In this document: in pieces, positions 1 through 64,000 of the stretch
Numbering within the stretch: position 1 is the first letter of the stretch
Layout of the letters: the number at the start of each line of letters is the position of its first letter
From: Liolophura sinensis
Lineage: Eukaryota; Mollusca; Polyplacophora; Chitonida; Chitonidae
DNA length: 64,000 nucleotides
Assembly: GCF_032854445.1 (NCBI RefSeq)
Contig: NC_088300.1
Span: 22,487,608-22,551,607 of the forward strand
Reading direction: 5' to 3'
Program-made: the position numbers and the translations under genes
The notes under the pieces: generated by a model
What the model was told of the DNA's origin: nothing
The model's database searches: none
Seen by the model: only the letters and a program-made list of their open reading frames with translations

Positions 1-1102
1 TAAACTATAAAATATTCTTTCTGACGAGCTAATATTAAGAGAAAATGGGTCCGCGGCAGATGATTTAACTCTTCATTTACATGTATTTTATTGTTGTTTG
101 TTTTTTTTACATTTTTGATGGTGGTTACTTTTTTGTGTGGATAAAACTGGAGTGCCCTAGGTCTAAGAAGATTTATGAAATTGATCCAAGTTACAAATGG
201 AGAGTTGAGAGCCTCAATGTTAGATCAACATATTCTTTGATGGTCGCCTCATTTTTGAAGTGAATGTGATGTCACCATGTATGAACTAAAATCATTGTGA
301 ACTACTTCAATAATAGTTACAAATGCTAAATATACAAATATATTACTATTACATCACTGTATTTTATCATACAATAATATTTTACATTACAGTATATCCT
401 ACTGTGTACAAATACATATACATGTACTATGCAATAATGTGCAATATAAACTACATACTCTAGTCTTCAATAAATTTGCATGTGAAAGAGTAACTTTTAG
501 TGCAATTTATACATGTTTTTAATTTGATTTTGGAAACAAAACTACATTAGTCGGATTGGCCAATTTCAAGGCTTCACAAAAGTATAATTTTATTAGTACA
601 CACAGAATAATGCTTGAATGAACACATGCAAACATGTGAAAAGGTTGAAGAATTACAGTATGTGTTGGCTTAAGTTCCAGGCCAATTAGTGGTACATATA
701 TTTATAGGAATAATACTTATGATACAGAATGTATAATCATGCATGTGGTTTGAGTTTGTATACTAAGTCCTGTGAAAGTAAACAATAATATACTGTCCTG
801 TGTGTGCATGTACATGCATATAGACTTGCAAACATGTATATCTAGACGTACAGAGCAAGATTATATGATATGACTATCTTGTGTGATAGTGAATACCTTA
901 GCGGCTTAATACGACATATTCCACATTGATAGTAACTACCAAATCTCACCTTCCATATGTACATCTACATATTTACAACCATTGCTTGATGTAAAATCTT
1001 CTGTAAGCAATATATAGCTGCCAGAACCTATTTTCTGTATTCACACAGACACATGCAATCAATATCTAATATCAATGACTTATCAATCTAATGACAGATT
1101 AA
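1..1102. other. flanking sequence without a recognised gene
   Basis: AT-rich sequence downstream of the minus-strand coiled-coil gene. It probably holds that gene's 3' UTR, but I could not place a convincing poly(A) signal outside the MITE at about 463-655. The longest open frame here has no recognisable domain and no splice context. Confidence 0.5.
463..655 (+). mobile_element. MITE family 1, copy a
   Basis: About 195 bp, ending in catgtgaaaaggttgaagaat, the inverted terminus of this family. The inner block around aaactacattag / attggccaat is shared with copies near 21490, 36836 and 58759. The left terminus is degenerate. Confidence 0.65.
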
Positions 1103-1800
1103 TTACATGTAAGACAGGTCTGTGACAGCCTGAAGTATAGTACACTGACCTTTTTCTAATAAGGCGGCTGCCTTCTCTCCTGCGACGCGAGCCAGTGCCA
1201 GCGATACGGCATCACCGACTGTCTGGTGAGGAGGTTTGTATCTGTTGTACTCCTGAGCCGCTACCACAGCGATCTCCAGCCGCTCCTGCCGAGCCCGATT
1301 GTGCTTACTTAGTGTTAACAGCTGGTCTCTCTGATTCACCTTATCATTGAGAACGTCTTTCAGCTCCTCTTTCCTTGACTTTGGGACGTATCGAGTTTTA
1401 AAGCTGATGCTCAGTTCTTTGAACTGTCGGTCTAATTTGTCCAGTTTGTGATGAAGCAGACTTAGGTTGGTCGACTGTTCAAGAGTTAAACCTACACACA
1501 CAAAAAAGATAAGGGATATTTAATACGGAAAATGTACAGAAAAAAAAATGTTTAGCAGCTAGTCTTGCATGTATGTAGGCTGTGGAAGTGGAAGTTCTAC
1601 ATGTACATTCAACCCATTAATGTTGAGCATTATTTTATGTGGAGCAGCATTTATATACTTCTCCTTAAGCCTTGGCATCAACAATCCATTTGAAATGGTT
1701 TCAAATTCAATATCAAAATATTTATCATAAAAAGCCATTCTTTTATTTATTAAAAGGCTGAAGAAAAACTGGCCCACAACCAAAGGGTGATTTATTACAG

Positions 1801-1866
<66 letters not shown>

Positions 1867-4800
1867 ATCTATTAAATCTAATTTGAAGCCTACATCAAGT
1901 GACAAACATCTATCAATAAATAATTATAATGGTAAACCTTTCTCAAAGCAACAGCTTAACGTGCACCAAATTAGCATATGAATGACCAATAGGTAGGCTA
2001 GACAGTACAACAAAAGGAACAGAATTAATTGACACAAAGCCACACATCCTTAATGAGGTTTAGACTAAGGTAAAATTATGCTATTTGGAAATCAGAGGAC
2101 TTGTCATTATGGTAATATGATCCAAATGTTGTCGCTTATGAAAAGAAGCCTGAGTATGCTGTCTTCTATTACAACATGTCAGACAGCATATTTAATAAAT
2201 TTATCACACCATCTCATTAGCTTAATGAGAAGTTTACACACAAATTCAGCATGTAACTCTACTGCATCAGCTCAGCCTGCCAACATTGTGATCAATACAG
2301 AGGACATGAATAACATGAATTTTTGTACATCCTAGTGTATTCATACACACAGAACAAATACTGAGACATTGGCTGATTGAAGTACAAATTGCAGATTTCC
2401 CTCTTAAAACCCTGAGGGTAATGAGCACATTTTGTTTAAATATTATTCACAATAACTTGCTTAGAAGAAGTCAGAAGACAAAAATCCAAGAAGAGAATGG
2501 CCAAGAAATTAGAAATGCTGAAATTGGCAACAAATTCATTAATGTTTACCATCTTAAAGGAAAGGCAAATAATTCAATCACTAAAGTCTGTCATTAAAGT
2601 CAATCATTACAAAATTGACATTTACCGATACAATATTATGTTATTCAAGAAATGTTATCATTCAAAAATTGGAGATTCCAGTTGGCAGTGAACTCAGATC
2701 CATGCCTGTCAATTTAAGCTTGAGAACTGAAGTGCACTTCTGGTCATTTTAGACACTACAATCCACAGTAAAAAATGCATGACTACATCCACAATAGGAA
2801 ATTCAACTCTGTCACTGTACAGTATATAGGCAGTTTAATTTACTGTACATAATGTCTTTATAAAGCCTCAGCACAATGAGACCAAACCACAGAGCCATCA
2901 TTTCGAAAAATCAGTAAATGTACTTGTACATGTGTGTACTTCTCTGTATAATTCTGCCATATCTGGATGTGCTTGCCATGTCTTGATGGGCACCAGCCTG
3001 TGACTTATCACAGCATGCCATTTGACTATGTTTAACCATGTATGTACCTGTTTGTCTTCCTGAATTACAGTTTATGTGAGCATATTTGGTTAAGCTGTTT
3101 TCAATCAGAGTATTCCTGGGCCTGTCCTCAAAACGCCTCATCAATCAATACACCAATCAACTAATCAGTCAAGCAACACTTTTACAGACTGTATTGATCA
3201 TGTATGCTTAACAGCTACATGCCAAACAATTAAGCCCGCAGTAAACTGACAAGAGGAATATTACTGTTGAAGCAATAACACTGATCAAACAAATAAACTG
3301 ACAAGAGGAATATTACTGATGAAGCAATAACACTGATCAAACAAATAAACTGACAAGAGGAATATTACTGATGAAGCAATAACACTGATCAAACAAATAA
3401 ACTGACAAGAGGAATATTACTGATGAAGCAATAACACTGATCAAACAAATAAACTGACAAGAGGAATATTACTGATGAAGCAATAACACTGATCAAACAA
3501 ATAAATTGACAAGAGGAATATTACTGATGAAGCAATAACACTGATCAAACAAATAAATTGACAAGAGGAATATTACTGATGAAGCAATAACACTGATCAA
3601 ACAAATAAACTGACAAGAGGAATATTACTGATGAAGCAATAACACTGATCAAACAAATAAATTGACAAGAGTGTAGCTAAATTTACTTATGCAAACATCT
3701 TAGAAGAGGTACACCAGTTTTGCAGAAATCTCAAGAACGACAGGAACTGTGTGAGTTAGGATAGGAGAGTGCTGCTAGGGCTATTACTTTATACTACATT
3801 TGCATGGAGCTTATTTAACTCCAACATATAACTACCAATGCATTCCTACTTAAATATATTGGTTATTTTGTAGAGAAATGCTTATTATTCCTGTATCAGT
3901 TCATAACTGTTAAGTATACTTATGTCAAACTAAAAAATCCAGCTAAAGTACAAGGCCTTTGTGCAAACAGCGGAACTCAAATATCACTCAATGATCTGAA
4001 GGTATAATATTCTGCAATTTCTTGATGAAAAATGGCACATTATTAAACAAGACTCAATTTCGTCTTCCTCAGAAGATAAAATAGTTATTCTTGAGGCATC
4101 AAATATTTCGGCTAGATAGCAGTGTTAAGTTATTGCATTTCTTGGTTTTTGAGACTTTTTTTAAAATAAATGTATTTTAAATGGTGCAATGTTGCAATAC
4201 ATTACTGACATATGCTCTTTCATAATATGAAATATTATTGTCACACAAAGCCATGTCTAAATTTAAACTTTCTGAGGAAACAAAATGTTTCAACAGCATG
4301 GTAAATTACACCTGTGCAGCAGGAAGGGCTCCATGGACAGACTTCCAGTTGGCATCAAATGTTAAACTCGAGCTGACAGTATCGGAATCATATACTGAAC
4401 TTCAAAGCTTGGCTATTCACAGTGGGGCTATTCAGAATTCAAAAGGCTAGCGGACAGACAGCTGGCTCTAGCAGCCAAGCTGTTAAAGATTCTTATAGTT
4501 GATAGCTCCATAGTCAACCCATACATTTAGCTGTTTTCCCCAGGAGCCAATCCAGAAATACAGATGTGAATGAGAAGCAAGCATTGCTATTTGATGCGAA
4601 CAAAAACACTACCACTTGGGAAAAATCCTCTTAAATTAGACTATAAGACAGCTGAGCCCCAAAAAAAAAACCCTCTTGGATCCTGAAAATACATTGTCTT
4701 TAAACAGATTTTGCTGACTTGAGTCGGCAAAGCACACTTGGGGAGTAATTATTGATCAGATCTTAATACCGGCACTCTCATCAATTTTAAAGCCAAGTCC

Positions 4801-7480
4801 AACAGTATGATGATTATACATGTACCTGGCAGTAATCTCTTATCTTTCTTTAATTCTTTCTTCTGAGGCTCTAGGACCTCCTGTTCTATTTTCTGTTGTT
4901 CCTCTTGGGATTTTCTGATCGAATCCAGCTGAGACTGTAATTTTTCATTGTCCTTCTCGACGATTCCAATCCTGTTCACATGCAAACAAAAATTTACCAT
5001 CCCACCCAAAAAAAAAAATCCTTCACAGAGTATTGTCTTCATCTCACCAAAAACAATTCTGCCATTTACAGCTGTGTTTTAACATATAAATGAGTTTCTC
5101 CGAGAAAAGGCAGTTAATGCATAATCAACCAGAATGATACAATCATCTGTATTTTTTTAAACATTGACCAATTGAGGTTTATCATTGATTCAAGTATTTT
5201 AAACTATGTTTTGCTGCATAGTAAACCCTTAAAACAGGTATGATAGTATGCCTGATTTAGACTGCAAAGGGGTCTCCATGGCTTAGTGGTTAGTGAAGGT
5301 AATGCAGCACAGGCAGTATTAGATACTTATCATTGCTTCAAATATTTTAAAGCAACATTTTGAATCACAATAAATCCTCAACCTGGGAATGATAGTATGT
5401 ATGATTTCTACGATGCTAATGTCCATGAAAAGCTAGGAACACCTACATGTACAGCGATATGAGACCTACCTATCCTCTAGCTGATCTGCTCGTTTGCGGT
5501 AATTTCTCAAAGTAGATGGTTCAGAAGACATGGCTTTTAGCTTTCCTGTCAAGAAAACTGCTTCTCTCTGACCTGTTATGATGGCCTCAATAGTCTCCTC
5601 ATACTCCTTCTTTATTTTGGTCAGTATAGGCTTGTAGGCTGTCACATATTCTATGATCTGAAATGAAATTCAGAATCATAACTCTGTAAGGGGAACTACA
5701 AACTACGAACTCATGATCATATGAGACACAAACATTTCTGCTCACATACTCCTTGCAGTGCTTCTCTCTAGAACCTGCATTTATATGTACAAATGCTTGC
5801 TATTTTACTTTATTATTTATATATTTAAGTGAAACGTCTGGATTTCATTTACTGATAGAAGTGTTATTTTACTAAAGACTGTCACATTTGTTATTACATT
5901 TTGATATTTCATGCCATGACGTGAAAAAAGAAACATTTTGTTGTATATGATGTTCCAATGAGCTCAACAGGATGACATCATACTTAAGAGTTTGACACCT
6001 TCGTCTTGGTGTTTGTTGTGTAACCCGATACCGCTGAACCCTGTTTCATACCTCGTCAAATCCCGAGAATGTGCAGCATTTAACATTTGTAATGAGGTAC
6101 GAACAAGGTTCAGTGATATCAGGTTACACAACAAACACCAAGATGAAATTGTTGAAGTCTATTCTATCCAAAAAATGAAAAAAATGAAGCAAAAACAGCA
6201 CATTTCAGGCTGCCATTCTTTTTCACTCCCTCTGTAGAGGTCATCGTTTTAGATCCATCAGCAACAAGCTTAGGCCATTGCAGTTAACATATATATGTCA
6301 AAACTGTATATGTATGACATTATGCCTTATTGCTGGGTGATGTAGTAATGCAAAAGTTTACTATACATGCATTGTGACGTCACATCGGTGAGCTCAGAAT
6401 GGAAAGTCTTGAAACAAATGTATTTTTTTTCCACGTCATGGCGTCTCTGTGTAAAACATCAAAAATCTAAAAACCACAAAAGTGACATCTATAAACTGTG
6501 TGAAATTACACTTTTACCAATGAAGGAAATTCTGATAGCTCACTTTTATATAAACCATAAAAACAAATCTAACAAGTAAACAGACTCAAATTCTTTTTAT
6601 CTGCAGCGATAAACAGCATGAAATGATATTCTTCACGGAGGTAAACATACTGGCCAGTGTGCTTGGTGACACACTTGATGTTGTTTGAATGGTCATCTAT
6701 ATTTAATATGTATATCAAGACCCGCAACTAACAGTGAGACAGAATACAAGTTTAGTCATGTATGATGTCACATTACACATATAATATATAAGTCGGTGAA
6801 GGCCTACTGCTAAAATCATCAAACATAAAAACATTCAAATACTCAAAATCAACATATTGTAAAAATGTAAATAATAAATAGAATTTTGCTCAGTGAAGGT
6901 TGAATACCATAAACATTGCATGCGTCAAAGGTGAAAATAATAACCCATTGGCAATCTTGTGGGTTATCATCTCCACCTCTCAATCGAGCAATATTTGTGG
7001 TATTCAACCTTCACTGTGCAACATCCTCTATATCTTAGCTAGCCGTACTCAAAATAAACATAAAAGGACAGAAGTGGAAGGCTAGGTTAATCAGGATAAC
7101 TGCAGCATACACATAACAGAGATTGACATACATCTAGGCGTGGTTTAGTAAATTACAAAACTACCTTAGGATTAATGCAACATTTACATGTGCAACAAAA
7201 ATACATAAAAAAGCAGATGGAACATGCAGACATGACATTTTATCAAGATGTCTTCTCTGCCAGATTGACTAGATAGGTGAGGAAAATCTACCTTATTAAA
7301 TGCAGCTTGGTGAACCACATATCTTTGCCCAGGGTCATCGTGGTTAACTTCACTCAATTCCCTCTCAATGTATTCTGACAAACTTGTCAGAAATTTGCGA
7401 TCCAGCTCATTACTAATGATTGGAGGCAGCTTTATGAATCCAGTGCTTGGAGACCTAGGAGGGGATACTGACTCTGACAT
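1103..7480 (-). CDS. coiled-coil protein with TSNAXIP1-N-like / C6orf118-like organisation
   Basis: Four coding exons join in frame on the minus strand: 7480-7292, 5657-5470, 4971-4826 and 1491-1103 (stop included). All introns are GT-AG. The product is 303 residues. Residues 1-20 are Pro/Ser-rich. Residues about 25-125 resemble the N-terminal domain of translin-associated factor X-interacting proteins, with an acidic helix, then an invariant-looking AYKPIL, then KKEYEE. Residues 120-240 are highly charged and probably coiled coil. Near residue 200 a YVPKSRKEEL segment recalls the C-terminal half of C6orf118. That human protein is longer, so an N-terminal coding exon may be missing here. Family members are mostly associated with cilia or sperm, but no catalytic motif is visible and the role is unknown. 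The start is the first Met of exon 7480-7292; an upstream non-coding exon is likely to end at 8531 (cag|gtgtgt on the minus strand). The family call is from memory of motifs and is moderate; the gene structure is firmer. Confidence 0.62.
1802..1858. repeat. (AT)n microsatellite
   Basis: Nearly pure AT dinucleotide run of about 57 bp inside the last intron of the minus-strand coiled-coil gene. Confidence 0.97.
3243..3670. repeat. 52-bp minisatellite
   Basis: About eight nearly identical head-to-tail copies of a 52-bp unit beginning aaactgacaagaggaatatt. The units differ at only a few positions (for example aaactg/aaattg), so the array is young or homogenised. It lies in an intron of the coiled-coil gene. 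Confidence 0.97.
5268..5315 (+). repeat. SINE family A head fragment
   Basis: ggtctccatggcttagtggttag matches the tRNA-like head of SINE family A; the body is missing. Confidence 0.4.
5989..6156. repeat. palindromic (foldback) element 1
   Basis: Left arm 5989-6056 and right arm 6091-6156 are reverse complements at roughly 85% by eye, around a loop of about 34 nt. The core gtgtttgttgtgtaacc pairs with ggttacacaacaaacac. It sits in the first coding intron of the coiled-coil gene. Confidence 0.85.
6889..7018. repeat. palindromic (foldback) element 2
   Basis: Arms 6889-6947 and 6960-7018 are imperfect reverse complements around a loop of about 12 nt. The ends are cagtgaaggttgaatacca and tggtattcaaccttcactg. 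The sequence is unrelated to the element at 5989-6156, in the same intron. Confidence 0.85.
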
Positions 7481-8530
7481 CCTTCCTGTTGTTTTTATTG
7501 ATCTTTATAAATGGTCTCTGGCTCTGGAAATGGAAAACAAATGCTGTAAGATTTACTGACAGATAGCTTTAAGATCAGAGGGCTGACACAATCTACTACG
7601 TCAATCACCAAGCTTGTCTGGTTTTAAATTAAAGTGTCACATTTTGTCATAAATGAACCCAAATACTGATAAACACATACCACTCCTAGAAGCATGAAAG
7701 ACCCTATATCTGGTGCATTCTGCGCATGTGCATTGATACATAATTGAACTCCAATAGGGTTTATTAACATTTAATAACTAATCCTAACACCCAATTATCT
7801 CACAGCAAAATTTCTCAACAAGTACTTGCTTTTTTTAGGTATGTTTCAATACACAGTTTAACACAAGAATAGAAGGCAAATCGTATATTGGCATATTTGC
7901 AGTTTGGCACATATATACATGTAAGTGAAAGGTTTATTTAACTGAAGTAAGATGAACTCTCCTCATTCTGAATGAGTCGATTTTAAGTAAGAAACACAAT
8001 AAGTTCATATCCTTGAAACACAGATGGCATTCTATCACATATTTTCCCAAAGCACAAATTCAAGTTGGCTACATTCGTAACATGTAACTTGTGATGTGCC
8101 ATTACACATGCATAGTATTAGCTTTGACAATCAAGTCTCTAATGAAATAGATTGACTCGTGTTTTCCTAATAACATAAAGAAAAAACCTGTCCAAATTTT
8201 GATTGAATAATGACAACTGACATTAGTTAATCGTTTAAATCTATTCGCAGGATTTCTACATGTAAGTCTTACAAACTGAGAGTGCACCAGAGTGAATTCA
8301 GAATTTATCCCTACCTTAAGCAACTTACAAAAATCTGCCACAAACTTTTTTTTTTGTTTTTGTGGTGACATATACGTAGTTCACTTATCAAATTATTAGA
8401 AAGGACTATTGCCTTCTTTCATTGAGGTTTATTTTACAAATGTTCCGTTTATCAAGCTTTGATGTAGTTTCAAAATATCATTACTAATCAGAATACTATT
8501 TGTGGATGTAACATCCATCTATGTACACAC

Positions 8531-8675
8531 CTGCATCTTACTTTCAAAGAATTTGTCACTTTTTAATCGCTCCCCGCCATTTGCAAACAGCCCCGTTGTG
8601 AGGAAGTGACGTTCAAGCATTCTCCGTGACTCTGTACTCTGTAATACCCAGTGATAGAGAGTCACTGAATTCAAG
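8531..8675. promoter_or_regulatory. bidirectional promoter between the coiled-coil gene and PSMC4
   Basis: The likely 5' exon of the minus-strand gene ends at 8531 and the PSMC4 start codon is at 8676, so both transcription starts must lie in about 145 bp. This stretch is locally less AT-rich. It holds gaggaagtgacgtt at 8600-8613, which reads as an ETS core (GGAAGTG) fused to a CRE half-site (TGACG), a pairing common at housekeeping promoters. No TATA box is evident. The exact start sites are inferred, not seen. Confidence 0.55.
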
Positions 8676-14740
<6,065 letters not shown>

Positions 14741-14820
14741 ACATGAATCGCCATCATCCATTCTGTGCTGAGTTGACCACATCTCAATTATCTATTCACA
14801 ATATTGTTCTGTAAAATGTC

Positions 14821-14826
14821 ATTAAA
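14821..14826 (+). terminator. PSMC4 poly(A) signal
   Basis: ATTAAA lies 80 nt after the PSMC4 stop and is followed by a T-rich stretch (tttcctgttgtcattt), giving a short 3' UTR. The site is inferred from the motif only. Confidence 0.6.
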
Positions 14827-14922
14827 TGTTCTATACTTATTTGAATACCATTTTCCTGTTGTCATTTACTTGTATACATCATCATAAAGACATCACAGCA
14901 GGTTTTTTTGTGTGTTTTTTTT

Positions 14923-15253
14923 TTGAGCACAGTTGGAAGAGCATCTGCTTAGGGAGGCGGTGGATCCAGGGTCAATCCTGGGTCGGGTCACATCTAAGAC
15001 CTTAAATGTTCAGCATGAGCAGGATAGTGCGATGGCAGGTTGATCTATATCAGTATAATGGCTCTGGTGGGGCAGCTTACTTGTGTTTGGTATAGAGTCA
15101 TCTCAGTGAAGTACAACTAGATAAAAGAGCAGTGGAAATCCATCCTGCAACAAGGAGGCACATTACGTGCACTCTAAGGACTCCCTCGTCGTCATATGAC
15201 TGAAAAATTGTTAAGTACGACATTAAACCCCAAGCACTCATTCGCTCACAGCA
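14923..15253 (+). mobile_element. SINE family B copy
   Basis: A near-full-length, tRNA-headed SINE: the head is followed by ggatccagggtcaatcctgg, a middle with tatcagtataatggctc, and the end gttaagtacgacattaaacc then ccaagcactcattcgctc. It lies in the PSMC4-RCE1 intergenic region. Confidence 0.85.
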
Positions 15254-15536
15254 GATTTTCACCCCCCCCTTTCAGGATATGCACAACGATGTGGCAGTTG
15301 GATATATCAGTGCTAGTTTCACTGATAGACTCTGGACACGTGCTGCCACTTGTTCAAATTCAACTCTAGCTGATCCACATGCACTGCTTTCTCAGGGTGT
15401 TTAATAGTTACATACTTCTAGGTAGATACATACTTGACTGCTGTCTTTTAAGGATCAGTGTTCCCAAGTGTAGTGTCAAAATCTAATTGAACCTAAGTAT
15501 CAAACCAAGGGGATTCCTTATCTGGAAAATGAAAAG

Positions 15537-15855
15537 TAGCCTCTTCAGTGTTTGCTCAGTATGGGGGAAATGTGACTGGGTGGGATACCTTGCTCAGTAT
15601 TGGGGTAATGTGACTGGGTGGGGTATCTTGCTCAGTATGGGGGTAATATGACTGGGTGGGGTGTCTTGCTCAGTATGGGGGTAATATGACTGGGTGGGAT
15701 GTCTTGCTCAGTTTGGGGGTAATGTGACTGGGTGGGTTGTCTTGCTCAGTATCGGGGTAATGTGACTGGGTGGGGTATCTTGCTCAGTTTCAGGGTAATG
15801 TGAATGGGTGGGGTGTCTTGCTCAATTTGGGGGTAATTTGACTGGGAGGTGTATG
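15537..15855. repeat. about 39-bp G-rich minisatellite
   Basis: Roughly eight copies of a unit reading ttgctcagtatgggggtaat then gtgactgggtggggtatc, with scattered substitutions. Confidence 0.92.
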
Positions 15856-15997
15856 CTTGACTGAATTACAGCACTGGCCATAAGGTACGCAGAGGGGAAC
15901 ATTTAGGACACTAATAAAATAGAAAAAAAATATAATACAATATTTAAAGACAGTAACAATATTTGCTTGTGACTTCAGGCACTCTCACCATATTTGG

Positions 15998-16178
15998 CAC
16001 TAATTCGGTTGTGGCTCCCCCTCCGGCCATACGTGGGAAGGTCTGCCAGCAACCTGGGGATGATCGAGGGTTTGCTCTGGCTCTGCTTGGTTTCCTCTTG
16101 CCATAATGCTGGCTACCATTCTACAGGTGAAATATTCTTGAGCATGGTGTAAAACATCAATCGAATAAATAAATAAAT
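15998..16178 (+). mobile_element. SINE family A copy, 5' truncated
   Basis: Starts within the body (ccggccatacgtgggaaggt) and runs to gtgaaatattcttgagcatg and the aataaataaata tail. Confidence 0.85.
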
Positions 16179-18024
16179 CCACCATAGGTATGAGCTATAT
16201 TCCAGTGGCTTTTGCATCCATGTATGTTTTTACTTCTACTACATGCTTTTCATTTTGCTGAAACTGACAACTGAATAACTGAACACCATGGTAAGATAGA
16301 TCATTTTGTTTACTTTATTATTAAAGTATAATACAGTTGAAAATTCCTTGATACAACACCCAAGACCCAAGAATAAAATACATGTACGTGTATTTATAAT
16401 AGATTTAAAAGTACTGCACCGTACCAGTTCGGAGTGTTGTAATATACAGGTGGAATACAGTGAAAAAATCCTTTACAACAGATCTTTTAATGTAGACAAA
16501 AAAGTTAAGCATAACAATACTAACAGCTTAGTATAGACTGTCTGATATATCCAGAATGACAGCATCTACAAAGTTTAACCTGACTGAAATATATTTAGGC
16601 CATAGAGTTATGTCCTAAATTCATAGACTATTTGTAAATTCAAGTCCTAGCTGTAATTTGTACCCAAACTTAAAGCTGTCCTGTTTAAAGAGACTATACC
16701 AGAGTTGTCACAAATGTTTGACTTAAGCTATTCTAATTAAACTCTGCAAATTTCCTCTAATAGCATTTATACACTTTGATAGTTTATGTATAGATGAAAA
16801 TTAATGAACTTTGCCAGACACGGATGTAGAGAACTTGCTTTAGAGAAGTTGCTTCACATATTGGTACAAAATGGATGCACTCCATTCTTGGCAAAAGGAA
16901 TTTTGATGTCATGACGTCACAAGATTCAACGTTGTTACAAATGTGTCGGACATCAGGATTATAATTAATCATATGCGTGTTCTTACGTGACAGTGCGGAA
17001 AACATTTCCCCCTTTGGCTGAATCTGTAAGAGTCCAACTGGCATCACACTATCACCATGCATAAGGCAGTAACAGGCTGAGAAATGATTATAAATGCTAC
17101 TTCACTACAACAATTTATATACAAGTCATAATATAGAAATTTTCCTAAATACTCTCTTTAACCTGTGGCGTAGTATGGCCACTGTAACATCCCAGGTTAA
17201 CTCCAGACTGCCGCATTTGTAACTCGCAAAGTATTAACATGTTCATTCACACAATGAACTTTTGGACATGAAACAAGATACATATGTACAAAATTATGTA
17301 AAGTAATTGTTTGTGTTAACTGGCCTCCCTGTTAAGCTTAAAACATAACATTGCTGTATTCATGAGAAACAATAATTGTTATCAGTAAATAAAGGAATTA
17401 TACACACAACTGTGTATGTCATGTCCACTAAAAGATCATGAATATTGTATCTGGCCTAAAGGTTAGTCCATGACTAAGTCAAGTATCCTTCAAGTCTCAT
17501 TCTAAGAGTTGTATTCATCTGTGAAAGTGTTTTGAGGTTTGTGTTGAAGGTAGGGCAAAATCCTATTGGAAAAAGTTTTACCTCTAAAAGCAATTTTTAT
17601 GACATTTATTTGACTCTAAAAACATACTACTCAGGGGCAAATTTTTAGGTCAAATATAGGAACAAGAAAACCCTAAATTTTAGAGTCCAGACAAGGCCAT
17701 ATCCAGTAAAGTGTTCAGCTCTGAGTTATTAAATTCCTTACACAGCATTATTCTAAGTCACTGCAATAAAATCCAATACTGTATAATACATTTTGCATGG
17801 TATTTTAAAAACTCGTACATCCTTTTCTTTCAAGTACTGATATTTTTCTTCTCTAATGGCCATTTATCTGGGCTTTGCTTGTGTAAAGAATAGTGGTTCG
17901 AAATTATCATTACAGTAAGCCATCTTGTGACCAAGACTTCTTTAATTACTTTACTGATTCTGTGTGTTATTTCCCAAACACAGTCCATATGACCAGGCAA
18001 TATAGAGACCTCCAGATCAATGCT

Positions 18025-18102
18025 GTATTGGCCAAGTTGAAAGTTGTATTGGCCAAGTTGAAAGTCGTATTGGCCAAGTTGAAAGTTGTATTGGCCCAAG
18101 TC
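18025..18102. repeat. short 21-bp tandem repeat
   Basis: Four copies of ttggccaagttgaaagtygt. The unit is a multiple of three, so both strands stay open here by chance. Confidence 0.9.
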
Positions 18103-19359
18103 ATAGTGCTCCACAGTGGAGATGCATTGTTGGTAATATGACATCACCAATGAGGGATAGGCAATACTTAGACCATAACATACACAGTCAATTAATAAAA
18201 TTATAACGATAATCAACTGTTTTCACTGTGGTGTTGGCTGGCAGGTCGTAGAGGCCTCAATAGGAAATATAGAAATCTTTGATATTAATAACACCTTGTA
18301 CATGTACTTGTATACCAGCCACAGAATCCCTTGTTGTATTTTTTAATCCACTACATATTTTATAAATGGACATAGACCATTAAACATTAGCATTAATAAT
18401 GATGATATATATTCTAAATTTTCCATCAAAGCCAGACTAACAATGATACTTATTATTCTACCCAAACACATCTGGACTGTTTCACACAGCACTATTACTA
18501 GTATTATATAAAATCTATCTGTGAAAGAAATTCCACGGCTAATGCTTCAGAAAAAACGCGAAACTCTGCAGTGGTCAGTCAGTCGAGAAACGATCTAATA
18601 GGCTGAGTTAAACAACTTAAACCAACAAAGGCTCAAAACATACATGTATGTAAACTGTTCACTTTTATACTATTAATAATTGTCACATACATAAACCTCT
18701 ATATGTGATGCATATTTCACATATATATACATAAAATAATTAACATAAAAAAAACTATGTCTTGTGAATGCACCAACCTTTAATTCCTAGCCTACATCCA
18801 CTCCAACAATGTAGCCACCTAGTTTTCAGCTGAATACCCATCAATATGAAACCAATTCTCCCTCTGATATGCCAGTGGAGTGTAGGCCTTTGCCATGTAC
18901 AACTGTTATGTGTGTGCAGTCCCTAACAGGCTGTTATTCTGGTTTAGACGTCCATGTGCCCTGATTGCAACTTACATGTTTGCAATACTTCAGACTGGCT
19001 GGATCAGGACATCATCACAGCATATGGTATGATATAAAGCTGGAGTATTATTCTATAGAAGTTAGGTGTCTAATATAATGGCTGATGTACAAGATCTTTT
19101 CTTGCTTCTATTGTAAGTTACATCTGCTTGGAAGACTTAAAGGGAAAAAAAAAATAGCAATACAGATACGTGGAAAAAATAGCAAGACAAGTGAACGTGT
19201 ACAAACCCTCTTAACAAATATCTCTGGAAACCAAGTAGGATTAGCCTTTCTTTTATTTGCAAAAGAAGTAGACCTTATCAAATTACAAACTTCTGAAACT
19301 TTACTGTTCAGATTAGGTCAGCATTCATCGCTGCATGTAACTGCCACCAGCAGGTGAGA

Positions 19360-19480
19360 ACTGTGGAGAGAACTAAAACTGCGGAGAGAGCTAGAACTGT
19401 GGAGAGAGCTAGAACTGCGGAGAGAGCTAGAACTGCGGAGAGAGCAAAATCTGTGGAGAGAGCTAGAACTGTGGAGAGCT
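19360..19480. repeat. 18-bp minisatellite
   Basis: About seven copies of a unit like gagagagctagaactgyg. The 18-bp period keeps a Ser-rich frame open on the minus strand, without other coding evidence. Confidence 0.92.
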
Positions 19481-20200
19481 AAAACATGATCCTTAGCACA
19501 AAGTTTCTCAACTTCACTGTTAGGATCAGGATAACATTTATTGCTGCTCATCTCTGTCTTCACAGGTGTAACTGCCACAGGTATGTGAGAACTGTGCAGA
19601 GAACTAAAACATGATCCTTACCACAAAGTTTCTCAACTTCACTGTTAGGATCAGGATAACATTTACTGCTGCTCATCTGTCTTCACAGGTGTAACTGCCA
19701 CAGGTATGTGAGAACTGTGCAGAGAACTAAAACATGATCCTTACCACAAAGTTTCTCAACTTTTCTGTTAGGATCAGGATAACATTTACTGCTGCTCATC
19801 TCTGTCTTCACAAGTGTAACTGTCACAGGTATGTGAGAACTGTGCAGAGAACTAAAACATGATTTTAACAGCTTCTGAACTTTACTGATAGAGTCAAGTT
19901 AACATTTTTTGCTGCTAGTAACTGCCACCAGCAGGTGAATTAAAACATGATCCTAAATACAAGGCTTCTGAACATTACTGTTAGGAGCCATCTCACATTT
20001 ATTGCTGCTCATCTCTAGTCATGGCAGGTAACCTCAGTAACAGGTGAGAACTATGGGCACAGCTAAAACATCTGCAAAGTCTCTAAGCTTCACTGTCAGG
20101 GTCAAATTCACTTTTACTGCTGCTAATCTCTGCCATGGCAGCTAACTGTCACCAGTATGTGACAACTGAGAGGACAGAGCTAAAACATGATCCTAACTGC
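19481..20200. repeat. about 125-bp degenerate tandem repeat
   Basis: Units starting aaaacatgatcctta recur at 19481, 19606, 19729 and 19854, then in shortened form to about 20200. Each carries gtttctcaacttcactgtta and aacatttactgctgctcat. The left units are the most alike, the right ones eroded. Confidence 0.88.
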
Positions 20201-21489
20201 AAAACACAAAGATCTTTCTTTTGCCAGGGGGCCATTTAGGTCGAAACTGTATAGACAGATATTAAACAATGCGCTGAGACAAATGAAGTTTTGTGAGATC
20301 TTCCTGAGCATTATATTAATGACTAGACCATCGTTGGCACTTGCTTAAGAAAATGTCTCTAACATACAAAAGTATCTAATACTAGCTGCTATATAGTACA
20401 TAATATGTTTTAGTGTGTGCAGTGGCAATATACAAGACCTAATGGACTGTTCCTATCATTTCTAAATACGTATACTTGCAAGAGCAGGGAATATATAAAG
20501 GCATAATATGTTTACTATACAAACTATGTAAAATATTTTGCTGTAAATTTCTGCTGTAAATGTGAGAGATTCAGACTCTACCTTAGAGGCTTAACCAGAT
20601 GTCAGGAATGCCATATAAAAGATCAATAATATTTATCGGTCCATATGTTATACATGTATATCTGTCTCACCAAATGTTAAGTAATGGGCATGACATTAAA
20701 CCTTTCTATCTATTCACAATGATCCCAAGTGCATGGGTTTTCTACCATTTCTTGTAGAAATGTGGATAATAACGATGTGGATGTACCTTTCCAATCTAGA
20801 ATTAATGAAAGGTTGCCTCAATAATTACAATAAGACAGCTACTGTAAAGTAGCAAACACACGTTTCAATATTATATAGTAATATATAGTAATACAGATAA
20901 TTTGTACATGATAACTTACTGCAGACTGGTCAATTTCATAAAACAAACTTTTAAGTAAAGGACATATTAAAACCCTGAGGTCCAAAAATAGCACAATTTT
21001 CTTCCAAACACGTCAAAAGATTTTGCTCCATTGTAGTGCCTTATATTATAAAGCTCTTAAGAATAATTGTGGGCTTATATATATATGCTATATACACTGT
21101 ACATGCTTATAGATTCTAAGTCTAATCACAAATGATACATACTTACATAACCATATCATGTATACCGATACAATGACATTACTTTTATCTGATCTTGGCG
21201 AAGCGTATGTTGGTATTCCGTTGTAGGATCCTTTTCAGTAACACCTTTCAATAATAATCTTTTCACAATTCACTGACACAGGTACATACCTGTATATTAT
21301 ACCCACTGCTTGAGAATAACAGCCATATACAACGGATGACGTGACAACAATTATTAAAAAATCTCAAATTCAAAAACTGCCGATAGCTTTACATCGCTGC
21401 TCCAAGTATAACCTGTGTGTAAGATTCCATTACAGGTGAATAGACACAAATGCTAGCAGTGATCAATTACCTGTGATTAAAGCTACTGT

Positions 21490-21700
21490 CATTCTTCAAC
21501 CTTTTCGCATGTTTGCAATGTGTTTATTCAAGCAATCTCTGAGGGCATTATTCTGCGCAGGCTCATAAAATTACACTTTTTGGGAAGTCTTGCAACTGGC
21601 CAATCCAAACCAATGTAGTTCTGTCTCAAAAATCAAATTGAAAACCTGCATGAACAGCACTGAAAACTGTTCTTTCACATGTGAAACGGTTGAGGAATTA
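21490..21700 (-). mobile_element. MITE family 1, copy b (best preserved ends)
   Basis: A 211-bp element with inverted termini attcttcaaccttttcgcat and gtgaaacggttgaggaat. It has no coding capacity. It lies 3' of RCE1. Confidence 0.8.
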
Positions 21701-22115
21701 GGATATTAAGAAAGATGATTAAATGTCAAATAAATAGCTAATAGTTGTGTAGCTTGTGTAATACGGACATGCTGAGATAAGTATTTGCGGAGTTCAGTAT
21801 GTAGTGAGCAATGAGAGTGATTTATATACATTCATAATATAAATCTTATCATCTGTACGATAACTCAGAATTGCGAATAAAATTCCGCCACCCATGTTTT
21901 TTCTGTGGCTTCGGTTATCGTGGCATGATCTAGATTTAGTAAACTGATTGTCAAGAAACTGAGACATCCAAACGTGCTTGACATGGGCTACACATAAAAC
22001 AATTATGTACACGTTTTCCTGACATTTTAACTGATTTCAATAGACGCGCATACAAAAAATGAAAAATGATACACATTTCAGGTTGTCCCTCTGCTATATA
22101 GATCCCTGGAGCATG

Positions 22116-25100
22116 TTACAGCTCATAGATCGTGTTGGAGTAGAGAAAACTTGACGTCAGCGGGTACAACAAAACCATCCAAGTGATGGCCCCGATCAGA
22201 AAGCAGGCCATTAGTTTGGTGCGAGTGGGCTGTTGATATGCCATCACCTCTCCGAAGGCTGGGAAGCCCATGTGATTACAGAAGGCATGAGCTATGACAG
22301 GAGCCAACAGGTGCCCTGTGAACATACACGTACAATAATAAATAATTTCTTCAGTTCTTTATTTACAATGTATTTCATTGGTGTTAATTGCTGAATTTTT
22401 GAATGAAGATTGTTGTCAGATCTATAGGTAGAGGACATCTGAAGGCTGGGAGTACATCACTGCTTCTTGCAAGGTATATGACAAACCTCAGTAAAGTAAA
22501 AGAAAGCCAAAATATGAAGTAAGGTTCATCATTTGGACAACTGAAAACTATACATAAAATACTTTCATTTTTTTTTCTTTCAGATTTTTTAAAGAGTGTT
22601 GAAAGGCAATCAAATGTTTGAATACTGTGGTGGGCTTTATGAGCCATACTGACTGTATCTAGAAACGTCAGATCACCTTTTTTCCCTGATGTTCACCAGA
22701 AGAAAGGAATTTTTGGGAATGTTATTTCAGTAATGTTTTACTCATGGGTAAAATTCCAACCTTCAGTGTCGTGATTAGAGTTGGATAAACTTCCTGTGAT
22801 GTCAGAGTTCCTAAGCTCTGATAGTATGGTCCATAAAGCCCACCTTACAATTCAAATGTTTGAACGCCTTTAACTCTTTTCACAGAAACTTCAAAAAATT
22901 AAATGAAAGTATATTTGTGCATAGTTTTAAGTAATCTATTTAGTGCTGCCTACTTTGATTTTTAGAGTTTTTTTTCCTTTACAGCCACACAGAACAAAAA
23001 AGAGAGCTGTATACAAAGCTTGGTATTCAGTCACAACAGTAGCTAGCTGTCAGCCAGGGTTTCCTCCAACAATAAAACTGAACGTTCTCCCACAAGTAAA
23101 ATATTCTCGAATATAGCTCAAAACGCCAATCAAATAAACTGACAATTGTGTTCCAACAGATATGGCCACACCGATTTAAAATGTTTTACAGGCAGAATAA
23201 ATCTTTATCCACTGTCTGAAGATAGAATAAAAATTACAACAAAATTGAAAAGATCATCTAATTTGTGGAAAATGTAGACTGTCACAGCAATTTTTCCTGC
23301 TGAAGACAAATTTATAAGAGAAATTATAATATCATGATGGAACAAAATAAAAAGGTGGATATGCAGTTTTATTTGTATTTCAATTTGTAATTGTTTAGTG
23401 TCGACTTTTCATGTTGCTTAACACAGCAATAAAATTTATTCTTCATAAAGTATTTCTCTTTTATCTTGAAACCACTTTACTAGTGTATAGCCGGGCTTAT
23501 GAGTATGGCGTCGTTGAGCAGAAACAACCCTGGTAAGATTGGAGTGGCCATACATGGTTATGGAGTACCCACAAAAAAAACAACTTACCTGTTCTTAAGA
23601 AAAGAAAAGCTGAGTAAGCACCAAATATTGTAGTGTAAAATAATTGGAAACCTGTGAACAAAAAAAAAAAAAAAAAAAGATTCATAACTGGTTCAGAGCA
23701 GAAACTGTACACCATTTTCATGACCAAAAATTGCTTATTATGTAAGTCTACATAATAAGCAGTAATGTTTTTTTAATCACAAGACAATGATAAAGTGGAT
23801 TTTGAATTGCTTTTACTACTGTTTCAAAGTAGCTTAATGTTAGACTTACATCATGCCCAACTATGCAGCCATTTCATATAATGGATAGAAACAGTACAAA
23901 TGACTGAATTTTGGAAAACTCTTCACAGTGCACAGTGAGGGCCAATGAAATATTCAAAAAGCCTGAGAAACAAGGTCACTTGTGAAAAATCAGCTTTCAC
24001 CATTCGTCATTTCATGAAATCCTGCACATTCAGCTTTTTTTACTATAAATGCATGCATACCATCATTTCTTTCACGAAAGAACATTGTTTTAAAAAATCC
24101 ATGCACTTACAGGCCTGCTTAAAAGCTTCCTTCACTTCAACTTGTCCATGAATAATTTTCTCAATCATATGGTGAAAATGAGCTGAAAGACAGACATCAA
24201 ATGAAAGTAGCCAAGGTCATCAAGTGAAAGTGTTTGCTTATCAATGTACCTATCAAAATCTGCGTGCAAAAAGGACACAAAAACCTGACAATCATCTCAC
24301 AAATAACACACTTAATATAGACACTTCAGATCATATGATGACAAGTACCTTTGCAAACTATTTTCATCTTTTCATTTATTTGGGTTTTATTGGGTTGATC
24401 ATAAACTGGAGCTAATACACTCTAAAACTTCTGCTTACTTTTCCCTCCTCCTTTCCCTACTTCTGCTTTCGTACTTACCAACGCCAAAGAAGAATGGGCA
24501 CAAGAAGACAGACCAGCCTGCCCCTATAGTGGGTACCAGAAGAGGCAACATACAGGCACGGAATATGAATTCTTCAGAGAAAGGGGCCTGTAATATAGTA
24601 CTGTATCTTTAGCTTATTCATAATGGAGAAATAGCCAGTTGTACGTTCATAAAACATTATATGTACTTCTTACAAAAAGGCAGAAAAGGCGGAAAGTCAT
24701 TGTGCTATCAGGCAATACCAATGATAGAAAAAGAAGTCAACCAGACTGATGTCGCCTATGTTGTTGTTGTTTCACCATTAATTTCTCTCAAGAATACTTT
24801 TCCATCAAAATGACCCCGATGTGCTGAAAGTTTTTGCGCTAACACTTTTACGTCTAGGGTGAAAAAAATTTATTCCACAGACTGCATACATCTCTTTACA
24901 GCCACATCCCATATTGTTTTGAACTCCTCTCAGTGGCAATAACTAATGGTAAGGTGGAATCTGATTGGACTATGAGTCATGCATATTTAAGAAGGAAAGT
25001 TCAGGGCTTCGAAGAGATAATATGGCTCAGTAAAATAAAGGTGGATGATGTTGGACTTCACTGACTTCATTAAATGTGTGATGTGTGTTTGCCAGAAAAG

Positions 25101-28100
25101 ACTTACTGGGCACTGAGAAACTTACCACAATGTGGTTTCTCAGCCAGATGATGTTTTTGATGTTGTTTGACCAATACTTTGGCTCTGAAAAAGATTGAGA
25201 AAGCCCAGTGTAAACACAATCATTTCTATTTCTTTGGGGAAGAAATCACAGTAGAGTAAATGTTTTAACTTTGACCAGGATATGAATTAGCAGTTTGATA
25301 CCACAAAGGCGTCCAAGCACAGGAGTTTCCAGATTCGATCTTACAACATCACAGTGACTTCCCTTTGTGTGGATTAATAACTCGATGGAATGGGGAGGGC
25401 CATCAGTTCACTTTAACAGGGGGTGGGGTGGTGAGGATATGTACAAAAGTTAATATCATCCATAATCTATGACTTTCATTTTCTGGACTACATGTATAAT
25501 TTAGTTGAGTGGATTTTTTAGGAAATTACAACAAATTGAAGTCATGGATAATTTTCAATAATAAAAATATATGTATTGCATTTGTCCATGCTAAAATGTA
25601 CTGAGTAGCCCTCGCTTGCCGTACACTGGACACGTCACAACGCAAAGGGATGTCACCAGAATGTTGCAACATCAAAGAAATTCCTATGTTGTAACATGAT
25701 TTTCTAGCTCAACTCTTCCACAGACCATAAACAAGCTGTTTGGTGCCTATTCTTGTACATACCATAATAGTGCGAGGATAAATTCAATATATCAGTAGAC
25801 AAGAGCTAACAAACATGGAGTAATTACCCAGGTACAGCCTGAAAACACCATCCATGTAATGTAAAGTCAGGGGGCCGAAGAATAAAATCTACAACATAGT
25901 AAAAGGACATTTATTTACTGATTTATATAACTGAGGTTGCCTAATTTGATATTACTCAAATTATCAAGGTGGCTTTTCTCTGAGTTGAAAATTTAAGATG
26001 TGAAGTTGCTCCCTTCTAAACATACAAATCGAGACAACATGTAATTCCATTCAAGCTTTAGAAGTCAGCTTCATGATGTCAGGTTTCATAAATAAACATA
26101 CATTTTGTCAAACACCCATTATCAACATTTCATTGCCCAAGGACGTACCATAGTGAGAATAAGAGGTAGTATTAGGGAGGGGATCAACCCATAAAACCGG
26201 ATTCCAATCCATTCGAAAAGCCCATGTGCCTGAAACAATCCAAAACAGAGAGATTTGTAAGCAGCGAAATGCAGCTCTACAAAGCAAAGGAAACAAAGCC
26301 TCACCTGGCAGCTGTTTCTCAAAAGTGACTTAACTTTATGACCGCGTATGGTATTTACGATGGGCTTTTTGCTACGTCCGTTTCTCAAAGCATGTCTTTA
26401 ATCTCACCGGCACGTGTAGCTCCTACAACCTATCAGCGGCCTAGTTTTGGACAAGAACTTGAACTCTTCAATGAAAAAAGGTGAAAAATATACAGGCACT
26501 GATGCAGAAGCAACAACAACAACATAAGCTTTGACGAAAGGTGGTTACATGTGCGAACACTTCTTCGGTTCATTTGCTGTAGCGGGTTACTGAAACGGGA
26601 ATAATGTTTTTGTCAGCTGCTTACTGCGGCATCTGTGGGCCACATTTGCCTACATATTTGCAGGTTTTTCATTGTTATGACTGACCTATGACACCTCATC
26701 ATGGGCGAAAAATGTGCGACCTGTCGAGGGCGTAAATTTGTTTTGAGAAACAGTGACATCAAAAGTTTTATGACATAAGATGGGCCTAAGTCTACGACAG
26801 TCCTAAGTCTTTCTGAGAAACAGCCCCCTGGCATCATATCTCTGTGACTTAAGATCACACCAGGATTATTTTTACATCACATTCACATCAGGTAAATTGT
26901 ACTACAGGGGGTTTATAACAGGGCAGTTGCTGGCTCCCTGCAGCCTGATACTTCTGTGGAAAATTGACCAGGAAGCTGTCTACTTTGATCAAAACTCCTA
27001 TTTTGCTTGACTTAATTCTTTGTCAGGTAGCTGGCTACTTTCCCAGGGTAGCCTTCTTCTCAAAAAGTTAATGAAAGCCCTGTAAACTGTGGAAGACTGT
27101 GTTTTGAGAACAATTTCAGTTACACTCATTAACTAGCGTTTTTTGTCGATATACCTTTTCAATGAATCCATACTTAAAAAATTCTCTGTTGGATGTAACC
27201 TGCCACTTCACAAAAGATTGAGGCCTTTTTTCAGGAGAGTGGTGGGGTTATACCCAACAAACAAGTTTTTACTGATGGTCGCATGGTTTATGCTCCATTA
27301 AACAGGTTTTCCTCACACAAGTTTATTAACCCTGTTTTTGGCTAGAACTATTAAATAATACATGCACCTACATCAGGGCTTTCTGACGTTGACCCGAAGA
27401 ACCAAAGTAAAGGTGGAACAAGGACTGACACCAGCCCAACGCTGACAAACCGTCTCTTGATAGTATCTGGGTGATCCCTGCAAAATAAAATCAAATCAAT
27501 TAAAATTATTAGATACAAGTAAAAAAAAAATCACCCAGGATTCGAAATATGGGATGCATACATGCACCAGTGCACCAAAATTTCTTCTTTCCAAACATAG
27601 AAAATACTAACTACATTCACTGCATGCATGCAGATATTGATTACTTTTTAGGACCTAAAATTTTGTCCATTTTGCCGATTTTGCAAGTTCTCTTGATCTA
27701 GGAAAGGTCTTTTGAGGTTTATGAAGAAGGAGTGAGTGAGTGAGTGAGTGCTTGGGGTTTAACGTCGTACTCAACAATTTTTCAGTCATATGACGACGAA
27801 GGAATCATTAGGGTGCATGTACGTGTAATGTGCCTCCTTGTTGCAGGACGGATTTCCACCGCTCTTTTATTCAGTGCTGCATCACTGAGACGACTTACCG
27901 AAGGCACGGGCCATTATACTGATATGGGTCAACCAGTCATTGCACTATCCCCTTCATGTTGAACGCCAAGCGAGGAAGTTACAACTTCCTCTTTTAAAGT
28001 CTTAGGTGTGACTCGATCAAGGATTGATCCTGGATCTACCGGTCCCGAAGCGGACGCTCTACCATATGAAGAAGGAAGGGTAATATTCTACTGGTATCAA

Positions 28101-29763
28101 CACCCAATATAAGGGTACTTTTCTGAAGTGAATTTTTATTTTTACAATAAATCTAGCCATTTTACTAGCTACATGAAACACAAAGTTAAACACAATGTAA
28201 ATATATATATAATAAACGTGACAGGTTGACTCAATTACATGATGCCTTGCACACATGGCCAGTCATCACAGTGGTATTCCAAGTGGCTTTTAATCAACAC
28301 ATCATGTTTGACTTCCCTTTCACCCAACATGCAATGTTTGAGTAGCAGTTCAGAAAAGTGGAGTGAGAACAGAATGAAGCAAAATATGCATGATGGTGCT
28401 TGTGCAAGCGAGCTGAGAGTTGTGCCACAACTGACATGTTATGGACTTGACCTAAAACGGTGTATGCTTAACCATAGATAGTTGAAGTAAATCAAACAGT
28501 GAGATCTATTTTCAGCAATTCTTGATATTCATCAGCCTTAATGTTTAATTGTTGAATTAAAAAGCCTGGTATGTCCATTCCGCAAGGCACTCTGTGGAAC
28601 AAAGTTGGCCATTAAATTCACTTTAAAACTGCTGCACATGCCAATTTCTGGTGTACGTTAAAGAGAATATGACCTTTATTACCACTCCTGCGAGTGTAAA
28701 TCCATTCCCAAAAGGAAATGTTGTTGAAATCCATAGAAATATTGCCTTCTCACTTGTCAAAATAACTTTGTACTGCCATGGCAAGTCAGGTATACTTAAA
28801 TCTTGGAACAGCACACCAAAAGATACAAAAATCAACCTAACAATATAGAACCACGCAACCAGTCTCAAATAGCAATGATTTCATCCGTCATCATGAATGT
28901 AGGATAGAGAGAACAATTTGCCCAGTCAGTTGAGCCTTAATTCCGAAGACTCCAGTGCGCATCTGCACTGTTATCCCTGTTTTCTGCCCGTTGCCTCAGA
29001 TACAATCTGGATTTTGGATGAACCTGATACATCACACATGCACACCGCAATTTTGACAAGGGAAAAGTCAACACTGTATCAGGTTTTCTGCATGTAACTA
29101 GTCTGAAATTGATTGAAACTTGCAGGAGTGATCGAAAAGACCCATATCTCTTCTCAGTCCACACCAGAAATTGGTGTCTGTCGCCGTTTTGGAGTGGATT
29201 TAATGGCCCACTTTCACAAAGTGTCTAGCGGAATGGACCTGCAGGTTTTTTTTAATTTAACAATTAAACTTTGAGGCAGCTAAATATCAGAAATTCTGGA
29301 AAGTAGATTATGACTTTTTATTTAATTGAGCTAGAATTGAAATAGCCATCTGACTTGACTCAGAAGCCATTACCTCAACAAAAATTTCCAACCTATTTAA
29401 GAGGGGATCAACAATTTGCGACAGACAGCAAACCTCAGCTTTAAAAACACCCTTAAACATGTCCCAGTAGTAAGGTTACTGCCAGTGGTTTATTCCTAGT
29501 TCTAACGTTTAACAATCAATGAATGAAGTCCAACTTGATAGGGACTAACACGCGTTGTTGTTGCATTGACTAAAATGAGTCATGCTTCCACTGATGATCA
29601 AACATCACCTCAGGGTATTCTGTTAAATGTCTATGTTTAATTCATTTTACCTGTTTTTAGAGACACTGTCAGCCCAAACATATAAGCTCCCAACATATAT
29701 CACTGCAAACAAAAGGCAAAGCAAGACCGCCTGCCAGGCTGCAAGGATAAACACAAGCGCCAT
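22116..29763 (-). CDS. RCE1: CAAX prenyl protease 2 (RCE1)
   Basis: Nine minus-strand exons join in frame: 29763-29651, 27477-27372, 26229-26149, 25888-25828, 25184-25126, 24587-24479, 24182-24111, 23651-23589 and 22315-22116 (stop included). All introns are GT-AG. The product is 287 residues, shorter than human RCE1 (329) mainly at the two termini. It is a multi-spanning ER membrane endopeptidase of the ABI/CPBP family that removes the last three residues of farnesylated or geranylgeranylated CAAX proteins such as Ras, between prenyltransferase and ICMT steps. The three family motifs are intact: EEFIFR (E145, E146, R150), FGVAH (F174, H178) and HAFCN (H231, N235). YVGSLYVW near residue 25 and MGFPA near 237 are also family signatures. 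The first exon encodes a hydrophobic helix. Intron 1 (about 2.2 kb) holds a SINE and a long inverted repeat. Confidence 0.97.
23045..23142 (+). mobile_element. SINE family A fragment (RCE1 intron 8)
   Basis: Degenerate 3' part: gggtttcctccaacaataa, agtaaaatattctcgaatat, then aaaacgccaatcaaataaac. Confidence 0.55.
23732..23761. repeat. perfect 13-bp stem, 4-nt loop
   Basis: tgcttattatgta and tacataataagca are exact reverse complements separated by agtc. It lies about 80 nt upstream of the RCE1 exon 23651-23589 acceptor on the minus strand. Confidence 0.9.
27731..28068 (-). mobile_element. SINE family B copy (RCE1 intron 1)
   Basis: Near-full-length in the same direction as RCE1. It starts at the (GAGT)n-type tail (gtgagtgagtgagtgcttgg) and ends at the tRNA-like head (ctaccggtcccgaagcggac on the plus strand). 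Confidence 0.88.
28475..29340. repeat. long imperfect inverted repeat (RCE1 intron 1)
   Basis: The left arm, about 28475-28705, is the reverse complement of the right arm, about 29111-29340, with a central spacer of about 400 bp. Well matched blocks include tccattccgc with gcggaatgga, ggccattaaat with atttaatggcc, ccaatttctggtgt with acaccagaaattgg, and cactcctgc with gcaggagtg. Identity is roughly 75-80% by eye with small indels. It could be an old foldback transposon or two opposed copies of one element. No coding capacity is recognised. Confidence 0.8.
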
Positions 29764-29941
29764 TTTCAACATATGTGTACACCTTTTGGCCCTCTAACAA
29801 AGAAGATGGAGAGTACAAATGCCACATCAAGAAGTTGGAAAGTTTTAAACCCTGTCCAGACAACATCTGGTACAAAAAAAAAAGAAAGAAAAAGAACATA
29901 TATACTCAAGAATAATTTGTTTAGTATACTACAGCAATCAG

Positions 29942-30000
29942 CATTATGGTTGGATAAAACTGGACATAACCTGGTGGAAAACCCAGAACCAATCGCAGGT
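29942..30000 (-). mobile_element. SINE family A fragment
   Basis: cattatggttggataaaact ... ctggtggaaaacccagaacc is a diverged internal piece of family A. Confidence 0.45.
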
Positions 30001-30239
30001 TCTCAGGCTAAATGTAAACTGTCAGGGTATTTATGTAGCCTTGGAACAATGTTTAAGCATGGAGTTATATATGGTATAGGTACCTCCATGGCTTAACCAA
30101 GCTGCTGACAACCATACATAAAGTTCATTTTTAGCTGTTTACGTCTTAGGTGATATGATTAATAAATTACAATAAATAACTAAATACATGAACAAACAAA
30201 TGATGATGTAGATAATGATCAAAGAATCATGATCATTGA

Positions 30240-30515
30240 TTTTTTTTTTTTTTTTTTTTTTTTTGATTGGTGTTTTACGCCGTACTCAAGAATATTTCAC
30301 TTATACGACGGCGGCCAGCATTATGGTGGGTGGAAACCGGGCAGAACCTGGGGGAAACCCACGACCATCCGCAGGTAGCTGCCAGACCTTCCCACATACG
30401 GCCGGAGAGAAAGCCAGCATTAGCTGGACTTGAACTCACAGCGACCGCATTGGTGAGAGACTCATGGGTCATTACGCTGCGCTAGTGCGCTAACCAACTG
30501 AGCCACGGAGGCCCC
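30240..30515 (-). mobile_element. SINE family A, full-length copy
   Basis: From a long poly(T) (the A-tail) through gtgttttacgccgtactcaa, agcattatggtgggtgg and aacccacgaccatccgcag to the tRNA-like head. Reverse-complemented, the head reads ggcctccgtggctcagttgg then ttagcgcactagcgcagcg, with an A-box-like TGGCTCAGTTGG and a B-box-like GAGTTCAAGTCC. It serves as the reference copy for the family here. Confidence 0.93.
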
Positions 30516-30962
30516 CATGATCATTGAGGAAATGAATAATGAAGGTTTAAACTTAAGCGGGACTGCTGTGATTAAATCTTGGCGGATGAATAAAATTTGA
30601 TATTAAACCAAGATTAAAGCCTGTAAAAAATTGTTTACCAGGGTATGCAGGATAAACAATGAGAGAAGGAATATATATGTATACAGGCATTTATACCTTC
30701 ATTAAGTCCATTAATTTTTACATTGATTACTTTGTGGGCCTATAGGCCTACACGTAATTTCTGCAAGTTTTACCTAGTTGAGCTTGTAACATTAAGGTTA
30801 GTATAAAATTTTTAGTGCAAAGTGCAAACAAGAAAAATTATTATTTTGTGCACAAAAGAACAATGTCATTCTATGCAAGCTCTCCTAGTCCGATTTCGTT
30901 CTCAACATTGACTAAGTCCGGTTTCGCTTTTAAATGTGCCTTACACGTCAGCCTGATTAAAA

Positions 30963-33900
30963 ATGGCTGCCGGTTCTACGAAGTGTGTGTGGCTTCTTTT
31001 GGTATTTTTATCGGTTACAGAGCGTGTCTATTCTACTGAGCCAGGAAAATGGTCAGAGTCCCTCTCTGTGGTAAGATCTGAACTCGTGGCTAAGGAATTG
31101 ACGGATGCAATAAGATTGTGCAACCACTAGTTGGTAGTAATACACATTTGGATAGCTACTTCCGCTGTTGGTTTCCAACAACAACGCCAGTCTGCAAGCA
31201 CCTCATCACGTTTTGCTTCAGTTGTAATAGTTTGCTGAAGCTTAACTGTGTGAACCTCCTTGGCAGTGTAACAGCAGAGAATGATAGCAGTCACAGTGCT
31301 CTTTAGTTATGCAGGGGACAGAACAACTTGAACTTTGAGTTGGAACTGACACTGACAGGAATCTAAAATGTGTACAGGTATTTCAATTTGCATTTGTGAA
31401 AAATTGGGTGCTGTTTGCTTTTTCCTTTCAGTGTGAAATCTTACGTTAGTTTATTTATGGTTCACTGAGGGAGGAGACCCTTTTCAAATTGTGTGCACTT
31501 GACACGTACATGAATACATAGGGAAGAAATCTTAGATTTTAAAATATATCCCCATATAATATAAACTGCAGATAGATAGTTTGGTGTCCTTGAAATTGAT
31601 TCCGATCATTTAAGGCAGAAGAAAAACGGTAGAATTTTGTGGTTGAATATCAACAAATCTACTCCACTACAATTGAGCCACCCGTGACCTTGTGACATCA
31701 CTGCGGTACGTACCTTTCAGGCATGTGGGGCTTACCTATGGTTACAACACCGACCATGGGTGACAATCACTATGCTTTTACAACTGATTTCAAGGTTTTT
31801 CCATGCCCATTGGAGTGCAGAAACACAATGCAGGATACTGTAAAGCTACATACATGGCTAACAAAAAGCCACATATCGAGGAAATGTGAAACAGATCAAA
31901 TTTCATGAACAGATCTTTGAGATGTGCTATTTCAGCCAGACTTACTGCAAGAAAATGTGGAAGGACAAGGCTTATATCCCAAAATAAAGCCAAGCGAAAT
32001 AGAAGAGAAAGTCAAGATTTTCACACCAGGAATAGGGGCTATTATGGATTCAGGTTCTCAGGAGTTCCGTGTGGGGGCACTCGTGCATATACCGAAAATT
32101 GGGCTTAGAATCCTGGGGGTGATCGGCCTTTGTGTACATAAGAGTTGGGCGAATGGAGCGTGTTCTTAATTTAAAAAAAATCCAAACTACCTTTGCTTAT
32201 GGCTTTTTTTTTTTTATATTTTGTGGCAATATCCATACGTGTCAGTTGTTAATTTTTATCATACTAAGCATTAACCAGCTTACAATACAAGGTTATTGCG
32301 TGTAGGCCTGAAAACAGGTTACCCTGTAACACACAGGCATAGGGCCAAACATGTACCTACCATAGGTTTTTTTTAGCAAATCATTGGTCTGGCACTAAGT
32401 CAAAGTCAAGGAATAAATAAAGTATCTATATAAGCACTATTTATAAAATATAGGCCTTTGTGAAATCCGTTTTTTGATTTTAAATTTTATGTGTAAACAA
32501 ATTTGTTTTTGAGAATAGAGGCAACACCGAAGTGTACAGAGAGATGTAGAGCCTAGGCGATGCTGTGCTCATACTGGCGGTAGTTGATATGCTTGAGCAT
32601 GTTTTCACCACTAATGTGACAAAGTGGCTTTATGAGATTAAACCTAATCATATTAAGAACTCATACGACAACCCCCTACCCGTCTCCACCCACCAGACAT
32701 CTCGAGGCTGGAGTCCTAATCTGGATTTAGTTTTTATCAGTATAATCCTTTTGATTTAAACAATGTACTTCTCCTGGCAAAAAGCACTAATATGTACAGA
32801 GTACAAATCTAGAACACCATATAAAATGATGACTTTCTTCATATTTCATTTGAAACAAAATTCGTCATGCATGCCTTAATTGAAAGCATGCTCCATTCGC
32901 CCAACACTTATGTACACAAAGGCCGGCTAGTATTCTACCCCCAATTTCCGGTGTATTCATGAGCCCTCCTACGCAAAACTCCGGAGAACCTAAATCCATA
33001 ATAGACCTTATACAGATGTTGTTAAGTTACTTGCTGTTTGAAACAGCAGAATGTGATTGTAGGGAGCTGCTACATGTAACTTTGCCCTACAACGTCATTA
33101 GGGTTACAGATCGCTATGCGGCCGTGAGACTCCACATGCCGTACCTACCATAACAGGAACCGAAATAAAATTTAAATTGGTATTTCTGTGAGCTACCATT
33201 CGCTGCCTCCATTCAATAATATAATTAATAAAATTAATTAATATAATTCAAGCTTTATTTATTTTTGCTGGTGATACCTTTTGAAAACATAATAGATTTG
33301 CTTGATTGCTACATTCGCCAGTATTGAGTGACAGACTGGTCTCGACATAGCCACTCACAATCTGCTGACCCGTTTGCATAATTCCTCATGTCAAAGCCGT
33401 ATCGCTCGACTTGGCTATAAAAATTTATATTCTGTGGACTGCAAAAACTGTGTCAAATTCTCCACGGGTCCATGTATGTCAAATTTGTGTCAGACAGAGC
33501 AGACGGTGGCACGTTTGTGTCATTTACCATGTTCGCTATGCTGTACACGCTTTCCAAGGATCTAATGCAACTCTGTTATCTTCAAAAATATTTGATGGAA
33601 AACTGTTTCACTATTTCAGGGTGCTAATTAAGTGGTGTACATGTAGGGGTAATTATAGATGAAGGCGCATTATAGAAATACATAATCCCGGGAGGTCTTC
33701 ATGACTCTATGTCACCCAGCCAGGGCTCCGCAGCCAACAAGATATACTGAACAAAAATATAAATGTAACACTTTTGTTTTTGCAATATTTCACAAGATAA
33801 TGAGATGTAATGATTTTTGTCAGTGGAGAACTGAGGGATGGCCAAGAGCAAAACCCTACACCAGTGTACATTCCAGTCTCCAAAGCTAAAATGTAGAGTG

Positions 33901-36900
33901 TCATCACCAGACGTCATCAAAAATTTGGCACAACCGATAATGGCCTGCATGCCCACTGACCGTGCATAACCACCCCGACCAAGACCATCATATTAGCCTC
34001 CTCCACCTCCGTTACTGCACAGCCTCTGCCACAGCTAATGTAACATTTGGACTCCGTAATAACCGGAATCCTGCTCAAATAGTTCGGGAAGCAAATGCTG
34101 CACCCAATAGTTGTCCCATTTGTGTGGCGCCATGGGGTAACATTTCAGCACGACAGTGTGCGCCCCCATGTTGCTGCTGTATGCAGATTAATTCTATCAG
34201 GCTGAAAATGTTGGAGTGCTCAACTGGCCAGCACATTCACCTGATTTGTTCCCAATTTAATACCTGTGGGATGTCCATGACCTGCGTGTTTGTGACTTCC
34301 AGTTCCAGGTGACATCAACGAGTGGGAAAACATTCCGCAATTCACAATTGACCATCTCATCAGATCTGTAATTTGACGATGTGTAGCACTGCAGCAAGCG
34401 AATGGCAAACATTCTGGGTACTCAAGTGTATGAATTTCCTAAACTGACCCCACCCGTTTCCTAACATGCCTCAGCGCTACCGTCGGGTGTGTGTTTTCCT
34501 CAGTTATGAAAATGTACTTTTAAGAGTCCATTTTATGTTCCCCTGAAATACGGTATTGAAAGGAAATTGATAGCGCGGTTAATTTTATCAAAAAATTGGG
34601 TGTTGGCGTTCATATTTTTGTTCAGTATTGATAGACGGTCAAATGTTAATGTTTTTTTACATGGAACTAGTTAACATACTACTTTTTAAAAAGCAGTTTA
34701 CAAACTAACAGAGCATAAATATTGTGTCTGGGGAACATTTAGTGTTAAAATTAAGTCATTGGGGACCTTCTTTAACAATTGAACATTCGGGATTACAGAC
34801 ATTCGGGCTCTTGCCGGTCGACTCACACAGACAGGTTGGTGAAAATGTTGTCTGAATGACCTGGAAGTTTGTATGAAACGCTGCTTCACGGCAGCCTTAG
34901 TGAAAAAGTACACTTTGTTACTCAGTTGTAAAAACTAGGTTGATGTTTTTGTTAGTCAGTTAACCCCTCCTCTGACGGATGTTCATGGAGAAAAACAGGG
35001 TCATTAATGATTTAATGTCACTGTACCATGTGGACTGCTACCTCAACTTGCAACTTGCAGTTGCATAAGGTACATTTTTATTTGGTAGGTGAAGAGTGAG
35101 ACACGATTTTAGATTAAATCCAGGTCTGATCTGTACGCTGCACACATGTAGCTTATCGTACAAGTGTTTACCGGTAGTACGTCATGAGAGTGGACATATA
35201 TAAACATGAGTATTTTAGCACAAACTAATTTGTCTGATTTGCAGCAGCTGCATTATCTATGGGTAAGGTAAGGAGACATAACATTCAAAATGTATCTCCA
35301 GCTCATGCTGGCTTCCTCTTTCAAAAAAAAAAATAGTGGTGAATGTATATTCAAGTATATGTGTCATCAAATTAGATAGACGGGGGCTTCCGTGGCTCTT
35401 TTGGTTAGCGCTCTAGCGCAGCGTAATGACCGAGGAGCTTCTCAAAAATGCGGTCGCTGGGAGTTCAAGTCTAGCTCACGCTGGCTTCGTCTCGGGGCCA
35501 TACATGAGAAAGTCTGCCATCAACCTGCGTATTGTTGTGGGTCCCCCCCGGGCTCTGCCCAGTTTCCTCCCACCATAATGCTGGCCGCCGTTCTGAAATA
35601 TTCTTGAGTATGACGTAAAACATCAATCAAATAAATAAATCAAAATGTGCCGTCAATGACACATGGTTGGCAGGTTATAGAGACTGGCATCAGACAGAGT
35701 TTTTGACAATATCACAAGACATTTTTGCCTCACAGTGTTAAAGCAGTGACAGTTAATAATAGACAGAATGGCTCAGAGATACATAGGTTTTCTTTAAAAA
35801 TGCCTTCATTCCGCATACTTCATTTATAAGGTATGCATATACTTTGATGAAACGTATTAATTCATACCAGACCTCGTACGCCTTCGGCCTTCAGTTACTC
35901 CAGATTTTACATTCTGATGACAAGTGCAAAATAAAGATTATCTCTGTGTTTTCTAATATTTCAGACTGGAGAAGCATCCTATATTGGTGTGTTCAAAACC
36001 CTGTACAATCAGTCAGAGATTTTTCTTAACAGTGAGTGTTACAGTGTTTTTCTCTTTTCTCTCTTTGTTTTTTTTTCTGCTTCCTTGTTTTGGTACATTT
36101 ACATAACTTACTGTATTTTTTTTTATACAATGTATATGTAAGGCCGGAGGGGTTAGCATGGCAGCACAGTGCAAGGACCCAGGAGCTTCCCACCAACGCA
36201 GTTGCTGGGGGTTAAAGCCCAGCTCATGTTGGTTTCCTCTCTGGTCGTATGTGGGAAGGTCTGTTGAGCAACCTCTGAATGATCCTGGGTTTCCCCCAGG
36301 CGCTGCCCGGTTTCCTCTCACCACAATGCTGGCTGGCGCCATATAAGTGAAATATTCTTGAGTATTGCATAAAACACCAATCAAATAAATAAACAATGTA
36401 CGTGTAGTTTATACTCAGTTTACCTGGTTTTGTTCTATTGATCATAGAAAGGTGTTTTTGAGGTTTTCTGTGGCATGTGCGATAAGTTTCAGCATAAAAA
36501 GTAATATCATATGACTTTTTTTTGGCCTCTATTTATGCAAATACATGCAACTCTTAGGGTATGACTTGAGATTACATTCGATGAGTTATTTATTTATTTG
36601 ATTGGTGTTTTACGCCGTACTCAAGAATATTTCACTTATATGACGACGGCCAGCATTATGGTGGGTGGAAACCGGGCAGAGCCCGGGGGAAACCCATGAC
36701 CATCTACAGGTTGCTGACAAACCTTCCCATGTACCTCAATGAGTTAAGATTATCTCCAAATCACATATCTACCATATCTGATTCTATCATCTATTTGTAC
36801 AAGGGTGTTCAAAGTTGCTTACATTATCATATTTACCATTCAACTTATTTGCATTTTTGCGAGTTGTTTGTTCAAGCATATTCAGAAAGCATTACTCTTT

Positions 36901-39900
36901 GTTAACTGATTAAATTATATTTTTTTTAAAGCCCTGAAACTGGCCAATCCAATAATGTAGTTTTGTCTCCAAAATCAAATTAAAAATGTGCAAGAATTGC
37001 ATTCACGTTGTGAATAAGTTTCTTGTATAAAAAGTTTGAGAAATTAGGGTACTATTCAATATGATTGCCTTTCTGGGGATTATTAAAGTGCTGTGTAAAT
37101 GATCTTGCCATCATGTTATATCAGATGCAGTTGTCTTAGGGCAGCCTGTTGCATCATTTTCGCATTTAGATGTGGAAGGCTGAACTCAGAGAGCTCACAA
37201 ACTTTCATATCATGACAATCTCTATTTATCCCACATGTACATTAGGCAAAATCCTGTGCCTGCATTGGTTGAAATGACTCTATTATTGACTCTATTATTA
37301 AGTTTTTGTCCCACAAGACATGAATTTGTAAGGTGTAGCTTATTATCTCAATTTGAAACATATTTGGCTACTTGCCAGGGGTCCATTTTATGAAGCAGTC
37401 TTAATTTGTGCCTGTTATAACTTTCGCTACAACACATGGAAAACGTGTCATCGCCGGATGAAATTGTGCTTGACCCAATGTTGTGATACCTTTGTAAAAT
37501 ATGCTCAAGTCATTCCAGGTGTTAAAATGAAGTATAATTCTGCAGAATCACCTCTGGATATGGTCTTAGTGAAATACATTCCTTTTGGGCTGCATTGATT
37601 ACACAGGTGTACTGTCACTAACTGTGTAGAGATACATATGGGATCTGTAAGCCTCATATAGGCTAACACAAAATTCTTGCACGTTAAAAAACCTGATTAC
37701 CCCTCCACTGATATTTGCGTTCATTCCACGTTGCATTGCATACTAGATGAGAATTTGGAGTCAGTAAGATTCAGCCCCTGTCTTTTCTTTGCTTGTTGTG
37801 TAACACATTTGATTGCTTGTTTTGTGATGGAGTATCATAGCCTTTGACTTTCACATCTTCACAAACCAAATTTACCTGTGGCAGTAGGAGATTGGAATGC
37901 AAACAGATGGAATTTAAGTTTTTGGAAACGAGGGAGTGGGGTTGGGGGTGACTATCTTGGCTCAGTGCAAGTGTGTAGAATGTGTTAAAGTTTCAAGTTC
38001 TGATTCTAAATTCTTCATCTAGTATGAAATGCAGAGAGCAAGGTATAGTCAGAGTTAGTATACAGATTTAGACATAAATGACAAAATTTGTCAATTTCCT
38101 AATTTCTCTAATTTCCAGTTATTATTATTTATTTATTTATTTGATTGATGTTTTATGCTGTACTCAAGAATATTTCACTTATATGATGGCGGCCAGCAAA
38201 ACGGTGGATGGAAACCGGGCTGGGGGAAACACGGGCTTCCGACGTATGGCCGGAGAGGAAGCAAGCACGAGCTGGACTTGAACTCACAGCAACCGCATTG
38301 GTGAGAGGCTCCTGGGTCATTACGCTGCGCTAGTGCGCTAACCAACAGAGCCACGGAAGCCCCCAGTTATATTAAAAAGCAGTGGTGTTTTAGACTATTG
38401 TATTGTTGTGTACTACTTTTAGAAGCTTGTCTTAAGACTTAGGTGATAGAAATTGATTTTAGTATATTTATTTATATATGTTATGTAAGAATGTATATTT
38501 ATATACACTAAAAAACCAATTAGCCTTCTCAACTGACTTTTTTGGTGAGAATACTCATTTGTTTTTTTATTCTATTATTTCTCCACATCAGAAAAACTCT
38601 ACTTTTTACACCTGCATATATATATATATATATAATTTAATTTTAACCTCCTTTTCTTAATTCTTACAACCTGAAATAAATTCTTACATGGTGTTTGTAT
38701 TTGTGTTTGTTTTAGTCAAATGTAGTGAGGGAATAACATCCAAGCTTACTGTGAAATGGATTTTGAGGTGGAGTCCATGTGCTGATGAGTACTTGGGCAT
38801 AGATAACGGAGAGGCAAGTAAACATAAGAAACTGCCACATATAAAAGGCTATAATATGTCTACAGCCCACAGTATTAAATGTTGTTCTCTGTGTCATTTA
38901 CCTACAATTAAATCCTGTATTATGTAAATTTTTTTGGATGTAATGACATCAAAACTTCAAACACAAAGAGGTGTTTTCTTTATTTATTACCGGTCCCAAT
39001 AGCGCAGTTGATAGAGCGTCTGTTTCGGGAGTGGTAGATCCAGGGTCACTCCTGGTTCAAGTCACACCTAAGATTTTAAAAGATGAAGAGGTGTAACTTC
39101 CTCGCTTGGTGTTCAGCGACTAGTTGACCCGTATCAGTATAATTGCTCGGGTGGGGTAGCTTACTTGCCTTCAGGAAGGCGTCTCAGTGAAGCAGCACTT
39201 AATAAAAGAGCAGTGGAAATTCGTCCTGCAACAAGGAGACACATTACATGCTCTCTAAGGATTCCTTTGTCGTCAAGTGTGACTTGATCAGTACTTGGAA
39301 ATACTGGTACCAGCCATACTGCATGATACTGGTTGTTTGCCCATGATGTCTTTCACTAAAGTTTGTATGTTTTGTTTCCTGTTCAGATAATATAAATCAG
39401 TTACTTGATTTTGTTTTTATTCCTCCAGGATCCTGATGATCGAATGTGGAGGTACTATAATCATCCTAATATCCGTCAGATTAAAGGCTTTGACTATGAC
39501 AAAACTGAGTACATTAGGTCGGAAGAGACGATGGATTGCAGTGAGCACATTGAACTAACGGTCAGTTGGGGTTGTAATTGGGTTTTACCTAGACAGGGCA
39601 AGGGGCCTCCATGGCCCAGTTGGTTAGCACTTCACGTATAAGTGAAATATTCTTGATTACGGTGTAAAACACTAATCAAATAAATAAATACTTAGATTGG
39701 TAGATTCTCATGATTGCACTGTTTGCAGTAAACAATAAACATTCAACATTCTCATGATTGCACTGTTTGTGAGGCCTCAATGACAATAAACATTCAACGA
39801 TGCATGTGTAGCTGTATGTTGATGCATTGATGCAGTAGCCCCTCACCGATGTAGTCGCTATGAGTTCAAGCCCCGCTGATGCTGTCTTCCTGTCAGCTGT

Positions 39901-42900
39901 ATGTGTGAAGGCCTGTCAGCAAAATGTGGATGGTTGTAGGTTTGCCCCAGGCCCTGTCCAATTTTCTCCCACCAGTCGCCAAAGCTTGTGGATACCCTTG
40001 AGCTCTCATAAAGTTCACAGCCATCTTATATAAATGAACCAATGTTTTACATCAAACAACAATTAAGTAAATAATTAGGCTTTGAAAGGTCCATATTACC
40101 TGTTAGTATAAAAAAGCTGATAAGTAACTGAAATTTATAAAATCAAGAAGATTTGGCTGCCTTCAGGACACTGTTTAATGGTTTTACCACATATATATAT
40201 TATTCTTTTGTGCTTCAATTTTAGCTTGCCTGTTCAAAGTGCAGGTGTAGCGTATGTCATACCGTGAGAGTCATAGTCCAGTGACGGAAAGTAATGTTAA
40301 ACAAAATGTCAGGAGGTGTATCTTAAAAAGTACTGCAGTTATTGAGATCAGAGTTTGTGCACATGTAGAGCACTATAACACGAGGGGAGTGTTCGATTGC
40401 TGATTCGGTGTGTACATATTAAATACCGGAAATTACTGAATTATTGACTACTGTTAAAGTGTTATAGTGGAATCTCAAGAAGTACTGCATTTATTATTTA
40501 TTTATTTATTTGATTGGTGTTTTACGCCGTACTCAAGAATATTTCACTTATATGACGGCGGCCAGCATTATGGTGGAAGGAAATCGGGCAGAGCCCGGGG
40601 GAAACCCACGACCATCTACAGGTTGCTGCCAGACCTTCCCAAGTACGGCCGGAGAGGAATCCAGCATGAGCTGGACTTGAACTCACAGCGACCGCTGCAT
40701 TTATTCAGCTTAGGGTTTGCACACACGTTGAACATAGTAACACGAGGGGGATATTCCATCATTTATTCGTTGTGTTCATGTTGAATACCAGTAAATTACC
40801 AAATTCCTGGCATAGTGTATTGTGAATTACAATCAAAGTTAAACAAAATTTTAATGCAGTTTGAAGTTTTACATGCATATAAAGCACAATGACACAAGGG
40901 GGATGGTCCATCACTGATGCTCTGTGTGCATATTAATTACCCTAAATTACCAAATTCATAATTTCAGTTCTTTATGTATTGAGCTGAATTTGCATTCATG
41001 TGTCTCCTACAGCCGAGCTGTTTGATAGCCTTGGTACCATTTATAAGTTTGTGAATTTTCTTCATGTTTGATTTATTTAATGTCTCTGAATTCTCCTCAT
41101 CAAATTGTATGAAAGTCAAGACTTTCCGTGTGTAATAAAATTTTGTATTGTACTAAAGAGCGAGTATTAACTTGTTTGTACAATTTTAATTCAGCTCATG
41201 TTAATTTTTATTTATCTTTCTGTGATATTGTTTATTTTCAGCGGAAAGATGATGTCCAATCAAAGAAAATGTTAAACCCAGTGGTAAGCGCTCCTTTTAG
41301 GAAATTTTCATGGCCTGCTATATATTAGCTTTTTCAGTAAAGCTGCAGGCCAAATCTGAAATGACTTGCTACTTTTGTCACGTGACCTGCTGTCTTATCG
41401 AAATTCATTAATGTCACAGTGATATGCTTACATGTATTATCCTTAAACCCTCATTTGAAGATGCTTGGAGAAGAGCACAAGGTTTTTGGTCATTATCACA
41501 AGATCAGGCCTGTGTAGATCCATAATTAAACACTTAGAATTCACACATAGAAGTTATTTTATTATAGGCTGAAAAGATGAGGATATAGGGTATGGGTTGC
41601 TTTCAAATACAGTTATTATGATCCTGTGGTGAAGCAAAGATCTGAAATAGATTACTTTCACATGAAGGTCTATGTTTTTTGTTTTATTTTATTATCAAAT
41701 CAATTCAAGTACTCTACTTTCTCAATAATTACAGACAGCCGCTGATTGAGACATACTGAGAGTAAGCGTGCAGAACAGAGGAGTCTCTCGCGAGGCACAC
41801 ACAACAGCCGGCATCAAAATGCCAGTCTTTCTCAGCTTATACATGGCAACTCGTGATGTGCATTTTCAGTATACACACTTGGTTAAAAAGTAAAAAAAAA
41901 AACACTCACTCGTACAAATTATGCTATTTGATATTGACAGTAGATGGTTTTGTGGCATTATGTACAGGGAACATTCAACACCCCACACCGCATTAGGCGT
42001 TATATCCATTGGATTGTCTTGAATCTACCGACCTCTTGTCTTCCTCCCCACTCGTGTATGGGGTCCATGCAAGAATAAAACATGGATGATTGCAGTTTAA
42101 TCATTGGATTAACAATGCTGCCTTACATATGTGGATAAAACACCTGTGGCAGTATAGTATGAGTGCCTGACTTGTAGGCAGATTTTCCATTTCTTACTGA
42201 CCACGTGCCTATTTTGGCAGGAACATGATGTACATCAGAAAGTTAGTCTCAGTGAGGAAGGGCAGGAGCAGGAGGCCACAACCATTTTAGATTACTTTGA
42301 AGAAAGATAAGTGCCTTAATTCAAGGCTCTCTGGTTACATTCCAGGTGACCGTGAGAGAATATCAATCTTTGAAGCATACGTATTGCTGCGAAAGGCATC
42401 ACTAATTTGACAGAAAGTACATAAACAAGTTCAAGTGGTTAGATCTGACTGAAAAGATGAAAGGCCTGATTTCCCAGTTCTCCGATGAGAATACAAACCA
42501 TGTAGGTTTCATCTGGCATATGCAGGTGCTTAGACTCGAGCTTTGTCATGTGAAGTACTAAAGAAAAGAGAAGAATTACAAAATTCTCATGTGTATTTAT
42601 CTACTTATCACTCTAAAGGTATGCTCAAAAGTTGAATGATGCACAGTATGACACAGTATCAGTAAATACCTGAACAGGTACCTCAACACCCATCCCTTAG
42701 GAACCTCATTCACTTCATTCTGACTGCAATTAAACTGAAGCATCTGGACAGACTCTTCATCTGAACATTGGTAAAATAAAATATGCAAAGAATATATGGG
42801 TATGTGGATTGGAAAAATCAAAGACTGCATGCAGAACAGTCGCTTCAGGTACTGGCTGTAGAAATTATTACTAGATAACAGACTCACAACAAAAAGCATG

Positions 42901-45900
42901 ATTAAAATATTATGGAAATTTACGGCTTGTATGTATCCCCTTGATAATATATTTTTAAGGAGCTTTCCCAAATTATTAGTAGGCCTAGTCTACAGGTACA
43001 TATGTTGGTGAATGAACTTTTGAACCAGATTTTAATTTTGATGTTTCAATAAGACCTTTAATTCATGGGGGAGCAGGGCTTGAAAAGCAGGAGTCTCTAA
43101 CACCTGCCTTGGATTGGTCAATCAGCCCAATGGTGAATACAACAGTCTTCAAGGGCTTTTCAAAGTATCAGTTGAGTCCATCTTGTAAAATAACTATGGG
43201 TTCCAAACGCTTGGACTCTAGCTTGCTATTTACAGTTTTCTGTCCAAAGTTTCTCCCTCTTACTGCACTTGACTTTGCAAGGTATTTTAGTATTTCCCTT
43301 GTAGTAAAAAAACATACACCTCATGTAAAGTGATGTTTATGAGACTACATCTGCTTTTGCCTGTCACCCCAACTTTCAGCTTACACACAACACATGTTGT
43401 TTTGATAAAAATGGACTGAAAAGTGAAAGAACTGGTGGTTATTCGCTGGCCACATCACATACTCATTGAGGAGTCTGAATATTGATTGTGTCAAGTGCAG
43501 GACTTGTAGGCATGCAGCATTGATGTGGGCTGAAATATCAGTAATTACAAACATGTGCTTAGTCCATCTTCATGGACTTGGTGTTCTGTTTTTTTCACAT
43601 CTTGACATTAATGGCAACAACGAGTCCATCTCTAACAGTTACAACCATTCAATGGCACAGAAAGCGAACCTTTAAAAACTTGACAGTCTATCTCGTCTTT
43701 CCCCGTCTTGCGAAGCTGGTTAGGCTCACTGAGGTGTGACAGAGGCATGGACAGCTGTCACTGATCGACTACCAGCAATCCCGTACTCCCTATAGAGAGT
43801 GTATGACATAAGTGAATAGAGTAGTGCAGAAAAGTCAACAAGGTACCAGTCAACAACTGTTGAAAATAGTGTTTTTGTACAATACCAACACATACATCAT
43901 GAAAATGTTAGATACTTTACACAAAATGAAGCTTGGTTATTTTTTTTTTTTTTTTCTGTCTTTGGCATGAATCTTCAGTGGGGGCGGCATCATGACGGCA
44001 TCCTGCCCCAAGAAGACAGTATATGTACACACACCTGATGACTCTTTGGTATCATGTGATGGAAAAAGTATGACGCAAAACCCAAAGCATACATACATAC
44101 ATGCTAATTGAACACATCAATCTTAGACTATCTGGTGTTATATATATTTGTAGATTTTACTTTAAGTTTGCTGAACATTGGCATTGTGAACTCAGTTTTC
44201 GTTTTTTCTTTCTTTTCAAAAAGTCTATAGGCACACGCTACGTGTTTACATGGGATTGGCAGATTTGCAGGTTGTTGTGTTCCTTTTACCTTGTATTTTG
44301 CCAGTAGTTCAAATTTCAGCCTTCTTATGTTAATTGTTGGGTAGAAACTTACTTGTTGCCTTATTTCCTCAGATCAAAGAAGGAAAGAATAGGAAAAAGC
44401 GTGAAGGCACATTAAGGCCTCAGGCGAAAACAACGCCTGCAGGGAATCCAACGCCTGCAGGGAATCCAACACCTGCAGTGAATCCAACGCCTGCAGTGAA
44501 TCCAACGCCTGCAGGGAACCCTACGCCTGCAGGGAATCCAACGCCTGCAGGGAACCCTACGCCTGCAGGGAATCCATCAGCTCCAAGAAATTCACAACGT
44601 GTGAAAAATGTCCCAGAAATGTCCCAGAAAAAGGTGATTTTTGAGATACTGTAGATATCTGGAGATACTGTAGATATCTGGAGGATCTAGAGACTATTTT
44701 TGTTAATTTCATGCATAGGGGACTCAGGCAGTCAGTCCCTCATAAATCATTTTTGAGGACTTTTGTTTAATATGCTCCATCATATTGAATTAAAATCTGG
44801 TACATGACTTCACCAAGGAGACAAGAAGGTAAATTTTCAGGGTTTTTTTTTTCACTTTCCACAAAATTATCACTAGTTTTGTCCTGTTGTATACCTTAAC
44901 TGTTTTGTTGCCTTTTTTTTTCCAAAATGATTTCATGACACTGTATTAAAACTTCGTACATGAAAACTTGCAGATTAGATTGGAGTTTTGGATCACTTTG
45001 TCCATTTTCAACAAAATTATTGTTGTTTAGGTCCTGTTGCAGCTTGACATTTTTTTTTTTTTTTTTAATTGTTCACTGTATTGAATTGAAGTTTAGAACT
45101 TGGGGTTTTGGGGTCGGCCCAGTCATAAATATTTACAGCCAACCCAGAATTAACAGTAGGTACAAGTACTTGCCTTGGGCAGACTGTTAGTTAGTAATTT
45201 TCGATTTAGTTTTCAAAGATATGCAATTTAATTGTGTCCAAAAAAAAAGTGGTGAGAAAATTTTTTTTTTTTTGCCTGTTGTTAGCTGCTGAATCAATAT
45301 GATGTGGAACTCTTTTGAAAATGAAGTTATGAAAAGACAGTGACTGGTACAGTTTCTATTAATACGGACCACAAATATGTACGAGTTTTAGATATAGTCA
45401 TGATCGTAACTCTGAAATGCTACGATCACATAACAATTCTTTTGTGCAAGTGGCTTAAAAAAAACCAACAAAAGAAACAAATGACAATATTTAAAGTACT
45501 TGCATTACTAGAGGTGATAATGTCAAGCTGCCAGTTGTATAAGAACTAGTGTAAGCAAGAACTGTGATATTTACAGGGATTGGTCTGCAGGACGTGGCAG
45601 GAAGGCGTGTTTCTCTTTGTGGTCGTGCTATCTATGAACGGCACTGACACTCCAAAGGAAGCTAACGTGTTCGGTAAGTTTTTTCTTCATTGGTCAGCAA
45701 AGAATGATGTATTAGGTTGGTAAAAAGGTTTTCCTGTGTGAAGACAAAATCTTTGCAGTTTCCACAAGATTATCCTGATTTGACGTGATGATGTTCCTCA
45801 TGTGATGTTTAATAAGGCAGATATGACGTCGCTATGTTTTAATATAGTGCAATTTTTTTTACTCTTTAGGAAAGACATTGATCCTATCTCGACTCTTACC

Positions 45901-48900
45901 ACTTAGCCCTGCTTTTAAGAGATACATCGGAGTAGCTCTTTAACTGACACAACCATTTTTTTCTGAGATGCTTGGCACCTGTTAGTCCACCAAAACTCAG
46001 TTGCTTATTAAATACAGAAGTAGGTCACGTGACACTTGAAAATGGCTGTCGACAGTGAGGCACTTGGAACTGCTGAAATTCTAGCAGTCAGTGGGACCAC
46101 CAAACAGCGAGTTAATTAGTTTCATACAAGAGGATAGTAAATAAAGAGGATAAGATTAGAGATTTCACCATAAAATTACATATAAATGAGCAGAGGAGGT
46201 GAGTTGGATTACCACAAGTTGGAAGGAGATGAGACTTTGAAATCCACGTGGATGGACTCCACGATGAACGTCAGAATTTTAAAATAGCTCACTCAGTCCC
46301 TCTGTATGGACTAGGCATCTGTGCAAATCAACTTTTAATCTGGAGTTCTTTACTATGTGGACATGGAATACATACACGCCACACTACAGAAACTGGAAAC
46401 CAGATGATCTGTCACTTGTATCCTCCACTCTTCAGTCTATTTGGCTGAAGAGTTTAAACAGCAATCACATGACATCACAGTGTCTTCTGGGGTTACAGAA
46501 TTGACTTGCACCTTACAGCTTTGCTATACATACAGAAAGATTGACTTTTTAAAACTTGGATACTTTATATATACAAATTTGATTTGGTGTCTTTTCTTTT
46601 AACCTGATTTTGCTAACAGGGGGCCTCTGTGGCCCAGATGCTTAATATGCCTAGGAGCCTCTCACCAATTAGGTCTCTCATGCTCTTACTGTCTTCCTGT
46701 GGCCTTTCAGCAACGTGCGAATGATCGTGGGTTTCCCCGGGGCCCTGCCCACTTTTCTGCCACAATAATGCTGGCTGCAGTTGTATAAGTGAAATATTCT
46801 ACAAAATAAATATTTTGCTAACTGTTTGGCTGCTGTCAACAAAAGCGAATCTGCTTAACAATCAGAATTACACGGTTGATAATCATGTGTTATTTTCTTG
46901 TAGTTGAGATTTCCATGAAGAATGACAATGGATTTTTGTCAGCAATGGAATGGCCGCTTCTCATCGTGAGTATTAACAGTAGTTGGTTAATTTATTTTGT
47001 TATATATCTTCTTCCTTTGTAATTTCACATATTCATGTAATATTTTCTGATATCATATGTTTTTACATTAACATATAAACACAATGAAAGATTTATTTTA
47101 TTAAAATTGCAACAAAATAATAATATGGCCAATCATGACTTCATTCTTCAGCATATTTATCACAATTCTTTTTCATAAGGCCTCGGACTATTCGGGGTCA
47201 CATTGCATATTCATCATGCGGTCAGCTGATAACGTGCTTTAACGAGACTTCCGGTCCAAGTGGTACTGTCCGTTATAAACCATATTCACCTCAATGACCA
47301 TGTGTTCTTTCATCACGCGGCCGCGTAAGAAGATAGGAAAAAGTGCAGCAGCTAAGTTGGACACAGTCTCGGTTGCTGGTCGCAGCAATGAAATTGAGCG
47401 GGATGTTGACCTGGACTCGGACAAAGCCGCTTCTTAGACAGGTGTGATAAGGATTGTTTTCCAATAATGTCTATGGGCCTTGATGGGGCCACAGCTCCCT
47501 CAAAAGACACCGTCACCGGCGAAAACTGGCGACAGGCCCTAAACTGACCACAGGTCCACGTAAACAATGTGCTTTGTCACCCTCAAGGAAGGGCAAGTGC
47601 AAAGCATGCACCAGAAATTCTACCTCAAATAAACTTGCACAAAGACCACGTGGTCTTGAGAGGTTCGTTGAAGGGGACATGTTGGTTCTGTGAGACTCGG
47701 TGTCTGCTCTTTGGAGGACAGATTGGACAAATTACTATAGTTTACATTGCCCGAGAAGGCCAGCTGTGATACCTTTTGCGAGGCCAGCTTTGGCTTTGAA
47801 AATCTGCTTGAGCCTTCTACCAAACTCGGAGATGATGAGGTCTTATTTACCATAGGTTCGTCGAAACAGCAACAACAGTTGATTGTCGATTTGGACTTAT
47901 TAAAGATTATAAAGGATTATAAAGATATTTTTACAATATCCGAGGTGAATGGAGCTCCCTTAGGTTCAAAGGTAGCTAACTTCATAGAAAAAGAAGAATG
48001 TGCTTATGCTCACAGAGCAACATCCCATGTCAAGCAAGAGAAACATCCCATATCAAGCAAGAGCAACATCCCATATCAAGCAAGAGCAACATCCCATACC
48101 AAGCAAGAGCAACATCCCATATCAAGCAAGAGCAACATCCCATACCAAGCAAGAGCAACATCTCCATACCAAGCAACTGTGAGCAACTATAACCACCTTG
48201 TATTTACTCAGAGATGTGGGCGTTGTTGAACACTGTGACTAAATCTAGAGACCTTTCTATTAATAAGCTACAAGAACTCTTAGGCACAGAATAACAGCTG
48301 TGGAACGGCAAGCTTAGCTGTTGTCTTCACTAAAAGAAGATATTAAACTCCAACAATGCCGAGTGCTTGCATCTGAGCCTGTTTTATTTCTGTGCAACCT
48401 GTTTTTTAATATCTCTTACTTTTAGAGGCTCTGGGTACAGCCTTTGTTATCATGCAAATATGCATCTTTGCGCATGCAGAATGCCTCTACAATGAATTGT
48501 TTATTTGGGACAACGTGAAAGAATGTGTCAGCGAAATAGACAATATTTCTATACTAAGTAGAACAACTGAATCCACTTGAACAAAAAACCCGTATCGGGG
48601 GTTTGGGTGTGACATAAGAGGCCTGCACAGAGGGAGGCCTCGGCCCTTCCCATCAAGATAGGGAGGTTACAGAGGCAGGATATAGCAGCAACTAACTCAG
48701 CCTCATATGTTGAAAAAGTAGAGGAAAGTTTTTTCAAGGCGGGAGCTTTATCTATACAAATTTCAGAGTGGAAAAAATGATCCAATAACCCATGGGTGTT
48801 ACAAAATGTGGTAGGACATAAAATTGAATATTTAAGATTACCTTGCCAGAAAAGTATGCCAGTCCCTATTCAGGCTTCAGCGAATGATCGTGTACACATC

Positions 48901-51900
48901 AGTCAGGGGCTTACAGTGCTCTTGCAGAAAGACGTAATTGAAGTTTGCAAAGCGGAACATGACCAGTTTCTATCAAATATTTTTGTGTGCCAGAAAAACA
49001 AAAAATGAGAAGTTTTGAACTATATTGAATTAATACCTATTGTTCAGGTATATGTACATGTAAGTTTATGTTTGTGCCTGATATAGACCTGTTTACCTCG
49101 AGTTAGTCAGCCTTCGTCAGTCAGGCTTTCAATTGAGGCTGCCATCATGTCTCTAAATCATAGTTGTCAAAGGGTTATTAGTCCCATTTCACTGCCTAAA
49201 AAGTGTGTTGTGAACTATCTAGCAGAGTTAGCTTCAGATTTAGCTTACAGTGTAGTTAACACACACAGTTCCGTGTTGTCACAAACTTTATTTCTTTGTG
49301 GATGTATAGTGCCACAGGATGTGATAGGATGAAAGGACTGTTTGAGTAAGACCCTCCAGTTCCTAGGAGTACAACGTTAAACCCCAAGCACTCACTCACT
49401 CCAGTTCCTAGGTATAGCCACACATGGGATGTGAAGAACATTTTACATTATTTCAAATCTTGTGTTCTGGCGTTGTTGGCTCTTGTCACATCACAGTGAG
49501 TGCAAAGTTTGCAAGCCTTGACCTGAAGTGGAATGCGACTGTCGCAGTTTGGTCAAAAGTTGAGTTTCAGTTTTTAAGTCCCTTAAGACCACTCTGAGAA
49601 ATGGTCCCTTTAAGCTAGTGCAAATTGTGAAGTATAATGACAAAGATTTGTGTGTTGTAGAGACATTGGTGATATACATGTATCTTAAAAAAACAAATTG
49701 GTGGCGTACTTGTGCTCAATTGTTGACTTTTAAGCCTGTTAATACACCAGCTATTACAAGATGGGTGTGCAATGTGTTATCCTTTTCAGGTATTGACTCT
49801 GATTTGTTTAAGGCACATTGGTTTCATAGTGCGGCAACTTCCAAAGCTATAAGTAAGGGCATTTCAGTTTGTGACATACTTAAAACGGCTGACTGGTCTA
49901 GTGCTAAAGTTTTCCATGATTTCTATCATCGATCGGTGGTTTACATGGCTGGCTCAGGGTTTGATATCTCCATGGTTTATTATCAGTGAAATTTGTATGC
50001 AGTGATATCTGGTGTTCCGTTATCTGTTGTCACTTATCGTTAAACATGCAATGTGACCCCGAATAGGCTGAGGCCTTACGGAAAAGAACTCCTCCTTGTC
50101 CTCATCCCAGCATCTTGGGAGAGATGTGCAGGATGAGAGGGATTGTTTTAGTATACAAGGCCATGGCTTTGAGCAATCACATCCACCCAAGTGATTGTTG
50201 CATTGAGGTATCAAGTATCCAATCAGTAGCTGGTGATCTTCAACAGACAGAAGATCTGTGGGATGTTACATTGTGTAATATCATTCAGGTATCAGGAATC
50301 CTGATCAGTAAACCAGCAATCTGGTTTCCCTCCCTACTCAATGACAACAGAATTTTGTTGTTGAGCAGACATGGTCATTGAGGTTGAATATGGTTTATAA
50401 TGGACAGTACCATGGGACCAGAAGTCTCGTTGAAGCATGTTATCAGCTGACCACACCTAATGACACCTAATAACTTCTTGTCATCTTATAACTGAAAAAT
50501 TGTTAAGTACAATGTAAAACCCCAAGCACACATGCATGCATAAACATACGATTGCCTCGTACTACAAGGCCTGGAAAGCCACACCATGTGTGAACTGCAA
50601 AACTAGAGTATTGAAAGACCGTGCTATTTCTGTTATAATCACATGTAGATCTGTGAGGAAGGCCCGAACTCTAGGGTAATGATGGCCACTGCCTTGTAGA
50701 GAAAATATCATATTACATTCCAGCCTTGTTTACTGTGATGTGTTTTTTTATACATCTGTATTATGAACTGTGTTATAATGTTGTCCATTGGTCCATTTGT
50801 GTGTTTGTCCAGCTGTATACTTTGTAGGGTTGAACAGGCTTATCACATCTGATAACATTTTGTCTCTTGCAATAGGACAAAAGCCTATGAAAAATGAGGG
50901 ATGCCAATAAAATTTCCGAAGTCAAACCCCTTTTTTGTTATGTTTTTTTTTTTGTGTGTGTGTGTGTGTGTGTGTCAAGTCTATAGTTGAAGAACAGCAT
51001 CACTTAAAAATTCGAAACAGGACAATCCTGTGCATTTCAATCACCAGCACCAAATCTGATAGCGTCTTTTACTATTCATTCCATGAGGGGAAGATCTTGT
51101 GGTTCCATAGCTATTTTTTGTAATATTGTACATTCAAAATCCTGTATTTCTTGCAGTTTTATGGTGTCATGTGCATTGTTTATGTGGTGCTTGGTCTGAT
51201 CTGGCTGGTTTTACTGGCATGTAACTGGAGAGATTTGCTCAGGGTACAGTTCTGGATAGGTGGAGTTATTGTTCTTGGTAAGGCCTCTGGCATGTACATC
51301 TTGTTATTTTAGTATTTTACTTAAAAATTACCATGTTTTCAGAACATGTTTTATTTAAGTTTTTATTTGTTTTCGTGCTATTTCCTTCTGTCCTTATCCA
51401 TCTTAAAGTATTAACATATCTACCACGTCCTTTTCTTTATAAGAATTCGGAATGCTCTCAGAAATTTTGTACAAAGTTTATTCACTCTAGTAATCAAAGG
51501 AGTGCTGTTGTCATCAGAGATATTATTCTACTGAAAGGAATTGTGTAGTGTATGTTTAAAACAAATACAGTTACGAAATAAATCGGGTTTGTACACAGTT
51601 TACTTGTTTTCCAGGAATGTTGGAGAAGGCAGTATTCTATGCAGATTTGCAAAGCATAAACCATAAGGGTGAATCAGGTATGTGAACCACTCTGACCATC
51701 ACTCTGACAAATGATATTTGGAAATTTTGGGGATTCATTGAATATTCATTAAGCTTTCGGGATGGTTTACCTTCCTAAAATTTTATGCACCTTTGATAAC
51801 TTGCCGTTTTTTTAATACTACAATATCTGTTGTCCAAGACATCATGTGAGTAGAAGTGAATTCTTTTTGTTTTCATTGGCCTAGTTTTAATTTAATAAAC

Positions 51901-54900
51901 AAACATTTTTAATTGTTTTAATAAAAAAGCATTTTTAAGTAATAACATTGTACATTTGGTATTATGTTAAGCAAGTAATGATTCCTTTATAAACTTTCAG
52001 TTCCCGGTGCTGTTATATTTGCTGAGCTTGTCTCATGTTTCAAGAGGACAGTTGCTCGTATGTTGGTGATTATTGTCAGCCTGGGATTTGGAATTGTCAA
52101 GTGAGTTACATTCATGATCAGCAAAAAGGAAATTTTTATCTACAGATGAATTTAGAAGAGTAGACATTTTTATTTTGTGCTTATATTTGCCCACAAGAAA
52201 TGATCACTTAAACTTATAGCTTTACAGTTTTTGCTACATATAAATCTTCATCCTTTTTAAATTCTGAAACACTATTTTCAGTGGAATTTTTGCGCACAAT
52301 TATTCCGAAAATGATGATAAAATGATTCATATGTGACTAAAGATGCAAGGGTCATGAAGCTGTGCAATTTTTTTTTCATCTCTCATAGCTCTCGCAGAAT
52401 GTTTCAAAATGTTAGTTGCAGTGGTGGTTGAAAAGGTGAAAGAATTGTGGTAGTCTTCTCCTCTTGCTTGAACCAGTATCGTTTGAATGTACAACGAGGT
52501 TTCATGCAGTTAAGAGTGAGATTTTTGTCTGTCACTATATGAATCAAATATTATGTTGGCTGCAAATGCTGCCTTTTAAACTGATGCACTAATAAGTGAG
52601 TTATCTTTTCCTGAAAGGCCCTTACATATTCAGTGGGTATGTTTACCTCTGTAGCATTGCTTAATAGCTGTCACTGCCCTTTAGATACCATGCGATTTCT
52701 GTATTCACACCTGTAATCATTCTTCACTTCAGACCCAGACTGGGACCCATGCTGCACAAAGTCTTGGGAGTGGGCAGTCTGTATTTTATATTTGCAGCAG
52801 TTGAGGGCTGCTTTAGAGCAGTTAAGGTAAGATGTTAGCCTTGACTGTTAGACCTGCCCATGGCTCTGTTTACTGAAGAGTATTTATGGAATGGGAGCCA
52901 TACATTCTGACCTATCTGAGCCATCCATTCTGACCTACCTGAGCCATACATTCCGACCTATCTGAGCCATACATTATGGTGTACAGTTCAGTTAATGAAT
53001 CTGAATGTTCATGGCTTCTGATAGGGAAGTGAAATGTTTATAGGTTCTTAGCTTGATATGAAATATTTACTTGCTTTAGAATTCTTTTTATTCATTTATT
53101 TATGTAATTATTTGCTGCATTTCACTTAACAATTTGGTATATAATATGCATTTTCAGATGCACATTTAGGCCTTAAAATGATTCTTTTCACACCAACACT
53201 GAAGTTTTTTGAAAGGTTTGAGAAATTAGTCAATCCATTAAAAACAATGTTCACCTAGAAAATGCTGAACTTGGGGTGATATACGTTATCAGCTTATTAT
53301 TGACTTACTTTTTTATTTGATTGATGCTTAACGCTGTTCACAAGAATTCTTCACTTATACTGTAGTGGTTAGTTCTATAGGAGGCAGAAACTGGAGTGGT
53401 AAACCAGTGACTTTTGGTAAGTTACTTACGAACTTATTATGTTTCCTGTGAAATTGATTATTAGGTTTTCTGCAAAATTGATTCTGGAAAATGGCATGGT
53501 GTAGGACTATGTATATGTACTTACATGTACTTTTATGCTCCCACACTGTGATTTCCTATGTTACATTCAAAGTTAAAGAGTCATCAATCTTCTCAGGATA
53601 GCCATGTCTGCAAACATGATTATGGGACGTTTTGAAGGTGTTATTGTCTTTGAACATGAACATGTTAAAGATAAAAGTGATGCTAGCGAATTGTGAAGAT
53701 GTTGTTGAATGCATTTGTTGTTTTTGATTTTAGTCAAAATCTGACCAGTCCAAGAATTTACTGCTGGCTGCTGTTCCGCTGGCCCTGGTAGATGCCATCA
53801 TCTGCTGGTGGATATCCTTTTAGTACATCTGATAATATCACATCAAATTTGGTATCTTTATAACTGAATGCTCCTAAAGGCATTTTGGAACAATCACTGG
53901 AGAGTGGATAAAAATATGCTTGAGAAGTGCATGATATACCGTGTAACCATGTAGTTTTCAAGCATAGCAGGCTTTAAAGTTCATTCTTGTGTGAAAGTAT
54001 ATTTGCATGTGAGAAAATGTTTATGTAGTATAAAGAAAATCACTGTCTAAAATTTGATGGTTTTTGTGAATAATTAAATGTTAGACCATTTAGACCCTTA
54101 ACATGTTCACATCTTCACAAGCCTGGTGCAAACCTTGAGAACTTTGAGGCTGAGAAGAAACATTGTCAAGTTGTCCCTCTACAGACATTTCACCAACACC
54201 TTAGTATTTGCTGTGCTGGGTAAGGTGCTTTTATGTCTTCCTCTTCTGTAAGAGTAGATTTGAGTCTGCTGTTGCTGTATTGTCTGTATGCCTGTAATTC
54301 TATGTATGAGGAAAATTGCATTTAATTCAGAGAAGCGATCAAATATTTGTGAGAACACTGATTAAACTCCCTCAAATAAACTGTATTGTTTGGGTCTAAA
54401 CCTTGAAAATGTCTTCTAATCTAAGTGGGCATGGAAGTACATTGCTTACAAACAAATACTTTCACTAGCTTTAACACAAAAATTAACATCAATACCATAT
54501 TGGTCATGTGTTTTCTTATACAACACATTTGTGCCAGCTTAAGGTGAATAAAATGTTAGATTTGTAGATGTAAGCATGTGAGCTGGCTCCAAAGCCAGGA
54601 AATCGCCACTAGTGTTATGGCGGCCGTGGGCTCTTTGCTCACAAACGAGTACTGTCGCCTATCGGGAAAGTAAGCCCTAAATAATACAACCTGAACTATG
54701 TATTTTATGTTTCTTGTCTGCCTGTGTGACAGATGGCGTTTTTGTGAGCAAATTGGTACATGTGACTGTAGCAGTGGATGAGAACAGTGGCCAGTTTGCC
54801 TTGGATGCAAGGAAAACTTATCCTATCTAAGCGAAAAATTCTGGAGTAAACATGTCAAATAAATGAAGAAAAAAATGTATGCACTATTCTTGTTAGCTTT

Positions 54901-57900
54901 CTGATATTGTTATTTCCAGCTTCAATAGCCTTTATGGTATGGTCCTACACACAGCACCGTCTCAAGTTATGCCTTACAGTAAGTAATACATCAAACATTT
55001 ACATAAAATCTATTTCTTTCTTTTCCATTTCTCCTATATAGATTTCTTCTGAATTCCTATTTCGTTTTGCAAAAGCCAGTACATACAAGAAATTTAACAT
55101 CTATTTAATTGATGTTAATTATTAAAGTTACCATAGTTCCATGATTTTGTGAAATAAAATAAGGGTTAAATGATAAGTTTATAGATAATCTGGATTGCAT
55201 TCCTACATTATGAATGATGTTTTCAGGGTATCAATTCATACTTTCTATGTCTTGGAGGATTCTATGTAAAAAAAGGTTTTCTGTCCTTTTCATTTTACCT
55301 GATGTTCCGCCATGTAAGAACACGTTAGTTACCCAGCACAGACTGTTTTACTGAAGCCACAGCTGATACGTCTGATATCATTTCTGCATAACTTCTGTAC
55401 TTTTCAAGTCTCCAAGGGCATTTCGTATGGAAATTTACGATCAGAGATTAATAGGTTTTGTTTTTTTACTCTGTAAGGCATCCTTCATATAACTGTACTT
55501 AAGTGACATTCAGTCAGGTTTCTCTTGGAACAGGAATAGCCTTTTAAGTTTCTTTTTACCAGAATCTTTTGCTCTGATTTGATTGTCACATTCAAGGCAG
55601 ACTTTGAATGCACATTACGATTTGATGCTTTACTGCACAATAGGGTCAGGCTATAAATTCCAATATGGTGGTGTTGGGGGAGGGGAGTGGGGATGGGGGG
55701 TGTTGGTGGAGGGGTGTGTTACATTAACACAAGGAACTAATTTAACAGGTTTGCTTTTGTCTTCTAAATTATGTTCTTTGGATGCTGAATGTTGAAGAAA
55801 TAAGAATATTCTGCCAGTAGGTTTTGCTAAATAAGAATGTTGCAAAGTTAAAAGATAGGCAAATGGCACTATTGTACTTTAAACTGGCAACATCTTGTTT
55901 CACTTGGATGACGCTGTGTTGTCAAAATAACATGAGTCAAAAACTGCTTTTTTGTCACGTATAATTCTACATATTGTATCAGTTGGTGGGTTTCAAGTCC
56001 CTTGTGGCTGATTTCTTTCCTGCCTTTATTCACAACCTACACCAGAGATATTTGACGGACAACAATGATTTTGTTTGTGACAGGACTGGAAGGAGCTGTG
56101 GGTTGATGATGCCTACTGGCACCTGCTCTTCTCTGTGATACTCATTGTCATAATGGTTCTGTGGCGGCCAACTGCTAACAACCAGAGGTAAAAAATGAAG
56201 AGTGATATGACGGATTAATGATTGATCCATTGGTTGATTGATCAGTCTCAACAAGTAATGAGATTGATTAATCAACAGATCGACATACTGACTGATTGAC
56301 ATGTGCAATGACCAGCAGCCTCTTACCGATGCGGTCACTGTAAGTTCAAGTTTAGCTCATGCTGGGTTCCTCTCTGTATGTAGGAATCTCTGCCAGCAAC
56401 TTGTGGACAGCTGTGGGTTTCCCCTGGGCTTTGCCCTGTTTCCTCCCACCATAATGCTGGCCACCATTTTGTAAGTTATATATTATAATATTTAAACACC
56501 AGTCAAATTAATAAATAAGTAACTAAATGATCTGTAATGAGCAGTGGCTTTATATTTGAAGCCAATCAACCTTATTTGGAGAGCGTTTTTCCGGGTGGTG
56601 TTTTATACGTCCTGCTTCTTTATTTCTCAGGTATGCCTTCTCCCCACTGTTAGATGCCGCTGATGATGAGGCAGATGAGGATGTCATTATGAATGATGCA
56701 TTTGGTGAGCAGTTCTAACCTGTCTCTCTGCCAGAAACCTGAAGATGGTCACAGGTTTTTACTCGGTTTCCTACCACCATAATGTTGGCTTCTGTTGTAT
56801 ACATCAAATATTCTGGAGTAAAAACTACATTCTAACCTGTCATTCAATCTATACCTGTACATTTTTACATGCAGTGAATGATAGATACAGGTAGTGGTTT
56901 GGCATGAGCCCTTGTCCAATAAGGTTGTAAGTTCAAATCCTCTTATCCTGGCTCTAGGTGAACTACCGTGTTTCACCTAAAGTTTAGCATTTTTCAGGTC
57001 ACACATTCGGCTTGATTCTGATTGATAACCCACATTTTAGAGTCACTTAAAGATTTTTTGTAAAGTTTGATTAACGTCTTGTCAGAAAAACTTGAAAGTT
57101 GATATCAAAAATATGATTTTATGGTATTTATGTGCTCCTGAAATTGGATTTTTTCATACCAAACTTTAGGTGAAACACAGTATTCTTCACGCCAAGTTAA
57201 AAACTACAAGAGACTGAATTAGGTATTTGGTCTTGTAATGTACTTTAGTGGGCATGTTTTGACAGGATCATGGTCAACTGGTTTAAGATGCTTGTCTTTC
57301 GATTGCAAGGACACACTGTATGTATTCAATTCCGGCTTTGGACATGGAATTTGTATTTTATCCAGCTCTTACTGTTTGTAGGTCCTTGAGGACAACAAGC
57401 ATTGTCCACGCTTTTATAACCGTTTGTTGAAGAGCACTTGTCTTACACCCATATGGTGTTAATACAGTGTGGCCTCGCTATAGAGCGCCACTTTGGGGAC
57501 AGGTTCCTAAGCGTATGATAGGCTACCTCGCGCTGGAATGAAATGACCTGTAGATAGGTCCAGTATATTGGGCTACTGTATATAGGGCTACAGCCTATTG
57601 TACGGTCATTATTTTGACATTGAATGAAGTTTTATCAGTGCAAAATGTGTTTTGTCTAATGCTTTCTTATTGTTAGTTTACTATAAACGCACGAGATTAT
57701 ATGTTACCTAAGGATTCAAGCATTTCAGCACCATTCTACGAGTCATATCCCGCGAAGCTAGCCTCGTGTCGTGTAATCACAGGCCTGAACTGATCTACAG
57801 AACTTGCTGCATGTTAAACATTTCCACAAGCTCAATTCAAGTAGTTTCATCCACTTCTTTTTTAAATAAAAAAAATGCTACAGTGCATTTAGTATCCAAT

Positions 57901-60900
57901 TTGTCCATATCTGCTTGTATCAGAAGTAACTCCTGGAACTTAGACTTCTGTACGAACATTAATCCCTCTATGAGGTATGCCTGTCACAGTGAGCAAAATG
58001 TGTTCTGCTTTGCTGACAAAGCCACACACACACACACACACGGAAGTAATGCTGCAACAACAACATCACACGTGCATTTGTAATCAGCTGGCTCGCAAAG
58101 AAAATGTAAGGAGCTACAATCTCTTCCATTATTCATAGAAAAATCCATTTCTTTTTGCTTATACTCGCATAATATTCAAAATATTAAGCCTGAATATCAA
58201 ATAACGTTGAGTGAATGAAGCAGATGATGCCGCGTTTTTTACGCGTATTTCTCAGGAACAAAAATCTTCGTTCGTTTGCAGTTTTAGCCACAGGTTTTTG
58301 GGGGACAAGATTTGGGTTGCATTACATCTGATTGTGCGCTATATCGAGGCATCTTATAGTAAGGCTACACTGTATTAGTAGGAAACTTGGTCATTGACTT
58401 GCCAAAGGCCAGTGGTTTACCCCAGACTCTCGTTTCCTCCTCCCTTAGTACTGACCACCATAGTATAAGTGAAAAAAACTGAAGTATGGCATTAAACAGT
58501 AATGAAATAAATATATTGTTGGCCTTTTTTGGAAGACATTTAATATTTGCAGAAATTTCTCATTTCTCAGAATATTGCATTTTGTGTCTAACAAGCTTTA
58601 TTTGCTCAGATGCTATATTTTCTTCACCTTTATTCGTTGCAGAAGGTATGAAGATGAGAGGTACGAGGAATGGATCTCCACGACAGTCTGCCTCCTCTAA
58701 GGCGGTAAGTGTGGAGTTTATAATGAAAGTTATTTACAACTACATCTTTTGGTACCCTAATTCTTCAATGTTTTCTGATATGAAAGAGCAATTTTCAGTG
58801 CAATTTATGCACAAATATTTTAAATTTGATTTTGGAGACAAAACTACATGAATTGGATTCACCAATTTTAGGACTACACAAACAATATAATTATATCAGT
58901 CTACACAGACTAATGACTTCAGAATATGTTTGAATAAACACCTGCAAACATGCGAAAAGGCTGAGGAATTACACCAGTCTGTTTTTTGATTGGCAGAAGG
59001 ATAATATGTAACGTTTCCCAGTGTGACTTCAATCAATAAGTAGTTTTGAATTTTTTGTTTTTTATTATTGTTGCTTAACTGGCATTATTAAACGATGCAA
59101 GGGAGGGTTAAGTCCTGGAAGCAGTATTATATGATTTTCAACATGTGCCAGTGGTGACACTAAATTGATTAAGCATTCGTCGTTGAATTGAAGGGTTTCT
59201 ATTCAATTTGGGTTGGAATTGATGTTGTTTATCTTTGCTTTGTAGGAGGATGACCTGAAATGGGTAGAAGAAAACATTCCCTCCACTCTGATTGACAAGT
59301 ACGTTTTTCTTAGTGTACCCTATTTCTTCTATAGCCTATTTTTTTGGGACACCCATTCTGATCATTTTAGCCAGTATATATGTAATTCTAGCAGGAATAG
59401 TGAGTGTGCTTTTTTCTCACATAGTTAGACCAGCTAATGAACAACATACTCATGGTTAATTTGGACTGGAGGACTTTGGTTTTTGTTTGTTGACTCTCAC
59501 AACCAATCTTCCATCATTCCAGTCATGATCCAGCCCAGCAAACATGTCATAATCCAGCCCAGCCAGCATGTCATAATCCAGCCCCGCTAACATGTCATAA
59601 TCCTCCCAGCCAACATGTCATAATCCAGCCCAGCTAACATGTCATAATCCATCCCAGCCAACATGTTATAATCCAGCCCAGCTAACATGTCATAATCCAG
59701 CCCAGCTAACATGTCATAATCCATCCCAGCCAACATGTCATAATCCAGCCCAGCTAACATGTCATAATCCATCCCAGCCAACATGTCATAATCCAGCCCA
59801 ACTAACATGTCATAATCCAGCCTAGCTAACATTTCATCATCCAGTCCAGCTAACATGTCATAACCAAGTCAGCTAACATGTCATTATGCAGTCCAGCTGA
59901 CATGTCATGATCCAGTCCCGCTGACATGTCATAATTCTATCCAAGTAACATGTCATAATCCACTCTAGTTAACATGTCATAATCCAGCCTAGCTAACATG
60001 TCTTGTTCCAGTCCAGGTAACATGTCATAAAATAGTCCAGCTTTAAACACACCAAATATCAGCCTAGCTTTAAACATGGCCTATTACAGCCCAACTAACA
60101 TTCCATATTCCAGTACAGGTGACAGGATATTCCATGCTAGCTAATGCATGTATGGCATATTCCAGCCCAGCATACATTCCATATTCCAGTACAGGTGACA
60201 GGATATTCCATGCTAGCTAATGCATGTATGGCGTATTCCAGCCCAGCGTACATTCCATATTCCAATCCAGGTGACATAGGATATTCCATGCTAGCTAATG
60301 CATGTATGGCATATTCCAGCCCAGCGTACATTCCTTATTCCAGTCCAGGTGACAGGATATTTCATGCTAGCTAATGCATGTATGGCATATTCCAGCCCAG
60401 CGTACATTCCTTATTCCAGTACAGGTGACAGGATATTCCATGCTAGCTAATGCATGTATGGCATATTCCAGCCCGGCGTACATTCCATATTCCAGTACAG
60501 GTGACAGGATATTTCATTCTAGCTAATGCATGTATGGCATATTCCAGCCCAGCGTACATTCCATATTCCAGTACAGGTGACAGGATATTTCATGCTAGCT
60601 AATGCATGTATGGCATATTCCAGCCCGGCGTACATTCCATATTCCAGTACAGGTGACAGGATATTTCATTCTAGCTAATGCATGTATGGCATATTCCAGC
60701 CCAGCGTACATTCCATATTCCAGTACAGGTGACAGGATATTTCATGCTAGCTAATGCATGTATGGCATATTCCAGCCCAGCGTACATTCCATATTCCAGT
60801 CCAGGTGACAGGATATTTCATTCTAGCTAATGCATGTATGGCATATTCCAGCCCAGTGTACATTCCATATTCCAGTCCAGGTGACATAGGATACAGCCCA

Positions 60901-61994
60901 GTGAACATGTGACTTTTGTCATAATCCAGTCCAGCTAACATGTTGTAGTCCAGCCAGCTAACATGTCATAATCCAGCCCAGCGAACATGTCATATTCCAG
61001 CCCAGTGAACATGTCCTAACCCAGCCCAGCTAACATGTCATAATCCAGTCCAACAAAAATGTCATAACCCAAGCAGCTTTATTCCATATTCTATCCCACT
61101 ATCACAAAAGATATTTAATAGTCGCTGTGGGGTTTGCTAAGTTCGCATACACGCGTCTCTAACATTTATTTGCGTCACACAGAGCAGAATTAGGTATTGG
61201 TGCTTGCATTATTATGACAACTTGAGCGTGAGGCCTGGTTTACCTTTAAGGGAGAAGAAAATTTAAATATCAATCAAATACCATTGAAAAGAGTATGCAT
61301 TTCCTCGCAGGTGCATGCCATAAAAAAATTCTAATGTGTACTTCAAGGTGATAAATGATATATGAAGTCCGTGCCAACATTCGTTGTGGACGATTGCATT
61401 TTGCCTAAGAACTAGTCCTGAAGTCTTCTGTGTTAGGAGGAGAATTGCTGTCAGAAACTGCCGAAGTGCAGTTTGTACATTTCCTTTAAAACTCTTGTTC
61501 CCAGAAGAACAGTACAGTTCGTTTTCCACTTGATGATCGGGAAACCGGAATGTTGGACGTAGGTTCTGAGTTTACACGGACAAGCCCGCAGTTTAAGCGA
61601 CTCCCATTGGCTGAGAGGCAACACACCCCCAGCATAAATTACAGGGTGTTAAAGATGGAGAACGTGATGGACTCAGCGATTTATGCCAGCTTTGCCGTAT
61701 TCAGGCTTTACGTATATGGCGAGGAAAAGTCGTAAAATTATGCAGCAGGCACCATCAGATAGAAAAAAAATGTGCTCTTTTCAACCTATAGTGTCATGTT
61801 TTTAAGTTTTCTTCTCCTTTAAATATCCATCTTGTGGTGTTAAATTCAGGCTACTGGTGTACAGAATTCTAAATTACAGTTGTACATGATACCTAACAAA
61901 TTTATGTTATTTGTATTTCAGAGCCATTCCTGGAGTAATAGATTCTGATGAAGAGATTGTGACAACAAAACTAGAAATGGCCAAGATGGAGTAG
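30963..61994 (+). CDS. TMEM87: TMEM87-family GOLD-domain seven-transmembrane protein
   Basis: Twenty exons join in frame: 30963-31070, 35965-36031, 38716-38813, 39429-39560, 41242-41283, 44373-44633, 45577-45673, 46904-46965, 51157-51277, 51615-51677, 52001-52100, 52733-52826, 53734-53811, 54111-54219, 54920-54978, 56084-56187, 56631-56704, 58643-58704, 59246-59298 and 61922-61994. The product is 618 residues (human TMEM87A 555). Residues 1-24 form a signal peptide. Residues 25-289 are the luminal GOLD-like domain with an NGT glycosylation site, a C-rich pair of exons, and a TPA(G/V)NP repeat at 170-217. Residues 290-531 hold seven helices, with highly conserved [30 protein letters not shown] and [11 protein letters not shown]. 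The acidic cytosolic tail has [12 protein letters not shown] and SDEE. The family acts in the Golgi/secretory pathway, and human TMEM87A has been reported as a mechanosensitive or pH-dependent conductance. I cannot tell the A and B paralogues apart; invertebrates often have one. The luminal part (exons 2-7) is the least conserved and least certain. Confidence 0.94.
32030..33010. repeat. inverted repeat pair, TMEM87 intron 1
   Basis: Arm 32030-32160 (ctattatggattcaggttct ... gttgggcgaatggagc) is the reverse complement of arm about 32885-33010 (gctccattcgcccaacac ... aacctaaatccataatagac) at roughly 80%, with a spacer of about 725 bp. It is probably the remnant of a foldback element or two opposed copies. 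A weaker match may extend outward. Confidence 0.75.
33747..34625 (+). mobile_element. Tc1/mariner-type transposon remnant
   Basis: Terminal inverted repeats ctgaacaaaaatataaatg at the left and catatttttgttcag at the right, with TA on both sides (33745-33746 and 34626-34627), the target duplication of this superfamily. At 879 bp it is shorter than an intact element of about 1.3-1.7 kb and is internally deleted. It lies in TMEM87 intron 1. Confidence 0.88.
33950..34420 (+). pseudogene. Tc1-type DDE transposase remnant
   Basis: Pieces of a Tc1-like transposase are readable across frames: [11 protein letters not shown] near 34148-34185, which carries the second catalytic Asp of the DDE triad, then a PDLFPI / YLWD segment near 34240-34275 where the third acidic residue is normally found, then INEWENIPQ. 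Stops and frame changes interrupt it, and the N-terminal DNA-binding part is mostly gone. It is not functional. Confidence 0.8.
35382..35640 (+). mobile_element. SINE family A, full-length copy
   Basis: The head gcttccgtggctcttttggt is followed by the full body and an aaataaataaat tail; TMEM87 intron 1. Confidence 0.9.
36142..36396 (+). mobile_element. SINE family A copy
   Basis: The head ggccggaggggttagcatgg is diverged, while the body and tail (caccaatcaaataaataaac) are good; TMEM87 intron 2, 110 nt after the exon 2 donor. Confidence 0.88.
36590..36733 (-). mobile_element. SINE family A copy, 5' truncated
   Basis: Tail-first on the plus strand from ttatttatttgattggtg to aggttgctgacaaaccttcc, lacking the tRNA-like head. 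Confidence 0.88.
36836..37048 (-). mobile_element. MITE family 1, copy c
   Basis: Begins accattcaacttatttgcat and ends aaagtttgagaaatta, with the shared internal ggccaatccaataatgtagt; TMEM87 intron 2. Confidence 0.7.
38125..38364 (-). mobile_element. SINE family A copy with internal deletion
   Basis: Complete ends, but the stretch between the gaaaccgggc and cgtatggccggagag blocks is shortened; TMEM87 intron 2. Confidence 0.88.
38814..39428 (+). other. GC-AG intron of TMEM87
   Basis: Exon 3 ends at 38813 in GGAGAG and the intron begins gcaagt, the usual context of a GC 5' site. The acceptor is tcctccag before 39429. No GT near this point keeps the frame. Confidence 0.8.
38990..39285 (+). mobile_element. 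SINE family B copy (TMEM87 intron 3)
   Basis: The head accggtcccaatagcgcagt is followed by tagagcgtctgtttcgggag, the family body and ctctaaggattcctttgtcg. The 3' end beyond gtcgtcaagtgtgac is missing. Confidence 0.9.
39601..39691 (+). mobile_element. SINE family A head-tail fusion
   Basis: The tRNA-like head (ggcctccatggcccagttgg) jumps from ttagcac straight to tataagtgaaatattcttga and the tail. About 160 bp of body is missing. Confidence 0.88.
39831..40075 (+). mobile_element. SINE family A, degenerate copy
   Basis: Recognisable by gtagtcgctatgagttcaag, gtttgccccaggccctgtcc and a worn tail; no clean ends. Confidence 0.6.
40285..40975. repeat. degenerate tandem repeat, about three units
   Basis: A unit of about 150 bp, marked by cacgaggggg / cacaaggggg followed by attaccaaattc, recurs near 40300-40450, 40705-40810 and 40830-40965. 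The second unit is split by a SINE. Confidence 0.75.
40496..40694 (-). mobile_element. SINE family A copy with target duplication
   Basis: 5' truncated. It is bounded by ctgcatttatt at 40485-40495 and again at 40695-40705, an 11-bp target-site duplication of the kind LINE machinery makes. Confidence 0.92.
42221..42310 (+). other. candidate TMEM87 alternative exon with in-frame stop
   Basis: After a good acceptor (attttggcag) the frame that continues TMEM87 exon 5 encodes 29 acidic residues (starting [10 protein letters not shown]) and then TAA at 42308. A donor-like gt follows at 42311. Internal donors (gttagt after 42241, gtgagg after 42251) exist, and only the first keeps the frame into the exon at 44373. 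It could be an optional exon, a poison exon or chance. Confidence 0.35.
44433..44576 (+). repeat. coding 18-bp minisatellite in TMEM87 exon
   Basis: Eight units of acgcctgcagggaatcca, encoding TPAGNP (six) or TPAVNP (two), lie in the open exon 44373-44633. The exon has a good acceptor and donor and stays in frame with both neighbours. Confidence 0.9.
46620..46812 (+). mobile_element. SINE family A copy
   Basis: The head gggcctctgtggcccagatg is present, with an internal shortening and a tail that ends early (tctacaaaataaat); TMEM87 intron 8. Confidence 0.85.
47220..47303 (+). repeat. DIRS left inverted terminal repeat (inner part)
   Basis: Reverse complement of 50371-50453 at about 90% by eye; for example gtcagctgataacgtgcttt pairs with the right-hand tgttatcagctgac region. 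The outer extension 47165-47208 is absent from the right repeat. Confidence 0.9.
47747..48290 (+). pseudogene. DIRS gag-like remnant
   Basis: An open stretch with charged, Gln-rich sequence ([16 protein letters not shown]), then the 23-bp repeat, then a frame with [15 protein letters not shown] and INKLQELLG, which resembles the C-terminal region of DIRS ORF1. There is no complete start-to-stop frame. Confidence 0.6.
48016..48172. repeat. 23-bp tandem repeat inside DIRS
   Basis: About seven copies of a unit reading aacatcccatatcaagcaag then agc. Because 23 is not a multiple of three, each unit is read in a different frame, yet no frame contains a stop. Confidence 0.93.
48690..49008 (+). pseudogene. 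DIRS reverse transcriptase N-terminal remnant
   Basis: Reads [16 protein letters not shown], then LLQKDVIEV, then [13 protein letters not shown] before a stop at 49006. These correspond to the conserved WVL...G..IEF, LL.KGAIE and FYS.LFVVPKK segments ahead of the RT fingers. The catalytic YxDD region is absent from the rest of the element. Confidence 0.8.
49368..49398 (+). mobile_element. 31-bp SINE family B insertion
   Basis: agtacaacgttaaaccccaa then gcactcactca is exactly the 3' end of SINE B. It is flanked by ctccagttcctagg at 49354-49367 and 49399-49412, a 14-bp target duplication. Confidence 0.9.
49420..49989 (+). pseudogene. DIRS tyrosine recombinase remnant
   Basis: The part 49618-49989 stays open over 120 codons: TWVR-like linker, then [19 protein letters not shown], then [27 protein letters not shown] and [10 protein letters not shown]. 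In DIRS recombinases the segment after the His normally carries the second catalytic Arg (HSxR); here that position is not Arg. The nucleophile Tyr in FYHR is kept. An upstream SINE fragment also interrupts the domain. It is inactive. Confidence 0.82.
50045..50090 (+). repeat. DIRS internal complementary region
   Basis: atgcaatgtgaccccgaata onward, through gaggccttacggaaaagaa, is the reverse complement of the element's left edge 47165-47208 (about 38 of 44 positions). Confidence 0.87.
50371..50453 (-). repeat. DIRS right inverted terminal repeat
   Basis: Partner of 47220-47303. It runs into a SINE B fragment at about 50458. Confidence 0.9.
50458..50530 (+). mobile_element. SINE family B 3' fragment
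   Basis: aacttcttgtcatcttataa through actgaaaaattgttaag to aaaccccaagcacacatg; it abuts the DIRS right end. Confidence 0.75.
50950..50976. repeat. (TG)n microsatellite
   Basis: A T-run followed by about ten TG units in TMEM87 intron 9. Confidence 0.95.
52243..52448. mobile_element. MITE family 2, copy b
   Basis: Left end aaatcttcatcctttttaaa, right end gtggttgaaaaggtgaaaga. The right half gcagaatgtttcaaaatgtt matches 12031-12050; TMEM87 intron 12. Confidence 0.7.
52887..52977. repeat. 23-bp tandem repeat
   Basis: Four copies of gagccatacattctgaccta then tct in TMEM87 intron 13. Confidence 0.9.
53305..53400 (-). mobile_element. SINE family A 3' fragment
   Basis: tttatttgattgatgcttaa then gctgttcacaagaattcttc is a diverged family A tail; TMEM87 intron 13. 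Confidence 0.65.
53812..54110 (+). other. AT-AC (U12-type) intron of TMEM87
   Basis: A 299-nt intron beginning atatcctttt and ending gttcac. A branch-site match cccttaac lies at 54095-54102, 8-10 nt before the end. Splicing at these points gives ...[11 protein letters not shown]..., colinear with the human CWWIFISLTQT. No GT-AG pair nearby restores this frame and sequence. Confidence 0.9.
55676..55700 (+). other. G-quadruplex candidate
   Basis: Four runs of at least four G separated by loops of 1, 3 and 2 nt (gggggaggggagtggggatg, then ggggg), on the transcribed-RNA sense strand of TMEM87 intron 16. Confidence 0.7.
56308..56515 (+). mobile_element. SINE family A copy, 5' truncated
   Basis: From agcctcttaccgatgcggtc to accagtcaaattaataaata; TMEM87 intron 17, about 120 nt after the donor. 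Confidence 0.85.
56727..56825 (+). mobile_element. SINE family A fragment
   Basis: An internal-to-3' piece (ctgccagaaacctgaagatg ... aaatattctggagtaaaaac) without a tail; TMEM87 intron 18. Confidence 0.7.
56966..57180. mobile_element. MITE family 3, reference copy
   Basis: 215 bp with inverted ends ccgtgtttcacctaaagttt and aaactttaggtgaaacacag, bounded by TA at 56964-56965 and 57181-57182; TMEM87 intron 18. Confidence 0.87.
57465..58372. mobile_element. pogo/Tigger-like non-autonomous DNA transposon
   Basis: 908 bp. The ends cagtgtggcctcgctata and tatagtaaggctacactg are imperfect inverted repeats starting CAGTG, with TA on both outer sides (57463-57464, 58373-58374). A second inner copy of the motif (gcgctatatcgaggc) lies near the right end. 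The open frame inside has no recognised transposase domain. Confidence 0.75.
58024..58042. repeat. (CA)n microsatellite
   Basis: About nine CA units inside the pogo-like element. Confidence 0.93.
58382..58512 (+). mobile_element. SINE family A 3' fragment
   Basis: tttaccccagactctcgttt, accaccatagtataagtgaa, then attaaacagtaatgaaataa; diverged, directly after the pogo-like element. Confidence 0.65.
58759..58971 (+). mobile_element. MITE family 1, copy d
   Basis: From attcttcaatgttttctgat to atgcgaaaaggctgaggaat, with internal acaaaactacatgaattgga; TMEM87 intron 19. Confidence 0.75.
59530..61075. repeat. composite tandem array (24-bp and 76-bp units)
   Basis: 59530-60080 holds about 22 copies of a 24-bp unit (catgtcataatccagcccag then ctaa). 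60083-60895 holds about ten copies of a 76-bp unit containing ctagctaatgcatgtatggc and gcccagcgtacattccatat. 60900-61075 returns to the 24-bp unit. Both share the attccagcccag / aatccagcccag core. It lies in the last TMEM87 intron. Both strands show long repetitive open frames only because 24 is a multiple of three. Confidence 0.95.
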
Positions 61995-62464
61995 AAGCCA
62001 TAGGGTGGGCTGTTGTGCTCAAGCCAGCCAACTCATGTCAGCTTATGTACATATCCTGCTGGGTTGGCAAATCTGGTGGCATGTCATTGTGACAGTGACT
62101 AAAAACATATTTTCTGGCTACAAACATTAAAATACACAACATCCTTGTATTTCATATTCTTTGTAATATCTAATATTTACTGTCTTTGTTCTTCAGATTT
62201 TTGATGAACTCTCCACCTATTTTTTCTGATTCTGACGACTTCTGATTTGCTAGTTTGCAGCATTTTGATGAACATTCAAACTTGTGAATCGAAGCATTTC
62301 TTACTATGCATGTCAGATTGCTCTGTGCTTATATTGATCTTGCCTAGCTTCAGCTGGTTCAGAAATATACGGTTAGTTGTCATACTTTTGTACAAAGAGA
62401 TATATTTCAGTCACTAGTGTGTTCCTGAGGACCAATAACTATGAATGTGGATGAAAAGTGTAGA

Positions 62465-62551
62465 AATAAATTGGCATGTATGAGTTGTGTATTGGAATTG
62501 TAAACTCATTCTCCAGGTGCCAGTCTTTCGAAGATTAATGATGTAAATAAA
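62465..62551 (+). terminator. TMEM87 poly(A) signals
   Basis: AATAAA at 62465-62470 and again at 62546-62551, 470 and 550 nt after the stop codon. Either would give a 3' UTR of about 0.5 kb. Confidence 0.6.
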
Positions 62552-62570
62552 ATTATACTTGAACAAAATT

Positions 62571-64000
62571 CTGTGAGTGGCATGCGTATATATTATATAC
62601 TTATGTTAGGTGCATTTTGGATAATCCATATGCGTATGAGAGAAACAGAAAAGCTTAATGACATCCATTTTTGAGAAACTTTCTTTGTTAGAATTTGAAG
62701 AATGTGTAGAAAGGCCATTCATCAGCTTTTAATACATTGCAGTGTAATATAGATCATTGGTAATCAGTTTGTTTGTCAGTTGATATTTTATGCCTGTTTT
62801 GCAAGGAAAGAGCATCTGCTTTTTTCTTTCCGGATATTTTTTTTGGTGTTAACTGTATGTAATAATGTTATATTCTAAAGTTATGTTCTCTTAACAAGGA
62901 ACATGCTGCTAGCCTTTAGCCTTCTGTTTTGAATTTGGTTGTAAAACTAACCACAAACATGCTTGAATATCATCTTCTAAGGGTAGCTGTGTTAAACCTA
63001 ATTTGTTGAAGTTTTGAATTAATTTAATCAAAGGGCAGGAGAAAACAAGATGGTATATGTACTAGTACATTTTCAACAACATGTTCATTTTTGGGTTTGC
63101 GCAATAGAGTTTCATATTAACATTGCTATGATATATTTTATGTGAACATTGCTGTGATGTAGTTTATGTTAACTTTTCTATAATGTAGGTTGTGTTAACA
63201 TTGCTATAATGTAGTTTATGTTGACTTTTCTATAATGTAGCTTATGTTAACATTGCTGTAATGTAGTTTCCATGAAGTGAAAATGTGAGTGTAAAACTAG
63301 CTGGGAGCTCCATACCTGAGATGAGTGATGTATCTATGTAAAATTTAGGTATACAACAAGGACATGAAACACGGAAAAACAGATAAAAGCAGAGCAACAA
63401 CTGTTTGCTGATCATGTTCACTGCAGTACATACACGATATCGTTAAAAATGCTCTTTAATTGTCTGGATACATGCTTCTTCTTGTGTGAGTAATTGGTCT
63501 GCAGCCATAATAGATATTTGATAACAGATGTAGAAAAACCTGTCCAGCTTCTCATAGTGTGCACCTGCGACACATATAATGGTCTATCACGCTAACTAAA
63601 CGTTTGTCAGTTTACTGTAGGCCTATATATGTAATTTCCTCGTCTGTAGGAGGGTTTCAAGGTGGGAATGTATTTCCTAAATGTTAATTTAATTATACAT
63701 CTTGTTATGTTTACTTATGGTTTTTCGAAATAAATCGTGATTGGCTTGTAATACAGGGATTTTGTATGGTAGTAGACTGTTTGAAAGTTTTGGCTCTTGG
63801 GGAACATACTCATGCGGAAGATATTAATGTTCTGCATATCTGTGTGGACCAGAGAAGCTCTACATGTTCGCACGTTTGTTGTATGTAATTCAGTGCTGTT
63901 CTGAAGAGAACTTTTTGGGTAATTGCGCATGATGACAATGTCTGCAGGAAACTCTGTGGAACTGTAGCATTTGATGATGTATACTGGTAAATAACTTAAA
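62571..64000. other. downstream flank without a recognised gene
   Basis: AT-rich sequence beyond the TMEM87 poly(A) signals. Apart from a short tandem repeat I see no exon-like block, SINE or element terminus. Confidence 0.5.
63105..63275. repeat. about 29-bp AT-rich tandem repeat
   Basis: Five to six diverged copies of tatgttaacattgctataat then gtagttt, alternating with a cttttctataatgtag variant. Confidence 0.85.

What the first reader, a model, noticed from the sequence alone, without database searches (positions are those of the whole stretch)
53812..54110. AT-AC (U12-type) minor-spliceosome intron in TMEM87
Seen: the 5' site atatcctttt fits the U12 AT-AC consensus exactly, cccttaac fits the branch-site consensus (TTCCTTRAY), and the intron ends in AC 8-10 nt later. 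The resulting junction [11 protein letters not shown] is colinear with human TMEM87A, while no GT-AG alternative preserves it. Known: AT-AC introns are a small minority even among U12 introns, and position is often conserved over deep time. A standard GT-AG gene predictor would misplace this junction or drop residues.
Basis: partly seen in the sequence, partly recalled or inferred. Interest (0 to 1): 0.8.

Follow-up and report, generated by a model that had tools for sequence, protein, structure and literature searches.

The report
Rare-class AT-AC intron in TMEM87
A membrane-protein gene in an unnamed animal genome very probably carries one intron of the rare kind cut out by the minor spliceosome; mammals are already known to have a minor intron in this gene, so it is largely expected.

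Summary
Window 53812-54110 (299 nt, phase 0) reads TGG|ATATCCTTTT...CCTTAAC-ATGTTCAC|ATC. The gene is TMEM87-like: nine joined exons match human TMEM87A at E 1.3e-105, colinear through CWW|IF. The other nine introns checked are GT-AG. The genome carries U11, U12, U4atac and U6atac RNAs, CENATAC and a second AT-AC U12-like intron in PHB2, the one control gene tried. Two corrections. First, one GT-AG intron (53823-54121, also 299 nt) does preserve length (CWW-ISFY-LVQT); it fits the family worse (289.3 against 298.8 bits) and its donor pairs with U1 at -1.6 kcal/mol, against -5.7 to -9.7 for seven GT donors of the gene. Second, the motif pair alone is not significant in 64 kb under a loose definition (1 seen, 1.16 expected); its coincidence with the homology-fixed junction is what counts. 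A minor intron in mammalian TMEM87a/b is already published (PMC6717393, PMC8329584, passages). No counterpart of the mutually exclusive exon 11a was found. Splicing is inferred; no RNA reads were available.

The parts
53812..54110 (+). AT-AC U12-type intron, 299 nt, phase 0
53812..53821 (+). U12-type 5' splice site ATATCCTTTT; +4 to +10 are complementary (one U-G) to AAAAGGG at the 5' end of this genome's U11 RNA
54096..54102 (+). branch-site core CCTTAAC
   Evidence: complementary to the GTAAGG stretch of the U12 RNA in L002 with one A bulged (sequence, pairing by inspection)
54109..54110 (+). 3' splice site AC
53734..53811 (+). TMEM87 exon E (26 codons, SKSDQ...CWW), upstream of the minor intron
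54111..54219 (+). TMEM87 exon F (IFTSLVQT...), downstream of the minor intron
51157..56704 (+). TMEM87 seven-helix region, nine exons A-I: 51157-51277, 51615-51677, 52001-52100, 52733-52826, 53734-53811, 54111-54219, 54920-54978, 56084-56187, 56631-56704
45577..46965 (+). two earlier probable TMEM87 exons, about 45577-45673 and 46904-46965, both followed by GT donors
   Evidence: for the open joined frame and splice dinucleotides; assignment to TMEM87 by recalled similarity only
53823..54121 (+). rival GT-AG intron of equal length, judged not used

Best explanation
The TMEM87 gene has one U12-type AT-AC intron among GT-AG introns. U11 recognises ATATCCTTTT, U12 pairs with CCTTAAC, U6atac replaces U11 at the 5' site, and the minor spliceosome, probably helped by CENATAC, removes 299 nt to join CWW to IFTSLVQT in the membrane domain. 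It is most likely the orthologue of the minor intron known in mammalian TMEM87a/b. Shown: sequence signals, frame, homology, presence of the machinery genes. Inferred: splicing itself, common descent with the mammalian intron, need for CENATAC.
For: Perfect 10-nt AT-AC donor and 7 of 7 branch core. Joined protein matches human TMEM87A at E 1.3e-105, gapless at the junction. AT-AC junction beats the length-preserving GT-AG junction by 13 BLOSUM62 points and 9.5 Pfam bits. Donor pairs weakly with U1 (-1.5 kcal/mol) but over 7 contiguous pairs with U11. U12, U11, U6atac and U4atac loci above Rfam cut-offs, with GAGTAAGGAA in U12 and GAAAGGAGA in U6atac and AAAAGGGC in U11. CENATAC/CCDC84 family above cut-off. 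PHB2 in the same genome has AAKM|ATATCCTTTG...CCTTGACcttggtgAC|ATAGGG, with the exons meeting at query residues 237 and 238; PHB2 stands as AT-AC in the fly-human table of PMC2831892 (passage, column heads not seen). Minor intron of mammalian TMEM87a/b in print.
Against: No RNA evidence. A GT-AG alternative of equal length and open frame exists. Relaxed motif pairs are expected by chance in a window of this size. The branch 9-mer has two mismatches and the branch-to-end distance is short. U11 pairing energy without regard to register is not discriminating: 506 of 9748 AT or GT starts on the + strand (the target included) are as good or better, and two GT donors of this gene score better (-8.4 and -7.0 against -5.8).
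Confidence: 0.93

Rival explanations
1. A U2-type GT-AG intron at 53823-54121 is used, giving CWW-ISFY-LVQT.
For: Open frame, identical length, no residues lost; still scores 289.3 bits to GOST_TM.
Against: Donor TTA|GTACAT pairs with U1 at -1.6 kcal/mol against -5.7 to -9.7 for seven GT donors of the gene; ISFY matches human IFIS at 1 of 4 residues against 3 of 4 for IFTS (alignment); leaves a perfect U12 donor unexplained.
Confidence: 0.04
2. A GT-AG intron at 53808-54121 is used and the protein is five residues shorter ([12 protein letters not shown] becomes ICCLVQT).
For: Open frame; U1 pairing -4.6 kcal/mol.
Against: Score falls from 210 to 159; removes WWIF, which is identical in human TMEM87A.
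Confidence: 0.01
3. AT-AC intron spliced by the major spliceosome, as in some sodium-channel introns.
For: Such introns exist (PMC2831892, passages).
Against: The sodium-channel cases have G at +5; here +5 and +6 are CC as in U12 sites, and U1 pairing is -1.5 kcal/mol.
Confidence: 0.02

Closest known systems
Minor intron of mammalian TMEM87a and TMEM87b, downstream of exon 11 (PMC6717393, PMC8329584; passages read)
   Same: Same gene family; the exon before it is 72 nt in mouse Tmem87b and 78 nt here.
   Different: In mouse Tmem87b, and by the review in TMEM87a too, a mutually exclusive exon 11a lies inside the minor intron; here the intron is 299 nt and no such exon was found. Mammalian dinucleotides and codon not seen in the passages read.
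AT-AC U12-type intron of PHB2
   Same: Same subtype, same genome, same kind of signals.
   Different: Different gene; branch core CCTTGAC instead of CCTTAAC.

Membership tests
U12-type (minor) intron, AT-AC subtype | 5' site ATATCCTT | tested here: met
   0 mismatches at 53812
U12-type (minor) intron, AT-AC subtype | branch site TTCCTTRAY close to the 3' end | tested here: met
   core CCTTAAC 7 of 7, full 9-mer 2 mismatches, branch A 9 nt before the intron's last base; met for the core, distance slightly short
U12-type (minor) intron, AT-AC subtype | ends in AC | tested here: met
   54109-54110
U12-type (minor) intron, AT-AC subtype | host genome has U11, U12, U4atac, U6atac | tested here: met
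U12-type (minor) intron, AT-AC subtype | excised in vivo by the minor spliceosome | not testable with these tools
   no RNA data held
TMEM87 (GOST family) | GOST_TM domain and closest solved relative TMEM87A | tested here: met
   298.8 bits against cut-off 25.2; the 4 solved sequences matched at E up to 0.001 are all TMEM87A, best E 1.3e-105
Orthologue of the mammalian TMEM87 minor intron | same codon and phase in mammals | not tested
   no mammalian gene sequence available; exon number and 72-nt exon length from PMC6717393 are compatible

The most novel reading that the evidence does not exclude
The intron has two boundary pairs, AT-AC (53812/54110) and GT-AG (53823/54121), shifted by 11 nt at both ends and both leaving the frame open. 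The minor and major spliceosomes could each remove 299 nt and yield two full-length proteins that differ only within four residues of one membrane segment (IFTS or ISFY), a frame-neutral dual-class intron in place of the mammalian exon 11/11a switch.
Probability: 0.04. Interest if true: 0.55.

Novelty: new member of a known kind. Interest (0 to 1): 0.25.

Why it matters
It adds an animal genome that is unnamed here, by guess an invertebrate, to the record of the TMEM87 minor intron. If the mammalian intron sits at the same codon, the intron would be older than, or would have lost, the mutually exclusive exon 11a, which was not found here. Practically, a gene finder limited to GT-AG could place the junction 11 nt off (ISFY) without any frame warning.

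Tried and rejected
Exon 11a twin: local alignment of exon E and of the human segment against the three forward frames of the upstream intron, the minor intron and the downstream intron gave nothing above base shuffles (87 to 161 of 200 shuffles as good or better in the six comparisons). In the upstream intron and the minor intron, 11 stretches of 60-90 nt have AG before and a donor with at most 2 mismatches to RTATCCTT after; 9 of 11 contain stops and the two open ones (53465-53524, 53880-53942) do not look like a membrane exon by eye. A distant or differently built twin exon could be missed.

Second TMEM87 copy: the 9 matches of the 267-aa protein at E up to 1 (13 candidates scored) all lie in the window's own gene. 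Other GOST_TM matches on C13 and C12, and a weak one on C6 at 37.3 Mb, were not modelled.

Papers: seven search listings were seen. Passages only were read in PMC8329584, PMC6717393, PMC2831892 (12 of 27 places), PMC10639083, PMC7367187, PMC8280824 (12 of 14 places), PMC10565666 and PMC2941758. PMC10565666 only lists TMEM87a/b among genes with U2/U12 competition; PMC2941758 lists TMEM87A as a cassette-exon gene without detail; PMC9509394 was listed and not opened. Among these I saw no statement of the terminal dinucleotides of the TMEM87 minor intron; supplements could not be opened.

Rfam on the window: 0 matches at gathering score. PHROGs on an integrase-like reading frame: 0.

Full report
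What is there. The stretch 53812-54110 lies between two coding exons of a gene on the + strand. Joining 53811 to 54111 gives an open frame, [61 protein letters not shown]. That stretch matches human TMEM87A (8HSI, 8CTJ) at E about 4e-20 without a gap over the junction. A nine-exon model, 51157-56704, gives 267 residues that match TMEM87A at E 1.3e-105 (one 3-residue gap upstream of the junction, inside exon E) and Pfam GOST_TM at 298.8 bits. In this model seven introns are GT-AG and one is AT-AC. Two further introns upstream also start with GT and end with AG; the exons there are assigned to TMEM87 from recall. So 9 of 10 introns looked at are ordinary.

Signals. The donor ATATCCTTTT is the only [AG]TATCCTTTT in the window on either strand. 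The branch core CCTTAAC is perfect, the two bases before it are not, and branch A is 9 nt before the intron's last base. PMC6717393 quotes an optimum of 11-13 nt, so this is slightly short. In 200 dinucleotide shuffles a strict motif pair occurs 0.05 times per strand and a relaxed one 1.16 times; one pair (the target) was seen on the + strand under either definition and none on the - strand. The motifs alone are weak evidence in 64 kb. Their position is strong evidence: they fall exactly where homology puts the junction.

Alternatives. Intron starts from 53780 to 53880 were combined with exon restarts from 54050 to 54174; 1032 pairs leave an open frame. Five share the best score of 210, being shifts of one to four bases that give the same protein (AT-AC, TA-CA, AT-AT, TC-TC, CC-CT). 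AT-AT is a known rare minor terminus, but its donor here would read ATCCTT, not ATATCC; only AT-AC carries the U12 motif in register. Four of the 1032 are GT-AG. Its Pfam score is 289.3 against 298.8. Its donor pairs with U1 at -1.6 kcal/mol; seven GT donors of the gene give -5.7 to -9.7 (U1 end recalled). The AT-AC donor pairs with U1 at -1.5 and with this genome's U11 at -5.8, over seven contiguous pairs (the register, +4 to +10, follows from complementarity). U11 energy without regard to register does not discriminate: 506 of 9748 AT or GT starts on the + strand do as well or better, the target included, and two GT donors of this gene do better.

Machinery. The genome holding the window (609 Mb, 632 contigs) has U12 (5 matches, 4 above cut-off), U11 (2), U6atac (2) and U4atac (1); 9 of these 10 matches are above the Rfam cut-off. 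The pairing segments of U12, U6atac and U11 are present; that of U4atac was not examined. CENATAC/CCDC84, which in human cells promotes splicing of AT-AN minor introns (PMC8280824, passages), is present in four pieces above cut-off. As a control, one gene, PHB2, was examined: its exon ending AAKM is followed by ATATCCTTTG, and the next exon is preceded by CCTTGACcttggtgAC; the two exons meet at query residues 237 and 238 without gap or overlap. PHB2 stands as AT-AC in the fly-human table of PMC2831892 (passage; column heads not seen).

Known background. PMC6717393 (passages) places the minor intron of mouse Tmem87b between exons 11 and 12, with mutually exclusive exons 11 and 11a of 72 nt each, 11a lying inside the minor intron. 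PMC8329584 (passages) describes the same layout for TMEM87a and TMEM87b. The exon upstream of the intron here is 78 nt. No exon 11a counterpart was found in the flanking introns. The terminal dinucleotides of the mammalian introns were not in the passages read. AT-AC introns are about 22-26% of minor introns in human. PMC2831892 finds that AT-AC minor introns convert to U2-type less often than GT-AG ones, and also that several invertebrate lineages lost most minor introns. PMC10639083 reports relative enrichment of minor introns in molluscs and some other invertebrates, and a usual bias of minor introns away from phase 0, which this one does not follow. Where the machinery is kept, a retained AT-AC minor intron is no surprise.

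Verdict. A U12-type AT-AC intron on the sequence evidence, with the reservations listed, in a gene already known for its minor intron. Interest is modest: the lack of a detectable exon 11a and the frame-neutral GT-AG pair offset by 11 nt are the only new details.

Noticed in passing
window 46966-51156: The 4.2-kb intron before exon A holds what looks like degenerate mobile-element sequence; the frame 49618-49989 resembles the end of a tyrosine recombinase of a DIRS-like retroelement (recalled resemblance only; no Pfam or PHROGs match).
   Followed up: partly
window 52890-52990: Short imperfect tandem repeat of about 24 nt (around cattctgacctatctgagccata) in the intron before exon E, seen by eye.
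   Followed up: no
window 44430-44580: Coding-like tandem repeat (units reading about NPTPAG) upstream of the TMEM87 exons, seen by eye; its frame has no Pfam match.
   Followed up: partly
G000 C1:65318678-65336263: U12 RNA gene cluster: three matches above and one just below the Rfam cut-off within 18 kb, two of them near-identical (L002, L003).
   Followed up: no
G000 C13:10157155-10158193 and C12:4538818-4539141: Other GOST_TM family loci, perhaps GPR107-like relatives by recall; not checked for an intron at the equivalent place.
   Followed up: no
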